NCBI GenBank assembly: GCA_020692355.1
Contig: JAIMKP010000016.1
Location: forward strand, 1 to 62,194
From: Desulfosporosinus sp.
GTDB lineage: Bacteria > Bacillota > Desulfitobacteriia > Desulfitobacteriales > Desulfitobacteriaceae
Direction of reading: 5' to 3'
DNA: 62,194 bases
The translations under genes were made by a program, and so were the position numbers. The notes beneath the pieces were generated by a model. That model worked only from the letters and a program-made list of their open reading frames with translations, made no database searches and was not told the origin of the DNA. Below, in pieces: positions 1 to 62,194 of the stretch. Numbering within the stretch: position 1 is the stretch's first letter; every line of letters starts with the position of its first letter.

Positions 1-293
1 TTCTCCTCAACCAAATGTTTAATGCCCTCAATGACCTTATCTCGATTGCGGGGGATGAGGGCGGTATGAAACGGCCAGCCCAGGGGACGGCGGAAAAGGG
101 CGGTCACTGCGAACCAGTCGGCCAGCCCGCCAACGAGAGCCGCTTCAAGTGTAAAGGTAAGTAGCTGTAGAAAAAAGATTTTCGGGTGTTGATGCTGTAC
201 CCCCAAGGAAACGAGGACAAGGAGAAAAACCCCTGTTAACGTCAGATTAGCCTTATAGCGATAACTTCGTCTTCCGGTTAGCACAAGAGACAA
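1..293 (-). CDS. DUF445 membrane protein, N-terminal part (runs off the window)
   Basis: This is the first about 97 codons of a DUF445 (YheB/YjiN-type) protein, reading leftward out of the window. It starts with TTG at 293; the AGAGGAG ribosome site overlaps the stop codon of the gene before it, so translation is probably coupled. Down to position 43 it is identical to the start of the gene at 299-1510, then it diverges after the shared PRNR motif, continuing [14 protein letters not shown] instead of [13 protein letters not shown]. The divergent part is probably the native continuation of this paralogue. DUF445 proteins are of unknown function, with an N-terminal membrane segment and a long helical region. 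Confidence 0.75.
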
Positions 294-2492
294 CTCCTCT
301 AGAACAATGTTGTGATGAGATAAATGAGCATTCCGGCCAGGCCGCCGATGATAGAGCCGTTGATGCGGATCATCTGCAAATCGTTTCCCGCTTTCAATTC
401 GATGAGCCTGGATAAGTCGTTTCCTGTTAAGGTATCCAGCTTGTCTCTGACCATCTGGCTGAGGGTGGAATGGTGCGAATTGATCAACTGACTGACACTC
501 GACTTTAGAAACTGATCCAGGGTATCGAGCCGCTCAGGCTGTTCCTGCACGGCGTACAGAATGGATGCAACTCCTGAGGAGAGGATCCTATGCAAGCCAT
601 GACGAAGGGAGGAGTGGACACCGGACTGGGAGAGAAGCTCCTCCAGACGAAGTGTCTCCACAAGGCTGGCCCAGAATGAGGAAAGCTGAAGGGGGGTCTC
701 CCTGCTGAGATAAGCGTCCAGTCCTGATCTAACCATGCGCACGGGTTCAGAGCCTGAAAGGAATTCCACCATCGCCTTTTGCATTCCCTTCGCCAATTCA
801 GGGGGTGAAGGCAAAAGGGTATCGACCCATTTACGGGTGGTATGGTCGGCCTCATAGGTACGGTAAGCATCTTCGATGACTTGCCGGAGGGCCGCAAAAA
901 CTTCGGGCCGGGTGACAAGGTTTTGTAGGTGGTGGGCCAAAAATGAGGCAACCTGACGCTCAAAGCCCTGGTGTCGGCTCTTGGAGAGAATCTCTTTGAG
1001 CCAGCCTTCGAGATGAGGGCCAAAATCTTTTTCGGATAGGAGATGTTCGGATACTTGAGCAAGGTTTTGCAGAAATGGCCTCATGTCTAGAGCATCACTG
1101 AGGCTCACCAAAAAGGCATTCAGTTCGTTCAGGGCCTGGGGCTCGGAGAGATAATCCACCAGAAATTTGGCGACGTGATATTGATTGAGCTTATCCAGAA
1201 GAGCCTCTTTGCTCAAGAGATTTTCCACCATCTCACTTAAGGACTGGAAGATGCGTTCCCGATTGCGGGGGATGAGGGCGGTATGAAACGGCCAGCCCAG
1301 GGGACGGCGGAAAAGGGCGGTCACTGCGAACCAGTCGGCCAGCCCGCCAACGAGAGCCGCTTCAAGTGTAAAGGTAAGTAGCTGTAGAAAAAAGATTTTC
1401 GGGTGTTGATGCTGTACCCCCAAGGAAACGAGGACAAGGAGAAAAACCCCTGTTAACGTCAGATTAGCCTTATAGCGATAACTTCGTCTTCCGGTTAGCA
1501 CAAGAGACAACTCCTCTAGAACAATGTTGTGATGAGATAAATGAGCATTCCGGCCAGGCCGCCGATGATAGAGCCGTTGATGCGGATCATCTGCAAATCG
1601 TTTCCCGCTTTCAATTCGATGAGCCTGGATAAGTCGTTTCCTGTTAAGGTATCCAGCTTGTCTCTGACCATCTGGCTGAGGGTGGAATGGTGCGAATTGA
1701 TCAACTGACTGACACTCGACTTTAGAAACTGATCCAGGGTATCGAGCCGCTCAGGCTGTTCCTGCACGGCGTACAGAATGGATGCAACTCCTGAGGAGAG
1801 GATCCTATGCAAGCCATGACGAAGGGAGGAGTGGACACCGGACTGGGAGAGAAGCTCCTCCAGACGAAGTGTCTCCACAAGGCTGGCCCAGAATGAGGAA
1901 AGCTGAAGGGGGGTCTCCCTGCTGAGATAAGCGTCCAGTCCTGATCTAACCATGCGCACGGGTTCAGAGCCTGAAAGGAATTCCACCATCGCCTTTTGCA
2001 TTCCCTTCGCCAATTCAGGGGGTGAAGGCAAAAGGGTATCGACCCATTTACGGGTGGTATGGTCGGCCTCATAGGTACGGTAAGCATCTTCGATGACTTG
2101 CCGGAGGGCCGCAAAAACTTCGGGCCGGGTGACAAGGTTTTGTAGGTGGTGGGCCAAAAATGAGGCAACCTGACGCTCAAAGCCCTGGTGTCGGCTCTTG
2201 GAGAGAATCTCTTTGAGCCAGCCTTCGAGATGAGGGCCAAAATCTTTTTCGGATAGGAGATGTTCGGATACTTGAGCAAGGTTTTGCAGAAATGGCCTCA
2301 TGTCTAGAGCATCACTGAGGCTCACCAAAAAGGCATTCAGTTCGTTCAGGGCCTGGGGCTCGGAGAGATAATCCACCAGAAATTTGGCGACGTGATATTG
2401 ATTGAGCTTATCCAGAAGAGCCTCTTTGCTCAAGAGATTTTCCACCATCTCACTTAAGGACTGGAAGATGCGTTCCCGATTGCGGGGGATGA
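43..2492. repeat. Perfect 1,217-bp tandem duplication with 16-bp junctions
   Basis: Positions 43-1275 are identical to 1260-2492. The repeat period is 1,217 bp. The 16-mer CGATTGCGGGGGATGA occurs at 43-58, 1260-1275 and 2477-2492, exactly at the junctions; it encodes the conserved PRNR part of DUF445. This is what unequal crossover between two adjacent paralogues at a short identical stretch would leave. The lack of divergence means it is recent, or an assembly artefact. Confidence 0.9.
299..1510 (-). CDS. DUF445 family protein, chimera of two paralogues
   Basis: A 403-residue DUF445 protein of unknown function with N-terminal hydrophobic segments (about residues 18-60), the conserved [16 protein letters not shown] block, a long helical body and a hydrophobic C-terminus ([17 protein letters not shown]). 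The start is TTG at 1510, with its Shine-Dalgarno overlapping the upstream stop. The first about 80 residues match the truncated gene at 1-293; everything after the PRNR motif is identical to the gene at 1516-2721. The sequence therefore shows a hybrid, N-terminus of paralogue B joined to C-terminus of paralogue A, made by the 1,217-bp tandem duplication. Whether it is expressed or functional cannot be told. Confidence 0.8.
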
Positions 2493-2721
2493 TGTCTGTA
2501 CGCAAGATGCAGCCGGGACGGATGCCCAAAGGCCTGCGGAACAGGGCGGTCACGGCAAACCAATCGGCAAGCCCGGCGATCGTAGCGGCGCTAAAAGCGC
2601 TAAAGGCAAGCCCACCGCCAAAGCTCGCCCGCAAGGGATAGCTGATGATAAGTCCGACACCTACGAGTCCCAAGGTTAGATTCGCTAAAGCGTAATGGCC
2701 TGTAGGGCTTTTTTTATTCAA
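1516..2721 (-). CDS. DUF445 family membrane protein
   Basis: A 401-residue DUF445 protein, probably the original upstream paralogue A of the cluster. It has N-terminal transmembrane segments, the family block [17 protein letters not shown], a long amphipathic helical body and a C-terminal hydrophobic anchor. The start is TTG at 2721, inside the last codons of the EamA transporter gene (8-bp overlap), so the two form one leftward operon. Its last about 320 residues are repeated without change in the next gene down. The function of the family is unknown; the membrane location is inferred from hydrophobicity. Confidence 0.85.
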   Translation of the reverse strand: MNKKSPTGHYALANLTLGLVGVGLIISYPLRASFGGGLAFSAFSAATIAGLADWFAVTALFRRPLGIRPGCILRTDIIPRNRERIFQSLSEMVENLLSKEALLDKLNQYHVAKFLVDYLSEPQALNELNAFLVSLSDALDMRPFLQNLAQVSEHLLSEKDFGPHLEGWLKEILSKSRHQGFERQVASFLAHHLQNLVTRPEVFAALRQVIEDAYRTYEADHTTRKWVDTLLPSPPELAKGMQKAMVEFLSGSEPVRMVRSGLDAYLSRETPLQLSSFWASLVETLRLEELLSQSGVHSSLRHGLHRILSSGVASILYAVQEQPERLDTLDQFLKSSVSQLINSHHSTLSQMVRDKLDTLTGNDLSRLIELKAGNDLQMIRINGSIIGGLAGMLIYLITTLF

Positions 2722-3637
2722 AGGTGCTCACCTTTTCTGTTTTGGTAGGAGATGCGTTGAGAAGCCCGCTAGCGATTAATACCCCGGTAAAGACCAGGAG
2801 AAATCCGATGATATGGTAACGGTACAGCTGTTCGTGCAGAATTTGTGTGGCGAGGATGACGTTGAACACAGGGATGAAATTATTGAACATCCCTGATACG
2901 GTTGGGCCAACTTTGTGCACAGCGGTGTTCCACAGGAGAAAGGAGACAACGGACGGGAACACACCTAAATATATGAGAACGGAAAGCGTCCTCAGCGAGA
3001 GTGACGGCAACGGCGCGAAGGTGCCTTGAATGATGGTTGCCGGGATGAGAAAGAGAAGTCCGGCGAGCATGGCCAGCCCGGTACCCTGGGTCGGGTTCAA
3101 ACGATTCGAAGTCACCTTGATGAGCAAGGTATATAAGGCCCACATCACCGTTGAGAGGATGATGATTAAGTCGCCCGGATTGAGCCGAAGTTCGATGAGG
3201 TGTTGCACACTGCCTTGGGCCGCGATAAAAATGATGCCGAGTATCGAGAGAGTCAAACCAAATGATTTGCTTTTGGTCAATTTCTCTTTTAGCCAAAAAT
3301 GGCTCATGACGGCGACGACGAGCGGGGTAAAGGCGTTAAGCATGGTGGCATTAATGCTGGTTGTATAGTGAAGACCTAAGTAAAGCATGGGATTAAAGAG
3401 AAAAATCCCTGTAAAACCCATTGCTAAAACGGCCCAAAGAACAGGCCCTTTGGGTAAGGAGGAGCGGCTTCGCCACAAAGAAGGAAGAAAGATTAAGAAA
3501 GCCACGCTGAAGCGCGCTGTTCCGATAAATAGAGGCGGAATGTCGGTGAGAAACTTGCCAAGGAGGAAATTGGTACTCCAGAAGAACGTTGCTCCAATGA
3601 GCATCAGATAGGCGGCATAGTTTTTGTTCATATTCAT
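2714..3637 (-). CDS. EamA/DMT-family membrane transporter
   Basis: A 307-residue protein of the drug/metabolite transporter superfamily with about ten hydrophobic helices arranged as two EamA repeats (roughly residues 10-140 and 155-295). It probably exports or exchanges a small metabolite across the cytoplasmic membrane; the substrate cannot be read from sequence. The start is uncertain by two codons: ATG at 3637 lies very close to AAGGATA, while ATG at 3631 has better spacing. Its stop overlaps the start of the DUF445 gene, so it heads that operon. It is divergent from csoR, with about 215 bp between them. Confidence 0.85.
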   Translation of the reverse strand: MNMNKNYAAYLMLIGATFFWSTNFLLGKFLTDIPPLFIGTARFSVAFLIFLPSLWRSRSSLPKGPVLWAVLAMGFTGIFLFNPMLYLGLHYTTSINATMLNAFTPLVVAVMSHFWLKEKLTKSKSFGLTLSILGIIFIAAQGSVQHLIELRLNPGDLIIILSTVMWALYTLLIKVTSNRLNPTQGTGLAMLAGLLFLIPATIIQGTFAPLPSLSLRTLSVLIYLGVFPSVVSFLLWNTAVHKVGPTVSGMFNNFIPVFNVILATQILHEQLYRYHIIGFLLVFTGVLIASGLLNASPTKTEKVSTFE

Positions 3638-3799
3638 TATCCTTAGGCGCTACTTTTATCTTGGTTCTATTAATCCACAAAGTTGGGCCTCTGTCAATGA
3701 AGGGCAAGAGATGATTATAATGCACAATCACGGACCGTTGCTAAATCTATTTATTTCGGGAAAGACTGAAGATAAATCATAAGCATAAATAATTTATCC

Positions 3800-3827
3800 T
3801 TGACATTATAGTATAGGGGGCTATACC
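3800..3827 (+). promoter_or_regulatory. csoR promoter with CsoR-type operator
   Basis: TTGACA at 3800-3805 and TATACC at 3822-3827 (16-bp spacer) form a sigma-A promoter. The perfect inverted repeat GTATAG-GGGG-CTATAC at 3811-3826 covers the spacer and -10. A G tract flanked by A/T-rich arms is the known form of CsoR-family operators, so autorepression relieved by Cu(I) is expected. Confidence 0.75.
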
Positions 3828-3852
3828 ATGATGTTGAAGGCAGGTGGAATTA

Positions 3853-4185
3853 ATGGATGAAGTCAAAGTGGCCTGCCCCATTTGCCATGAGGGGTCAGAA
3901 ACTGGTGAGCGGGCGAGCCATCATGATGAGAAGACGATTCGCGAACTTGTCAACCGGATGAATCGGATTGAAGGACAAATTCGTGGAATCAAAGGGATGA
4001 TCGAACGGCATGTTTACTGTGATGATGTCCTAAACCAGATTGCTTCCGCTCAGTCAGCACTGCATGGGGTGGCCAAGCTTCTTTTGGAAAAGCATATGAA
4101 ATCTTGTGTCAAAGAGCAGTTGCAGGCGGGCGATGACGATGTTGTGGACGAGGTATTAAAGACGATTTTCAAGTTGATTAAATAG
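3853..4185 (+). CDS. csoR: Copper-sensing repressor CsoR
   Basis: A 110-residue all-helical CsoR/RcnR-family (DUF156) repressor. Cu(I) binding releases the protein from DNA and derepresses copper efflux. The Cu(I) ligand set Cys-His-Cys is visible: Cys in YCDD, then His and Cys in KHMKSC. The ATG at 3853 is preferred over the GTG at 3844 because AGGTGG sits 5-6 bases upstream of it. An extra N-terminal CPICH motif precedes the usual start of the fold and could bind a second metal. It is followed 60 bp later by copA and then copZ, the usual copper operon of Firmicutes. Confidence 0.9.
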   Translation: MDEVKVACPICHEGSETGERASHHDEKTIRELVNRMNRIEGQIRGIKGMIERHVYCDDVLNQIASAQSALHGVAKLLLEKHMKSCVKEQLQAGDDDVVDEVLKTIFKLIK

Positions 4186-4245
4186 GATTTGCGTTCCTAC
4201 ACCTGAGAAAGGATCAACGCCATCGTTGTAGAGGAGACGAAGAAG

Positions 4246-7029
4246 TTGGAGACACCCGTAAGAGAGGTAACACGAGAACAAATTGAGATTCTGGTCTATG
4301 GAATGACGTGCGAGCATTGTGTTCGGCGCGTTACCAAGACATTGGAAGGGTTGCCGGGGACTCTGGACGTCCGCGTCTCGTTAGCAGACAGTAAGGCATC
4401 TTTTAGTTATGACTCAAGTCAAGTTAGCCGGGGCCAAATGGATGCCGCGATTGCAGAAGCAGGATATTCGACAGAGCCTATCCCTTCTGAGGACGAAATT
4501 TCTGAGGTCGAGGCTAAGGTGCAAGCTGAGCAAAGTTCCGTGCAACAATCAGCGCAAAACGGAGCAGCAAGCGCAGTTGGGTCTCTCGTCCTGCCGTCAG
4601 AAATTACGGGCCAAGCTACTCCTACAGACAGCGATGCCAAGCGTCAGTTTAAGGTGAGCGGCATGACCTGTGCCAACTGCGCCCTGACCATCGAAAAAGG
4701 TGTTGGCAAAATGCCAGGGGTGAAGTCGGCCACCGTCAATTTTGCCTCGGAAAAGCTCAATCTAGAGTTGGATCCCTCTGTCGTTTCCGAAGCAGAGATT
4801 TTGGCTAAGATCAAAGACCTAGGTTATGGAGCCCAGAGTGCAGACGGTGAAGGCGGGAAGCAGCAGTTTAAAGTGAGCGGCATGACTTGTGCCAACTGTG
4901 CCTTGACGATTGAGAAGAAGCTTAAGAAGACACCAGGGGTTAACTTGGCCTCGGTCAACTTTGCCAATGAGACCGTTACCGTTGAGTATGATTCAAAAGT
5001 CTTAAATTTAAACGGGATTTTTGAGCAAGTCAGGGATGCAGGCTATATTCCCATTGAAAATCAAGGCGAACCGGAAGAGGATCGAACCGCGATCAAGCAG
5101 CGGAACTGGCTTGTTTTTAGTGCGGTCGTATCGCTGCCTTTAATCCCAATCATGTACCTGTTGCCAATGACCAAACCTGTGCTCTACACCATGTTTGTGT
5201 TAGCCACGATTGTTCAGTTTACAGCGGGTTGGACGTTCTATCGAGGAGCTTATCATGCCTTGAAGAATAAGTCGGCTAATATGGATGTCCTGGTCGCCAT
5301 GGGGATTACAGCCGCTTATGGCTATAGTGTTTTAACGACATTTCCGGAAATCTTCTTCTCTGGTCCAACTTTCTATGATGCTTCCGCCGTGTTGATCACC
5401 TTTGTTCGCTTCGGCAAGTATTTAGAGGCGAAAGCGAAGGGACGGGCTGGACAGGCTTTGAAGCGTCTTTTGGAACTCCAGGCAGATAAGGCACGTCTTT
5501 TCGTGAATGGGGAAGAAAAAGATGTCGCAGCCTCTGAGGTGAAAATCGGGGATATCGTCGTGGTGAAGCCGGGCGAGAAGATTCCGGTGGATGGGGAGAT
5601 TATCGAGGGCGAGACGAGCATCGACGAGTCTATGTTAACAGGGGAGTCGATTCCGGTGGAGAAAGGCCAGGGTGCCGCAGTCATCGGAGCAACCATCAAT
5701 AAATCGGGTAGTATTAAAGTCAAAACAACGAAAACCGGGAAAGACACGGTGCTTTCGGGGATTGTTAAAATGGTCGAAGAGGCGCAAGGGGTTAAACCCC
5801 AGATTCAACGCTTTGCCGATACCATTTCCAATTATTTCGTGCCCACGGTCGTTAGTCTTTCCGTGATCACGTTTCTTGTCTGGTACTTCGCCATTCAGCA
5901 AACCTTTGTGTTTGCCTTTACAGCGGCCATCGCCGTTTTGGTAATTGCTTGCCCGTGTGCGTTGGGGCTGGCCACGCCGACAGCGATCATGGTGGGGAGC
6001 GGCGTAGGGCTGAACCGGGGGATTCTTTTTAAATCGGCCGCTGTTCTTGAAAGTATTTCCGGGCTCCAGGCCATCGGATTTGATAAAACCGGGACGCTAA
6101 CTAAAGGGACACCTGAGGTCACAGATATTGTGGCTTATGGCATGGAGGAAAGTGAACTACTAAAAATCGCGGCGGCCGGGGAAAACCCTTCTATTCACCC
6201 GTTGGCTCAAGCAGTAGTGGCGTGTGCTCGCAAAGAAGAACTTGCGCTTGAAGAAGTTAAAGATTACCGTGAAGAGAGCGGGTACGGGGTGGTTTGCGCC
6301 TACCAAGGAGAACCCTTGCTGATCGGAAACATTAAATTGATGCAAAAATATGAGGTTGATGTCCGTGCGCTGGAGAAGGACTTCCAACGGCTGACGGAGG
6401 CCGGCAAGACGACAATGTATATTACGCTGGCTGGGAACGGCATCGGGATTATCGCCTTGGCTGATGTGCTCAAGGATAGTACCAAGAAAGCGGTTCGTCG
6501 CTTGAATGAGCTGGGCCTGAAAACCTTCATGATTACTGGGGACAATCAAAAGGTGGCGAACGTCGTGGCCCAAGAAGTCGGGATCGATGAAGTGGCTGCC
6601 GAGGTTCTCCCTCAAGATAAGATTAACATCATCCGGAAGTATCAGGAACAAGGCCTCAAAGTGGCCATGGTTGGAGACGGGATCAATGACGCTCCGGCTC
6701 TGGCGCAAGCGGATATCGGCATAGCGATCGGCTCCGGCACAGATGTCGCCAAAGAAACCGGGGACGTGATCCTTGTCCGCAATGACCTGTTGGATGTGGA
6801 ACGGGCGATTCGCTTAGGGCGGAAAACTTTAAACAAGATTAAGCAAAACCTCTTTTGGGCTCTGATTTACAATGCTATCGGGATTCCGGTAGCTGCAGGG
6901 GTATTTTATCCTCTGACTGGCGAACTGCTGCCCCCGGAATGGGCCGGGCTGGCGATGGCATTTTCCTCCGTATCTGTGGTTACGAACTCCCTGCTCCTGA
7001 GGGGATATGGAAAGAAACTTCTAGATTAA
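4246..7029 (+). CDS. copA: Cu(I)-translocating P1B-type ATPase CopA
   Basis: A 927-residue copper-exporting ATPase. Three N-terminal HMA metal-binding domains carry GMTCxxC motifs (Cys22/25, Cys142/145, Cys215/218); two is more usual in Firmicutes. The first is less conserved and is joined to the second by a long polar linker (about residues 80-130). Membrane helices follow, then the actuator TGES loop, the CPC ion-binding motif (Cys569-Pro-Cys571), the phosphorylated Asp613 in DKTGT, an HP motif in the nucleotide domain (SIHPLA), and the [11 protein letters not shown] hinge. The TTG start at 4246 is supported by GAGGAG nine bases upstream. It acts with CsoR and CopZ. Confidence 0.93.
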
Positions 7030-7134
7030 GTGTTAAGTGTTTACATGCCCATTTTTCTCCGGCTACGTTGATCCGAACGAGGATGAAAGTAATCGGGGAA
7101 TGACTCTATAAATTAGGTGATGGAGGTGAAAAGT

Positions 7135-7335
7135 ATGAGTGAGACAGTTCTTAAGATTGAAGGTATGACCTGCATGCACTGCAAAATGAGTGTGGAAAAG
7201 GCCTTGAAGGGCGTTGCGGGAGTCACCAGTGCCCAAGTGGACTTGGCGAAGAACCAAGCCGTGGTGAACGGAGAGGCCGATCGGGCTGCGATGGCGAAAG
7301 CGGTTGAAGTCGCTGGCTACAAAGTGGTAGGCTAA
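7135..7335 (+). CDS. copZ: Copper chaperone CopZ
   Basis: A 66-residue single HMA domain protein with the Cu(I)-binding GMTCMHC motif near its N-terminus. It carries Cu(I) in the cytoplasm and hands it to the HMA domains of CopA. The ATG at 7135 is chosen because GGAGGTG lies six bases before it; an in-frame upstream ATG at 7117 would read through that ribosome site. It is the third gene of csoR-copA-copZ, about 105 bp after copA, and presumably shares the CsoR-controlled promoter. Confidence 0.92.
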   Translation: MSETVLKIEGMTCMHCKMSVEKALKGVAGVTSAQVDLAKNQAVVNGEADRAAMAKAVEVAGYKVVG

Positions 7336-7376
7336 TCCAATGTATCCGTCGATAGTGCATGAAGATGATTGCTTGC

Positions 7377-7406
7377 GAAGAGGATGGTCTATGAGCCGTC
7401 CTCTTC
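7377..7406 (+). terminator. Hairpin after copZ
   Basis: GAAGAGGATGG at 7377-7387 pairs with CCGTCCTCTTC at 7396-7406 (one G-U pair). It sits 40 bp after copZ but lacks a clean U tract, so it is a weak or processing-type terminator. Confidence 0.5.
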
Positions 7407-7450
7407 ATGTGTGGACGGATGGTTTCAAAATAATCAGAATAATCTTTTTC

Positions 7451-7479
7451 TTGACGGAAACGAGCTATGATTTTATAGT
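7451..7479 (+). promoter_or_regulatory. Promoter of nifJ (copy 1)
   Basis: TTGACG at 7451-7456, a 17-bp spacer and TATAGT at 7474-7479 make a near-consensus vegetative promoter, giving a leader of about 245 nt before nifJ. Confidence 0.65.
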
Positions 7480-7730
7480 TTAGATGTATAAAAGTATGCC
7501 CGTCCTGCAGGGACAGAGATCAGAACATATGAGTTCAGCAGAAGGAGGTTCGGACAAGAGAGGTATGTGTTGGGAACCCGTTTCCAGCGTGTGGGGAACG
7601 GGATATGGGTGTGGTTTGCCTAAGTGGCTGGTATGACCATCAGAGAGGTTTGGTGCTGCCAGCAGTCAAGGTGCTCATGTTTTTTATCACATAATGAGCC
7701 TTACTCGAAAAGAAAAAGGAGGACTTGTCA
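7480..7730 (+). other. Long untranslated leader of nifJ copy 1
   Basis: About 250 nt with no convincing gene. It contains a 9-bp hairpin around 7578-7604 (CCCGTTTCC pairing with GGGGAACGGG) and G-rich stretches, then AAGGAGG just before the ATG. I do not recognise a known riboswitch. The second nifJ copy has no comparable leader. Confidence 0.4.
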
Positions 7731-10700
7731 ATGGCACGAAAGATGAAAACGATGGATGGGAACCAAGCCGCGGCCCATGCATCCTACGCCTTTACTGAGG
7801 TTGCGACGATTTTCCCAATCACTCCTTCTTCGCCGATGGCCGAGTTCGTCGACGAATGGGCGGCCCACGGAAGGAAAAACCTTTTCGGTCAAACGGTCAA
7901 AGTGGTGGAGATGCAGTCTGAAGGTGGTGCTGCCGGTGCAATGCATGGTTCCTTACAGGCCGGAGCTTTGACGACGACCTATACGGCTTCCCAGGGTCTG
8001 TTGCTCATGATTCCGAACATGTATAAGATCGCGGGTGAACTTTTGCCGGGTGTATTCCATGTTAGTGCCCGCGCCTTGGCGACCCATGCTTTGTCTATTT
8101 TCGGCGACCATCAAGACGTCATGGCCACCCGCCAAACGGGTTTTGTCCTGTTATCATCGGCCAGTGTGCAGGAAGCGATGGATCTGGGTTATATCGCTCA
8201 CTTGAGCGCTTTGAAAACCCGGATGCCTTTCCTGCATTTCTTCGATGGTTTCCGCACCTCACATGAAGTGCAAAAAATCGAAGTCGTGGAAGCGGAGGAA
8301 ATCGCCGGACTGGTTGATTGGGAGGCGATTGACGCCTTCCGGCAGCGGGCGCTCAATCCCGAACATCCGGTGCTGCGCGGTACGGCCCAGAATCCTGACA
8401 TCTACTTCCAAGGCCGCGAAGCTTCCAATCGTTTTTATGATGCAGTTCCTGACGTTGTCGAGTCCTACATGCAAGCGTACAAGAAGCTCACAGGCCGTGA
8501 GTATCATCCGTTTGACTACTATGGCGCGCCGGATGCCGAGCACGTCATTATCGCCATGGGTTCGGTCTGCGACGCGACCGAAGAAGTGGTTGATCGTCTG
8601 TTGGCCCAAGGCGAAAAAGTGGGTGTGGTAAAAGTTCATCTTTATCGCCCGTTCTCGGCCAAGTACTTTTTTGATGTCCTGCCGAAGACCGTCCAGAAGA
8701 TTGCCGTGCTGGATCGTACCAAAGAACCGGGTTCTCTCGGTGAGCCCCTCTACCTGGATGTCGTGAATCTGTTCTATAACCAAGCGGCAAAACCCGTAAT
8801 CGTGGGTGGCCGCTATGGTTTAGGCTCCAAGGATACGACCCCCGCCCAGATCTTTGCCGTGTTTGCCAATCTCAAACAAGACCAGCCGCAAAATGATTTT
8901 ACCATCGGCATTATCGACGATGTGACCAACAAGTCACTGGCGTTAAAGGCGGCGTTTGATACGACCCCGACGGGCACGATTAGTTGTAAGTTCTGGGGTC
9001 TCGGTTCGGATGGAACCGTTGGTGCGAATAAGTCGGCCATCAAAATTATCGGAGATAATACAGATATGTATGCTCAGGGTTATTTCGAATATGATTCGAA
9101 AAAGTCCGGCGGCATTACCATTTCTCACCTTCGCTTCGGTAAGAAAAAAATCAAGTCTTCTTATCTCGTTTTTGATGCCGACTATGTGGCTTGCCACAAT
9201 AAATCGTTCGTTGGCAAATACGATCTGGTGGCGGGACTTAAAAGAGACGGTGCTTTCGTCCTTAACTGTAACTGGACACCGGAGGAACTTGAGCAAAATC
9301 TCCCGGCTTCTATGAAACGCTATATCGCTGCGAATAACATCAAATTCTACATTATCGATGCCGTCTCCATTGCCCAACAGATCGGGTTGGGCGGTCGCAT
9401 CAACATGATCATGCAGGCAGCCTTCTTTAAACTCGCTAACGTGGTCCCAGTCGAGGATGCCGTGCAGTATCTGAAGGACTCCATCGTCAAGACCTATGGC
9501 AAGAAAGGGCAAAACATCATCGACATGAACTGGAAAGCGGTCGATGCAGGAATAGAGGCTCTGGTGAAAGTGGATGTTCCGGCTTCTTGGGCAGGAGCTG
9601 TTGAAGAAGCTGCGGCCACTGCGGAACAAGAGCTCCCTGCGTTTATCCGTGATATCCATAGCAAAATGGAACGTCATGAAGGGGATACTCTTCCGGTCAG
9701 TGCTTTTGCAGGGATGGAAGACGGAACCTTCCCGATGGGTACAACCGCTTTTGAAAAGCGCGGTGTTTCGGTGATGGTTCCGGAGTGGAATGTTGAGAAG
9801 TGCATCCAGTGTACCCAATGTTCGTATGTTTGTCCGCATGCTGCTATTCGCCCGATCCTTCTTAACGAGGAAGAACAGGCCAAAGCGCCGGCAACGTTTG
9901 CGACCAAGAAGCCGATTGGTAAAGTCTTAGAAGGCATGCAGTTCCGGATTCAGGTCAGTTCGCTTGATTGTACGGGCTGTGGCAATTGTGCCGAAGTTTG
10001 CCCGGCTCCCGGTAAGGCTTTGGTCATGAAACCGGCGGATGAACTGAGGGAACGCGAAGCAGCGAATTGGGAATTTGCCATGACGGTGAGCGAAAAGCAT
10101 AACATCATGGATCCTAAGACCCTGAAAGGCAGCCAGTTCAATAAACCGCTCCTGGAGTTTAACGGCGCCTGCCCAGGTTGCGGAGAGACGGCCTATGTCA
10201 AGCTTCTGACCCAGGTTTTCGGTGACCATATGATGATTGCCAATGCGACGGGTTGCTCCTCCATTTGGGGCGGCAGTGCCCCTTCGATTCCCTATACCGT
10301 CAACGCCAAGGGCCAGGGCCCGAGCTGGGCAAACTCCCTGTTTGAGGACAATGCCGAGTTTGGTTATGGGATGTACCTCGGTGCCAAACAAGTCCGGGCA
10401 AAGCTTGTCGATCTCATGAAAGAAGCGCTGACCCGTGGTGTAAGCGTAGCCACTCAGGATGCTTTCCAAGAATGGTTGGATAATGTGGATGAGGCTGAAG
10501 GGAGCAAGGTCGCTTCCGTGAAGGTTTTGGCGGCTATCGCCGCAGAGAACAAACCTCAAGATCCCATCTTCAAGCAAATTTTAGATAAGAAAGATAATCT
10601 CGTCAAGAAAACCCAGTGGATCGTCGGCGGCGACGGTTGGGCCTATGACATCGGCTACGGCGGTCTCGACCATGTCTTAGCTTCCGGCGATGATGTTAAC

Positions 10701-11270
10701 ATCCTCGTTCTCGATACCGAGGTTTACTCCAACACCGGCGGACAGTCTTCCAAGGCCACGCCCACGGCAGCGATTGCCAAGTTCGCGGCAGCCGGCAAGA
10801 AAGTGCGGAAGAAGGATCTCGGCATGATTGCGATGAGCTATGGTTATGTCTATGTGGCTCAAGTCTCCCTTGGCGCCAACATGAACCAAACCCTCAAGGC
10901 CATCGCCGAAGCAGAAGCTTATAAAGGACCATCCCTGATCATCGCCTATGCCCCCTGCATCAACCACGGCATCAAAGTCGGCATGGCCAAGAGCGTCACC
11001 GAAGGCAAACGTGCGGTGGAGTCCGGTTATTGGCATCTCTACCGTTTTAACCCGACGCTGAAAGACGAAGGCAAGAATCCGTTTACCCTGGATTCCAAAG
11101 AACCTACCGCCTCCTTCAAAGACTTCATCCTCGGCGAGATTCGCTACTCATCGTTAGCGACCGTCTTCCCTGAAGTGGCCGACGAGATGTTCGATGCGGC
11201 CGCGAAGAACGCCAAAGAACGGCTTGACTCGTACAAGCGCCTGACGGAGATGAAGTTCGAGCAAGCGTAG
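7731..11270 (+). CDS. nifJ: Pyruvate:ferredoxin (flavodoxin) oxidoreductase, copy 1
   Basis: A 1,179-residue single-chain pyruvate:ferredoxin oxidoreductase, which converts pyruvate plus CoA to acetyl-CoA, CO2 and reduced ferredoxin in the cytoplasm. The domain order is typical: pyrimidine-binding TPP half with TIFPITPSSPMAE, transketolase-C-like domain, gamma domain (GTISCKFWGLGSDGTVGANK), an 8Fe-ferredoxin insert (CIQCTQCSYVCP and CTGCGNCAEVCP), and the TPP pyrophosphate half (CPGCGE, GGDGWAYDIGYGG). The ATG at 7731 is preferred to the TTG at 7725 because AGGAGG is eight bases upstream. It is a close paralogue of the gene at 12641 and probably the main pyruvate-oxidising enzyme of lactate or pyruvate catabolism. 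Confidence 0.95.
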   Translation: MARKMKTMDGNQAAAHASYAFTEVATIFPITPSSPMAEFVDEWAAHGRKNLFGQTVKVVEMQSEGGAAGAMHGSLQAGALTTTYTASQGLLLMIPNMYKIAGELLPGVFHVSARALATHALSIFGDHQDVMATRQTGFVLLSSASVQEAMDLGYIAHLSALKTRMPFLHFFDGFRTSHEVQKIEVVEAEEIAGLVDWEAIDAFRQRALNPEHPVLRGTAQNPDIYFQGREASNRFYDAVPDVVESYMQAYKKLTGREYHPFDYYGAPDAEHVIIAMGSVCDATEEVVDRLLAQGEKVGVVKVHLYRPFSAKYFFDVLPKTVQKIAVLDRTKEPGSLGEPLYLDVVNLFYNQAAKPVIVGGRYGLGSKDTTPAQIFAVFANLKQDQPQNDFTIGIIDDVTNKSLALKAAFDTTPTGTISCKFWGLGSDGTVGANKSAIKIIGDNTDMYAQGYFEYDSKKSGGITISHLRFGKKKIKSSYLVFDADYVACHNKSFVGKYDLVAGLKRDGAFVLNCNWTPEELEQNLPASMKRYIAANNIKFYIIDAVSIAQQIGLGGRINMIMQAAFFKLANVVPVEDAVQYLKDSIVKTYGKKGQNIIDMNWKAVDAGIEALVKVDVPASWAGAVEEAAATAEQELPAFIRDIHSKMERHEGDTLPVSAFAGMEDGTFPMGTTAFEKRGVSVMVPEWNVEKCIQCTQCSYVCPHAAIRPILLNEEEQAKAPATFATKKPIGKVLEGMQFRIQVSSLDCTGCGNCAEVCPAPGKALVMKPADELREREAANWEFAMTVSEKHNIMDPKTLKGSQFNKPLLEFNGACPGCGETAYVKLLTQVFGDHMMIANATGCSSIWGGSAPSIPYTVNAKGQGPSWANSLFEDNAEFGYGMYLGAKQVRAKLVDLMKEALTRGVSVATQDAFQEWLDNVDEAEGSKVASVKVLAAIAAENKPQDPIFKQILDKKDNLVKKTQWIVGGDGWAYDIGYGGLDHVLASGDDVNILVLDTEVYSNTGGQSSKATPTAAIAKFAAAGKKVRKKDLGMIAMSYGYVYVAQVSLGANMNQTLKAIAEAEAYKGPSLIIAYAPCINHGIKVGMAKSVTEGKRAVESGYWHLYRFNPTLKDEGKNPFTLDSKEPTASFKDFILGEIRYSSLATVFPEVADEMFDAAAKNAKERLDSYKRLTEMKFEQA

Positions 11271-11309
11271 GTATGCGAGCGTAGAGTCTGTGAGGTTTCG
11301 TAAACACGT

Positions 11310-11341
11310 TTAGGGCATCCATCATATGATGGATGCCCTAA
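11310..11341 (+). terminator. Palindromic terminator after nifJ copy 1
   Basis: A 16-bp perfect palindrome whose arms are TTAGGGCATCCATCAT and its complement, 40 bp after nifJ. The T run is short. The same 13-bp arm recurs at 12456-12486 in front of nifJ copy 2. Confidence 0.65.
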
Positions 11342-11414
11342 GTTATTATATTGAAAAGATGATGCCAGCTTATGATCGGCTGTAGAAAGCATTGGAGGTT
11401 TGAGTGTGAAATGG

Positions 11415-11783
11415 TTATTTTCCGGTGTGCCGAGGTTGCATTGGTGATTGGTAAACACCGAGGTAATCCATCAGCGCAGCTTGAAACACCTTAGAATAAT
11501 TCACGCCTTGAGCCTCTGCTAGTTCCTTTAACCATGCCGGTATAGTCAGGTTTATCTTCACGGCCCTATTATCCAACTCATTCCTTACAAGGTCTGGGAA
11601 AACGGTCACAGGGGATACCATAAATCCTACAGCTGTTTCAGGATCAATTTGTGGCGATTTGGATGGAGCGGGTATTTCGTCTCCGTCCTTTTCCATTTCG
11701 TATACATGCAGTCCTAATGCCTCGGCAGCCTGTCTTTGTGCATTTTCAAAATCAACCAACGAGGCCATACTCTTCTTCACCAT
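11415..11783 (-). pseudogene. HicB-family antitoxin remnant without its toxin
   Basis: A 122-residue reading frame whose second half is a recognisable HicB C-terminus: AVKINLTIPAWLKELAEAQG followed by NYSKVFQAALMDYLG is the ribbon-helix-helix DNA-binding part. The middle (EALGLHVYEMEKDGDEIPAPS) matches the end of the HicB pseudo-RNase-H domain, but the usual N-terminal beta strands with GYWVxFPDLPG are missing. No HicA toxin with a dsRBD-like fold is found beside it on either strand. The likely reading is a decayed or truncated toxin-antitoxin unit; a solitary repressor is the alternative. Confidence 0.6.
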
Positions 11784-11888
11784 TCAGTCGATCTTAATTA
11801 GCATTTTGGTGAATAAACAGCTACATGAAAGAATATTCATTCTTCCAGCTTAACGAGCCCGATCAGGTCGAATTGATCCAATAGTGAG

Positions 11889-12116
11889 ACTCCCACTTCT
11901 ACAAGTGGGAGTGGTACCTCGTACTTTGCTTCGGTGACGATAGTCTCCAGTGGAGAGTATCGCCGAGCCGCCTTTCCCAATAGAAACACTTAGCGGCGAC
12001 GGAGGTAGACTCCATCCTTCAGCGCGATAGCGTTCGTTAAAGGCTAAGCGCTTTCGGCGAAAGTGTCCACTGGACACTTTCGTCACCGAAGTCTCGATGT
12101 TCAACTTTAGTTGAAC
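11889..12116. repeat. Cluster of nested palindromes, possible mobile-element remnant
   Basis: About 230 bp packed with perfect inverted repeats: ACTCCCACTT/AAGTGGGAGT (11889-11912), CGATAGTCTCC/GGAGAGTATCG (11938-11962, one mismatch), CGAAAGTGTCCA/TGGACACTTTCG (12058-12082) and GTTCAACT/AGTTGAAC (12099-12116). An outer 12-bp pair CTTCGGTGACGA (11929-11940) and TCGTCACCGAAG (12080-12091) encloses two of them, giving a multi-branched fold. Subterminal hairpins of this kind occur at IS200/IS605-type ends, but no transposase or TnpB is present. Confidence 0.6.
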
Positions 12117-12195
12117 GAGTTCACTCATAAGAGAGGAAAAGGAACTTAAGGGTAAAAAGCTTGTAGAAACAGATTCCGAAGTAACTGTTAAAGAA

Positions 12196-12450
12196 GTGAA
12201 GAAAGGTAATCTTTCTATTGGTGATGAAATAATAATTAAGCAAGATGGTGGAGAAATCAATGGTAAAAAACAAGTATGGGAAAATACAACGTATCTCCAG
12301 CCGGGTAAAACATATTTATTGAATCTGATAAAATTACAAAACGACAAATATGCAGCATTTAATCCAACAGATGGAGTATTACAAATAGATAAAGGAAAAG
12401 TAAAATTTAAAGATAAAGAATATGATGTTAATAGCTTGATTATCCTATAA
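12196..12450 (+). pseudogene. C-terminal fragment of a secreted-type hypothetical protein
   Basis: An 84-codon AT-rich frame starting at an internal GTG. The product is a beta-rich domain (SIGDEIIIKQDGGEINGKK, then LQPGKTYLLNLIKL) resembling the C-terminal part of small secreted or lipoprotein-like Firmicute proteins. No ribosome site, signal peptide or upstream in-frame start is visible; the similarity seems to run leftward into the palindrome cluster and stop there. Base composition is clearly more AT-rich than the flanking nifJ genes, which suggests acquired DNA. I read it as the broken 3' end of a gene interrupted by the element at 11889-12116. Confidence 0.45.
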
Positions 12451-12455
12451 CACCT

Positions 12456-12486
12456 TTAGGGCATCCATTCTAGATGGATGCCCTAA
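12456..12486 (+). terminator. Hairpin sharing its stem with the nifJ-1 terminator
   Basis: TTAGGGCATCCAT (12456-12468) and ATGGATGCCCTAA (12474-12486) around a TCTAG loop. The 13-bp arms are identical to those at 11310-11341, so the accessory patch between the nifJ genes is bracketed by copies of one hairpin. Confidence 0.6.
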
Positions 12487-12640
12487 TTTGTTGACGAAGC
12501 AAGCCATGTTTTTCTTAAATATGGACATAATAACCATAATTTCGTAATTCTGAGTTTGTTTTCCCTCTGACACGCATCTTCGCTTGACGTGTGTAATTGG
12601 GATCCGGGCTTGATTCTAATTCTAAAGGAGGATTGTTTCA

Positions 12641-15600
12641 GTGGCGAAGAAAATGAAAACAATGGATGGAAACCAGGCTGCCGCAATGGCGTCCTATGCC
12701 CTGACCGAAGTGGCCACTATTTTCCCGATCACCCCTTCTTCCCCGATGGCAGAAAGCGTGGATGAATGGGCGGTCCATGACAAACGGAACCTGTTCGGGC
12801 AGCCGGTTAAAGTGGTTGAGATGCAGTCCGAAGCCGGTGCAGCCGGAGCGGATCACGGATCCCTGCAGGCGGGGGCTTTAACCACAACCTATACCGCCTC
12901 GCAGGGACTTCTCTTGATGATCCCCAACATGTATAAAATCGCGGGCGAACTCCTGCCTGCGGTTTTCCACGTGACGGCCCGGGCTTTGGCGACCCATGCC
13001 CTCTCCATATTTGGGGATCATCAGGATGTCATGGCCTGCCGCCAAACGGGGTTCGCCTTGCTTTCTTCCGCTAATGTGCAGGAAGCACACGATCTGGCCT
13101 ATGTGGCGCATCTGTGTGCGATCAAGGGGCGGGTGCCGTTCCTTCATTTTTTCGACGGGTTCCGAACATCCCATGAGATTCAGAAAATAGAAGTTATCGA
13201 TGCTGAGGACATTAAGCCTCTCGTCGATTACCAAGCCATTCAAGATTTTCGCAAGCGGGCGTTAAGCCCGGAACATCCCGTGTTACGCGGGACGGCGCAA
13301 AATCCGGACATCTATTTTCAAGGCCGGGAGGCTTCGAATCCCTTCTATGAAGCGGTTCCCGACATCGTTGAGAACTATATGCAAGAACTGAAAAAGATTA
13401 CGGGGCGTGAGTATCATCCGTTTGTTTACTATGGTGCGCCTGATGCAGACCGGATACTTATCGCCATGGGTTCCGTATGTGAAGCCGCGGAAGAAGTCGT
13501 GGATTATCTGCGTGCTCAGGGTGAAAAAGTAGGGGTTTTAAAAGTCCATCTTTATCGGCCGTTTTCCGCGAAATATTTCTTCAAGGTTCTCCCTCAAACC
13601 GTCCAGAAGATCGCCGTGCTTGATCGGACGAAGGAACCGGGGGCCTTAGGGGAGCCAATGTATTTGGACATTGTCGAAAGTCTCTATGCTCAGCCGACGA
13701 AACCCCTGATCGTGGGTGGGCGTTATGGACTGGGTTCCAAAGATGTTACCCCTTCTCAGATTTTGGCCGTGTATAAAAATCTACAGCAGACCCAACCCAA
13801 AAATCATTTTACGATCGGAATTGTGGATGATGTCACCCAGACCTCTTTACCGGAGGAAGGACCGATTGAAACGACAGCGGAGGGAACTATCAGCTGCAAG
13901 TTCTGGGGCCTAGGATCGGATGGTACGGTCGGCGCCAACAAGTCCGCGATCAAGATCATTGGCGACAACACGGATCTGTATGCCCAAGGCTATTTTGAAT
14001 ATGATTCGAAGAAATCCGGCGGTACGACGATCTCCCACCTGCGATTTGGCCCGAAAAAGATTAAATCAACCTATCTCGTGTTCAGTGCCGACTACATCGC
14101 CTGCCACAATAAGTCATTTCTCTATCATTATGATCTCTTGAAAGGCCTAAAAAAGAACGGGATTTTCGTCCTCAACAGTCCCTGGACTCAGGACGAGCTA
14201 GATGAACATATCCCCGCATCCATTATGCGCTATATTGCTAAGAACAATATCCAGTTTTATATCATTGACGCCATTGCCATTGCCCAGAAGATTGGCCTTG
14301 GGGGGCGGATCAACATGATTATGCAGTCAGCCTTCTTTAAGCTCTCCAAGGTTATTCCCATTGACGAGGCGATGAAATATTTGAAGGATTCGATTGTCAA
14401 GACCTATGGGAAGAAAGGGCAAACGATCGTTGATATGAACTGGGCTGCGGTAGACCAAGGGAGCGAGGGCTTGGTTAAGGTTAATGTCCCGGCAACTTGG
14501 GCGAGCGCCAGTGATGAGGTCGCTGAAGGGAACGTTAACGGTAATAAAGCTGAACCGGCCTTTGTGAAGGAGGTTCAGCGTCGTATGGCCCGCCAGGAGG
14601 GGGATGAACTCCCAGTCAGCACCTTCAAAGGAATGGAAGACGGCACTTTCCCGCTGGGAACTTCGAAGTATGAAAAACGGGGCATTGCGGTGATGGTTCC
14701 GGAGTGGCAAATCGACAAGTGTATCCAGTGTAATCAGTGTTCCTATATCTGCCCTCATGCGACGATTCGTCCGTTTCTCTTGGATGATGAAGAGGCGAGA
14801 AGGGCTCCGGATACCTTTAAAACGAAGAAACCCGTTGGCAAGGCTTTGGAAGGGCTGCATTTTCGGATTCAAGTCAGTCCGCTCGACTGCACAGGTTGTA
14901 GCAACTGCGCCGAGATCTGTCCGGCCCCTGGCAAAGCCCTGATCATGAAGGATGCCGGGCACGCGATCGAGATGGAGAGCGAAAACTGGGATTTCGCCAT
15001 GACCGTCCGTGAAAAACAGAATCTCCTGGATCGGAAGACTTTAAAGGGGAGCCAGTTTGCTCGTCCGCTGCTGGAGTTCAATGGGGCCTGTCCAGGTTGT
15101 GGCGAAACCCCTTATGTCAAACTCCTAACCCAGCTTTTCGGGGATCGGATGATGATCGCCAATGCGACAGGCTGTTCGTCCATCTGGGGTGCCAGCGCGC
15201 CCTCTATTCCTTACACGACCAACGCCGACGGACGAGGACCGGCTTGGGCCAATTCGCTTTTTGAAGACAATGCCGAATTTGGCTATGGGATGTTCTTGGG
15301 GGCCCGTCAGATCCGTGAGAAGTTAGCGGATTTGCTGCGCCAGGCCATGCAGTCCAACGTTAAGGAGGAGACCAAAACGGCGCTGAGGCAGTGGCTCGAT
15401 CACTTCAATGAAGGAGAAGCGTCACGGGCCTATTCGGAGCAAGTGCTCGCCGCTATCCAAGCGGAAAATAAAGCCAACGATCCGATTTTCCAGGAGATCC
15501 TGGAGAAGAAGGATTATCTGGTCAAGCGGTCCAACTGGATTATCGGCGGGGATGGCTGGGCCTATGATATTGGCTATGGCGGCTTGGATCATGTCATCGC

Positions 15601-16189
15601 TATGGGGGACGACGTCAACATCCTGGTTCTTGATACCGAGGTTTACTCAAATACCGGCGGCCAGTCCTCGAAAGCAACGCAGACGGCGGCCATTGCTAAG
15701 TTTGCAGCCGGCGGCAAGAAGATTCGCAAAAAGGATCTCGGTCTTATCGCCATGAGCTATGGCTACGTTTATGTGGCCCAAATCGCTATGGGTGCCAACA
15801 TGAACCAGACGCTTAAAGCGATTGCCGAAGCGGAAGCCTACCACGGCCCCTCCCTCATCATTGCTTACGCCGCCTGCATTAACCATGGAATCAAAGCGGG
15901 AATGGCGACTTCCATCCTCGAAGGGAAAAAAGCGGTTGATGCTGGATACTGGCATCTCTACCGCCATCAACCGCTGCTCAAGGAACAGGGCAAGAATCCC
16001 CTTATCCTTGATTCCAAGAAGCCCACGGCTTCGTTTAAAGATTTTATTTTGGGAGAAATTCGCTATTCCTCGTTGGCCACGGTCTTTCCCGAGAAAGCCG
16101 ACGAGATGTTTAAGGTCGCGGAGCACCATGCGCAAGAACGCTATGACACCTATCAGCGTTTAGCTGGGATGAAGTATCCGAACGATTAG
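12641..16189 (+). CDS. nifJ: Pyruvate:ferredoxin (flavodoxin) oxidoreductase, copy 2
   Basis: A 1,182-residue paralogue of the gene at 7731 with the same domains: TIFPITPSSPMAE, GTISCKFWGLGSDG, two ferredoxin-type clusters (CIQCNQCSYICP, CTGCSNCAEICP), CPGCGE and GGDGWAYDIGYGG. It starts with GTG at 12641, nine bases after AAGGAGG. The two copies are very similar overall but differ in the linker after the gamma domain (about residues 620-640), so the duplication is old enough to have diverged. Which 2-oxoacid each prefers cannot be read from sequence; all cofactor motifs are intact. A CCCCTT-GCAG-AAGGGG hairpin follows at 16221-16236. Confidence 0.95.
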   Translation: MAKKMKTMDGNQAAAMASYALTEVATIFPITPSSPMAESVDEWAVHDKRNLFGQPVKVVEMQSEAGAAGADHGSLQAGALTTTYTASQGLLLMIPNMYKIAGELLPAVFHVTARALATHALSIFGDHQDVMACRQTGFALLSSANVQEAHDLAYVAHLCAIKGRVPFLHFFDGFRTSHEIQKIEVIDAEDIKPLVDYQAIQDFRKRALSPEHPVLRGTAQNPDIYFQGREASNPFYEAVPDIVENYMQELKKITGREYHPFVYYGAPDADRILIAMGSVCEAAEEVVDYLRAQGEKVGVLKVHLYRPFSAKYFFKVLPQTVQKIAVLDRTKEPGALGEPMYLDIVESLYAQPTKPLIVGGRYGLGSKDVTPSQILAVYKNLQQTQPKNHFTIGIVDDVTQTSLPEEGPIETTAEGTISCKFWGLGSDGTVGANKSAIKIIGDNTDLYAQGYFEYDSKKSGGTTISHLRFGPKKIKSTYLVFSADYIACHNKSFLYHYDLLKGLKKNGIFVLNSPWTQDELDEHIPASIMRYIAKNNIQFYIIDAIAIAQKIGLGGRINMIMQSAFFKLSKVIPIDEAMKYLKDSIVKTYGKKGQTIVDMNWAAVDQGSEGLVKVNVPATWASASDEVAEGNVNGNKAEPAFVKEVQRRMARQEGDELPVSTFKGMEDGTFPLGTSKYEKRGIAVMVPEWQIDKCIQCNQCSYICPHATIRPFLLDDEEARRAPDTFKTKKPVGKALEGLHFRIQVSPLDCTGCSNCAEICPAPGKALIMKDAGHAIEMESENWDFAMTVREKQNLLDRKTLKGSQFARPLLEFNGACPGCGETPYVKLLTQLFGDRMMIANATGCSSIWGASAPSIPYTTNADGRGPAWANSLFEDNAEFGYGMFLGARQIREKLADLLRQAMQSNVKEETKTALRQWLDHFNEGEASRAYSEQVLAAIQAENKANDPIFQEILEKKDYLVKRSNWIIGGDGWAYDIGYGGLDHVIAMGDDVNILVLDTEVYSNTGGQSSKATQTAAIAKFAAGGKKIRKKDLGLIAMSYGYVYVAQIAMGANMNQTLKAIAEAEAYHGPSLIIAYAACINHGIKAGMATSILEGKKAVDAGYWHLYRHQPLLKEQGKNPLILDSKKPTASFKDFILGEIRYSSLATVFPEKADEMFKVAEHHAQERYDTYQRLAGMKYPND

Positions 16190-16224
16190 AGTGTGCTGAT
16201 TTCAATCAACACACTTCATACCCC

Positions 16225-16253
16225 TTGCAGAAGGGGGGCTGATCGTTTATACT
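16225..16253 (+). promoter_or_regulatory. Promoter of the riboswitch-bza operon
   Basis: TTGCAG at 16225-16230, a 17-bp spacer and TATACT at 16248-16253 stand just upstream of the cobalamin aptamer. The -35 overlaps the small hairpin that may end the nifJ transcript. Confidence 0.6.
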
Positions 16254-16269
16254 AAGGGCAGAAAACTTA

Positions 16270-16428
16270 AGACTACAGGTGCCTCTGCACGAGGAGAATA
16301 GGGAAGTCGGTGGAAGTCCGGCGCGGTCCCGCCACTGTAAACGGGGAGCAAGAAGGTGAACCACGGAAGTATTTCCGGAAGGTGCTTCAAATGCATGGAT
16401 CCGTAAGCCAGGAGACCTGCCTGTAGTT
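16270..16428 (+). promoter_or_regulatory. Cobalamin riboswitch (B12 aptamer)
   Basis: All landmarks of the adenosylcobalamin-class aptamer are present in order: GGTGCC, GAATAGGGAAG, a GCGCGGTCCCGCCACTGTAA-type core around 16321-16340, CGGGGAGC, and the B12 box GTAAGCCAGGAGACCTGCC at 16403-16421. The P1 stem forms between ACTACAGG near 16272 and CCTGTAGT near 16420. It lies about 50 nt before a strong terminator, so cobalamin is expected to stop transcription of the two downstream thiC-like genes. Confidence 0.95.
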
Positions 16429-16475
16429 TGCCTGCCTTGTCGACGAACCAAGAGTAGGGTGGACTAGGATGATGG

Positions 16476-16513
16476 AAAAGTCCTTAATCACTGAGTGATT
16501 AGGGACTTTTTTT
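16476..16513 (+). terminator. Riboswitch-controlled intrinsic terminator
   Basis: AAAAGTCCTTAATCAC pairs with GTGATTAGGGACTTTT followed by a T run. Its place between the aptamer and the first gene makes it the expression platform. Confidence 0.9.
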
Positions 16514-16589
16514 GCATTTTTAACCCAGCCTTGTTGTTCTTGTGGTTGTGCCGACGGTCGGATAAAAAAAGCGAAAAGGAGTGCAAGGC

Positions 16590-17876
16590 ATGTCAATCAT
16601 GGAGTTGGCTAAGGGTGGCCACGAGATCCCTATCTTTCGTTCGATCGCCCAAACGGAACATATCGACACCCAACTGTTGATGGAGCGGGTAGCAAACGGG
16701 CAGATAGTCATTCCGTACAACGTCCAACACCAGCCCCAAAAGGCCCATGGGTTTGGGTTGGGTTTAAGCACAAAGGTGAGCGCTAGTGTGGGCTTGGCAA
16801 GTGATGGGGACTCTCTGGCTGAGGAATTAGCTAAGGTCAGTGAGGCGGTGCGGGCTGGTACGCATGCTGTGATGGATTTGAGTACGGGCGGAAACATGGA
16901 TGAAGCGCGCCAAGCCATTTTGCAAAGCGTTTCCTTACCGGTTGGGACGCTACCAGTGTATCAGGCTTTCGCGGAAGCCGTTCGCACCAAGGGCTCAGCT
17001 TTAGCCCTAGATCCGGAGGACTTTTTCCGGATTATGGAGCGTCAAGCGGCTGACGGTGTGGACTTTATGGGACTGCACTGTGCCCTGCATTCAGGGTTAT
17101 TGGAAACCGCCAAGCAAGACCGGAGGGTGCTCAACCTAGTCAGCCGGGGGGGAGCCCTGCTGATGGGCTGGATGCTTTACCATGGGAAAGAAAACTTTTT
17201 GTATACCGGATTCGAGCGAATTCTGGAAATTGCTCGCAAATACGAGGTCACATTGAGTCTGGCTGATTCCATGCGACCTGGAGCAGGTGCAGATTCCTTG
17301 TGCCGTTCGCAAGTTGAAGAGCTGGTCATTTTGGGCGAATTGGTTCAACGCAGTCGCGAGGCCGGCGTACAGATTATGGTCAAGGGGCCGGGTCATGTCC
17401 CCCCGCAGCAAATTTCGGCGACGATACAACTAGAAAAACAAATGTGCCAGGGTGCCCCATATTTTGTATTTGGACCGGTATCCACTGACGTGGCACCGGG
17501 CTATGACGACATCACGGCCGCCATTGGCGGAGCCATGGCCGGTGCAGCGGGAGCAGATTTGATTTGTTATGTGACACCGGCAGAGCATTTGGGCCTGCCT
17601 AATGCAGAGGATGTTTACCGTGGAGTCATGGCCGCGCGGATTGCAGCCCATGTGGCTGACCTAGCCAAAGGATACCCGTTTTCCGATGCGTGGGATTTGC
17701 AGATGAGCCAAGCCCGGCGCGAACAGAACTTAGAGCTTCAGAGAAGCTTAGCACTGGATCCACACAAGCTCAGGGACATGCGGAAAAGCCAGGAGCCTTT
17801 TTGCCAGAAGTGTCGGAATGGGTGTGCTATGACCATTGCCGGGGAATATTTTGGGGAACTGCCCTGGGAGTGCTGA
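16590..17876 (+). CDS. bzaA: ThiC-like 5-hydroxybenzimidazole synthase component BzaA
   Basis: A 428-residue member of the ThiC radical-SAM family. ThiC proper turns aminoimidazole ribotide into HMP-P for thiamine; the paralogues BzaA, BzaB and BzaF turn the same substrate into 5-hydroxybenzimidazole, a B12 lower ligand, in anaerobes. The bza reading rests on context: a cobalamin, not a TPP, riboswitch precedes it, and two thiC-like genes lie in tandem. Family motifs include MDLSTGG, GVDFMGLH, GPGHVP and ICYVTPAEHLGLP. The C-terminal cluster motif is CQKCRNGC, CX2CX3C, one residue shorter than the CX2CX4C of typical ThiC. ATG at 16590 is chosen because AAGGAG ends eight bases before it. Confidence 0.8.
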   Translation: MSIMELAKGGHEIPIFRSIAQTEHIDTQLLMERVANGQIVIPYNVQHQPQKAHGFGLGLSTKVSASVGLASDGDSLAEELAKVSEAVRAGTHAVMDLSTGGNMDEARQAILQSVSLPVGTLPVYQAFAEAVRTKGSALALDPEDFFRIMERQAADGVDFMGLHCALHSGLLETAKQDRRVLNLVSRGGALLMGWMLYHGKENFLYTGFERILEIARKYEVTLSLADSMRPGAGADSLCRSQVEELVILGELVQRSREAGVQIMVKGPGHVPPQQISATIQLEKQMCQGAPYFVFGPVSTDVAPGYDDITAAIGGAMAGAAGADLICYVTPAEHLGLPNAEDVYRGVMAARIAAHVADLAKGYPFSDAWDLQMSQARREQNLELQRSLALDPHKLRDMRKSQEPFCQKCRNGCAMTIAGEYFGELPWEC

Positions 17877-17948
17877 AGAAAGCGGAAAAAGAAATTGGGC
17901 AAGTATCAAAGGGTTAAAAAATATTAAATATTAATGGAGGGGATACGA

Positions 17949-19247
17949 ATGACTCAACTGATCAAGGCCAGACAAGGAATCATTACTCCCGAAGTCCAAC
18001 AACTTGCAGCGGTGGAAGGGCTTACACCGGAAGAACTGTCTCAACGGGTGGCACAAGGGCGTGTCGTTATTTTGAAGAACAAAGGGCGTCAGGGTATGGC
18101 CCCGGTTGCCGTCGGCGAAAAGCTGCGGACTAAAGTGAATGCCAGTATCGGAACATCGTCTGATTGTGTTGATTTTGAAGACGAACTCAAGAAATTGCGG
18201 GTGGCCGGAAATGCGGGTGCAGATACGATCATGGATCTGAGCACGGGTGGAGACATCGATGGCTTCCGGAAACAGGTTCTGCATTCGACAACGTTGCCAG
18301 TTGGCTCAGTGCCAATCTACCAGGCCGCTATGGAGAGTATTGCCAAGCGCGGCAGCATCGTAGATATGACAGCAGAGGATATGTTTGAAGTGATCGAACG
18401 CCATGCTGCTGATGGAGTCGATTTCATGGCTATTCATGTGGCTCTCAATCAGTCCGTTCTTGAAAGACTAAAGATTCAGGGTCGGGTTACGGACATTGTC
18501 AGCCGGGGAGGAGCCTTTCTGACTGGATGGATGCTGCACAATGACCGGGAGAATCCGCTCTATGCCCAGTTTGATCGTGTTTTGGAGATCGCTAGGAAAT
18601 ACGATGTCACGCTCAGTATTGGGGATGCTATTCGGCCTGGCTGTATTGCTGATTCTCTCGATCGTGCTCAAGTTCAGGGATTGGTGGTTGTTGGCGAAAT
18701 GGTTCAGCGCGCTCTGGATGCTGGTGTACAAGTGATGGTAGAAGGCCCCGGACATGTCCCAGCCGATCAAGTAGCAGCAACGATTCTCCTACAAAAACAA
18801 CTTTGTCACCGTGTGCCATTTTTTGTTCTGGGCACCTTAGTAACAGATATAGCCCCTGGCTACGATCATATTACAGCGGCCATCGGGGGTACTCTGGCGG
18901 CCATGTCAGGAGCAGACTTTATTTGTTATGTGACGCCCGCTGAGCACTTGAGGCTTCCGACCGCCGAAGACGTCCATGCCGGTGTCATCGCCGCCCGTAT
19001 TGCCACACATGCTGCCGACCTGGTTAAAGGAGTTCAAGGCGCTTGGGAGTGGGACTTAGCAATGGCTAAAGCCCGTAAGGCACTGGATTGGGAGAAGCAG
19101 ATCGAGCTGGCCATTGATCCTGGAACGGCACAACGGATTCGTGGCGAAAGGAATGCCGCAGGGGCAGAAGCTTGCTCAATGTGTGGCAATTATTGTGCCA
19201 TGAAGGTGGTCGGTGAGTATTTAGGCAAACCCAAGGAAAACTGTTAA
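17949..19247 (+). CDS. bzaB: ThiC-like 5-hydroxybenzimidazole synthase component BzaB
   Basis: A 432-residue ThiC paralogue 72 bp after bzaA and transcribed with it. The shared family motifs are present (MDLSTGGDIDG, GVDFMAIHVALN, EGPGHVPADQ, FICYVTPAEHLRLP), and the C-terminal cluster motif is again CX2CX3C (CSMCGNYC). The start is ATG at 17949, after GGAGGGG; the in-frame ATG at 17934 includes that ribosome site. In Eubacterium limosum bzaA and bzaB together make 5-hydroxybenzimidazole. The later genes bzaC, bzaD, bzaE and cobT are not in this window, so the expected product here is 5-hydroxybenzimidazole itself. True thiamine ThiC is the alternative. Confidence 0.78.
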   Translation: MTQLIKARQGIITPEVQQLAAVEGLTPEELSQRVAQGRVVILKNKGRQGMAPVAVGEKLRTKVNASIGTSSDCVDFEDELKKLRVAGNAGADTIMDLSTGGDIDGFRKQVLHSTTLPVGSVPIYQAAMESIAKRGSIVDMTAEDMFEVIERHAADGVDFMAIHVALNQSVLERLKIQGRVTDIVSRGGAFLTGWMLHNDRENPLYAQFDRVLEIARKYDVTLSIGDAIRPGCIADSLDRAQVQGLVVVGEMVQRALDAGVQVMVEGPGHVPADQVAATILLQKQLCHRVPFFVLGTLVTDIAPGYDHITAAIGGTLAAMSGADFICYVTPAEHLRLPTAEDVHAGVIAARIATHAADLVKGVQGAWEWDLAMAKARKALDWEKQIELAIDPGTAQRIRGERNAAGAEACSMCGNYCAMKVVGEYLGKPKENC

Positions 19248-19254
19248 GTGCTTA

Positions 19255-19404
19255 TCAGAAATCCTCGACCCGGCTGGAGGGGCGCTTTCGTTCTCTGACC
19301 GCCACCTCCATCCGGCATAAATCGTACTTCGAATAGGTACATTTGGAATCACATTGGTTGCAGCGGCATGCTCCACTGCAGTCTCGGCACTGACAATTAT
19401 ACAT
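19255..19404 (-). CDS. Small cysteine-rich protein, possible metal-binding peptide
   Basis: A 49-residue frame starting MYNCQCRDCSGACRCNQC, with an AAGGAG site eight bases before its ATG. Eight cysteines lie in the first 30 residues (4, 6, 9, 13, 15, 18, 22, 30), and the pattern CxCx2C occurs twice nine residues apart. The tail is basic and polar (RERKRPSSR). The stop lies just after the end of bzaB, on the opposite strand. I do not recognise the family. The spacing resembles small metal- or cluster-binding proteins rather than a disulfide-rich secreted toxin, because there is no signal peptide. Confidence 0.65.
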   Translation of the reverse strand: MYNCQCRDCSGACRCNQCDSKCTYSKYDLCRMEVAVRERKRPSSRVEDF

Positions 19405-19528
19405 TCGAAAAACTCCTTATTCACTCACTAGTCCTTATCTCCAGTATTGCCAGATTTAGCTTATAAATTCATCAATAGAGGGATTTTTCTGACAGGAGTG
19501 AACTCGCTTCGCCCTTTGCTAAACAAAA

Positions 19529-19549
19529 GAGCCCCCTGAGTGGGGGCTC
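19529..19549 (-). terminator. Terminator for the DUF3787 gene
   Basis: GAGCCCCC (19529-19536) and GGGGGCTC (19542-19549); on the minus strand the stem is followed by TTTTGTTT. It lies about 150 bp beyond the DUF3787 stop, with the minisatellite in between. Confidence 0.75.
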
Positions 19550-19649
19550 ACATAGGAACTCACATAGGAACTCACATAGGAACTCACATAGGAACTCACA
19601 TAGGAACTCACATAGGAACTCACATAGGAACTCACATAGGAACTCACAT
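19547..19649. repeat. 12-bp minisatellite, 8.6 copies
   Basis: CTCACATAGGAA is repeated eight times without a mismatch from 19547, plus a 7-bp partial unit. The first unit overlaps the terminator stem. The units are contiguous, so this is not a CRISPR array. Read on the minus strand the array would encode CEFL repeats, but no credible gene start goes with it. Confidence 0.95.
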
Positions 19650-19699
19650 TCTCTCTGACCTCTGGCTTCTGACCTCCGACCTCTGAGTTCAGAGTTCAC

Positions 19700-19867
19700 T
19701 CACTTCTGATTCATGTCAACCCACTGCTTGGCGTTATCGACATCCTCTTCGCTAGGGATAGCCACATTGGAAACCGGTTTCGTCTTCTCAATATTTGCCC
19801 AGGGAGCAGTATCATGTTTTTCGATCGGTGTCTGCATAGAGCGTTCTTTCCAGCGGTTTTCAGTCAC
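19700..19867 (-). CDS. DUF3787 family small spore-surface-associated protein
   Basis: A 55-residue protein beginning MTENRWKERSMQTPIEKHDT and ending AKQWVDMNQK. The blocks PIEKHDTAPWANIEKTKPVS and IPSEEDVDNAKQWVD match the DUF3787 family, described in clostridia as spore-surface associated (the CDIF630_02480 type). It starts with GTG at 19867, seven bases after GGAGGG. It is small, hydrophilic and lacks a signal peptide, as expected for a protein placed on the spore by the mother cell. The ribosome site lies in a long hairpin (19877-19913), so translation may be conditional. Confidence 0.75.
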   Translation of the reverse strand: MTENRWKERSMQTPIEKHDTAPWANIEKTKPVSNVAIPSEEDVDNAKQWVDMNQK

Positions 19868-19876
19868 ATTTGATCC

Positions 19877-19913
19877 CTCCTCGCATTTTAGTATTGGCTA
19901 AAATTTGAGGAGG
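19877..19913 (-). promoter_or_regulatory. Hairpin that would hide the DUF3787 ribosome site
   Basis: On the minus-strand transcript CCTCCTC plus AAATTTTAG (19913-19898) pairs with CTAAAATGC plus GAGGAGG (19892-19877), about 16 bp with two mismatches. The second arm contains the GAGGAGG Shine-Dalgarno sequence. Confidence 0.55.
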
Positions 19914-20003
19914 TATGAATTTTAATTTATGGAGATATCTAGACATTTCCCATATCCGACCTCCTAGTATCCGACCTCCGACCTCCTACTTCTCACTTCC
20001 GAA

Positions 20004-21753
<1,750 letters not shown>

Positions 21754-21833
21754 GGATACAACCTCCTCATAATCGAATGTTTGGGAAGCTAAAAGTGCCT
21801 AGAGCAGCTTGTTGCATCTGTGATTGTTCCATG

Positions 21834-21938
21834 TCATAATTTAGATGAGACATAGCTCAATGGGGCTGTGTTTCTTGAAGGATAGTCTGAAACTCTTGGC
21901 GGGGTGGCGGACTTCCTTTTTCGTTGTAGTGTTAACAT
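21834..21938 (-). CDS. Short ORF in the amt leader
   Basis: A 34-codon frame starting MLTLQRKRKSATPPRVSD. Its site AAGGAGGTGACAG before the ATG is one of the best Shine-Dalgarno sequences in the window, and it lies between the leader terminator and amt, with 80 bp left before the amt start. The product is basic and has no recognised relatives. It may be a true small protein, a translated leader that keeps the mRNA covered, or a relic. Nothing in its codons suggests amino-acid-dependent attenuation. Confidence 0.45.
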   Translation of the reverse strand: MLTLQRKRKSATPPRVSDYPSRNTAPLSYVSSKL

Positions 21939-21964
21939 GTCTGTCACCTCCTTCGTTCTTCGAA

Positions 21965-22070
21965 GCAAAAAAAGACGCTCGTTTAGGATACTTTCCTATT
22001 CAAGCGTCTTTGCTTGTAAAATCAAAAGAAGAGAGCTCTGGGGAATATTTCCCGAAAGCACCCTTGCTTT
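21965..22070 (-). promoter_or_regulatory. Putative ANTAR antitermination element in the amt leader
   Basis: On the minus strand two hairpins with six-base loops appear in order: AAAGC-AAGGGT-GCTTT (22070-22055) and CAAGC-AAAGAC-GCTTG (22016-22001). Both loops have A at position 1 and G at position 4, the signature of RNA bound by ANTAR-domain proteins. The second hairpin overlaps the 5' arm of an intrinsic terminator, AAAGACGCT (22011-22003) pairing with AGCGTCTTT (21979-21971) plus a T run. Stabilising the second hairpin would prevent the terminator, as in known ANTAR systems. The 38-nt linker is longer than usual. Confidence 0.7.
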
Positions 22071-22077
22071 GTCTTTC

Positions 22078-22106
22078 ATTATAATAACAATGAGAACCAA
22101 TGTAAA
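22078..22106 (-). promoter_or_regulatory. Promoter of amt
   Basis: On the minus strand TTTACA (22106-22101), a 17-bp spacer and a perfect TATAAT (22083-22078). Transcription would start near 22071, immediately before the first leader hairpin. Confidence 0.75.
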
Positions 22107-22332
22107 GACCTAAATATGAATCCGTTTCGCGCAAATTCTGTTTCATACTTGTACCGTTGACGCACGTGCGGCATACAATATACCGGGGATGTCCATTATT
22201 CCTTAATTGCTTCCAAAGCTTATAACAAGTCAAGTAGGCTTTTGTGACTGAAACAATCGCTTAATCGTTAGGGGTAAGGCAAAAGGGGGAGCAGGTTGAC
22301 CAAGCTAATAATACATCGTTTATTTTGGGGTA
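22107..22332. other. Divergent intergenic stretch, no gene seen
   Basis: It separates the leftward amt leader from the rightward T-box. No reading frame with a ribosome site and no conserved structure was found. Confidence 0.5.
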
Positions 22333-22361
22333 TTGAAAATCAGGTTTTTGAGTGTTATACT
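22333..22361 (+). promoter_or_regulatory. Promoter of the T-box transcript
   Basis: TTGAAA at 22333-22338, a 17-bp spacer and TATACT at 22356-22361. Confidence 0.7.
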
Positions 22362-22384
22362 AATGAAAACTGTTGAAGGGAAAG

Positions 22385-22655
22385 TAAAACTGCAGACCAG
22401 CCTTTTAGAGAGTCAGGGTAGGTGGAAGCCTGGCAGGTTACGGAGCAGACAAATGGGTCCCGGAGGGCGGAGCGAAAGAAACATTGTCACAAAGATATGT
22501 TCTTGAGTAGCTTCCGACGCAAAGCCAGCGTTACTGGGCTAAGGGTGTGTTGGCACTCTGCAAGAGCGGATGTATCTTGATGATGCATCAATGAAGGTGG
22601 TACCGCAGGTTAACGCCTGTCCTTATATTTAAGGATAGGTGTTTTTATTTTTGTG
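22385..22655 (+). promoter_or_regulatory. T-box riboswitch, probable tryptophan specificity
   Basis: The T-box sequence AAGGTGGTACCGCAGG (22594-22609), which base-pairs with the tRNA 3' end, is followed by a terminator whose arms are CGCCTGTCCTTA and TAAGGATAGGTG with a T run (22614-22650). Stem I begins around TTTTAGAGAGTCAGG. In the expected place the specifier loop reads ACAAATGGGTCC, giving the codon UGG (22454-22456), hence uncharged tRNA-Trp. The downstream gene is a TrpX-type binding protein, which agrees with that assignment. Confidence 0.88.
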
Positions 22656-22706
22656 GTACTGGTTCTTCCACTCAGCTAGTCGGAAAGTATAACTTTCACG
22701 GCGCAT

Positions 22707-22760
22707 AAGAAAACTTGCGGTGCCGCCTTCGCTTAGGCTCTGCGCCAGCCGAGTTTTCTT
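22707..22760. repeat. Imperfect palindromic repeat (also at 55578-55616)
   Basis: AAGAAAACT at 22707-22715 mirrors AGTTTTCTT at 22752-22760. Its inner part, CTTCGC then AGGCTC then AGCCGAG and TTCTTTATAA, recurs near the end of the tct genes, so it is a dispersed element rather than part of the T-box. Confidence 0.5.
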
Positions 22761-22843
22761 TATAACTGCGGATGAATGGAAGGTTGCAGAGGAGAGAACC
22801 ATAAACTCATTGAGATGATGAAAGAAATGGGGAGGTATCTTTA

Positions 22844-23845
22844 ATGAAAAACTTAAGAAAAGTGTTACTTCTTGTTGCCCTTATCATGATGTTTTCGCTT
22901 ACTGCTTGTGGTACAACGAGTAAAACACCCACAACGCCCAATGTGGCCGCAGTCAAAAAAATAGGTATCGTTCAGATTGTGGAACATCCATCCCTTAATA
23001 CGATTCGGGAGTCCATTATTAAGGAATTGGAAGCCAAGGGACTTAAAGACGGTCAAAATATCAAGATTGACTATCAGAATGCCCAAGGCGATCAGAATAA
23101 CCTAAAATCCATCGCCCAAAAATTTGTAGCGAACAAATATGATCTCATCATTGCGATTGCAACCCCATCAGCTCAGGCAGTGGTTGGTGAGACCAAGAAC
23201 ATTCCGATTGTCTTCTCAGCCGCGACGGATCCTGTCGGATCTGGTCTGGTGGGCAGTATGGAAAAACCGGGTGCGAATGTGACAGGCACATCCGATGCCG
23301 TTTCGGCAGCCAAAATCATGGAACTTGCCAAGCGCATTACCCCCAACATTAAAACCATTGGTGCCTTGTATAATTCCGGTGAAACCAATTCGTTATCCGT
23401 TATCAACAACCTAAAGGCATATGCCAAACAAAATAACATGACCGTGGTGGATTCAACCGTCACTAACACTTCCGAAGTTCAGCAAGCCGTCACTTCTTTA
23501 GTTGGACGGGTTGATGCCATCTTCTCTCCGATAGATAATACGATTGCCTCTGCTATGCCGGTGGTGGCTCAAGCTGCCATTAAAGCAAAAATACCGGTCT
23601 ATGTGGGAGCTGACTCGATGGTTAAAGACGGAGGACTGGCCACGTTTGGCATTAACTATCAGGTGCTCGGCAAAGAGACCGCAGATATGGCGGTAGAAAT
23701 TTTAAACGGCAAGAAAGTCGGAGATATTCCGGTGAAGACCATGAGTGACATGAATATCTACGTGAATCAGGCTACCGCCAAGGCTATCGGGATTACCCTA
23801 CCGGATGATGTCTTGAAGCAAGCAGCTCAGGTTTTTGGGAATTAG
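22844..23845 (+). CDS. trpX: TrpX-type ABC substrate-binding lipoprotein (PF04392)
   Basis: A 333-residue periplasmic-type binding protein with a lipoprotein signal (lipobox LTAC, Cys22) and the two-lobed ABC_sub_bind fold: KIGIVQIVEHPSLNTIRESI at the start and ATPSAQAV, FSAATDPVGSGLV and GMNVTG-like blocks later. Proteins of this family encoded after Trp T-boxes are called TrpX and are thought to feed tryptophan to the TrpY permease and TrpZ ATPase. Here neither follows: a terminator and a chemoreceptor come next, so this is an orphan binding protein whose permease must be elsewhere or lost. Start ATG at 22844 after GGGGAGG. Confidence 0.78.
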   Translation: MKNLRKVLLLVALIMMFSLTACGTTSKTPTTPNVAAVKKIGIVQIVEHPSLNTIRESIIKELEAKGLKDGQNIKIDYQNAQGDQNNLKSIAQKFVANKYDLIIAIATPSAQAVVGETKNIPIVFSAATDPVGSGLVGSMEKPGANVTGTSDAVSAAKIMELAKRITPNIKTIGALYNSGETNSLSVINNLKAYAKQNNMTVVDSTVTNTSEVQQAVTSLVGRVDAIFSPIDNTIASAMPVVAQAAIKAKIPVYVGADSMVKDGGLATFGINYQVLGKETADMAVEILNGKKVGDIPVKTMSDMNIYVNQATAKAIGITLPDDVLKQAAQVFGN

Positions 23846-23888
23846 CAACGGGCTAGTCACCTCATCGAAAATAGATTCGGAAGTCCTT

Positions 23889-23930
23889 AAGGGGCTGTCT
23901 CACAGGGGAGACGGCTCTTTCTTTTGCTTA
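23889..23930 (+). terminator. Terminator of trpX
   Basis: GGGGCTGTCT and AGACGGCTC form a stem followed by TTTCTTTT, 45 bp after the stop. Confidence 0.75.
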
Positions 23931-24117
23931 CGCTTTTTTAATGATGCGGATACGCCCTTGGCAGATTCTCTGATGTTCAAAACATAAAAAAATAAAGCAG
24001 GAATTTGAAAGAATTACGCGAATTACCCATTGTCAGGGTCGGTGCGCTGGCAAAATTGTGAAGACACATGATGTTTTTAGCTTCCTTATATTCATCGAAT
24101 TGAAAGGGGTTAGCCAA

Positions 24118-26118
24118 ATGCGTATGAGATTACGTGTGTTTTTTGGAGTCTTGCTCCTGCTCTTTGGGGTGGGTGGACTGAGTGCGGTGGGTGGGTTCTG
24201 GTATTTTAACCATGCGCTGCAGACGTTGGTTGAGCAGGATGTGGCTCACTTAGAAAAGCTCAATACGGTTTATGCCAATGGCTTGCAGCGGGGACAGGCT
24301 CTACGTAATGTACTGCTGAATCCTGGTGATGCGACGGCCAAAGCGAATTTTGAGGATGCTGCTCAAAAGACAGAGACTGCGTTACAGTCTTTACATAGGG
24401 TGGATCTCAGTGTGCTCGATGACCAGGATGTTTCGTTGCAACGCATGTTCTTAGAAAAGATTGCGCAAGGGCAATCGCTTGAAACTATAAGCCGCGAACT
24501 TAGTCAAATAGAGACTCCTGTATGGCGTCAGGAAAAAGCGCTGGTTATGAAAGAAATTAGCCAAACTCAGCAGCGTTATGCCCTGACGGTGGTTCGTCTG
24601 CAACAGTTGGGTACGGTGTTGACCGTCGGCATGATGGTGGTTGTCATTCTCACTTTTGGGCTGATCATTTTTGCTTTTCTGGGGATATCCCGAACGATTC
24701 ATGGATTGCGCGACAGCATGACGTTGGCTGGAACTGGGGATCTGGGGGTATCAAGCCCTGTGGAAATAGGAGATGAACTGGGGGAATTGGCGGCTTCGTT
24801 TAATATGATGGTGCAGAGCCAGGCAGGGGTCTTGAAACAGGCGGACAAGGCCGCTTTAGAACTATCGGCAACGGCTGAGGAAATGGTCGCTTCGGCCCAA
24901 GAAGTGACAGCTTCTGTGGAAACGATTGATGAACGCTTGGTGAGCGTATCCGATAATGCAGCGGATGGAACTCAGACTGCGATGGAAGCATCGCAGGTCA
25001 TGCAGGAACTGGTTCACAGGATTCAAGACGCTGACAAACTGGCCAAATCAGCCCGCAGCAATTCCGATGCTACCCTCCAAGCGGCAGAAAACGGGCAACG
25101 TACGGTGGATGAGACCGTGCAGCGGATGAGTCATATTCGTTCTCAAACCTTAGAAACGGAAGAACTCATGACTTCTCTGGCGGACTATTCCCAACAGATT
25201 GAAACGATCACGCAAACGATCACAGGGTTGGCTGATCAAACTAACCTGCTGGCGTTGAATGCGGCTATCGAGGCTGCCAGGGCCGGAGAAGCTGGTCGTG
25301 GATTTGCGGTGGTGGCGGAAGAAGTGCGCAAACTGGCGGAACAGTCCAACCATGGCGCCGGCGAAGTGGCGGAACTTGTACAGAAGATAACGGCGGGTGT
25401 TGCCGCTGCGATGACCGCTGCCCAGCGCAGCCGCTCAGAGGTGAAAAGTGGTGTAGAGGTTGTTCAGCAGGCCGGAGATGCCTTGAACGCGATCCACCAG
25501 GCCGTGACTCGCAGTGTGGAAGACATGAAAGGGATCGTCGATGTCACCGATGCCGAGATGGCGCATTCCGAGAAGGTCATGCACCTGATGGATTCGGTGG
25601 CGACACGGATTGAGCAGACGGCACATGATGCGCAGGAGGTGGTAGCTACGATGCAGGAAATATCCGCTGCCATGGAAAACGTCGCTGCAAGCACGGAGGT
25701 ATCAGCGACGATGGCCACTGAACTAAAGACAGTCATAGAAAAGTTCAAGACAGCGGAAAAACAACGGACGACCAGAGAAATCTTGGAACAAGCAAAGACC
25801 GATCATCTGTATTGGTACTCCCGCTTGAAGAACATGCTAGAGGCTAAGGATTCGATCCGAGTCGAGGAATTGACCACGCAGCATACCTGTGCACTGGGGC
25901 AGTGGTATGCTCAGGCGGATGCTTCAGAACGGCAGAAACCAGGATTTGTTCGTCTGGTTGCTCCTCATGAAGCCTTCCATACCGCCTTGCGCGCAGCCGT
26001 GGAGGCCTCGTTGCAGGGGGATAAAGTGAAAGCGAAACGCTATACCAAAACTGTACAGCGTCAAGTAACAAAGGTCATGCGTATAATTAACCAGATGTTG
26101 CGGCATGAGGGAGGGTGA
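24118..26118 (+). CDS. Methyl-accepting chemotaxis protein with C-terminal zinc-binding (CZB) domain
   Basis: A 666-residue chemoreceptor. Residues about 1-30 are a first membrane helix, then a short four-helix-bundle type sensor (about 30-180) that faces outside, a second helix ([20 protein letters not shown]), a HAMP domain and the long signalling coiled coil with its conserved hairpin tip ([40 protein letters not shown]). A CZB domain is added at the C-terminus: His in KTDHLYWY, Cys in HTCALGQWY and His-x3-His in APHEAFHTA, a set known to bind zinc. It may report cytoplasmic zinc or oxidants to CheA. ATG at 24118 is preferred over GTG at 24058 because of the AAAGGGG before it. Confidence 0.9.
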
Positions 26119-26211
26119 GAAAAACAAGGTGGAACTTAAATTGTTAATTTATCAAGTTGTTGCGATTATTTAGTCACGGTTGTCTGGTGTCCAGGCGATT
26201 GAAAACGAAAT

Positions 26212-26240
26212 GAGACATGAAGAACCGTCCCCAGTGTCTC
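26212..26240. repeat. Short REP-like inverted repeat
   Basis: GAGACA (26212-26217) and TGTCTC (26235-26240) flank AACCGTCCCC, and AAGTGTCTCA follows at once. Sequences of this kind are dispersed in several anaerobe genomes beside REP-associated transposases; no transposase is present here. Confidence 0.4.
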
Positions 26241-26250
26241 ACCAAGTGTC

Positions 26251-26832
26251 TCAGGCTTGAGTTTGTTGATTTACCTCGGTTTCCGCAGGTGCCTCCCTTG
26301 GAGATGTTATAATTCCGTAGATTTCGTTTTCTCCATCATGAATTTTTAGCTGTTTATCTAAATCGAAATCGTTTAAGGTGATCGTATCTCCCAGTTCTTT
26401 TTTTGATACGTCAATAACTACTACATCAGGCATCAAGGCCGCTTTTCCAAAAACATCTATTTCAGATTTATAAACCTGAAGCACTAGATTCCTATTTTCC
26501 AGATGATCCTTACCTTTGAAGTTGATAGGGAGTTGCAGTCTTACCTCGTGAGTTTGCGAGACCAGCTGTACATCTAAATGAATGACTTTCCCCGTAACAG
26601 GATGCCGCTGAACTTCTTTTATAAATCCGAATTTCTTGTTGCCGCCATATTTAACCCATAATTTAGCGTTGGATCCATGGGTAACCAGAACTTTATTGAG
26701 GGCTAATGACTCAAACTTTACGGAAGTTGCCTTTGCAATACTGTCCCCATAAAGCACACCGGGTGTAAAACCCGTTTCTTTAAATTTCTTAGACGGCATC
26801 CTTTCAATGGCATTTAAAATAGTCTCTTCCAT
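26251..26832 (-). CDS. rplY: 50S ribosomal protein bL25 / general stress protein Ctc
   Basis: A 193-residue two-domain bL25 of the Ctc type. The N-terminal 5S rRNA-binding beta barrel (about residues 1-95: GFTPGVLYGD, VKEVQRHPVTGKVIHLDVQLV-like block) is followed by the TL5-like C-terminal domain (about 96-185: LQLPINFKGKDHLENRNLVLQ, ITLNDFDLD). It binds 5S rRNA in the large subunit; in Bacillus the homologue is induced by stress. It is transcribed alone, from ATG at 26832 after AAAGGAG. The first residues differ from most family members, but the core is typical. Confidence 0.88.
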   Translation of the reverse strand: MEETILNAIERMPSKKFKETGFTPGVLYGDSIAKATSVKFESLALNKVLVTHGSNAKLWVKYGGNKKFGFIKEVQRHPVTGKVIHLDVQLVSQTHEVRLQLPINFKGKDHLENRNLVLQVYKSEIDVFGKAALMPDVVVIDVSKKELGDTITLNDFDLDKQLKIHDGENEIYGIITSPREAPAETEVNQQTQA

Positions 26833-26957
26833 AAGAAATCACTCCTTTCCCTCCATTATATCAGGAAATTGAGGAAATTGAAAGATTTGTAATTGGGGGG
26901 AAATAATTCTTGCTGGTTGATCACAAACGAACTCACAAAGGCAAAAAAGGCAATAAG

Positions 26958-26997
26958 AAAGAGGGTGATGTCATTCACTGTGACATGACCCTCTTTT
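26958..26997. terminator. Hairpin with A and T tracts on both sides
   Basis: AAAGAGGGT and ACCCTCTTT with an inner TGTCA/TGACA pair. It stands upstream of bL25 and far from lutA; it could end a transcript in either direction. Confidence 0.65.
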
Positions 26998-27092
26998 TAT
27001 AATCCCGCAAGATCCTTCCTAGTGTAGAAGAGGATATTCAATTGATATTCAATTCACCTCGATAGTTCATATTTCCGGCATCTGTAGCGGAC

Positions 27093-27305
27093 TTAACATC
27101 CTACCCTATCAAGAGGTGTACGCTTGGCATCGCATCCAACGTGACGTGCATCAATGCCTTTGATGTGTCCACCGCCGGAACAGACATTTACGACCGAGCA
27201 TCCTGAAGAAAACATGCATATTCCCGAAGTTGTCCACCCTATTTGAGATATTACCCGCCCGAGAATCCAGAGATTTCGAAGAAACCTGAGAGCACCTATG
27301 GGCAT
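27093..27305 (-). CDS. Hypothetical 70-residue protein, doubtful
   Basis: A frame with a hydrophobic start (MPIGALRFLRNLWILGRVIS) and a Cys/Gly-rich end (CSGGGHIKGIDARHVGCDAKRTP). There is no clear ribosome site before the ATG, and I do not recognise it. Its main support is that the frame is long for this AT-rich spacer and its composition looks protein-like. It could equally be chance. Confidence 0.3.
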   Translation of the reverse strand: MPIGALRFLRNLWILGRVISQIGWTTSGICMFSSGCSVVNVCSGGGHIKGIDARHVGCDAKRTPLDRVGC

Positions 27306-27636
27306 CGAAAAACAAGTTGATTTGGGGAAGAATCTTGCGGGAAGATTTTAAGCCTTCTCTACTTTTGCCTTTATTCTAAACCTTCTGTTGCCAGAGGTCA
27401 AGAGGAAATTTGCTGGCCGCAGGCAATGTGTAGCATATAATGTGTAGCATATAATGTGTAGCATATAATGTGTAGCATACAGAATACAGAATTCTTCAGT
27501 GAAATACATAATACATGAACCGAACAAGTTTACTTTTGAGCTGATTTCTAATTTAATGTAAAGGAGGAGTTCTTTGAGCATTTCGAGCATGCAAATGTGT
27601 ACATAGATGCACAAGTTGATGAAAGGATGGCGGATA
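27306..27636. other. Spacer before the LUD operon
   Basis: No gene seen apart from the 14-bp tandem repeat at 27425-27480. No sigma-54 site was found here, unlike before the molybdoenzyme operon. An AAAGGAGG at about 27560 precedes only an 11-codon frame. Confidence 0.5.
27425..27480. repeat. 14-bp tandem repeat, four copies
   Basis: AATGTGTAGCATAT in four contiguous copies, the last with one change at its end. Confidence 0.9.
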
Positions 27637-28623
27637 ATGGCGGTCGAAACAAAATTACCTCCGGTATTGGACATCATTCGCAGCAATATCGTCAAGTATG
27701 GCAATCCACTCGCCATGAAAGGAAGCGAGGTGGCATCCTGGGCCAAGGGGCTCAATCTGCCCAAGCGAGGGGATATTTTGTTCTATACTGGTGGGGAGTA
27801 TCAACTGCTTCCCTTTATTGATTCTCTGGTTAAGACGATGACCCATATTGATCAGGGAAGCAAAGGGTTTTCTCTGATGATGGGAGTCCGCAATATTTTA
27901 GACAAAGCGGGGTTTAATGCGGAAAAGGTATATGCTTCGGTCTTAGCCAAAGACCGGGAGCGTTATAATAGGGTGTGCAACAAAGCAGCCCATATTCTCC
28001 AGAGGCTAGGATATGATCTGTGCTACCCAGGGGATGAGGAACTCTACAGCGGAGCCCTCCTCTATGAGTTGGGATTTTGGGAAGACCTGAAGGAATATGC
28101 CCAGAAGGTTGTTGACATGATTGAGCGCACGGGGGCCAAGACGATTGTCTGCCTCTCCCCGCATGCGGCCGAAGTGTTAAAGCTCATATATCCGCAGATG
28201 GTACCGGGGTTTTCTGCAGAGATCAAGACTTTTGTGGAAATGGTTTGGGAACAAAGGGATAAACTTCCGGCCATTCCAACCTCTAAGCCCGTGGTCATTC
28301 ATGATTCTTGCCGCTTAGCACGGGAATTAGAGGTTGATGAGGAAATTCGCGATATCCTGCAGGCCGTAGGGGTTCCGATCGTAGAGGCTTACCGCAATAA
28401 GAAATGGACGACCTGCTGTGGCGGGCCAAGCAAGCTCCTTTTCCCAGAGTTATCCCACACGATGGGTTCCCGTCGGGTCGATGAGTTGGAAGAGACGGGG
28501 GCTGAAATCATTCTTACATCCTGCCCGTATTGCCTCGCGTCCTTGGAGGGTGGGCAGGCCAAAGGCGATAAAACCACTGTTGAGGATCTGATCGAGTTTT
28601 TGTATAGGGGGTTCGCAGCATGA
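27637..28623 (+). CDS. CCG-domain (Fe-S)-binding protein of lactate oxidation type
   Basis: A 328-residue cytoplasmic protein with one cysteine-rich CCG module near the C-terminus: HDSCRLARE, TTCCGGPS and TSCPYC, which in this family (HdrB, GlpC, LutA/LldE) bind a [4Fe-4S] cluster and pass electrons. It overlaps the LUD protein that follows by four bases (ATGA), so the two are translationally coupled. The pair resembles LutA-LutB but is longer and has one rather than two CCG modules, so I leave the symbol blank. ATG at 27637 is preferred because GAAAGGATGG precedes it. Confidence 0.8.
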   Translation: MAVETKLPPVLDIIRSNIVKYGNPLAMKGSEVASWAKGLNLPKRGDILFYTGGEYQLLPFIDSLVKTMTHIDQGSKGFSLMMGVRNILDKAGFNAEKVYASVLAKDRERYNRVCNKAAHILQRLGYDLCYPGDEELYSGALLYELGFWEDLKEYAQKVVDMIERTGAKTIVCLSPHAAEVLKLIYPQMVPGFSAEIKTFVEMVWEQRDKLPAIPTSKPVVIHDSCRLARELEVDEEIRDILQAVGVPIVEAYRNKKWTTCCGGPSKLLFPELSHTMGSRRVDELEETGAEIILTSCPYCLASLEGGQAKGDKTTVEDLIEFLYRGFAA

Positions 28624-29891
28624 AACTGGATTTGACGAAGGATTTCGCTGAATATGCCAAAGATCTCAACCAGGCCAGCCGGGATGCGAACATACAAAAA
28701 GCGATGGCGCGTGCGGTGAAATCCTATCGGGATACCACCGCAGAAACGATGAAGCGTTATCCCCATACCCCGGACTTGGCTCTGGAAGTGCAGGGGATCA
28801 AGACAAACGCCATAGAGAATAATCCTGATCTGCTGCAACAGGCCATGGCCTCGGTCGAACGCAACAAGGGCAAAGCGTTTTATGCCAAAGATGCTGAGGC
28901 GGCATTGGCGCTGGCGGCGCAGATCATCGGCAAGGGCAAGACGGTGGTCAAAGGGAAAAGCATGCTGGGGGAAGAAATCCACCTGCGTGAGTACTTAGAA
29001 GAGCAGGGTACTGAAGTCTGGGAAACAGACTTGGGTGAATTCATCCTTCAGTTAAAGAAAGAGCGCCCGATGCACATTCTTTCCCCGGCCATCCATGTGC
29101 CCCGGGAACAGGTGGCGGAAATTTTCAGCAAGTTCTTTGGTAAGGAAGTCCCGCCGGATATTGCTGCGGAAGTGGCTCAGGTTCGGGAATTTATGCGGGA
29201 TAAGTATTTTACGGCTGATGTGGGGATCAGTGGGGCCAATGTTGTGGCCGCAGATACCGGGGCCATGGTCATTATTGAGAACGAAGGAAATGTTCGCCTC
29301 TCCACGGGTGCGCCCCCTGTTCATATTGTCATGGTGGGGATCGAGAAGATCGTACCGACTTTCTCCGACGCGATGAAGGTGGCTGAGGTGACTTGGCGCT
29401 ATGCCCAATATGGAATACCGGGTTATGTCAACATCATTAGCGGACCGAGTAAAACGGGAGATATCGAAAAGGTTACGACTTACGGGGCCCATGGACCGAA
29501 AGAGTTCTATGTTATCTTTGTCGATAACGGGCGCAGCCTTATGGCTCGGGATGAGCGCTTCAGCCAGGCGCTCCACTGCCTGCGCTGTGGTGGCTGCATG
29601 TATGAGTGCCCGGTCTTCCAAGTGACGGCAGGGCATTTTGGATATACGTATTTAGGCGGAATTGGCTCGATTTGGACGGCGTTTGTCTCCGGCGGGTTGG
29701 AAAAGGCAGCCCCTCTTCTCTATACGTGTCTGCGCTGCGGTCGCTGTGTCGAGCGCTGCCCGATGAGTATCAACGTCCCTGAGATGGTGGGACAGCTACG
29801 CAAAATGATCGTGAATGGCGAACAAATCGGAGATGGCGACCTCACTTTGGCCGCGACGGTAGGTAATGCATCCCAAGCTCTCAGTAGCTGA
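28620..29891 (+). CDS. lutB: LUD-domain iron-sulfur protein, LutB/LldF-like
   Basis: A 423-residue protein with a LUD domain (about residues 60-300; VVKGKSMLGEEIHLREYLE, GISGANVVAADTGAMVIIENEGN) and a C-terminal pair of [4Fe-4S] motifs, CLRCGGCMYECPVF and CLRCGRCVERCP. LutB/LldF proteins take part in oxidation of L-lactate to pyruvate and pass electrons on. It is about 50 residues shorter than Bacillus LutB, lacking the C-terminal extension. No lutC or lactate permease follows; the next gene is convergent. The pyruvate produced would be used by the NifJ enzymes. Confidence 0.82.
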   Translation: MKLDLTKDFAEYAKDLNQASRDANIQKAMARAVKSYRDTTAETMKRYPHTPDLALEVQGIKTNAIENNPDLLQQAMASVERNKGKAFYAKDAEAALALAAQIIGKGKTVVKGKSMLGEEIHLREYLEEQGTEVWETDLGEFILQLKKERPMHILSPAIHVPREQVAEIFSKFFGKEVPPDIAAEVAQVREFMRDKYFTADVGISGANVVAADTGAMVIIENEGNVRLSTGAPPVHIVMVGIEKIVPTFSDAMKVAEVTWRYAQYGIPGYVNIISGPSKTGDIEKVTTYGAHGPKEFYVIFVDNGRSLMARDERFSQALHCLRCGGCMYECPVFQVTAGHFGYTYLGGIGSIWTAFVSGGLEKAAPLLYTCLRCGRCVERCPMSINVPEMVGQLRKMIVNGEQIGDGDLTLAATVGNASQALSS

Positions 29892-29957
29892 GCAGTATCC
29901 AAAACAACTCAGTGAATTGTAATGGTAGAAAATGAGCAAAGCAATTTGTGGGGGTTA

Positions 29958-31409
29958 CTAGTCAAATGGCGATTTTTGGGCATAGCTTTCGATTTTGCGA
30001 TAGAGGTTGCGGACACTAATCCCCAGCAGCTTGGCTGCCTGGGCCCGATTCCCTTGAACCCGTTCTAAGGTCGCAAGAATATGACTGCGTTCAATCTCTT
30101 CCAGGGTGGGGTACGAACCGGGGATAAGCTCGATGGAGCCAGAGGGAGTCGCGGGGATAACGCCTGGAATAGCACTCAGCGCTGCATCAGTATGATCATT
30201 AGGATATGGGTTTTGAAGCTCAGCGAAGCTCTGAGTATGATTCGGCCAGAGATCCCACGGCTCGATGATCCCCTCTTCGGCGAGGAGCATCCCTCGTTCA
30301 AGGAGATGCATTAGTTCGCGGACGTTACCGGGGAAGTGATACTGCAAAAGCAAAGCTTGGGTTTCGGCAGAGAGAAGAAAGGACTGAGCATTGGGGTGGG
30401 TTTTGAACTTCTGGTTGAGAACGTACTGAACCAACGGGAGAATATCTTCCCTCCGTTCTCTCAAGGGTGGGATATGGAGGGTTAGACCGTTCAAGCGATA
30501 ATAGAGGTCGTGGCGGAAACGCCCGGCTTCTATTTCTTTGTGCAAATCGCGGTTGGTGGCGGTGACAATTCGGACATCAACACGCCGCAGCCGACTGTCC
30601 CCCACCCGGCGAAATTCTCCTGTTTCCAAGAAACGCAGAAGCTTTACCTGTAGGGAAAAGGGCATTTCCCCGATTTCGTCGAGAAAAAGGGTGCCTCGAT
30701 CCGCCATCTCTACGAGTCCCAATTTCTGGCTGCCTGCTCCGGTGAAGGCTCCCTTTTCGTGGCCGAAAAGTTCACTTTCCATCAGGGCTTCGGGGATGGC
30801 TCCGGCGTTGACCGGGACGTAAGCCCGTGATTCGCGTGGGCTCCAAAGGTGGACGGCGCGAGCGAAGAGTTCTTTGCCGACACCGCTTTCCCCTTGGATG
30901 AGGACAGGGGCATCGCTGAGTGCGACTTTCCGGGTGAGTTCAAGGAGGGACTGTAGGGCTTTGCTTTCCCCAACAATATGAAGTTCAGGGGTTTGACGGC
31001 TGACGACTTGGCGGAGGCCAGTATTTTCGACGAGGAGTTTTCGCTGTTCCAAGGCTTTCTGCAGGGTTATTTCCAGTTCGGACAAGTTGCAAGGTTTCGT
31101 GAGATAATCAAAAGCGCCCGCTTTCATGGCCTCAATGGCGGATTCCAGGGTTCCATGCCCCGTCAGCATGATGACCTGGACATCGGGCTGGAGGGTTTTG
31201 AGAGCAGGCAGCACATCCAAGCCATCACCGTCCGGGAGACGCAGATCAAGGAGTACCCCGTCCAAGAGCGTGCTTTTTATGGCAGAGAGCCCTTCAGCAG
31301 CGGTTCCTGCTTCGATCACTTCATATCCTTTGCGCCGGAGGCGCTGGGCGATGATGGAACGCAAGGCTTCTTCGTCATCGAGAATAAGAATGCGTTCTTT
31401 GACTGTCAT
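29958..31409 (-). CDS. Sigma-54-dependent response regulator (NtrC family)
   Basis: A 483-residue activator with three domains: receiver (about 5-120; phosphoacceptor Asp in LLDLRLPDGDG), AAA+ ATPase (about 145-380; Walker A GESGVGKE, sigma-54-contacting GAFTGA, LFLDEIGEMP), and a Fis-type helix-turn-helix at the end (AAKLLGISVRNLYRKI). It makes sigma-54 RNA polymerase open promoters when phosphorylated. The ATG at 31409 fits the GGGGGAAGG site. It follows its histidine kinase by 60 bp. The only good -24/-12 promoter I found in the window is before the molybdoenzyme operon 3.4 kb upstream, the obvious target. Confidence 0.9.
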   Translation of the reverse strand: MTVKERILILDDEEALRSIIAQRLRRKGYEVIEAGTAAEGLSAIKSTLLDGVLLDLRLPDGDGLDVLPALKTLQPDVQVIMLTGHGTLESAIEAMKAGAFDYLTKPCNLSELEITLQKALEQRKLLVENTGLRQVVSRQTPELHIVGESKALQSLLELTRKVALSDAPVLIQGESGVGKELFARAVHLWSPRESRAYVPVNAGAIPEALMESELFGHEKGAFTGAGSQKLGLVEMADRGTLFLDEIGEMPFSLQVKLLRFLETGEFRRVGDSRLRRVDVRIVTATNRDLHKEIEAGRFRHDLYYRLNGLTLHIPPLRERREDILPLVQYVLNQKFKTHPNAQSFLLSAETQALLLQYHFPGNVRELMHLLERGMLLAEEGIIEPWDLWPNHTQSFAELQNPYPNDHTDAALSAIPGVIPATPSGSIELIPGSYPTLEEIERSHILATLERVQGNRAQAAKLLGISVRNLYRKIESYAQKSPFD

Positions 31410-31469
31410 GATCCCTTCCCCCTTTCGTTGATTGCGAAACCAATTGAAAAGCGTTAGCATCAGGTGACA

Positions 31470-33629
31470 CTATGGCGCATCGAGTGACTCTGCGGCGTCA
31501 TGGGCAGGCAATAAAATCTGAACGCGAGTGCCTTTTCCTTCGCTACTATCCAAAGTCATCTGCCCTTTCATTTTTTGCACAATACCATAGCTCACAAACA
31601 GTCCTAAGCCTGTTCCCTGACCCGGAGGTTTGGTCGTAAAGAACGGATCGAAGACTTGCTTCAATAAGGCTGCGGGAATGCCGTGTCCAGTATCCTTTAC
31701 TTCTAGGACAATGGTGTCCTTTGTGTGGCCTCTCCAAGCTGCGACGGTGACTTGTCCTCCTGAAACGCAAGCATCCAGGGCATTGTTCAAAAGGTTGAGG
31801 ATCACCTGCTGCCACTCGTTTTCATTTCCCCAGACGAGTAGGTTTGGCTCAATCTGGGAGGCGAGCTGTACCCCTTTTTGTTTCGCTTGGTAGTGCAGGA
31901 GCGTTGTGGTCTGTTCGGCCGAACGCCCGATGTCAATAAGATCCGTCCCTGGTTTCCCTTTACGGGCGAAGTGGAGGAGACGGTTGGTGATGGTTTTGCA
32001 GCGGAGGATTTGCTCGGAAACCACATGCAGGACGTCTTTGACATCATCTGGAGTAGGTTTGGGTTCTTCGGTGTCGTTAAGACGGTCGAGAAGGTCTTCG
32101 CTATGGGCAGAGACGACAGCCAACGGATTATTGATTTCGTGGGCGACTCCGGAGGCTAAAAGCCCAATGGCGGCCATCTTATCCGTCTCGATCATACGGG
32201 CTTCCATCTCTGCGCGTTGAGTGACATCTTCGAGGATCAGGAGGTAGGCCGCATCCTCTGGACGGCTGGGAGACAAATCATAATACATCTGACGGATGCG
32301 TCGATGTTCATCGTTCACATTGAGAGAAATGATCTGGCCGCTTACTAAAAGCATACAATCAAGCCCTTCACCCCTGATGATGTCCGCGCAGGAAAGGCCG
32401 AGCAGATCACCGTGACCAAACCATTCGGCAAAAATGGAATTCCACCAGAGTATGCGTTGTTCCCTATCGAGCAAAGCCATACCCGCACCAATTCCGGCCA
32501 CAACGGTATGTAAAAGCCCCTTTTCCGCTTCAAGTTTCTTATGATTCTCTGCCAGCATGGCGAGCATTTGATTAAAGGAGAGCACTAAACGACCTATTTC
32601 ATCTTGGCTCTCCGGGGACAGCGTGTGTTCGAGTTTCCCGGTGGCTATGATCTGTCGCACCTCGGCATCCAAGTGTTCAATGGGACGGGTTAGGCGGAGA
32701 CCGAAGAAAATGCTGATTAAGGTGACGGCGCTGATGGCAACGAACACGATGAGCAGCAGTTTGCGGGCAAAGTCATAAATAGGTTGATACGCTTCCTGGA
32801 TGGGCTGCTCGATAATCACCGCCCAATTCGGGATGCCAATCGGCGCGAAGAGGCCCATCACCCGAATCCCTTGGGGGTTGGAATATTCGCTTCCTTCGCT
32901 GGACGGAGGGTCTCCAGCCAGGAATGCGTTCACCGACGGAGTCTGTCGTACATCATCTTGATGGAGTACATGACTGAAATCCGTATGCCCGATGAGGTTC
33001 CCTCGTTCATCCACGAGAAAGAAATACCCTTTCTGTCCGATACGCCAGTTAGAAAGTTTAGTTATCATAGCCTTCAAATCAGCCTTTGCTTGCAAGTACC
33101 CGACCGTCTGGCGTGTGAGAGCATCGGTGATCGGTACCGTGAGATAGAATTCCGGCCGACCATCGGAGGAAAAGCTGATCGGGGAGATGGAATAAGGCGT
33201 CTTTGCCTCGAAACTTAGGCTTAAGCGACCTGGCACTTGGAGAGGGGGGATCACCTCCCGGCGGGCGACTTCATCTAAAATTTGCCATTGAAAGTTTGCA
33301 ACTCTGATCTCGTCCAGATAAGGTTCTTCCCGGAGTACGGTGTTTAAGACACTCAGGCGTTTTTCTGGGTCACTTCCCATTAAGAAGGCGGAATTGGTTG
33401 TGACAACATGGGTGAGGCTATCGGCCATGTTGTCGACAAATTCCCGGATTTGCTCAGAGAACGCTAAAGCCCGTTCGTGGTTCACTTCTTGAATGTTATG
33501 TTCCAGGTTGAGACGGGCGGCATTGAAGCTTGCCCAACCAAGGAAAAGGAGAGGAAAGATGGACATGGCGATCCCAAAAAAGAGGACGCGCCCCTTGATT
33601 CGGGTCCACCAGGGAAATCTTGGTTTCAT
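31470..33629 (-). CDS. Membrane sensor histidine kinase (dCache-HAMP-PAS)
   Basis: A 719-residue sensor. After a first membrane helix (about 13-35) there is a large extracytoplasmic domain of the double-Cache type (about 40-285, with GYFFLVDERGNLIGHTD and IPNWAVIIEQP typical of Cache), a second helix (LLLIVFVAISAVTLISIFFGL), HAMP, a PAS-like region (GIGAGMALLDREQRILWWN), the HisKA box with His in GVAHEINNPLAV, and a HATPase domain (NLLNNALDAC, DTGHGIP, GTGLGLFVSYGI). It lies between the binding protein and the sigma-54 regulator on one strand, forming a three-part signalling unit. Confidence 0.9.
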   Translation of the reverse strand: MKPRFPWWTRIKGRVLFFGIAMSIFPLLFLGWASFNAARLNLEHNIQEVNHERALAFSEQIREFVDNMADSLTHVVTTNSAFLMGSDPEKRLSVLNTVLREEPYLDEIRVANFQWQILDEVARREVIPPLQVPGRLSLSFEAKTPYSISPISFSSDGRPEFYLTVPITDALTRQTVGYLQAKADLKAMITKLSNWRIGQKGYFFLVDERGNLIGHTDFSHVLHQDDVRQTPSVNAFLAGDPPSSEGSEYSNPQGIRVMGLFAPIGIPNWAVIIEQPIQEAYQPIYDFARKLLLIVFVAISAVTLISIFFGLRLTRPIEHLDAEVRQIIATGKLEHTLSPESQDEIGRLVLSFNQMLAMLAENHKKLEAEKGLLHTVVAGIGAGMALLDREQRILWWNSIFAEWFGHGDLLGLSCADIIRGEGLDCMLLVSGQIISLNVNDEHRRIRQMYYDLSPSRPEDAAYLLILEDVTQRAEMEARMIETDKMAAIGLLASGVAHEINNPLAVVSAHSEDLLDRLNDTEEPKPTPDDVKDVLHVVSEQILRCKTITNRLLHFARKGKPGTDLIDIGRSAEQTTTLLHYQAKQKGVQLASQIEPNLLVWGNENEWQQVILNLLNNALDACVSGGQVTVAAWRGHTKDTIVLEVKDTGHGIPAALLKQVFDPFFTTKPPGQGTGLGLFVSYGIVQKMKGQMTLDSSEGKGTRVQILLPAHDAAESLDAP

Positions 33630-33748
33630 AGGCTCACCACCCTTCCAATTAAAGCCTGAAATTCAAGTGAAAAGTCTCAGACATATTTGGAATTGTATTT
33701 TTGGATTGCTGAAATTAGATTGCACCAATCGGACATCGGACATTGATT

Positions 33749-34744
33749 TCAGGGCTGGATTATGTTGTCAGCGAAGCTAAGGATGCTGGTCGGGGGATGG
33801 ATGCTTAAGCGGTTTGCTATTTTGAGATTTACGGAAAAGACCAGTTTGTCAGGGGTTTCAATCGGAATCTCACCGGGAGGCTGGCCTTGAAGGATTTTCG
33901 CGACCATATGCGCGGATTGTTCTCCTTGGTCGCGATAGGGTGCGCCATATGAGGCGAGGCAGCCCTGAGCCGTATCGCCAGGGTAGACTCCGAAAACCGG
34001 GATAGACTTCAGGAGCGCAGATTCTACAATGGGCTGCGTGTTCGCTTCCAAGAAGAACCCAGGGAGGAGGAGAATCGCTTGCATCTGCGCTGCGGCTATT
34101 CGGTCAAGCGTTTTGTCAATTTCCTCGGGAGTAGAGACCGTGTAAGTATGGATTACAAGGTTGAAGGCTAGAGCAGTCTTTTGCACATCGCGCTCAGTTT
34201 CTGCGAAAAAAGGCACGCGGGTATCCCCAAGGATAGCAACACGGTGAACGTCCGGAAGGAGACGATGCAGAAATTCCAGTCGTTTTGCGGTTAATTCTTG
34301 GTGATAATTATTCAGCCCGGTTAAATTTCCGCCGGGATGCGCGGTGCTTGTGACAAGACCTAAACCAACGGGAGAGAGGGCTCCCATAACGACCACCGGC
34401 CGGTGCGTCTGTATGGTCGCAGTTTTGAGAGCTTGTGCTTCAATGGCTCCAGCCGCCACGAGAACATCCGGTTTGGCTTCTACCAGGGAACGGGCTAATT
34501 CGGGCAGCTTGTTCAGGTCATTCTGGGCGCTTTGAATATGATAGATGGCCTCTTGGCCTCTCTTATAGCCCAGGGAATCAAGCCCGGCCTGCAGGCCCTC
34601 GACCTTAGCAAAGCGAGCATCGTTCGCGAGGAGTATCCCTATGTTGACTGGCTGCACTTTGGGGGTGGGAGCCAGGGGGTTGAGTGCCAGCATTAACAGG
34701 GAAAGTATGAGCAAGGATCCGAGAAGCCAGGCGCTCTTACGCAT
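33749..34744 (-). CDS. PF04392-type periplasmic binding protein, probable sensor partner
   Basis: A 331-residue binding protein with an N-terminal membrane signal (AWLLGSLLILSLLMLALNPL) but no lipobox, then the ABC_sub_bind fold (PVNIGILLANDARFAKVEGL; VVVMGALSPVGLGLV; NLTGLNNYHQELTAKRLEFL). It is homologous to the TrpX-type protein at 22844 but has no transporter genes beside it; instead it is the first gene of a kinase-regulator operon. By analogy with sensor kinases that use binding proteins, it probably presents a ligand to the kinase. The ligand is unknown and might be the electron acceptor of the adjacent reductase. Confidence 0.78.
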   Translation of the reverse strand: MRKSAWLLGSLLILSLLMLALNPLAPTPKVQPVNIGILLANDARFAKVEGLQAGLDSLGYKRGQEAIYHIQSAQNDLNKLPELARSLVEAKPDVLVAAGAIEAQALKTATIQTHRPVVVMGALSPVGLGLVTSTAHPGGNLTGLNNYHQELTAKRLEFLHRLLPDVHRVAILGDTRVPFFAETERDVQKTALAFNLVIHTYTVSTPEEIDKTLDRIAAAQMQAILLLPGFFLEANTQPIVESALLKSIPVFGVYPGDTAQGCLASYGAPYRDQGEQSAHMVAKILQGQPPGEIPIETPDKLVFSVNLKIANRLSIHPPTSILSFADNIIQP

Positions 34745-34808
34745 TCGAGTTCACCTTCTCACAGTTTTTCGGTATAAAAGGCGGGCAATAGGCTGTGTCA
34801 TTGTAATT

Positions 34809-34985
34809 TTAGCATGTGGTCGGTAAGAAAAGCAAAAAAAGGAGGGCACATTGCCCCCCCGCATTGATCACATCACTGAAAACCTGTGCTTTAAACTCCA
34901 GATCAGAATGGATAGTGCTGAGGTATTCGAAGACCGCTCCTTGGCAGGTTGCCATGCCATGGCCCGTCCCCACCAAGATTCTCAT
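34809..34985 (-). pseudogene. Short ORF cut off by the operon terminator
   Basis: A 58-codon frame starting MRILVGTGHGMATCQGAVF, with an excellent AAAAAGGAG site six bases before the ATG. The first 45 residues look like a soluble alpha/beta protein start, but the last part (GGQCALLFLLFLPTTC) is the readout of the terminator at 34834-34859. It seems to be a gene whose body was lost and whose head now sits at the tail of the molybdoenzyme operon. The open frame also extends upstream to 35147 (MTGKVATGPLLNFDG), which may be a second fragment. Confidence 0.35.
34834..34859 (-). terminator. Terminator of the molybdoenzyme operon
   Basis: On the minus strand GGGGGGCA and TGCCCTCC (one mismatch) around a three-base loop, followed by seven T. 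Confidence 0.8.
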
Positions 34986-35187
34986 TTTTTCTCCTTTTTC
35001 CATTCTGGAGACGGTTGCGAGATAGGCGTCGCGCGCTTCGATAGCATGAGGCGGACTATAGATAGAGAAGCTAGTGTGATGCTCAGGGCCCAGACCCGGT
35101 GTGCCATCAAAGTTGAGGAGTGGGCCCGTAGCAACCTTTCCTGTCATTCTCGGACAATTGGCGTTACCGCGTAAACACCGCAGGATG

Positions 35188-36351
35188 CTACAGTTCGGTC
35201 TGTACCTTCTCTTTGGGCAGTCCATAAACCGGGAGGAAGCGGAACGCCAAGTAGAGGATGGTAATTTCCAACAAGGCAAAGATGCCAATCATGATCAGGT
35301 GTTTCGGATCCGCTGTATAGGGGTTTAAGGTGTCAGCGCTGAGGGGGATCTGCTGGCCCCCAATGACGAAGTTGATGCGCATGGCGATGACCCCGATCAA
35401 GGTGAGGACAGAGGCGAATCCGATCCAGCCTAAAGACTTTCTGGTCTTTGGCAACAAGGTGATGATGAAAGGAATCAGAAGCCCGAGGCCGACTTCTACA
35501 CCGAGAAACATGGTTCGGTGGCTACCGTAAAGGAAAAGCTTAGCCGCCGCATGTCCAGCTACATTGTCAAAATAGAGCATGATGAAGTCGATGACCATCA
35601 GAGTCGCGTCCACTACGATGAACCACATCATGAGCTGGGCAATATCCAAGAGGAGGGACTTCCGCTCCGGGGTGATCGTGCGTTCTGGAGAGAGAAAGCG
35701 CTGGCTGAACATGAGAACCAGGATGAGGAGTCCTGTTCCGGAGACCATGGCTGACATGAGGAAGATGAGCGGCATTAAGCCGGTGTGCCAGAGGGCACGG
35801 GCTTGGATGTCGGCGAGGATGAAACCAGTATAGCCATGCACCATGAGGGCCAAGGGGACACCCAGGGTGCCAAGAAATTTGGCGATCTTGGCATCCTTGG
35901 CTAAGGCTGCTTTGGATAGATCCATCTTGCCAAAGCTCAAGAACTTATAAAGTACCCGGCGGAAGCCCGTCAGTTCCTGGGCCCCTGTGGCAAAATCCCT
36001 GCGGAAGAGGAACCAGCCATAGATGAGGCTATTCAGCGGGTAGAGGGTTAAGAGAAAGGTTCCGTAAGAGATGGCAGAGTGCGGATTGAGTCGGAAAAAG
36101 AGGGTATAAAAGCGCTGGGGTTGTTCGAGATCCCCAATCAGATGCAGCGGGGCGATGGCCAACAAGGCCACGGCCATGATCACCCCCGCTTTAGCGATGG
36201 GCTTATATTTTTGGATTCCAAACACGGTTCCTAAACTGGAGAGGACGAAAGAGCCGGCACTCAAACCCGTGTAGAAAAAGTAAATGGAGATGAGAATTCC
36301 GAGCTGAACGGGGTGGACGACGTTGGCAAGATATGTCACATTGCTGACCAT
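35188..36351 (-). CDS. NrfD/PsrC-family membrane subunit
   Basis: A 387-residue polytopic membrane protein with about nine to ten helices, of the NrfD/PsrC/TtrC family that takes electrons from menaquinol and hands them to an Fe-S subunit. It begins MVSNVTYLANVVHPVQLGILISIYFFYTGLSAGS, typical of this family. No haem motif is present, as expected for NrfD proteins. It is the last complete gene of the operon, two bases after the Fe-S subunit. Together with the other subunits it makes a membrane-bound quinol-linked reductase. Confidence 0.88.
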   Translation of the reverse strand: MVSNVTYLANVVHPVQLGILISIYFFYTGLSAGSFVLSSLGTVFGIQKYKPIAKAGVIMAVALLAIAPLHLIGDLEQPQRFYTLFFRLNPHSAISYGTFLLTLYPLNSLIYGWFLFRRDFATGAQELTGFRRVLYKFLSFGKMDLSKAALAKDAKIAKFLGTLGVPLALMVHGYTGFILADIQARALWHTGLMPLIFLMSAMVSGTGLLILVLMFSQRFLSPERTITPERKSLLLDIAQLMMWFIVVDATLMVIDFIMLYFDNVAGHAAAKLFLYGSHRTMFLGVEVGLGLLIPFIITLLPKTRKSLGWIGFASVLTLIGVIAMRINFVIGGQQIPLSADTLNPYTADPKHLIMIGIFALLEITILYLAFRFLPVYGLPKEKVQTEL

Positions 36352-36352
36352 T

Positions 36353-36958
36353 CTATTGCTCTCCTTTCTCTAAGTTATCATAGCGGGCACCCATGATATT
36401 CTGGTCTGCTCCAATATAGAAGACATAGGGTTGGGTATTCATTTCCGGTTTCAGGACTTGCACGGGGTTATTGGCTACCAGTTTAGCGACGAGGCTTTCC
36501 GGATCGTTGATGTTCCCAAAGACTCTGGCCCCGCCCACGCAGGTCGTGACACACGCCGGCAAAAGGCCTTCTTCCACCCGATGGTAGCAGAAGGTACATT
36601 TCTCTGCCGTTTTGCGAACCGGGTTGATAAAACGGGCATCATAAGGGCACGCAGCCATGCAGTACTTGCAGCCAATGCAGTGATCATAGTCGATGAGAAT
36701 CGCCCCATCCTCCGTACGATACGTTGCCTGAACCGGACAAGCTGCCAGGCAAGGGGCATTGTCACAATGGTTACACAGGCGGGGCAGGCGAAAACGGGTG
36801 ACTTGGGGGTAATCCCCTTTTTCGATTTCTTTGACCCAGGTGCGGTAGACACCCTCGGGCACATTGTTTTCAATCTTGCAGGAAACGGTGCAGGCATTGC
36901 ATCCCACGCATTTGCGCAGATCAATGACCATGGCCCAGCGTCTCTTCTTTTCGGTCAC
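36353..36958 (-). CDS. Four-cluster ferredoxin subunit (DmsB/TtrB type)
   Basis: A 201-residue electron-transfer subunit with four [4Fe-4S] cluster motifs: CVGCNACTVSC, CNHCDNAPCLAACP, CIGCKYCMAACP and CTFC with CVTTC, sixteen cysteines in all. It passes electrons from the membrane subunit to the molybdoenzyme. The start is GTG at 36958 after GGGAGGAG; a longer frame from 37018 overlaps the chaperone gene and reads through a low-complexity stretch (TCGAACCT/TCGAACAT) that seems inserted between the genes. No twin-arginine signal, so it would be exported with the catalytic subunit. Confidence 0.9.
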   Translation of the reverse strand: MTEKKRRWAMVIDLRKCVGCNACTVSCKIENNVPEGVYRTWVKEIEKGDYPQVTRFRLPRLCNHCDNAPCLAACPVQATYRTEDGAILIDYDHCIGCKYCMAACPYDARFINPVRKTAEKCTFCYHRVEEGLLPACVTTCVGGARVFGNINDPESLVAKLVANNPVQVLKPEMNTQPYVFYIGADQNIMGARYDNLEKGEQ

Positions 36959-36986
36959 GGTGGTCAACTCCTCCCATGTTCGATGT

Positions 36987-37697
36987 TCAAGGTTCGAGGT
37001 CCGATACTTCTTGCGCACAAAGTTCTTGGGCGATTTTAGCGAAATAAGGGTAATAACCGGATTGCTGGGTGTGACCTAGATCGTTTACAAAAAGGGGCAG
37101 CCAGCGGTTTAAGTGCCGAGTAAGGAACGACGTTTGCACGCGTAGAATTTCCGAGGTTGATAATCCCCGGTTTTTTTGTTGCGCTTGCCAACGGCAGAGG
37201 TAAGCCATAAAGGAAAGTTCAAAGCCAATATGATCCGGAAGATTAATCTGGCGTAGGGGCTCAAAAACCGTCAGCTGTTCGGGACGGAATTCGGCGCGTG
37301 CATAAAAATCAGATACTTTCGTGGTTTCAAGGCCCCAGAAAGAGCCGAACTTTGTTTTCTTTCCTTCCTTCCGGGAAGCTGAGATGATGGCTGATTCGAA
37401 GGGGGGAACAAAGCGTCCGGAGACCGGGACGAAGAAGAGATCATAGTATTCCTGTTTAAGGTTATCAAGGAGGGGATCCTCCTGGGCTATTTGGGCCAAC
37501 AGGACTTGGCTCTCCCCGTCTGCATTGATCCCAGCCCAGGTCTTAAGTTCTGAGAGGATTTCTGCCGAGGGTTCTTTGAGAAAAATTCCAGCCAAGAATT
37601 CATAGGCTTGGGCCCGATTTTCCGGGGAAGGACTCGTTGCGAGAGCGAGCGTTGGGGTGGGAAAGGGGGTGGATAAAATGCTGCCTTGCACGTTCAT
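36987..37697 (-). CDS. TorD/DmsD-family molybdoenzyme chaperone
   Basis: A 236-residue all-helical protein of the TorD family (RAQAYEFLAGIFLKEPS, LKQEYYDLFFVPVSGRFVPPFESA, HIGFELSFMAYLC). Such chaperones bind the twin-arginine signal of the catalytic subunit, hold it until the molybdopterin cofactor is in, and then release it to Tat. The gene follows the catalytic subunit by 30 bp. ATG at 37697 is chosen because AAAGGAG lies upstream; the longer frame from 37721 reads through that site. Confidence 0.88.
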   Translation of the reverse strand: MNVQGSILSTPFPTPTLALATSPSPENRAQAYEFLAGIFLKEPSAEILSELKTWAGINADGESQVLLAQIAQEDPLLDNLKQEYYDLFFVPVSGRFVPPFESAIISASRKEGKKTKFGSFWGLETTKVSDFYARAEFRPEQLTVFEPLRQINLPDHIGFELSFMAYLCRWQAQQKNRGLSTSEILRVQTSFLTRHLNRWLPLFVNDLGHTQQSGYYPYFAKIAQELCAQEVSDLEP

Positions 37698-37727
37698 TGT
37701 TCGGGCTCCTTTCCGTGGCAATCAGGA

Positions 37728-40700
37728 TTACAGTTTCACGAGGCGAGCTTTGGTGGTATTACGGTCTGTCGAACCCCCGACCAAGTCAGTGAGGGGATGG
37801 GGGGATTTTAAACTGGGGTCGCGCAAGCTAATTAGATTGACAAGCACCCCTTGCCCTAGTGTTGAATCCGCAGGGACATTCTTGCTGCCAATGGAATAAC
37901 TCTTGGCCCCAGCGGCCCAGTGCCCAAAACCATACTCGACGGCGATCGTTCCCTGGCGGACACCGCGTCGAACTTTGGCTGTACCGATGGCTTCTCCGGT
38001 GGGTGTAATCAGCTTCACGGAGTGTCCGTCTTGAATACCGAGTTTCTCCGCATCGGCCAAGTTAATTTCAATGGCGTTGGTTTTAGCCATGTCCTGGAGC
38101 AGAGGAACATTGGAGAGATAACTACCCGTTCTATAGCGTGGCTTGTAGGAGATGATGTGGAAGGGCCATTGGCTATTTGGATAAACCTCATCCACTGTTC
38201 GCCCGTCAGCGAGAGCTGGAGGCTGCCAACACGCTGTGCCAGGGAGATATTCACCACTAAAGCTATGGCGGGTTGTGCCCAGTTTCTCGTTATAAATAGC
38301 GAGAATCTTGGGGAATTTATTGTGCAGGACGTCTCCGTCATAACGCTTGTCATAGTCCTCGAAGCGTCCGCCGCGTGCCAACACATAGTAGACTTTTTGC
38401 CACTCTTCCGGGGTCAGAGAGGAAGCGGTATAGTTCAGATCCTGATTAAGACCAGTAAGTTTTAACTCATCCGCTGAAATATTCGCGACCGGTGTTTCAT
38501 CGAAGGCGACATTGGCCAGGGCTTTGAGGAAGAAATCCTCACGGGTGTTGAGCGGTGTGGGTTCTCCTTGGGCATTCGGGATCCCTTTTTCACCGATGCC
38601 AGGCAGATTCAGGCGTTTGCCGACTTCAATGCAGTAGGCCTCGAATGACATGGGTTGGCCGTCTTTGGTTTTGCCGGTCAAGGGTTGAACGACGGGGCGG
38701 CGGGCGCCGTTAACTTTTGTTAGGATGAGGTTCCAGACCGTTGGTACGCCCCAGCTTTCATAGAAGGTGGTATCCGGGATGATATAGTCCGCGTACATGC
38801 TGGAGTCTCCCATCAGGACATCAACTGAGATGATAAGCGGAATATTCTTGGGCTCTTTCACATAGTTCTCGACGTCTTTTTGGAAAAGTCCAGGTGTGGA
38901 ATAGAAAGGATTGGTCATCCACATCATCAGGATTTTGGCGTTGTAGGGATAGCCAGCCATCATCGAGGGAATGACATTGCCTACCAGGGAATCGGCGATA
39001 GGGCTCCAGGGCAGGGTCGCTGGATAAGGGTTCTGTCCGGCTGCTTTTTTCTTTTTAAATTCAGGCGTGTCTTCATAGCGACGGCCCTCCCGGCTAATCT
39101 TAAAACCCTGGGGTTTGGCCATACCTGGGAAGGAGAGAAGGTCATAGCGCTTGCCTTTGTCTATCGCGACATAACCCCCACCGCTCTTGGTCGAGCCACC
39201 TTTGCGGTTGATGTTTCCGACCAAGGCGTTGAGCATGATTACAGCTAAGGAGCTGTAGAAGCCGTTGGCATGCATGGCTACTCCGCCGTGATGATCCGTA
39301 GCCGCCTTGGTTCCATGCTGGAAGAATTCTTTAGCGAGTGCAAAAATTTTATTTTTAGAGAGCCCTGTGGCTTCGGCGTATTGATCGAAGGTGTAGCGGT
39401 TCGCTTCCTCCAGGAAAAGTTGGAGTGAGGTTTTCACCAGCACATCGGAGCCGCCAACACTTAGTTTACCGCTGTAATAGAGGGTTGCCTCTTCGCTTTG
39501 GTTATAGAGGGTGGGTTTGCCGCTTACCTTGTCAATGACGACGTAATTCGGTGTTGGGGCTGGTGCTGGAGTGCCGTTTGCGGGGGTAGTAGCCGCAGGT
39601 GCTACCGGAAGGCCTAAGCCGATTTGTTCTGCCCGCAGAAATTTGCCGAAATCGGGATGACCGGTTTCCTGAATGACGAGGTAGGTGGCATTTGTCCAAG
39701 AGGGATTTTTGCGTTTGGTCGCAGCTTCTTTGTTCGGGGCAGAGAGAAATGCCTCATTGATTTTCTTTTGTTCGAAGGCCCAGCGCGCCATCGCCATCGC
39801 CAAGGCACCATCGGAGCCCGGAAGGATCGGTACCCAGGAGGACTCGCTGCTCTCCGGTGAGGTGTACATGCCATTTTGCAAGACCGGATCGACGAGGATG
39901 GCTTTCATCCCGTTGTCCGCTTGGGCCAGGGCTGATTTGCGGGCCATCGGCTGAAAGGGTGCTCCGGCTTGACCAGGAGCATTTCCGAAAAACATCACGA
40001 GTTCCGAACCCATGTAATCCGCTTTCATATGCGGTTTTTTATCCCACGTATCGAGAAAGGAAAGGAAAGCGATGCGGCGGCTGCCACCACAAGTTCCACC
40101 ATGACCATAGAAGTTAGGGGAGCCGAAAGATTTGGTGACAAAACGGTTAGCAAACTCCGTACGCCCATCATCCCGTCCACCAATGAAGACAAACTGATTG
40201 GCCTTCGGGCCCCACCCCGGTTCCTCCGGGTTAAGTGGAGTATTGAGGTCGCGCACTTGGCGTAGTCCCTCGATGACCTGCTCTTCACCGAGTTCCTTAA
40301 ACAGTTGCCCACCTTCGACGGTCTCTTGAATGGCCTGCTCCCAAGTGATTGGTTTCCACTTACCTTCACCGCGTTTTCCGGCCCGTTTAAGCGGGGTGAG
40401 AATACGGTTTGGGTCATAAACGATTTGGTAGGCGGAATTCCCGCGTTGGCAGACGGTGGCCCGCTGGGTAATCCCCAGGTCTTGATATTGTCCGAGGGAC
40501 TTCAAGGAGTCGGTGAGCGGGGTGTTATAAGGAAGATGGGGTTCGGCATTGCTCGGGTGGTAAGGGTTGCCCAACACTCTCAGGATCTTGCCAGTCTTTT
40601 TATCGACTTTAACTCGGTTGCCGCAGTTGCTCCAGCAGCCGAGGCAAACACTGTTTTTTAAAGCGATGTCCGGGTTTAAGTCCACTTTTCCAGTCTTCGG

Positions 40701-40862
40701 GTCGATGCGCAGTTCCACGGGCAGGGCGTCATGATCATAGGGGGTCGGGCTAGCCATTTTCTCATCTCCTAGTGCAGTTGGGATGAACTGTTCCAGGCCA
40801 AGGCCCAATGCAGAAATCGTTCCCACGGTCGCAACTGACTTGATGAAATCGCGTCTGTTCAT
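37728..40862 (-). CDS. Tat-exported molybdopterin oxidoreductase, tetrathionate-reductase-like
   Basis: A 1,044-residue catalytic subunit of the DMSO reductase superfamily. A twin-arginine signal (MNRRDFIKSV, hydrophobic stretch, cut near residue 32) shows export by Tat. A [4Fe-4S] motif follows (Cys73, Cys76, Cys80, Cys138), then the molybdopterin domains; GHGGTCGGSRR holds the likely Cys ligand of molybdenum. Length and this Cys block are nearest to TtrA (about 1,020 residues) and the selenate reductase SrdA, but arsenate- or polysulfide-reducing relatives cannot be excluded. A proline/threonine/alanine-rich insert lies near residues 420-440 (APAATTPANGTPAPAPTP). It is the first gene of the operon, under a sigma-54 promoter. 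Confidence 0.83.
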   Translation of the reverse strand: MNRRDFIKSVATVGTISALGLGLEQFIPTALGDEKMASPTPYDHDALPVELRIDPKTGKVDLNPDIALKNSVCLGCWSNCGNRVKVDKKTGKILRVLGNPYHPSNAEPHLPYNTPLTDSLKSLGQYQDLGITQRATVCQRGNSAYQIVYDPNRILTPLKRAGKRGEGKWKPITWEQAIQETVEGGQLFKELGEEQVIEGLRQVRDLNTPLNPEEPGWGPKANQFVFIGGRDDGRTEFANRFVTKSFGSPNFYGHGGTCGGSRRIAFLSFLDTWDKKPHMKADYMGSELVMFFGNAPGQAGAPFQPMARKSALAQADNGMKAILVDPVLQNGMYTSPESSESSWVPILPGSDGALAMAMARWAFEQKKINEAFLSAPNKEAATKRKNPSWTNATYLVIQETGHPDFGKFLRAEQIGLGLPVAPAATTPANGTPAPAPTPNYVVIDKVSGKPTLYNQSEEATLYYSGKLSVGGSDVLVKTSLQLFLEEANRYTFDQYAEATGLSKNKIFALAKEFFQHGTKAATDHHGGVAMHANGFYSSLAVIMLNALVGNINRKGGSTKSGGGYVAIDKGKRYDLLSFPGMAKPQGFKISREGRRYEDTPEFKKKKAAGQNPYPATLPWSPIADSLVGNVIPSMMAGYPYNAKILMMWMTNPFYSTPGLFQKDVENYVKEPKNIPLIISVDVLMGDSSMYADYIIPDTTFYESWGVPTVWNLILTKVNGARRPVVQPLTGKTKDGQPMSFEAYCIEVGKRLNLPGIGEKGIPNAQGEPTPLNTREDFFLKALANVAFDETPVANISADELKLTGLNQDLNYTASSLTPEEWQKVYYVLARGGRFEDYDKRYDGDVLHNKFPKILAIYNEKLGTTRHSFSGEYLPGTACWQPPALADGRTVDEVYPNSQWPFHIISYKPRYRTGSYLSNVPLLQDMAKTNAIEINLADAEKLGIQDGHSVKLITPTGEAIGTAKVRRGVRQGTIAVEYGFGHWAAGAKSYSIGSKNVPADSTLGQGVLVNLISLRDPSLKSPHPLTDLVGGSTDRNTTKARLVKL

Positions 40863-40932
40863 GGTACTCTCCTTTCAATTATTTAGGCTTTGTTAGAAAA
40901 AGGTTAACAGTATTTTACGATTGATTAACAAT

Positions 40933-40948
40933 TGCAAAAGGAGTGCCA
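40933..40948 (-). promoter_or_regulatory. Sigma-54 (-24/-12) promoter of the molybdoenzyme operon
   Basis: On the minus strand TGGCAC-TCCTT-TTGCA, with GG and GC exactly ten bases apart, matches the consensus throughout. It would start transcription about 60 nt before the ATG at 40862. Confidence 0.88.
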
Positions 40949-40982
40949 AATAGAACAAGCAAATTATAGCGATGGATCAGAT

Positions 40983-41005
40983 AAGAAAAGCCCGAAAAAC
41001 CGGGC
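40983..41005 (-). terminator. Terminator of the DNA ligase gene
   Basis: GCCCG and CGGGC around a short loop; on the minus strand the stem is followed by TTTTCTTAT. It lies about 125 bp after the ligase stop. Confidence 0.7.
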
Positions 41006-41129
41006 AATAGAAAAGGCTATCAGCTTGAAGGAACTGAGGGAGTGACAAAATGGCAGTATATGAGGTATGACAAAAAGGCATGAGGGTGACAATGTGTCGC
41101 GAACTGATGTCATGGAGTAAGGTGTAAAA

Positions 41130-42068
41130 CTAAAGGGGCGAAAAGATGCAGGTTGTGGAAGGGACGGTGAGAAAGGCTTGAATGCTCGGTTGGCGCAAGG
41201 TGTGATGAGGTGTCCACTCGGCAAACTGAATTTTGACGGTGAGGAAGGGCTTGACCCACAGGGCTTCGTTGGTTCGTTCGGGTTTAGCGACAAAAGGGCA
41301 CTCTTTAATCACCAATGCCTGTAAGGTTGCGGTCAAATCTCTCCAGTTTTGCTGAGTTAGCTTTCCGGTTCCAGAGTGCCCAATATACCAAAAGCGGCCT
41401 TTATGATCATAAAGCCCCATGAGCACGGAATTCACAATTCCGCTCCGTAGGGTGAATCCCCCAATAGCGGCGATGAGGTCGTGATAGTTCTTACGCTTCT
41501 GCCAGCGGGCATCCTTACCACCAGGGTGATAGGTGCTTGTGAGATCCTTGCAGACGATTCCTTCCATTCCTTGGGACTGAATGGCTTGAAACAAATGCTC
41601 TCCGTTGGAGAAGTTCTCGACGAGCTGAATATCCGGCTGAGGGGAGATGATCTTGTGCAGCAGGGCCTGGCGCTCCTCAAGTGGCTGCTCAATGACCCAT
41701 TCCCCATTGTAGAAGAGAATATCAAAAATCATGTAAGTTACAGGGACTTCCCGTTTAGCCTTTTCTAGATTGTCGAGTTTCCGGATGCCGTCGCGGCGCA
41801 TGATTTCGTAAAAGGAAGGCTTGCCCTCAGCGAAGGCGATTATTTCCCCGTCCAGAATGACAGAGGAGGCGGAACAATAGCGGTGGATTGGCTGGAGTTC
41901 GGGATATTGGACGGTGCGTTCGTTGAGTTTCCGGTTAAAGAGGCGCAGCGTTTGGCCATTATAATAGGTCAGTATCCTTACACCGTCCCATTTCACCTGG
42001 GCCACCCAGTGTGCACCGCTGGGTATCTGTTCGGTTAACACAGGCTCAAACGGCACGACGGGTTCCAT
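41130..42068 (-). CDS. ATP-dependent DNA ligase (LigD ligase-domain type)
   Basis: A 312-residue ATP-dependent DNA ligase made of the adenylation domain (lysine in VKWDGVR; ILDGEIIAF; MIFDILFYNG; EGIVCKDLTSTYHPGG; WQKRKNYHDL) and a short OB domain. It corresponds to the ligase part of bacterial LigD without polymerase or nuclease domains, and probably works with Ku in end joining, though no ku gene is in the window. The ATG at 42068 has AAGGAG seven bases upstream; a frame from 42119 is longer but unsupported. The last about 20 residues are unconserved. Confidence 0.85.
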   Translation of the reverse strand: MEPVVPFEPVLTEQIPSGAHWVAQVKWDGVRILTYYNGQTLRLFNRKLNERTVQYPELQPIHRYCSASSVILDGEIIAFAEGKPSFYEIMRRDGIRKLDNLEKAKREVPVTYMIFDILFYNGEWVIEQPLEERQALLHKIISPQPDIQLVENFSNGEHLFQAIQSQGMEGIVCKDLTSTYHPGGKDARWQKRKNYHDLIAAIGGFTLRSGIVNSVLMGLYDHKGRFWYIGHSGTGKLTQQNWRDLTATLQALVIKECPFVAKPERTNEALWVKPFLTVKIQFAEWTPHHTLRQPSIQAFLTVPSTTCIFSPL

Positions 42069-42162
42069 TGCTTTTCTCCTTGCAGAAAAAGTAAACAAAT
42101 GTCCTGCGCACGTCCGCATGGAGTGGGCGGAGTAGGGTTAGTATTTGCAGCGGGGGCAGTGG

Positions 42163-42765
42163 TTATCCGCGAGGTTGAGCGGTGGGTGCAAACGGACCAA
42201 AGTGAAAGAGACGCAAAGCCAAATTGGTCAGGGGTAGCAGTTTTGCACTTGCCCGCCACATCAGCCGAGAACTGATGATGCCAATAATTACCCCCGCTAA
42301 GACATCGGTTGGCCAATGCACGCCACTGTAAATCCGGGCGATTCCAACCAAAACAGCAAAGCTGGTGAAGCTTGTTTGCACCCAGCGGGCTGACTTTTGA
42401 TAGGATGCGGCAGCAAAACCGAAGCTTCCCGAGGTATGGTCGCTGGGAAAAGAGGCGTCCGCCGGATGGGGGATGAGCTGGGTGAAAGTTCCGTGGGGCA
42501 GAACAGCAAACGGACGAGGGCGAAACCAAATATGCGAGAGCACGAGATTGATGAGGAGAGCGAATACACCGGAGAGCCCCATGATGAGCAAGGCATGGCG
42601 TTTGCCAACTTCCGGCTTGGGCAGGGTAAACCAAGCGACCACAAAGAGAAAAAAATAGATCTCAAGAGCATATTGGGCGCTCATAGCCATAATCCCATCC
42701 AAAAAGGGAATGCGTCCAGCCCATTGGTTGAGGGCGTGAAATCCGAATTCGTCGAAGCTGTTCAT
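42163..42765 (-). CDS. PAP2-family phosphatase (BcrC-like undecaprenyl diphosphatase)
   Basis: A 200-residue membrane phosphatase with about five helices and the three PAP2 motifs: SHIWFRPRPF, ASFPSDHTSG (PSDH in place of PSGH) and ARIYSGVHWPTD, with catalytic histidines in the last two. It resembles BcrC-type enzymes that recycle undecaprenyl pyrophosphate outside the membrane; another lipid phosphate is possible. It is upstream of the ligase gene on the same strand, 95 bp apart. All catalytic residues are present, in contrast to the PAP2 part of the protein at 45572. Confidence 0.85.
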   Translation of the reverse strand: MNSFDEFGFHALNQWAGRIPFLDGIMAMSAQYALEIYFFLFVVAWFTLPKPEVGKRHALLIMGLSGVFALLINLVLSHIWFRPRPFAVLPHGTFTQLIPHPADASFPSDHTSGSFGFAAASYQKSARWVQTSFTSFAVLVGIARIYSGVHWPTDVLAGVIIGIISSRLMWRASAKLLPLTNLALRLFHFGPFAPTAQPRG

Positions 42766-42808
42766 AACTAGGGAATCCTCCTCTATTCATATCAAAGACT
42801 ATAACGAA

Positions 42809-42868
42809 AGACGAGCATGAAAGGAAATTAGTTCAAGGAACTTTTCTCCGAACGCTCGTCTGATTTTT
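42809..42868. terminator. Terminator between the DGC and PAP2 genes
   Basis: AGACGAGC (42809-42816) pairs with GCTCGTCT (42854-42861), flanked by T-rich runs on both strands. Confidence 0.55.
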
Positions 42869-42909
42869 TGAGCCTCTTTAATAGAAAGTCGGTTAGAGGT
42901 AAAATAAGC

Positions 42910-43347
42910 TTAAACCACATGTAGATCCTCACCGGAGCCTTTTTCCAGAAACTGAATAATGATCTTGCTCGCCGCTTCCGTGAGTTTGTCAATCGCGAGC
43001 AGGGATTTCGGGCCGAGGCGGCTGCGTTTCTCGCCGTGAAGGGAGAGCTTTTCTCGCTTCAAAATATCGGGAAGATAGATCTCGGCATCAACCTGTCCGC
43101 CTTTTTCTAGCACGAGTTTGGATCCGCAGCGATCTTTACAGCCGTTGAGCACGATGACAGGGTAATCCTTGACGAAGTCAACATCTTCCGTGATATCGAT
43201 GGCTAAGGCGGGTGGGCAGACAAGAACTGTTTCTTCCGGATAAAGATCTTCAACGAGTCTGTACGCCGCTTCCCGTGTGATCGGGCCGAAGATTTGACCA
43301 ATCCCTGCACACGGGGTGATAGCGACTTTTTGTTTATTTTGGGACAT
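42910..43347 (-). CDS. DGC-domain putative zinc-binding protein
   Basis: A 145-residue cytoplasmic protein of the DGC family (PF08859), named for conserved Asp, Gly and Cys; four cysteines are thought to bind metal. The conserved blocks are ITPCAGIGQIFGPITREAAY, LVCPPALAI and VLNGCKDRCGSK. Function is unknown; members often sit beside redox or metal genes. ATG at 43347 is chosen because GGAGGGG precedes it. A G-tract motif similar to the csoR operator lies upstream. Confidence 0.8.
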   Translation of the reverse strand: MSQNKQKVAITPCAGIGQIFGPITREAAYRLVEDLYPEETVLVCPPALAIDITEDVDFVKDYPVIVLNGCKDRCGSKLVLEKGGQVDAEIYLPDILKREKLSLHGEKRSRLGPKSLLAIDKLTEAASKIIIQFLEKGSGEDLHVV

Positions 43348-43406
43348 CGTTTTCCCCTCCATGATCAGATGGGGATCAAAGATAGCACAAGCATAGCCTG
43401 TAACTA

Positions 43407-43422
43407 CCTATACCCCCTATCC
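43407..43422 (-). promoter_or_regulatory. CsoR-operator-like site upstream of the DGC gene
   Basis: On the minus strand GGATAGGGGGTATAGG closely resembles GTATAGGGGGCTATAC in front of csoR, but it is less symmetric. Confidence 0.45.
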
Positions 43423-43589
43423 GTATATCGATATGCCATCATCGTAGTGGAAAGGGAAGCGATTGTCAAGTGAACTTTTTAAATAAAGTAAGCGTCTTTA
43501 TTCAGGGAATAGGACTTATTCTCCAGGTTTTTGGCAATTGTAAGAAAAGGATAGCCCGCTAGTGCAAGAGGGGAAGGATAGCGCCTGTG

Positions 43590-44129
43590 ATGGCCTATGA
43601 TTTTGAAGTCATTGCCAAGGCCCGTGCCGGAGATGAAGAGGCCTTTGCGGCTTTGGTTAAATTGCATATGCCCTATGTATACCGGACAGCCTTTGCCTTT
43701 GTGCATCGGCGGGAAGAAGCCGAAGATGCGGCTCAAGAGGTCTTTATCAAGCTCTATCGCTCCTTGCCCCAGCTTAAGGAGGTCCAGGCTTTCCCTTCCT
43801 GGTTTAAGCAGCTGATTAGTCGGGCTTGCCTGGATCGCCTGAAAAAAGGGGATGTCGCTTTGCTAGCGGATACGGATATAGCGGGAAATAGTGTTCCCAG
43901 TGTCGCGGAAGAGGCGGAGCGCCGCCTTATCGTCCGGGAGGCCATTCGTAAGCTAAACCGGGAACACCGAGAGGTTCTCCTCTTACGGGAGTGGCAAGGG
44001 TATGACTACCAGGAGATCGCGGTGCTGCTCGGGATCCCGGTAGGCACGGTCAAATCACGGCTACATACCGCTAGGGAGCAACTCAAGAAAATGCTGAACC
44101 CACGCGGTGAGCCTGAGGGTAGGATGTAG
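43590..44129 (+). CDS. ECF-type RNA polymerase sigma factor
   Basis: A 179-residue sigma-70 family protein with region 2 (about 10-75: AALVKLHMPYVYRTAFAFV, AEDAAQEVFIKLYRSL) and region 4 (about 115-170: LNREHREVLLLREWQGYDYQEIAVLLGIPVGTVKSRLHTAREQL), lacking region 3, so of the extracytoplasmic-function group. It is followed by an anti-sigma factor and a membrane protein, which it probably controls. ATG at 43590 directly follows an alternative GTG at 43587; GAGGGGAAGGA serves either. The signal it answers is unknown. Confidence 0.88.
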   Translation: MAYDFEVIAKARAGDEEAFAALVKLHMPYVYRTAFAFVHRREEAEDAAQEVFIKLYRSLPQLKEVQAFPSWFKQLISRACLDRLKKGDVALLADTDIAGNSVPSVAEEAERRLIVREAIRKLNREHREVLLLREWQGYDYQEIAVLLGIPVGTVKSRLHTAREQLKKMLNPRGEPEGRM

Positions 44130-44146
44130 GAAAGGGGGAAAGCCTT

Positions 44147-44671
44147 ATGATGTGCGAAGCGTGTTGGGAACACTTGGAGGCTTATTTAGATGGCGAACTC
44201 GATGGAAACGAAGAAAAGGCCATGGCAGGGCATCTTTCAGAATGCTCCTCATGCCAGACTCAATTCTCTGAACTGGAAACCGTGCGGCAAGACATTGCCT
44301 GGGCAATCGAGAACATTCCCCTGCCGGCTGGATTGGAAAACCGAGTTCTTGCCAGCGTATTCAGCGGAAGCTGCATTCTGAGGGAAACCACGCTCGATTC
44401 GGGACGCCCATCGGCGTGGAAGACGGGTATTCTTTTGAGTCTCGTGCTTGCACCGTTGCTTCTCCTCCTGCATCCGCTGTCCGTTCGGGTCCTTTCGCTT
44501 GGTTACGGGATGAGCCGGGTTTTTGGGCGGGGTTTGTATGTGCTGTCTGGGGCGATACCCCCTGCTTGGTCTATGGGACTAGGGTTGGCGGGCCTTGTCG
44601 TGATGGGTTTAAGCATGTATTTTATTTGGAAATTGGTACAAGCAATTCCGGTGAGGGAGGCCGCATCCTGA
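44147..44671 (+). CDS. Zinc-finger anti-sigma factor
   Basis: A 174-residue membrane anti-sigma protein. The N-terminus has the zinc-binding ZAS/zf-HC2 motif (MCEACWEHLEAYLDGEL, then HLSECSSC), expected to hold the sigma factor at 43590. Two or three membrane helices follow (ILLSLVLAPLLLLLHPL and GLGLAGLVVMGLSMYFIW). It starts 17 bp after the sigma gene and shares a TGATG overlap with the next gene, so the three are one unit. Confidence 0.85.
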   Translation: MMCEACWEHLEAYLDGELDGNEEKAMAGHLSECSSCQTQFSELETVRQDIAWAIENIPLPAGLENRVLASVFSGSCILRETTLDSGRPSAWKTGILLSLVLAPLLLLLHPLSVRVLSLGYGMSRVFGRGLYVLSGAIPPAWSMGLGLAGLVVMGLSMYFIWKLVQAIPVREAAS

Positions 44672-45552
44672 TGAAGCATGGTACAACCAAGCATAAACTT
44701 TTATCGACTGGGTTTGACTATTTGAGCTTAATCTTGCTCGTGATTGTCTTAGGGATATTGCTGATTCTTCCGAGAACGGTTCTGGCGGCTGAATTGATCA
44801 CTCGTGTGGGCGGAGAGCCTGTGGTGCTTCAGCAGGGGGAGACGGTTGAAAAGGTTCTCGTCTTCAATACCGATGTCCGCATCGCAGGCCGTGTGACAGA
44901 TATGGTCGTCGTGATCAATGGCAATGTAGAGTTGGAGCCTTCGGCTAGCGTGGATTTGGTCGTCGATCTCGGAGGGCATGTTGCGAACGCTTCCAGTCAG
45001 ATTAAAAGTGGAATTTTCGAGTTAAATTGGACGGAGAGATTGAGCCAAGAGCTATTGTTTGGCGCTTTAATGCTCCTTGGAGTAGGGTTCGTTCGAGTCG
45101 TCGTCAGCGTCGTGGGGATCATGCTTCTGAGTTTGGGTGGGGTGTTTCTTGCCAAACATTTAGAAACGGCACGGGATGCCTTGGCCCCGGCTCCGGCGCG
45201 CCTGCTAGGGATTGGTTTAGCGTCCGCCCTCGTCCTGACGGTACTGATCGTCCTCCTGTCCCTATCCGTGGTCGGACTCCCGCTCGCGCTCTTGCTTGTC
45301 TTCCTCAGCCTGGTGGTTGCAGGGGTGGGACTCTTGCCGCTGCTGGATTATTGGGGAAAACAATTTCTTAATCCGGTTCTACTTGGCTCTTCAGGATTGA
45401 AGCACTGGTTTATGCTAGCCATCCTCTATGTCGGCTTTGCCAATGTTCCTTTACTGGGTCTATTATTTTCGACAGGAACCATGCTGGCTGGTCTAGGGCT
45501 GATGGTGGCCTGGGCTTTGAGACGCCGTCAAACAAAAGTTCACGCTAGCTAG
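44671..45552 (+). CDS. Polytopic membrane protein with bactofilin-like segment
   Basis: A 293-residue protein with a signal or first helix (LILLVIVLGILLILP), an extracytoplasmic segment of short beta repeats (VLVFNTDVRIAGRVTDMVVVINGNVELEPSASVDLVVDLGG) resembling polymer-forming bactofilin-type proteins, and about six C-terminal helices. The ATG at 44671 shares one base with the anti-sigma stop (TGATG). A frame open to 44416 overlaps the anti-sigma gene and is not needed. It is probably the main effector of the ECF unit, perhaps in envelope maintenance. I do not recognise a named family. Confidence 0.75.
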   Translation: MKHGTTKHKLLSTGFDYLSLILLVIVLGILLILPRTVLAAELITRVGGEPVVLQQGETVEKVLVFNTDVRIAGRVTDMVVVINGNVELEPSASVDLVVDLGGHVANASSQIKSGIFELNWTERLSQELLFGALMLLGVGFVRVVVSVVGIMLLSLGGVFLAKHLETARDALAPAPARLLGIGLASALVLTVLIVLLSLSVVGLPLALLLVFLSLVVAGVGLLPLLDYWGKQFLNPVLLGSSGLKHWFMLAILYVGFANVPLLGLLFSTGTMLAGLGLMVAWALRRRQTKVHAS

Positions 45553-45571
45553 GCAGAGAAAGGAGTCGGAT

Positions 45572-46903
45572 ATGTCTCCCGAGATTTTTGTCCACTATAT
45601 TACGCAGTATGGTTATATCGGCCTGTTCATTACCTTAGGCATCTCGATCATGGGACTGCCGGTTCCGGATGAGTTTCTCATGGCCTTTGTGGGTTTTCTC
45701 AGTTTTTCTGGAAAACTAAATCCGGTTATGGCCATCGTCGCGGCCGCAGCAGGGAGCATGACTGGGATTACCGCGACCTATTTTCTGGGGCATCTGTTTG
45801 GGGAGAAAGTCATAGCACTGCTGCACAAACATGCCGGAAACCAGCGTATGGACAAGGTGCTTCATTGGTATCAGAGACATGGGGCGAAGCTGCTGACGGT
45901 GGGATATTTTATCCCGGGTGTAAGGCATTTGTCTGGATATGTTGCCGGAATCAGCGGCTTGCCCTACCGCAGTTTTGCTCTTTTCGCTTATTTAGGAGCC
46001 GTTTTATGGACCACGCTGTTCATTAGCTTGGGGCATCTCTTGGGGAGCCGCTGGCAAGCCATCTTGCCGATGTTCCACCGTTATTCACTGGTGATTGGGA
46101 TAGCGGCTGTCGTCTTGTTCCTGGCTTTTTATCTTCTTTATAAGAATCATGAACGTTGGGGAGTATGGCTTTATGCTGAATTAAAACGTCTTCCTCTTCG
46201 TTACGCCTCTCTGGGCAGACGGCGTTTGTTCTATACGGTAGGGGCTCTGTTGTTTCTTGGGCTCTTTGTTGTCCTCATGGGGTTGATCCAGGACTTGGTG
46301 GCACAGGAAGTTGGAGAATTTGATGCAATCGTCGCGGAGATCATCGAGATCACGTCGCCACCAGGGGTGATTTATTTGATGCAGCACCTCAATTTTCTGG
46401 GAACCCATGCGGTGCTTTTGCTTGTATTCCTGGGGAGCATCTTTTGGCTTCATGTTTCAGGCACTGGTGTTGGCATGGGTGCAGGGTCAAGCATCAGCAT
46501 GAGTGCGGGTAAACTTAAGCTGGTGGTTTGGCCGCTTGCGCTGGCCTGGGGTGGAGGCACACTCATCGATCAACTGTTTCGCTTGCTATTTAAAGGAGAG
46601 AACTTAAATTTCTTTGAAAACCTGACTCCTTTTCAAGCACCATCCTCTGGATTTCTTCTGGCAGCTATTTCTTTTTATGTCGTACTCGGTTACATTCTGG
46701 CACGGGAACAATCATGGCGACAGCAGTTTCTCATTTTCGGTTTCGATTTCATGCTGATCATCCTTTTGGGGCTCAGCCCGATTTACTTACGAACCCACAC
46801 TCCTAGTGCCATGGTGACAGGCCTGGTGGTGAGTTTGCTCTGGGCCTTCGTTTGTGTGTTTGTCTACGAGTTCATGCTGTTTCGCAGTGAAGAAGCGACG
46901 TAA
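45572..46903 (+). CDS. DedA-PAP2 fusion membrane protein with degenerate phosphatase half
   Basis: A 443-residue protein. Residues about 1-200 are a DedA/SNARE-associated domain (GLPVPDEFLMAFVGFLS, FLGHLFGEK, FIPGVRHLSGYVAGISGL), a family linked to flipping of undecaprenyl phosphate and lipids. Residues about 215-440 look like a PAP2 domain, but the catalytic motif PSGH is replaced (QAPSSGFLLA) and the third motif reads RTHTPSAMVTG, so the aspartate after the His is gone. The phosphatase half is therefore probably inactive. It follows the ECF unit by 19 bp and its end overlaps the convergent LysR gene by 40 bp. Confidence 0.8.
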   Translation: MSPEIFVHYITQYGYIGLFITLGISIMGLPVPDEFLMAFVGFLSFSGKLNPVMAIVAAAAGSMTGITATYFLGHLFGEKVIALLHKHAGNQRMDKVLHWYQRHGAKLLTVGYFIPGVRHLSGYVAGISGLPYRSFALFAYLGAVLWTTLFISLGHLLGSRWQAILPMFHRYSLVIGIAAVVLFLAFYLLYKNHERWGVWLYAELKRLPLRYASLGRRRLFYTVGALLFLGLFVVLMGLIQDLVAQEVGEFDAIVAEIIEITSPPGVIYLMQHLNFLGTHAVLLLVFLGSIFWLHVSGTGVGMGAGSSISMSAGKLKLVVWPLALAWGGGTLIDQLFRLLFKGENLNFFENLTPFQAPSSGFLLAAISFYVVLGYILAREQSWRQQFLIFGFDFMLIILLGLSPIYLRTHTPSAMVTGLVVSLLWAFVCVFVYEFMLFRSEEAT

Positions 46904-47796
46904 AAGCGTTTTTCCAACACGCGCAACTTTTTGAGAAATTCCTCCAGAGCCTTCGAACCCGAAGGCTCTTTGCGATGCACAATACTCAGCTGACGCACAA
47001 AGTGTTTTTGGCGGGCCCGGATCGGAAGGCTGATGAGTTCTCCGGAAACGAGTTCTTTGCGCACAACCAAGCGCGAGATGATGGCAATTCCCAGGCCGTG
47101 GATGACTGCTTCTTTGACTCCTTCGCTGCTGCTGAAGACGAAGGAGCGTTTCATTTGAATCCCAAGTTCTAAAATCGTCTGTTCACTAAAGGCTCGGGTT
47201 CCAGACCCGCTTTCGCGGAGTATCCAGACTTGATCCTGAAGATCTGCGGGAGTAACTTTCGTGAGTCCGGCAAGCGGATGGGTGTTGGCAAGGATAAGAA
47301 TCATTTCGTCTTGCATAAAGGGTTCAACTTCGAGCCCGGTTTCGTTGATCGTGCCTTCGACCAAGCCAATATTCAACTGATTTTGGCGCAGAGCCTGGGA
47401 GATTTCCTCCGTGTTGGCGATGGTTACTTGGACATCGACATTCGGGTATTCTGAGGCGACTTCGGCCAGAAAACGGGGTAGAATGTATTCTCCGATCGTA
47501 AAGCTGGCTCCAATTTTTAAGGTTCCGGTAACGACATGGCGCATGTCGTTGATTTTCTCTCTGGCATCTTCGTAGAGTATCAACATTTCCTGGGCCCGAT
47601 CATAGAGAATCCTACCTGAAGTCGTGAGTTCCAGATGCTTGGGAGAACGATGAATGAGCTTGGTTCCGAATTCGTTTTCGAGATTGCGGATGTGCAGGCT
47701 GACGCTGGGCTGAGAAAGGAAGAGTTCATCGGCTGCACGAGAGAAGCCTTTTTGTTCGATAACAGTAATAAATACTTTTAAAGACTCGATCAGCAT
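46864..47796 (-). CDS. LysR-family transcriptional regulator
   Basis: A 310-residue LysR regulator: N-terminal winged helix-turn-helix (KGFSRAADELFLSQPSVSLHIRNLE) and a C-terminal effector domain (about residues 90-300), nearest to the CysL/CbbR group. ATG at 47796 is preferred because GGAGGGT stands before it; the longer frame from 47814 includes that site. There is no divergent gene close upstream, so its target is not evident; the next gene to the right is more than 600 bp away. It overlaps convergently with the DedA fusion at its 3' end. Confidence 0.87.
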   Translation of the reverse strand: MLIESLKVFITVIEQKGFSRAADELFLSQPSVSLHIRNLENEFGTKLIHRSPKHLELTTSGRILYDRAQEMLILYEDAREKINDMRHVVTGTLKIGASFTIGEYILPRFLAEVASEYPNVDVQVTIANTEEISQALRQNQLNIGLVEGTINETGLEVEPFMQDEMILILANTHPLAGLTKVTPADLQDQVWILRESGSGTRAFSEQTILELGIQMKRSFVFSSSEGVKEAVIHGLGIAIISRLVVRKELVSGELISLPIRARQKHFVRQLSIVHRKEPSGSKALEEFLKKLRVLEKRFYVASSLRNSMNS

Positions 47797-48409
47797 GTTC
47801 GCTATACCCTCCATAAAAACGTTATTTCCAAGCCATTGAAAAAACGATATTAGTATTTCTGATGATAAGGATTAGATATCTTGATTGTGTGTGCAAAATG
47901 TTTAAGCCTATATTTAACTAGTGTTCGGCCTAAAGACCACAAAAGATGATTCAAGCAGTGTACGAACGTATGTGGGACTTTTAGGCTAGTATAGTACCTT
48001 TGGTATACAAAAGGAAGGGTGGAGAGAGGAAGGATGTTGTCTAAAGAATAGAATTCTATCCTGAAAATTAAAGCCCTCAAAAACTTTGGTTCTAGATGCT
48101 TACGTTTAGCTAATTTTCTGCTATAATAAGTGGTAAAAAATGTTAATAAATTAGACTTTTGGGGGATGTGGCGATGTTTTCGAATCAAGCTTTGCTGTGG
48201 GATGTTAGAGTGGAAGACTTAGATCCGGTTCTTGGCAAAAATACAAGAGGTGGATTGGTACAGTTTGAAAACACGCGTTCTAAGCCGCACAATCTCTTGC
48301 CACTACGACACTACCGCTCCGAATGAGAAGTTCGACAGAAAATAAAAAATTACTGTTTTGAGCATTGTATGATATAATACCATTATTAACTGATAAAGGA
48401 ACGGTGCAA
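47797..48409. other. 613-bp spacer before the gntR island
   Basis: AT-rich and without a convincing gene. On the + strand at 48174-48326 a 50-codon frame (MFSNQALLWDVRVEDLDPV) follows GGGGG and could be a small protein; I give it low weight. The left 34-bp island repeat (48222-48255) lies in it. TATAAT at 48373-48378 is a likely -10 for gntR, which supports the later gntR start. Confidence 0.5.
48222..48255 (+). repeat. Left copy of the 34-bp direct repeat
   Basis: GATCC-GGT-T followed by CTTGGCAAAAATACAAGAGG and TGGAT. The last 26 bp are identical to the right copy at 57550-57583; only three bases (GGT versus ACC) differ in the whole 34. The copies lie 9.3 kb apart in the same orientation and bracket the catabolic island. 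Confidence 0.7.
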
Positions 48410-49120
48410 ATGTTCGAACCACTAAAAGCTTATGGAAATTTATCAGATGGGGTAGTTAATCAAATCATTCAGGCCATTAATAATGGTGAACTAAAGCTAG
48501 GAAATAAACTTCCTTCCGAACGAGAAATGTGCTCAATGTTTTCAGTGAGCAGAACGGTTATCCGTGACGCTCTTAAGACACTTGTGGGACTGGGAGTTGT
48601 AACTATCCGACACGGTATGGGTGCTTTTATCAACGACGTCGAGCAAAAGGAAGATGTCAGTCGGTTGGCTTCCTTATTACAAATTTCGCGGGGAACTATC
48701 CAAGAATTATTCCAAGTGCGGGAGGTATTGGAGAGCCAATCCGTTGTCTGGTGCACCCAAAATGCTACTGAGAAAGATATACAACAATTGGAGGAAATCG
48801 TTAAAAAGGCTAAAGAGTATGACGACGAATCGAGACTGGCCTTTTTTGATGCGGAGTTTCATCTAAAAATTAGTGAAGCAGCCGGAAACCGAGTTCTCGT
48901 ACGGTTAATGATTAACCTACTAGATTTACTAGGAGAAAACCGTGCCAGAGTACTCATGGTTCCAGGACGGCAACGTTTATCCGTGCAAGATCATGAGGAA
49001 ATTGTTAGTGCTATCAAAGCACGAGATTCGAATTTGGCTCGCAACTGTATGCTTAAACACCTTGCAGATGTTCGTGATGCTATTAGTACTGTGCATTACA
49101 TGGACGAGTGGGAGAATTGA
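48410..49120 (+). CDS. GntR/FadR-family regulator of the island
   Basis: A 236-residue regulator: N-terminal winged helix (LPSEREMCSMFSVSRTVIRDALKTLVGLGVVTIRHGMG) and an all-helical FCD ligand domain (about residues 90-225; REVLESQSVVW, FDAEFHLKISEAAGN, DHEEIVSAIKARD with metal-binding Asp and His residues typical of FCD). FCD members commonly sense organic acids such as lactate or sugar acids. ATG at 48410 after AAAGGA is preferred, since the frame upstream of it overlaps the -10 box. It is first in the island and on the same strand as the enzymes, which it very likely controls. Confidence 0.87.
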   Translation: MFEPLKAYGNLSDGVVNQIIQAINNGELKLGNKLPSEREMCSMFSVSRTVIRDALKTLVGLGVVTIRHGMGAFINDVEQKEDVSRLASLLQISRGTIQELFQVREVLESQSVVWCTQNATEKDIQQLEEIVKKAKEYDDESRLAFFDAEFHLKISEAAGNRVLVRLMINLLDLLGENRARVLMVPGRQRLSVQDHEEIVSAIKARDSNLARNCMLKHLADVRDAISTVHYMDEWEN

Positions 49121-49166
49121 TTTTATGAAATTGAGGTTTGCCCCATAAAATTCTTATTAATAGGCA

Positions 49167-49236
49167 TTGACAAATGTGAAAAGCGGTGTAAACTATGATT
49201 AAACAGGTAATACCACATACCTATTACCACATACCT
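49167..49236 (+). promoter_or_regulatory. Promoter and possible GntR operator before suyA
   Basis: TTGACA at 49167 with a weak -10 TAAACT at 49189-49194 is followed by a 12-bp direct repeat TACCACATACCT (49211-49222 and 49225-49236) and the arms GGTAAT/ATTACC around it, a plausible repressor site just downstream of the start point. Confidence 0.5.
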
Positions 49237-49367
49237 TTGCATGGTGTTTTTTGCTTACACGCTAAATTGCTAAAAAAACTTAGAAGAGAAAAGTTTTTAA
49301 ATCGGTTGAGCATCAGCTTTAAACAGCCTATTAGGTTGTTTAGGAATAAAACAAAGGAGGATCCTCT

Positions 49368-49664
49368 ATGAGTAGCCACAAATTCTTGATGCACGAAGCA
49401 GAAGACTATGTCGGCGTTGCAGTGCAAGACATTAAAGCGGGGGAAGAGGTAATGGGAGTTGATTTGCACGGTGGTAAAGAATTCCGTGTGAAGTCCAACC
49501 ACGACATTCCTCTCGGTCACAAAATTGCTCTAAAGCCCGTGAAAAAAGGTGAAGTGGTCATTAAGTACGGTGAAAATGTCGGTAACGCTACCCAAGATAT
49601 TGCTGTTGGCGACTGGGTGCACACCCACAATCTGAAGACCGGGAGGTGGAATTATGGAAACTAA
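49368..49664 (+). CDS. suyA: SuyA-like small subunit (SAF domain), probable sulfolactate sulfo-lyase alpha
   Basis: A 98-residue SAF-domain protein corresponding to the N-terminal piece of UxaA/GarD dehydratases, here a separate gene. The core reads DIPLGHKIALKPVKKGEVVIKYGENVG and ends VHTHNLKTGRW, close to my memory of SuyA, the small subunit of (2R)-sulfolactate sulfo-lyase, which splits sulfolactate to pyruvate and sulfite. It overlaps the large-subunit gene by 11 bp. It has a strong AAAGGAGG site. The alternative is a split altronate or other sugar-acid dehydratase; transporter and dehydrogenase neighbours favour the sulfolactate reading. Confidence 0.68.
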   Translation: MSSHKFLMHEAEDYVGVAVQDIKAGEEVMGVDLHGGKEFRVKSNHDIPLGHKIALKPVKKGEVVIKYGENVGNATQDIAVGDWVHTHNLKTGRWNYGN

Positions 49665-50808
49665 GATTTTAGGTTATCGGAGAGAAAATGGTCGTATCGG
49701 CATCCGCAACCATGTGGTAATTATCCCAGTGGATGATTTATCCAATGCTGCTTGTTTGGCCGTGGAACACAACGTGGCCGGAACATTGGCACTTCCCCAT
49801 CCTTATGGACGTATTCAATTTGGAGCTGACCTAGAGTTGCACTTCAAAACCCTCATTGGCGCTGGCCGTAACCCAAATGTTGCAGCAGTCGTTGTTATCG
49901 GAATTGAGCAAAACTGGGCCAAAAGGATCGCTGACGGCATTGCTGACACTGGTAAACCGGTTGCTTACTTCGGAATTGAAGGATATGGCGACCTTAAAAC
50001 AATCGAAAGGGCTTCCAGAAAAGCACAAGAATACGTTCAATTTGCAACTTCTTTGGAAAAAGTTGAAGCAGAGCTCAAAGATCTCGTTGTTAGCTTTAAA
50101 TGTGGTGAGTCTGACACCACTTCCGGTCTTGCGGGGAATCCGACGGCCGGTGTTGTTGGTGATCGTTTAGTTAAACTTGGAGGAACCGTAATTTTTGGTG
50201 AAACTCCAGAGACTACTGGCGCAGAGCATGTTTTGGCTAAACATTTCGCTACCCCGGAACTTTCCCAACAGTTCTTGAAAGTGCACGCGGAATACATGAA
50301 GTTGATTGAATCCAAAGGTGCGGATCTTCTCGGAACTCAACCAACTCAAGGTAATATTGCCGGTGGTTTGACAACTATTGAAGAGAAGGCTTTTGGTAAT
50401 ATTGAAAAGGCTGGCAAGACTCCCATTATTGGCCTTCTGGCTCCTTGCGAAGAGCCGACCAAACCGGGTCGTTACTTCATGGACACTTCCTCGGCAGCAG
50501 CAGAATGCATTACGGTCATGATGGCAGCTGGTGCTGTTCTGCATATTTTTATTACTGGACAAGGCAACATCGTAGGCAACCCGATTGAGCCAGTTGTCAA
50601 GATGTCAGCTAATCCGAATACCTGTGCGTATATGCCAGAACACATTGATGTTGACATCAAGGGCGTTTTGAGCAGGGAATTGACCCTTGACCAAGCCGCC
50701 GACAAAGTGATGGACTGCGTAGTTAAGACTGCCCGTGGTCGCTACACGGACGCAGAGACATTGAACCACAAAGAATTCGTCTTAACTCGTCTCTATCCAA
50801 GTGCTTAA
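49654..50808 (+). CDS. suyB: SuyB-like large subunit (UxaA family), probable sulfolactate sulfo-lyase beta
   Basis: A 384-residue protein of the GD_AH_C family, the iron-dependent catalytic part of UxaA-type lyases. Characteristic blocks are [81 protein letters not shown] and the end HKEFVLTRLYPSA, all of which I associate with SuyB. With SuyA it would cleave (R)-sulfolactate to pyruvate plus sulfite in the cytoplasm. Conserved Cys residues (about 151 and 268) could bind the metal. A broken copy of its 3' end lies at 55681-55934. Substrate is inferred, not proven. Confidence 0.68.
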   Translation: METKILGYRRENGRIGIRNHVVIIPVDDLSNAACLAVEHNVAGTLALPHPYGRIQFGADLELHFKTLIGAGRNPNVAAVVVIGIEQNWAKRIADGIADTGKPVAYFGIEGYGDLKTIERASRKAQEYVQFATSLEKVEAELKDLVVSFKCGESDTTSGLAGNPTAGVVGDRLVKLGGTVIFGETPETTGAEHVLAKHFATPELSQQFLKVHAEYMKLIESKGADLLGTQPTQGNIAGGLTTIEEKAFGNIEKAGKTPIIGLLAPCEEPTKPGRYFMDTSSAAAECITVMMAAGAVLHIFITGQGNIVGNPIEPVVKMSANPNTCAYMPEHIDVDIKGVLSRELTLDQAADKVMDCVVKTARGRYTDAETLNHKEFVLTRLYPSA

Positions 50809-50903
50809 TTCAAATTGTTTTTAAGCGTCTGGGGTGCGGGTACAATGCCTGCACCCTGCAGTAAACTACATCAGCTCTTCAATGGTTCAAGAGGTGTGTT
50901 TTT

Positions 50904-52166
50904 ATGCAGAAGATAGAAATAGCTTACGGGCGAGGAACCCAAACCTGTACCATACCAGACAGTGTACAGTGTAATTATGGTAAGCTTAAACAAGTGGAGC
51001 CGGAGCAACAAGCCGAAGACCAAGTTGCTACCGCATTAGCGCATCTTGTTGGTAACATTTATGAAGACAAACTGAGAACAGCGAAATCCGTTGCTATTGC
51101 GATTAGCGACATAACTCGCCCGGTTCCTAGCAGAGTTATCTTAGAACAACTGCTACCCTGGTTAGCAGAGTTTGGGGTTTCGGAAGACCGGATCACGGTA
51201 CTTGTGGGCGGTGGATTACATCGTCCCGCTAACTCGAAGGATTTAAAATATATTCTTGGTGAGCATCTACTGAGCCGGATCACTAAGATTGTGGCGCATG
51301 ATGCAGATAATGAAGATATGCTTACGTTCTTAGGCCATTCGCGTATGGGAACCCCTGTATTCGTAAATAAGTATTTTGCAGAGGCAGACTATAAGATCGT
51401 GACCGGAATGGTAGACGCTCACCAATTTATGGGCTTTACAGCCGGTGTTAAAGGTGCAGTAATAGGATTAGGTGGACGCCCTACTATCACAGGGAATCAT
51501 GCACACCTCTTTGAACCCGGAGCGGAGTTGGGCCGAATTGAGGGTAATCCGACAAGGATCGACTTAGAAGATATCGGTCGAATCATAGGGGTAGACATGA
51601 TCGTTAATGTCGTTCTTAACGATAAAAAGCAGGCTATACATGCCGTAGCCGGTGATCCGGTTCTGGCGCAGCGCAAGGCTGTGGAATTTGCCAAAAGTGT
51701 ATTTGGTGTGCAGGTAGCCCCCGCAGATATTGTCATCGCTTCCCCGGGCGGATTCCCAAAAGATATCAACCTTTATCAAGCTCAGAAGGCTTTGATTCCC
51801 GCCATGCAAATCGTCAAACAAGGCGGAACGATTATATTGGTTGCCGAATGCTTGGAGGGTACAGGAGAAGAAAGTTTCGAAAGAAAAATGGGCAAATATG
51901 AAAGTGCTAATCAAGTTTTGGATTCTTTTAGCCGGAAAGAATTTGAAATAGGACCCCATAAAGCGTATTTGTGGGCCAGGACTGTCGCTAAAGCCAGAGT
52001 AATTATCGTATCCCAAAATATTTCTTCAAGCTTGGCCAAAACACTTATGGTTGAATCAGTACCAACTCTGCAGAATGCAGTTGATATTTCCTTAACCGGA
52101 AAAGACAGTGCCACGCTTATGCTGCTGCCCTATGCTTCATCAGTGATACCAATTTTCGAGATGTAA
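50904..52166 (+). CDS. LarA-family nickel-pincer 2-hydroxyacid racemase
   Basis: A 420-residue protein of the lactate racemase LarA superfamily. The residues needed for the nickel-pincer (NPN) cofactor and catalysis fall in place: His106 (GGLHRP), His173 (DAHQFMGF), Lys183 (GVKGA, the covalent cofactor lysine) and His199 (GNHAHLF), corresponding by my memory to His108, His174, Lys184 and His200 of Lactobacillus LarA. It probably interconverts enantiomers of the acid handled by SuyAB, that is sulfolactate, rather than lactate; the pocket-lining segment between His173 and Lys183 (MGFTAG) differs from LarA. It needs LarB, LarC and LarE, which are not in the window. It starts about 95 bp after suyB. 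Confidence 0.8.
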   Translation: MQKIEIAYGRGTQTCTIPDSVQCNYGKLKQVEPEQQAEDQVATALAHLVGNIYEDKLRTAKSVAIAISDITRPVPSRVILEQLLPWLAEFGVSEDRITVLVGGGLHRPANSKDLKYILGEHLLSRITKIVAHDADNEDMLTFLGHSRMGTPVFVNKYFAEADYKIVTGMVDAHQFMGFTAGVKGAVIGLGGRPTITGNHAHLFEPGAELGRIEGNPTRIDLEDIGRIIGVDMIVNVVLNDKKQAIHAVAGDPVLAQRKAVEFAKSVFGVQVAPADIVIASPGGFPKDINLYQAQKALIPAMQIVKQGGTIILVAECLEGTGEESFERKMGKYESANQVLDSFSRKEFEIGPHKAYLWARTVAKARVIIVSQNISSSLAKTLMVESVPTLQNAVDISLTGKDSATLMLLPYASSVIPIFEM

Positions 52167-52318
52167 GAAGATGCTTTTCCTTTTATCAATTATCAATTAA
52201 AATGCATTTAAATATCTTAATATGCAAAATATAATGGAGTTTAATGAAAAATGATATAAGATATAAGTAGATAAAGATGGTATCTATGGTATTTATTTAT
52301 TAAGTTGGGTTTCCTAAA

Positions 52319-52351
52319 TACGAATATCGTAAAGTTCTGACGATATTCGTA
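52319..52351. promoter_or_regulatory. 12-bp perfect inverted repeat before tctC
   Basis: TACGAATATCGT (52319-52330) and ACGATATTCGTA (52340-52351) with a 9-bp gap, in the 287-bp spacer between the racemase and tctC. No T run follows at once, so an operator is as likely as a terminator. Nothing else was seen in the spacer. Confidence 0.55.
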
Positions 52352-52453
52352 ATGTTTCAATAAAATATGGGCTAGATCACGTTGCAGAGGGACCAGGGAG
52401 AAAAAGAGAAGGATTAGTCTTTTTACAAACTTTAAAAAAAGGGAGAGAAAAGT

Positions 52454-53458
52454 ATGAAAAAAGGCCGCAAAATTCTTACCGCCATTGCCGGAACTGCCTT
52501 AGTCTTATCGTTAACGCTAACTGGATGCGGAACAACGCAATCGCTAACGCCAACGGATACTGCTAAAAAACTGAATTATCCTACTAAGCCCGTAAATATG
52601 GTAATCGCTTTTACTGCAGGTGGCTCAAGTGACATCCAGGCTCGTATCATGCAAAAGTATTGGAATAAATATGTGCCACAGCAACCGTGGGTATTTAAAT
52701 ATACAACAGGTGCCGGCGGGGCAATTGGTTTTGCAGAAGCTGCCCATGCACAACCTGATGGCTATACTATTGGTGGTGTGAATGTTCCTCATATTGTCCT
52801 CCAGCCGATGGCTCAAGGAGCTCAATTCTCTATCGACGACTACGCTTATATTGCTCAGGTCGTAAACGATCCGCAGGTTCTGGCGGTGCGTAAAGACAGC
52901 AAGTTCAACTCCTGGAAAGATGTCATTGATTACTCAAAAGCTAATCCCGATAAACTAAAATTGGGTATTGTTGGAACATTCAGCGGTCACCACATGATGC
53001 TTTTGGATCTTGAAGATAAAACGGGAATGAAGCCTACCCAAGTAGTATATAAAGGTGCAGCGGACCAAAATGCCGCACTGCTGGGTGGAGAAATCGATGT
53101 AATGATCGGTAATATCAACGACGTTATGCGTAGTGTCGACCAAATGAAGATTCTAGCGATTGCTGCGGATAAACGCAGCTCCTTCCTGCCGGATGTACCT
53201 ACTTTTAAAGAAACTGGTTTGGATCTTGTTTCGGATATCCGCAGAGGTTTCGTCGTTCCTAAGAAAACTGATCCCCAAATAGTCCAGTTTTTACGTGACA
53301 CGTTCAAAAAAATTAATGATGACGCGGACTATATTGCAGACATGAAAAAAGCCGGTCAACCTCAGGAATATATGTCCGGAGAAGATTTTGATAAATTTGT
53401 CCATGCTCAAAATGCTCATGCTAAGGAATTGTTAACCAAGTTCAAGCTGATTAAATAA
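52454..53458 (+). CDS. tctC: Tripartite tricarboxylate transporter binding lipoprotein TctC
   Basis: A 334-residue extracytoplasmic binding protein of the TTT family (Bug/TctC fold) with a lipoprotein signal (lipobox LTGC, Cys25). Typical blocks: YPTKPVNMVIAFTAGGSSDIQARIM at the start, GAGGAIGFAEAAHAQPDGYTIG, and GAADQNAALLGGEIDVMIGN. It captures a carboxylated substrate and delivers it to TctAB. With the SuyAB-LarA neighbours the likely substrate is sulfolactate, as for the SlcHFG transporter of Chromohalobacter. A strong GGGAGAG site precedes the ATG. Confidence 0.85.
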   Translation: MKKGRKILTAIAGTALVLSLTLTGCGTTQSLTPTDTAKKLNYPTKPVNMVIAFTAGGSSDIQARIMQKYWNKYVPQQPWVFKYTTGAGGAIGFAEAAHAQPDGYTIGGVNVPHIVLQPMAQGAQFSIDDYAYIAQVVNDPQVLAVRKDSKFNSWKDVIDYSKANPDKLKLGIVGTFSGHHMMLLDLEDKTGMKPTQVVYKGAADQNAALLGGEIDVMIGNINDVMRSVDQMKILAIAADKRSSFLPDVPTFKETGLDLVSDIRRGFVVPKKTDPQIVQFLRDTFKKINDDADYIADMKKAGQPQEYMSGEDFDKFVHAQNAHAKELLTKFKLIK

Positions 53459-53557
53459 ACCTTCTGAATCGTTTGCGGAATTTTAAAAACTAGTTAAGAG
53501 CAGGGGGGGCGGGTTCTCCCGCCCTCCTGTCTATGCGAAAAAGGAGGACTTAGCACG

Positions 53558-55069
53558 ATGTGGGGGCACATATTGACCGGCATTATAAACAGTTTTCTGC
53601 CTCTTAACTTTTTGTTGATGATCGTCGGCCTGATTGGCGGAATTATAATCGGTGCGCTCCCGGGTTTAACAGCCACTATGGGTGTAGCTTTAATGGTCCC
53701 GGTAACATTTGCCATGAATCCTATCAGCGGTTTAATCATGCTTGGGGCTATTTATTCCGGTGCCATCTATGGGGGTTCAAACTCAGCAGTCTTAATTAAT
53801 ACCCCGGGTACCCCATCTTCTGTTGCTACGACTTTTGACGGGTGGCCGATGACTCAGAAGGGTATGGCTGATGAAGCTTTAAACACATCCTTGATTGGAT
53901 CAGCTTTCGGCGGGCTTTTTGGGACGTTGGTTCTCCTGTTTATGGCAGCGCCGATGGCCACATTAGCATTAAAGTTTGGAGCGCCGGAATTTTTTTGGCT
54001 TTGTATTTTTGGGCTGAGTACTATCGCGGCGATGTCGCAGGGGAATGTGCTGAAAGGCTTAATTTCCGGAGCTTTAGGCGTGCTTATTAGTACCATTGGA
54101 TTAGATCCAATGCAGGGTCTGCCAAGGTTCACGTTTGGCTATTATTCGCTTGTTCAAGGAATCGAAGTGATTCCGGCCATGATCGGTTTGTTTTCTTTCT
54201 CTCAGGTTATTTATCTTGTTGGCAGTAAGAATAAATATATTGCTGACTATAAGCCGAAAAAAGGTGTTACCTTGCGAGTTCTAGGCAAGCTTTTTAGAGA
54301 TTGTAAAGGCAACATGATCCGTTCCTCTATCATTGGGACTATCGTAGGTATTCTACCAGGTGCCGGCGGGGAAATCGCTTCGATTATCTCTTACAATGAG
54401 GCTAAACGCTGGGACAGAAACCGGGATAAATTTGGTACCGGAGTTATCGAAGGGGTATGTGCCAGTGAGACCGCTAATAATGCGACTATTGGCGGAAGCT
54501 TGATTCCCATGCTTACCTTAGGCATTCCAGGCAGTGCAGTAGCTGCAATCATAATGGGCGCCTTGCTTGCCCACGGGATTCAGCCCGGATTTAAGATCTT
54601 CACGAACAGCGCCGATCTTGCCTATTCTTTTATTGTATCTATGCTTGTTGTTAACATTTTAATGGTTGTCATTGGTTCATTTCTGATTAAAGGCACCGCA
54701 AAAGTCTTAAATGTGCCAACGCCCTATATTGGTGTAGCAATTGTTGCCTTATCGGTTATCGGTTCCTATGCCATCCGAAATAGCATGATAGACGTTATTG
54801 TTATGATTTTCTTCGGCTTGTTCGGCCATTTTGGCGGGCGGGTAGGCTTGGATACCGGTTCGATGGCTCTGGGCATCATTCTGGGCCCCATTGTAGAAGA
54901 TAATTTGGGTAAATCCATGTCACTGGCTGACGCAGAAGGATCCATATTTACGGTCTTCTTTTCCCATCCTATTTCACTATTACTCATTATTCTTACAGTT
55001 ACATCTGTCATGACTCCAATGTTCCTTGCCAGACGGCGTGCTAAAAAGGAGGCAGCTAAGAATGTCTAA
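53558..55069 (+). CDS. tctA: Tripartite tricarboxylate transporter large membrane subunit TctA
   Basis: A 503-residue membrane protein with about twelve helices and the TctA signatures: GLIGGIIIGALPGLTATMGVALMVPVTF near the start and GILPGAGGEIASIISYNEAKRW in the middle of the protein. It is the transport channel of the TTT system and is driven by an ion gradient. It lies 100 bp after tctC and overlaps tctB by 8 bp. All conserved glycine-rich loops are intact. Confidence 0.9.
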   Translation: MWGHILTGIINSFLPLNFLLMIVGLIGGIIIGALPGLTATMGVALMVPVTFAMNPISGLIMLGAIYSGAIYGGSNSAVLINTPGTPSSVATTFDGWPMTQKGMADEALNTSLIGSAFGGLFGTLVLLFMAAPMATLALKFGAPEFFWLCIFGLSTIAAMSQGNVLKGLISGALGVLISTIGLDPMQGLPRFTFGYYSLVQGIEVIPAMIGLFSFSQVIYLVGSKNKYIADYKPKKGVTLRVLGKLFRDCKGNMIRSSIIGTIVGILPGAGGEIASIISYNEAKRWDRNRDKFGTGVIEGVCASETANNATIGGSLIPMLTLGIPGSAVAAIIMGALLAHGIQPGFKIFTNSADLAYSFIVSMLVVNILMVVIGSFLIKGTAKVLNVPTPYIGVAIVALSVIGSYAIRNSMIDVIVMIFFGLFGHFGGRVGLDTGSMALGIILGPIVEDNLGKSMSLADAEGSIFTVFFSHPISLLLIILTVTSVMTPMFLARRRAKKEAAKNV

Positions 55070-55520
55070 GCGTAATTCTGACCTGATTGCAGGGATAACA
55101 AGTCTTCTAATTGCTGCTATCTTTTGGTCACAAGGTTTGAAACTAGGCACCGAAAGCAACCTGTTACCTAAGGTCTTGGAATATTTCATTATTATTGCCG
55201 GCCTTGGGGTATTGGTTCGTGGTTTCCTTAGGGGTAAAGATGTGCAGGGAAGCCATGAGGAAAAAGAAGGACTTAATTGGACCAGAGCAATAGTGATAAT
55301 TATTGCTACGATCGTCTATGTTATTTGCATAGCGTATATTGGTTTTTATGTTTCAACAGTTCTTTATTTGTTATTAGGTTCATGGTATTTAAACGAAAAA
55401 GGCTTCACCTTGAGTTCTCTAGTGTTTTCGCTGGTGTTTGGAGTTGGAGTGAGTGGTATTCTCTATGCAACATTTACTGTTTTTTTACAAGTACCCACAC
55501 CAACAGGGCTTCTTTTTTAG
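55062..55520 (+). CDS. tctB: Tripartite tricarboxylate transporter small membrane subunit TctB
   Basis: A 152-residue protein with four helices, matching TctB/DUF1468 in size and layout (SDLIAGITSLLIAAIFWSQG at the start). The ATG at 55062 is preferred because AAGGAGG stands before it and because the 8-bp overlap with tctA is typical. It completes the transporter. The gene order C-A-B differs from the C-B-A order often seen in proteobacteria. Confidence 0.85.
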   Translation: MSKRNSDLIAGITSLLIAAIFWSQGLKLGTESNLLPKVLEYFIIIAGLGVLVRGFLRGKDVQGSHEEKEGLNWTRAIVIIIATIVYVICIAYIGFYVSTVLYLLLGSWYLNEKGFTLSSLVFSLVFGVGVSGILYATFTVFLQVPTPTGLLF

Positions 55521-55577
55521 CATAGCTGCCCCCATGCTGTATGGCTGCATCACTGATAAATAAAACCTGGCTTTTGA

Positions 55578-55616
55578 CTTCGCCAAGGCTCGGCACTAGC
55601 CGAGTGTTCTTTATAA
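55578..55616. repeat. Second copy of the dispersed repeat seen at 22707-22760
   Basis: CTTCGCCAAGGCTC, then AGCCGAG and TTCTTTATAA align with the inner part of the element after the T-box. It lies 60 bp after tctB, between live genes and the suyB remnant. Confidence 0.5.
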
Positions 55617-55680
55617 GAAATTTTTCGACCTGTGCGGATAAACGAACCAATTATTAACATTAATGGATGATCCCTACTGG

Positions 55681-55934
55681 ACTGGACAAGGCAACATCGT
55701 TGGTAACCCGATTGAGCCTGTTATCAAGATGTCTGCTAACCCAAATACCTGTACTTTTATGTCTGAACACATTGATGTTGACATTAGTGGTGTTCTGAGC
55801 AGGGAATTAACCTTTAACAAGCTGCCGACAAAGTGATGGACTGCATTGTTAAGACTACCCGCGGCCGCTTCACGGACGCGGAGGCTTTGAACCATAAGGA
55901 ATTCGTTTTAACCCGTCTCTATCCAAGTGCTTAA
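55681..55934 (+). pseudogene. Truncated, frameshifted copy of the suyB 3' end
   Basis: It aligns with codons about 307-384 of the suyB at 49654, from [13 protein letters not shown] to the end FVLTRLYPSA and the same stop. One base is missing near 55819 (AACAAGCTG against GACCAAGCCG), which brings a TGA into frame shortly after. The start of the gene is absent. The homology continues past the stop into the intergenic sequence, with a matching 'GCGTCTGGGGTGCGGGTACAA' stretch. It shows that a second suyB existed here. Confidence 0.88.
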
Positions 55935-56085
55935 TTCAAACCATCTTTTTTAAAATCCCTAAGCGTCTGGGGTGCGGGTACAACGCCTGCACCCCGCTGT
56001 AAACTACATCAGCTCTTAAATGGTGCATTAGCGCTATGCTTCCTCAGTCATACCGTTGGAAACATCTAACACTGTCGATGAGAAT
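55935..56085 (+). other. Copied suyB-larA spacer joined to a larA 3' end scrap
   Basis: After the broken suyB end the sequence follows the suyB-larA spacer (about 50809-50890), then jumps to a piece like the last codons of the racemase gene (CTATGCTTCCTCAGTCATACC against CTATGCTTCATCAGTGATACC at 52130). The body of that second racemase gene is deleted. Confidence 0.65.
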
Positions 56086-56099
56086 TAGGAGGGTTGTAT

Positions 56100-57143
56100 A
56101 TGGAATACCCTGCTGAAAAAATAATAAGTGAATTTTGCTGCAATTTGTTAGCTTCGGTGGGTGTACCGGCAGATGATGCTCAGGTTGTAGCCGCAGTACT
56201 CATTGACACAAGCTTAGAAGGAATTGATACGCATGGTCTTTCCCGACTGCCCGCTTACCTTACTTGTTTAAAAAACGGACGGATTAACAAAGAACCCCAA
56301 ATACGCGTGGTAAAATCAGGGGCAGTAGCGAGTATCGATGGCGACAATGGCTTGGGTCAGTTGGTTGCGGTTCGTAGCATGCAAGTAGCCATCGATTTGG
56401 CCAAAGAATTCGGGATTGGTTTAGCGACAGCCAAAAGAAGCAACCACTTTGGCGCTGCTTCATACTTTTGCAAGATGGCGGCCGGGCAAGGCATGATTGG
56501 CCAAGTATTTACGAATGCCCCCCCTGCGATGCCCCCATGGGGCGGGATGAGACCCTACTTTGGTACTAATCCTGTAGCTTTTGGGATTCCCCAGGAAGAA
56601 TATCCAGTGGTTATCGACTTATCTTCTTCCAATGTAGCCCGGGGTAACGTCATACTTGCTTTAAAGGAAGGACGTTCCATTCCGTTGGGTTGGGCTATTG
56701 ACAAAGAAGGTAGGCCTACGACAGATCCAAAGGAGGCACTGGAAGGAGCAGTTCTGCCAGTCGGCGGAGCGAAGGGTTATGCTTTAGCCTTGGCGGTAGA
56801 AGTGATGGCGGGGATTCTTTCAGGTTCCGCTTATGGCTTGGATGTTGGATTTATTTACGATGACAAGAAGGAACCCGCTAATATTGGGCATAGTTTTATA
56901 GCTATTGATGTCTCTCGCCTCATGCTAGACGATACGTTTACCGAACGTCTTTCCGACATGATTCAAGGCATTAAAGCCGTACCTTTGGCGGAGGGATATT
57001 CCGAAATCCGGATTCCTGGAGAAAAGAGGCATAGAATTATGCAAGAAAGGAGAAAGTCTGGTATCCCTGTAAGTCAGACTTTGTTAAAAGAACTTAATAT
57101 ATTGGCTACTGAATTGGGGGTTTCACCCCTCAGCACAGAATAA
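56100..57143 (+). CDS. Ldh2/ComC-family NAD(P)-dependent 2-hydroxyacid dehydrogenase
   Basis: A 347-residue enzyme of the malate/L-lactate dehydrogenase family 2 (COG2055), a fold unrelated to classical LDH. Family blocks: DTSLEGIDTHGLSRLPAYL, KRSNHFGAASYFCKMA with the catalytic His, and PVGGAKGYALALAVEVMAGILSG. Members include ComC, (R)-sulfolactate dehydrogenase. In this island it could oxidise sulfolactate to sulfopyruvate or take part in stereo-inversion; malate or another hydroxyacid is possible. ATG at 56100 lies seven bases after AGGAGG. Confidence 0.8.
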   Translation: MEYPAEKIISEFCCNLLASVGVPADDAQVVAAVLIDTSLEGIDTHGLSRLPAYLTCLKNGRINKEPQIRVVKSGAVASIDGDNGLGQLVAVRSMQVAIDLAKEFGIGLATAKRSNHFGAASYFCKMAAGQGMIGQVFTNAPPAMPPWGGMRPYFGTNPVAFGIPQEEYPVVIDLSSSNVARGNVILALKEGRSIPLGWAIDKEGRPTTDPKEALEGAVLPVGGAKGYALALAVEVMAGILSGSAYGLDVGFIYDDKKEPANIGHSFIAIDVSRLMLDDTFTERLSDMIQGIKAVPLAEGYSEIRIPGEKRHRIMQERRKSGIPVSQTLLKELNILATELGVSPLSTE

Positions 57144-57243
57144 TGACAGAGATATCGCCTACGACTAATTTGTAGGTGGTGCTCACGTAAGGCGTCATTG
57201 AAGTACAGACAAACGTAGTACTCATAGCAAACTAAAGGATATC

Positions 57244-57546
57244 TTGGCAGGTTATATGGATTCTATTGTTTGGTTCCCTATCGTGGAGGGAAATGATTGT
57301 CGGAGCAGTCTTTTTGCTTTCTTAATGGTTGTGTCTTCGACCTTAACCCATTACGGAAATGGATTGGGACCGCTGCTCATAGGTACCGGGTACGTTAGCA
57401 AAAGCACCTGGTGGAAAATGGGCTTAGTCGTCACCTCCATGGTAACAGTTATTTACCTGACGATCGGACTTGGTTATTGGAAGTTGATATCGTTATGGAA
57501 GGATACTGCTATAGAACGAACCTCTAATAGAACGAGGTCGTTATGA
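57244..57546 (+). pseudogene. C-terminal fragment of a DASS-family anion:sodium symporter
   Basis: A 100-codon frame whose product resembles the last two helices of CitT/SdcS-type symporters: STLTHYGNGLGPLLIGTGYVSKSTWWKMGLVVTSMV is a well-known block of this family. The other about 370 residues are absent, and there is no clear ribosome site. It is probably the rest of an older dicarboxylate or sulfo-acid carrier replaced by TctABC. Confidence 0.75.
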
Positions 57547-57549
57547 TAA

Positions 57550-57585
57550 GATCCACCTCTTGGCAAAAATACAAGAGGTGGATCT
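57550..57585 (+). repeat. Right copy of the 34-bp direct repeat, a perfect hairpin
   Basis: GATCCACCTCTTG and CAAGAGGTGGATC are perfect 13-bp arms around GCAAAAATA, followed by TTTGATC. It serves as a terminator for the symporter fragment on the plus strand and forms the right boundary of the catabolic island. Confidence 0.75.
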
Positions 57586-57888
57586 TTGATCCAGGGCAGA
57601 ATAGGTCTTCAGTTTTTTGTCTTGGCGATGTGCTAACATAACGGTAAGGGGTCGCATAGGGATAACCCTTCTATCCGCTTCATTGGCAGAGACCCGGATT
57701 AGGGGATTGAAACTGCTCGCGAACCCCATTACTTGGGTAGTAATTGGAGATCTCAATTGGTTTCGGATCCCTTTGAGTCTTAGAACTCGTTATGCTTGCT
57801 TGCGGCATTATTCTTCGGTTTGCATTTTGTAGTTGACGGAAAGGTAGTTTCTCACCGAGCCGTATAGTATAATATTGACAAGAGGTAG
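57586..57888. other. Spacer without recognisable gene
   Basis: Overlapping open frames exist on both strands here, none with a ribosome site or family resemblance. A TATAAT at 57868-57873 precedes the next remnant. Confidence 0.4.
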
Positions 57889-58150
57889 GTGATCATCCTG
57901 GAAACCCAGATCAGCGGACACAACAACGATATCATCATGAAAGCTACTGCTGAAATGTTCAAGGATACGGAACCCGGATCGTCACAAAACACGACAGGAG
58001 ATGTCCATACCGCCATCATCTATTCGGGCCGGATCGAGAGTGCCCCTGACTGACTGCAGAAAGGTTCCTTAACCTATCAAGTCACCAATGTCTATTTGAA
58101 GGGCATGCCTCACCGTCCCTTCTCCCAAAACACTTTACACGCTGACACGT
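57889..58150 (+). pseudogene. Rpn/PD-(D/E)XK-type protein remnant
   Basis: A GTG at 57889 after AGAGGTAG opens a 54-codon frame (SGHNNDIIMKATAEMFKD, then a jump to IIYSGRIESAPD) ended by TGA at 58051; the frame goes on past the stop with QKGSLTYQVTNVYLKGMP. The order resembles the start and the middle of Rpn-family proteins with a large piece missing. Promoter and ribosome site are still present, so the decay looks recent. The family call is tentative. Confidence 0.4.
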
Positions 58151-58180
58151 CCGTGGTGGGCTTAAGGGAAACAAAACTGA

Positions 58181-58213
58181 GGCACTTCGCACGAAAAACG
58201 CGAGGTGCTTTTA
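58181..58213 (+). terminator. Terminator before the VanW gene
   Basis: GCACTTCGC and GCGAGGTGC (one G-U) around ACGAAAAAC, then TTTTATATT. Confidence 0.75.
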
Positions 58214-58325
58214 TATTACTTGCAAGCGTTCATAGGCGTTTGGATTGAAAGAAAAACTATTGAAGTTTAATAGGACAACAGCTAAAATCTAAAGAGAGGT
58301 GTTTTTGCCTGAGGGGGAGAAGAAA

Positions 58326-59819
58326 ATGGATAACAGCATGAACAACGAGGGAGAGGATGCCGCCCAGCCTTTAAACCCGAGTGACGTAACTCGTCAGGAA
58401 ATTGCGGCAGCGGGGGAAGCTGCAGGGATGGCTTTAGGAGCACAACCACTAACGCTCAAGAGGCTTGGGAAAAATCCTTTTGTGCGTTTTCTAACGCATA
58501 AGGTGACGCTGGCCATAATGATGATCTTAGTTCTGATCTTAGGGTTTGGAGTGACGGCTCTGGCCGTGTACACTCGGGATAATGGTTTGTTTGTGCCCGG
58601 CATTACCGTTGCCGGAATCAATGTCGGCAATATCACCAAAGTGGCGGCGCAAGTAGAGATCGACCGCAAGATCCAGAGCATCTGGTCCCATGTGGTGAAG
58701 TTTGATGTCGATGGGAAGACGGTTGAAAGCAAACTGAGTGATCTTGGGCTTACCCTCACGGCTGACAAAGCCCTGGCTGAGGCCTATGCGATCGGACGGG
58801 AAGGGAACATCGTCGAAAAAGCTCAGCAAAGAAGAGCCGCTCGGCGGGGGATCCACTTCGAATTGAGTTCGGCTTGGGATGGGGAAAAACTATCCGAAGC
58901 CTTGACGAAAATCTTTGGACCCTATCAAGTGGCGCCTCATGACGCCTCTTTTACGATTACACCCGCCAACACCATGGAAATAACAAAAGAGAGCGTCGGT
59001 AAAGCAGTGGATGTGAATGCTCTGACGGCTCAGGTACAGAAGCTCGATATTTTTCAGCCGGAAAACCAGCTCAAGGTCTCCTTCAAAGAGGATCCGCCGA
59101 AACTAACCGTTGCAATTTTGGAAAAAGAAAAGATAACCGGCCTTTTGGCCAGTTACACCACCTATTTTGACCCTTCCCAGATCGAGCGGACGGGAAATAT
59201 CCGCCTAGCAGCCGACGCTTTGAACGGGGCTCTCATAGCTCCGGGCGAGATGTTTTCTTTCAATAAAAGGGTGGGAGAACGGACGGCAGGGAAGGGTTAT
59301 CAAGATGCATATATCATCGTCAACGGACAATTCGAGGAAGGACTGGGTGGTGGGATCTGTCAGGTTTCCAGCACGCTCTATAACACGGTACTTCAAGCCG
59401 ATTTACCGATCACACAGCGCACGAATCACGATTTAGTTATCACTTATGTACCCTTAGGACAGGACGCCACGGTCGCTTGGCCTTACCTGGATTTGCAATT
59501 TAGAAATGATTCCGGTGGGTATATCTTGGTCAGGACCAAAATGGGGAAAAACAGTCTCACCATCGATTTCTATGGGCAGCCGCAGCCGGGCCAGCAGGTG
59601 ATCATTAACAATTCGGCCACTCCAGTTCCCCCACCTGAGCAGAGAGTTACGGATAATTCCCTGCCTCATGGTCAGGAACGCGTGCAACAAGAAGGAGTAC
59701 AAGGGTACAAAGTCACTTCGACTCGTACGGTAATGCAGAGCGGCAAAGTGGTTAAAACAGAGATCCTTGGCTCAAGCTATTATGCACCCACACCTAAGAT
59801 TATTGAGGTAGGCCCGTGA
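58326..59819 (+). CDS. VanW-family membrane-anchored cell-wall protein
   Basis: A 497-residue protein with a cytoplasmic tail, one membrane helix (VTLAIMMILVLILGFGVTALAVY), two repeats of the PG_binding_4/YoaR type (about 90-270) and a VanW domain (about 280-410: SYTTYFDPSQIERTGNIRLAADALNGALIAPGEMFSFN, GLGGGICQVSSTLYNTVLQADL with the Cys). The C-terminal about 50 residues resemble a G5 beta domain (QEGVQGYKVTSTRTVMQSGKVVKTEIL). Such proteins are thought to bind or modify peptidoglycan, often in sporulating Firmicutes. ATG at 58326 follows GGGGGAG; a frame from GTG 58299 is less likely. Confidence 0.85.
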   Translation: MDNSMNNEGEDAAQPLNPSDVTRQEIAAAGEAAGMALGAQPLTLKRLGKNPFVRFLTHKVTLAIMMILVLILGFGVTALAVYTRDNGLFVPGITVAGINVGNITKVAAQVEIDRKIQSIWSHVVKFDVDGKTVESKLSDLGLTLTADKALAEAYAIGREGNIVEKAQQRRAARRGIHFELSSAWDGEKLSEALTKIFGPYQVAPHDASFTITPANTMEITKESVGKAVDVNALTAQVQKLDIFQPENQLKVSFKEDPPKLTVAILEKEKITGLLASYTTYFDPSQIERTGNIRLAADALNGALIAPGEMFSFNKRVGERTAGKGYQDAYIIVNGQFEEGLGGGICQVSSTLYNTVLQADLPITQRTNHDLVITYVPLGQDATVAWPYLDLQFRNDSGGYILVRTKMGKNSLTIDFYGQPQPGQQVIINNSATPVPPPEQRVTDNSLPHGQERVQQEGVQGYKVTSTRTVMQSGKVVKTEILGSSYYAPTPKIIEVGP

Positions 59820-59820
59820 A

Positions 59821-59879
59821 ATAGGGAAACGAAAAAGTAGCTCTTCCTTGATGCGAAGGCTACTTTTTCGTTTCCCTAT
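59821..59879. terminator. Strong terminator after the VanW gene
   Basis: Perfect 21-bp arms (ATAGGGAAACGAAAAAGTAG plus C, and its complement) with a 17-nt loop; T-rich on both strands, so it can also stop leftward transcripts. Confidence 0.85.
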
Positions 59880-59981
59880 GGCCGCTAACCTTGCGGCTGG
59901 TTGTGCAGGCTAGGATGCTAAGAACAAAGCAAGCGACACAACATCCCTTGGTTTTTTCTAAAGGCAGAACTTATTTCCATG

Positions 59982-60320
59982 CTATAATGCGGTCTCTCCA
60001 CGTTCTCCGGTGCGGATGCGGATGCTTTCCTGCACTGGGGAGATAAAGATCTTGCCGTCGCCGACCTGCCCGGTGCGAGCCAAGCGCGTAATAACTTCTA
60101 CGATCTGTTCACTTTGCGTTTCCAAACAAGCAATCTCCAATTTGACCTTGGGCAGTAGGCGTATTTGTACTTCTTGACCGCGGTAGACTTGGGTATGCCC
60201 TTTTTGACGGCCACAGCCCAATACGTTACTTACGGTGATCCCAAGAACACCGGCATCTGCTAAAGCCTCCGTGATTTCATTCAGTTTTCCGGGGCGTATA
60301 ATCGCTTCGATTTTTTGCAT
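59982..60320 (-). CDS. glnB: PII protein paired with the second Amt, lacking Tyr51
   Basis: A 112-residue PII protein with the normal ATP-binding blocks (TGQVGDGKIFISP and RIRTGERG) and a T-loop that keeps Tyr46 (TQVYRGQEV) but has Val at position 51 where the first PII has Tyr. It therefore cannot be uridylylated at the usual site; control by ADP/ATP and 2-oxoglutarate is still expected. It follows its amt gene by 44 bp. It starts with ATG at 60320 after AGAGGAGG. Confidence 0.9.
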   Translation of the reverse strand: MQKIEAIIRPGKLNEITEALADAGVLGITVSNVLGCGRQKGHTQVYRGQEVQIRLLPKVKLEIACLETQSEQIVEVITRLARTGQVGDGKIFISPVQESIRIRTGERGETAL

Positions 60321-60364
60321 GCTGAATCCTCCTCTTGCTTAAACTCGTAAAAGAAATTAGTTTG

Positions 60365-61909
60365 TTACTCGGACTCTAATTCCGTGCGCAGGAGATGATC
60401 AGGATAAGCTAACATGCCCATTTCAGGGATATCCAGTCCCGCTATTTCATCTTCAGGCTTGACACGCATGCCCCAAGTGGCATGGAGTAATTTAAAGAAG
60501 AGGAAGGAAAGGCCGAAACCCCAAATGAGAATCACTCCGACGTCGATCAGTTGGGCCAGGAACTGTCCAGGGTTACCGTAGAGCAAGCCACTGACAGTTC
60601 CGGTTACACCATTAAGACCATCTCCATAGGTTCCGTCCGCGAAAATCCCGGTCGCTATAATCCCCCAAATTCCGTTAATCATGTGTACGGAAATGGCGCC
60701 AACAGGATCGTCGATTTTGAGCTTCCGGTCTACAAATAAGACGCTGGTTATGACCAAGACGCCGGCAATGGCACCAATAATGACGGCGCTTAGGGCAGAG
60801 ACGAAGGCTGAAGGCGCTGTGATGGCAACCAGGCCGGCCAGGGTCCCATTGGCCATCATTGACGGATCCGGCTTTTTAAAAATAAGCCACATTAGCATCA
60901 TGGCTATGAAACCCCCAACCGCTCCAGCCAGCATCGTGTTGACCGCAACCACAGCAATACGGAGGTCGGTTCCAGCCAAGGTGCTGCCGGGGTTGAAACC
61001 AAACCAGCCAAAGAAAAGAATTATCGTTCCCAAGATGGCCATGGGAATGTCGTGTCCAGGAAATACATTGATTTTACCGTCTTTACCGTATTTGCCAAGC
61101 CGAGGGCCCAGGACTAGGGCAGAAGCCAAGGCAGCGCTGCCGCCAATGGCATGGACGACGCCGGAACCGGCGAAATCAACGACTCCGTGGCCTAACCCCA
61201 GTTTGCTACCGAGTTGTGCCAGCCAACCGCCTCCCCAGACCCAGTTACCAAAGATCGGGTAGAGGATCATGGCAATGAAGAAAGTACCGATGACCACTGC
61301 GGAAAATTTGACGCGCTCTGCCATAGCTCCGGTGGGGATGGTAACAGCCGTATCCATGAAGACCATTTGGAACAGGAAAAGGGTGAAGACTCCTACATCA
61401 TAAGAGCCGCCGGACGACAGGAAGAAAGCACTATGTCCTAAAAGGCCCCAGCCGTTCACGGCTAATTCCTGGGTCAGGGGTGCGGTGCCGCCTAGGGCAG
61501 AGATTGCGCCGACACCACCAAATTCAAAGGCGAAACCAACCAGATAATAGCCGATAGCACCTACGAGGAAAACCATGAGGTTCATGGCCATGGTATGGGC
61601 TGCGTTTTTAGCGCGAGTAAAACCGGTTTCTACTAAGGCGAAGCCAGCCTGCATGAAGAAGACTAAAAAACCTGTGATAAGCGTCCAAACAAAGTTAATC
61701 CCGATTTTATTTTTGCCGACTTGAGCTGCAACTTCAGCCAGGGTCGGTTGGCCGGCGGTTGCCGCCGCGATGTCGTTAATGCCACCGGTGGTGGTGCCGG
61801 AGGGATCTCCGGCCAAGGCTACTGATGCACAAGCCAAAAGCAAGAGCAGTGTTAGGAACGAAATTTTTAAACCTCTCCACGAAATGGTTGCGTGTCTCCA
61901 CTTGAACAT
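60365..61909 (-). CDS. amt: Ammonium transporter Amt, second copy
   Basis: A 514-residue ammonium channel of a different subtype from the copy at 20356: a signal peptide (ISFLTLLLLLACASVALAG), a 50-residue extracytoplasmic start (ATAGQPTLAEVAAQVGKNKIGINFVWTLITGFLVFFMQAGFALVETGFTRAKN), then DFAGSGVVHAIGG, FFGWFGFNPGS and DPVGAISVHMINGIWG. This is the longer form common in clostridia and archaea. The start is ATG at 61909 or TTG at 61915; AAAGGAG lies upstream of both. It is followed by its own PII gene. Confidence 0.9.
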   Translation of the reverse strand: MFKWRHATISWRGLKISFLTLLLLLACASVALAGDPSGTTTGGINDIAAATAGQPTLAEVAAQVGKNKIGINFVWTLITGFLVFFMQAGFALVETGFTRAKNAAHTMAMNLMVFLVGAIGYYLVGFAFEFGGVGAISALGGTAPLTQELAVNGWGLLGHSAFFLSSGGSYDVGVFTLFLFQMVFMDTAVTIPTGAMAERVKFSAVVIGTFFIAMILYPIFGNWVWGGGWLAQLGSKLGLGHGVVDFAGSGVVHAIGGSAALASALVLGPRLGKYGKDGKINVFPGHDIPMAILGTIILFFGWFGFNPGSTLAGTDLRIAVVAVNTMLAGAVGGFIAMMLMWLIFKKPDPSMMANGTLAGLVAITAPSAFVSALSAVIIGAIAGVLVITSVLFVDRKLKIDDPVGAISVHMINGIWGIIATGIFADGTYGDGLNGVTGTVSGLLYGNPGQFLAQLIDVGVILIWGFGLSFLFFKLLHATWGMRVKPEDEIAGLDIPEMGMLAYPDHLLRTELESE

Positions 61910-61953
61910 AAACAATACACTCCTTTCATGATTAAACCGTATTATTAAATCTA

Positions 61954-62187
61954 TTAGACCTTGAATATGATTCCCTGGGTTCCATTCTTGTTGGCTCTCA
62001 GCACCCGTTTACCCCGGTACAGGCGCAGACCTTGATAGAGACCATAAAGAATGGTAATTAAGCCTGGAAAATATGGAGATACGGACTGATGGAAGGCCAC
62101 GTATGAGGGATGGTAGAATGCGGCAGAGGCTAGCCAGCCTAATCCGGAAAGAATGAGGAGAGCATCCAACCCCCAAAGTAATTTCAT
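61954..62187 (-). CDS. Small membrane protein of unknown function
   Basis: A 77-residue frame with two hydrophobic segments (LLWGLDALLILSGLGWLASAAFY and FPGLITILYGLYQGLRLY) and a basic tail (RGKRVLRANKNG), so probably a two-helix membrane protein with a cytoplasmic end. It is 44 bp upstream of the second amt on the same strand and may be co-transcribed. The start lies seven bases from the end of the window, so its ribosome site cannot be judged. Confidence 0.55.
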   Translation of the reverse strand: MKLLWGLDALLILSGLGWLASAAFYHPSYVAFHQSVSPYFPGLITILYGLYQGLRLYRGKRVLRANKNGTQGIIFKV

Positions 62188-62194
62188 GGATCTC

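Follow-up and report, generated by a model that had tools for sequence, protein, structure and literature searches.

What controls transcription of amt and glnK, which encode an ammonium transporter and a P-II signalling protein, in this Desulfosporosinus sp.? On the minus strand of positions 22106-21965 of the window (the whole 62,194-nt stretch of DNA that we analysed), a promoter, two hairpins (A and B) and a terminator are found upstream of the two genes (Table 1). A preliminary description had read this leader as an ANTAR-type antitermination element, in which hairpins A and B would be the P1 and P2 hairpins of one element, joined by a long linker of 38 nt. The locus raises the question of whether an ANTAR protein is involved at all, and of whether the hairpins work as a pair or each on its own.

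Hairpins and terminators of the amt-glnK leader

The promoter is present as described, but it is near-consensus rather than perfect. Both hairpins, with the loops AAGGGT and AAAGAC, were found again; each has 5 bp, and both loops carry A at position 1 and G at position 4 (A1/G4). When the 142-nt stretch was dinucleotide-shuffled 20,000 times, two or more Watson-Crick 5-bp hairpins with A1/G4 hexaloops occurred in a fraction of 5e-5 of the shuffles. The overlap of the second hairpin with an intrinsic terminator also held up: the loop and 3′ arm of hairpin B are the 5′ arm of terminator 2, which folds with -20.2 kcal/mol (z -7.6). The downstream genes were identified by Pfam as amt and glnK, in agreement with the preliminary description.

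Table 1. Features of the amt-glnK leader and transcription units matched by covariance model R1 in the same genome
Feature	Location	Strand	Details
Sigma-A type promoter	22078..22106	-	TTTACA-17-TATAAT; 11/12 consensus matches
-35 and -10 elements	22106-22101; 22083-22078	-	TTTACA; TATAAT; spacer 17 nt
Transcription start (inferred)	~22071	-	
Hairpin A	22055..22070	-	AAAGC[AAGGGU]GCUUU; A1/G4 hexaloop; antiterminator hairpin of module 1
Terminator 1	22018..22071	-	Rival fold of hairpin A; stem 22071-22023 with single mismatches; interrupted U tract to 22018
Hairpin B	22001..22016	-	CAAGC[AAAGAC]GCUUG; antiterminator hairpin of module 2
Terminator 2	21967..22011	-	Rival fold of hairpin B; AAAGACGCUUG...CGAGCGUCUUU + U7; U7 tract 21973-21967
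amt, ammonium transporter	20356..21753	-	Pfam PF00909, E 5e-138
glnK, P-II signalling protein	20004..20381	-	Pfam PF00543, E 4e-29
Unit 1, amt-glnK	Window		R1, 39.4 bits
Unit 2, second amt (amt2)	C79		R1
Unit 3, glutamine synthetase type III (glnN)	C47		R1
Units 4 and 5, branched-chain amino acid/urea-type ABC operons	C72 and C44		R1

The 38 nt that separate hairpin A from hairpin B turned out to be the loop and 3′ arm of a terminator-like hairpin. In the MFE fold, 22071-22023 forms a hairpin (-20 kcal/mol, z -4.2) whose 20 pairs are broken by 3 single mismatches and which runs into a U-rich tail; hairpin A is part of this structure and is not free-standing. A sister genome (G001) gives a clearer picture. 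There, the end of contig C142, which adjoins the same T-box and ABC gene, carries the promoter as in the window and then AAGC[AAGGGU]GCUUUUCGGGGAAUAUUCCCCCAAGGUUCCCUGCUUUUUU, where hairpin A is the 5′ arm of a clean terminator with a U6 tract. Covariance model R1, built on hairpin plus terminator, matches module 2 at 21968-22017 (E 1.6e-5) and, having been trained on other modules, also matches module 1 at 22026-22071 (23.7 bits, E 0.08). The fold, the sister-genome terminator and the R1 match together place the '38-nt linker' within terminator 1 as its body; the leader is therefore made of two tandem attenuators in series, each with a single hexaloop hairpin that overlaps a terminator of its own. 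The weak R1 score of module 1 when taken alone, and its interrupted U tract, count against this explanation.

The preliminary pairing of hairpins A and B is not supported by this analysis. A classical dual-hairpin element, with A as P1, B as P2 and a long linker that folds to bring them together, would account for A1/G4 in both loops, and a 5-bp hairpin within the 38 nt (GGGAA/UUCCC) could cut the distance. However, the linker pairs with hairpin A as a terminator, and in the sister genome hairpins A and B lie next to repeats at different contig ends and, provided that the assembly is correct, are separated by at least ~230 nt. In Enterococcus faecalis eut, both hairpins are needed and natural linkers are 5-12 nt; a 14-nt linker strongly reduces induction, and an addition of 20 nt abolishes in vitro antitermination (PMC3369931, PMC8934654). 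Together with the lack of an A-like hairpin in the other four units of the genome (below), this makes a dual-hairpin element unlikely.

Several further observations were made around the leader. Between terminator 2 and amt lies a small ORF of 34 codons (21834..21938, minus strand) with a strong Shine-Dalgarno sequence, GAAGGAGGUGACA; its start and first ~11 codons are kept in the sister genome (L003), after which the frame diverges, and short ORFs with AGGAGGTGAT occur in other amt leaders as well (L004, L014). A dispersed ~50-nt repeat (GCCTAGTTGCCCTTATGCCACCCGAAAGTTATACTTTCTGAATGGTACAA) is present in about 36-40 copies in each of the two genomes (G000 and G001). In G001, copies of it carry promoter-like sequence and directly precede the modules of amt and of an ABC operon (L202/L003; G001:C84, C130); they may spread modules. 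Divergent from amt, a T-box leader (22364-22627, plus strand; 89.4 bits, just below Rfam's 93) precedes a gene for an ABC substrate-binding protein (22844-23845). A cobalamin riboswitch (16260-16438, plus strand) lies upstream of two successive ORFs, 16581-17876 and 17934-19247, named thiC-like by eye.

Conservation of the module and its regulon

As the preliminary description had proposed, we compared the amt leaders of relatives, and many genera proved to have the hairpin AAAGC[AANGRC]GCUUU in overlap with a terminator. To collect 44 modules we asked only that the four inner base pairs form, that the closing pair be C-G or G-C, and that the loop carry A1/G4. All 44 have A at loop position 2 and 42 have a purine at position 5, neither of which had been selected for, so that, apart from two modules that differ at position 5, every loop reads AANGRN; all 44 close with a C-G pair. 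The resulting consensus of the module, AGCAANGRNGCU, closely resembles the reported 13-nt eut motif, AGCAANGRRGCUY (PMC3369931), and hairpin B matches the published motif except at position 9.

The helices are conserved too. Outer pairs of both the antiterminator and the terminator are kept through two-sided changes: the outer pairs of the antiterminator alternate among AU, GC and CG, which are compensatory changes, and terminator covariation is 0.446 versus 0.224 in shuffled controls, with less weight on the inner pairs, since modules had been chosen for inner-four-bp pairing. This bears on the simplest account of the leader, that it holds plain constitutive terminators whose extra 5′ arm is coincidental. 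The terminators are indeed strong and are favoured energetically over the hairpins (-20 versus -4.6 kcal/mol), but termination has no need of the extra arm, and yet its outer pairs covary and its loop is conserved, so that we give coincidence hardly any credence.

A search with the motif alone performed near background (128 matches versus 100 in reversed controls), and the terminator was therefore added to the search pattern. The leader matches no Rfam family at the gathering score, and at E<=10 Rfam returned from the window nothing but a T-box on the other strand, microRNA-type noise and the cobalamin riboswitch elsewhere. Among named genomes scanned with Amt, which were distant relatives only, no module was seen upstream.

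R1 detected five strong transcription units in this genome, all with nitrogen-related genes (Table 1), and a seventh model match at C13:42335 (23.3 bits); upstream of the third amt of the window (60401-61687) the motif is absent. In relatives, the genes 3′ of modules include amt, glutamine synthetase, P-II, glutamate synthase, amino acid transport genes and nifH, as named by eye from translations; amt is over-represented, Amt having been the query by which the first loci were collected. Tandem modules with one terminator each recur in other genomes (L133, L189, L205, L202, L232).

Some of the relatives' amt leaders (L010, L017, L019-L021, L015) share two further elements, a conserved hairpin at the 5′ terminus (GGUUGUGCACAACC / GGUGUGCACAGCC) and, ahead of the promoter, the box GTATACA(R)GATTCA. 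Elsewhere in the window, about 901-1500 and 2118-2717 form a coding direct repeat (spacing ~1.2 kb, 76% identity over 600 nt), and the hexaloop-like motif inside it is probably there by chance.

The ANTAR protein

The preliminary description had also called for a search for an ANTAR protein, and the genome was found to encode just one (C43:59441-59599, E 1.8e-14). The coding region of this orphan protein is at L001 1477-2064 on the minus strand (G000:C43). Modules co-occur with ANTAR genes. Of 41 near relatives, 33 encode ANTAR, and 27 of these had modules at E<=0.01 versus 0 of the 8 others (p 3e-5); for 299 genomes of the phylum, at E<=0.001, the figures were 35/148 versus 3/151 (p 4e-9), p-values that are optimistic, as the genomes are akin and not independent.

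The protein aligns with the structures of Rv1626, AmiR and EutV, and like EutV it has a receiver-like N terminus, a coiled coil and an ANTAR domain (PMC3369931, PMC8934654). EutV contacts RNA through Arg142, Lys143, Lys147, Tyr164 and Met172, of which Tyr164 stacks on G4 (PMC8934654). By comparison with the EutV structure (6wsh), the equivalents of Arg142, Lys143, Tyr164 and Met172 are kept here, and Lys147 is replaced by Gln.

The eut-like motif, the ANTAR gene, the conservation in relatives and the co-occurrence make ANTAR-type antitermination of amt-glnK, as first proposed, a well-supported prediction from sequence. Could the antiterminator hairpins instead serve another RNA-binding protein or a small RNA? 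ANTAR binding is here deduced, and the only ANTAR protein of the genome has a degenerate receiver, which leaves some room for a different binder. The near-identity to the eut motif, the strong co-occurrence of modules with ANTAR genes, and a nitrogen regulon of the kind predicted for ANTAR proteins in other Firmicutes (PMC3369931) all speak against such a binder, and we regard it as very improbable.

The receiver-like domain differs from that of EutV. While EutV is phosphorylated by EutW (PMC3369931, PMC8934654), the protein here lacks the phosphorylatable Asp of its receiver and has Gly in its place (PDIMIIGWHL versus PDLVLMDIQM in EutV). The phospho-Asp is missing also from many related ANTAR proteins, with degenerate receivers across many related genera. 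This substitution suggests that the protein is probably not kinase-controlled and that its switching depends on a partner or a ligand. It would in this respect be like AmiR/AmiC of Pseudomonas and NasT/NasS, whose ANTAR proteins are not switched by a kinase, AmiR having a pseudo-receiver under control of its partner. Unlike in these two systems, no partner gene is apparent beside the ANTAR gene; its neighbours include genes for a 212-aa protein without a Pfam match and for proteins resembling subunits of succinate dehydrogenase/fumarate reductase.

One hairpin per terminator

The modules resemble the eutP, eutG, eutS and eutA leaders of E. faecalis in that a hexaloop hairpin with A1 and G4 overlaps the 5′ arm of an intrinsic terminator (PMC3369931, PMC8934654). 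In contrast to eut, with its two hairpins, there is one hairpin per terminator here. No second A1/G4 hexaloop was found ~5-12 nt upstream of a module in this genome: the upstream hairpin of amt-glnK sits at a distance of 38 nt with a terminator of its own, and in the other four units (glnN, amt2 and the two ABC operons) the stretch from the predicted start to the module contains no A1/G4 hexaloop hairpin. In these four units the hairpin lies 10-14 nt from the start, as predicted from the promoter consensus (the glnN distance was read by eye), which leaves no room for P1.

The same is seen in relatives. Requiring a hairpin of at least 4 bp with at least 2 G-C pairs, we found P1 in 2 of 74 relatives' modules, which is at chance level (0.5 expected), and both cases were upstream tandem modules. 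The test can detect P1 where it is present, since 6 of 26 distant phylum modules had one versus 0.23 expected. Furthermore, in 20 of the 54 modules with a good promoter, less than 15 nt of RNA precedes the hairpin. The GGUUGUGCACAACC-type 5′ hairpin of some Desulfosporosinus-like amt leaders (the genus is a guess) could be a divergent P1, which counts against the single-hairpin reading.

We consider the following mechanism likely. In each module, the loop and 3′ arm of the AANGRN hexaloop hairpin double as the 5′ arm of the terminator, so the two structures are mutually exclusive. Where active ANTAR protein is absent, one or the other of the two terminators would halt RNA polymerase. The protein is presumably active when nitrogen is limiting, probably through a partner or ligand rather than a kinase; it would then grip each hexaloop hairpin as it emerges from the polymerase, and with the hairpins held in succession the polymerase would read through into amt-glnK. 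A second, recruitment (P1) hairpin would be unnecessary, unlike in the eut, nas and ami systems. The same single-hairpin module would control the second amt, glutamine synthetase III and the two branched-chain amino acid type ABC operons, making up a nitrogen regulon of five units.

Judged by its sequence, this is a single-hairpin variant of the known ANTAR system, and a new one; in the open-licence literature we found single-hexaloop ANTAR sites only in PMC8934654, and a report elsewhere is possible. The ANTAR regulons predicted for Desulfotomaculum reducens and D. acetoxidans are alike in having several elements per genome on nitrogen genes, and in having multiple attenuators per transcription unit; ammonium transporter and P-II genes are among the matches of that survey (PMC3369931). 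Those elements were, however, found with a two-hairpin model (PMC3369931), by which the modules described here, having no P1, would be missed or scored low. Two-hairpin searches would thus under-count ANTAR targets.

Walshe et al. proposed that an EutV dimer engages hexaloops singly, P1 serving to recruit it for P2; the structure of EutV with RNA did not explain the need for two hairpins, given that a dimer can hold only one (PMC8934654). The same authors thought sites with a single hexaloop conceivable where a moving polymerase sets no time limit, and called for bioinformatic work on them (PMC8934654). The dozens of natural single-hexaloop sites found here overlap terminators, which argues that they act during transcription and under its time limit. 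For the family and order to which the window belongs, we lean towards a nitrogen regulon run by single-hexaloop ANTAR antiterminators, often at the 5′ end of the transcript and sometimes in tandem, in which the core mechanism would not include P1, and an orphan ANTAR protein whose receiver is dead would act on one hairpin during transcription. This lineage would then be a natural test of why the known systems need a pair of hairpins, and of what allows this protein or these short leaders to dispense with the recruitment hairpin.
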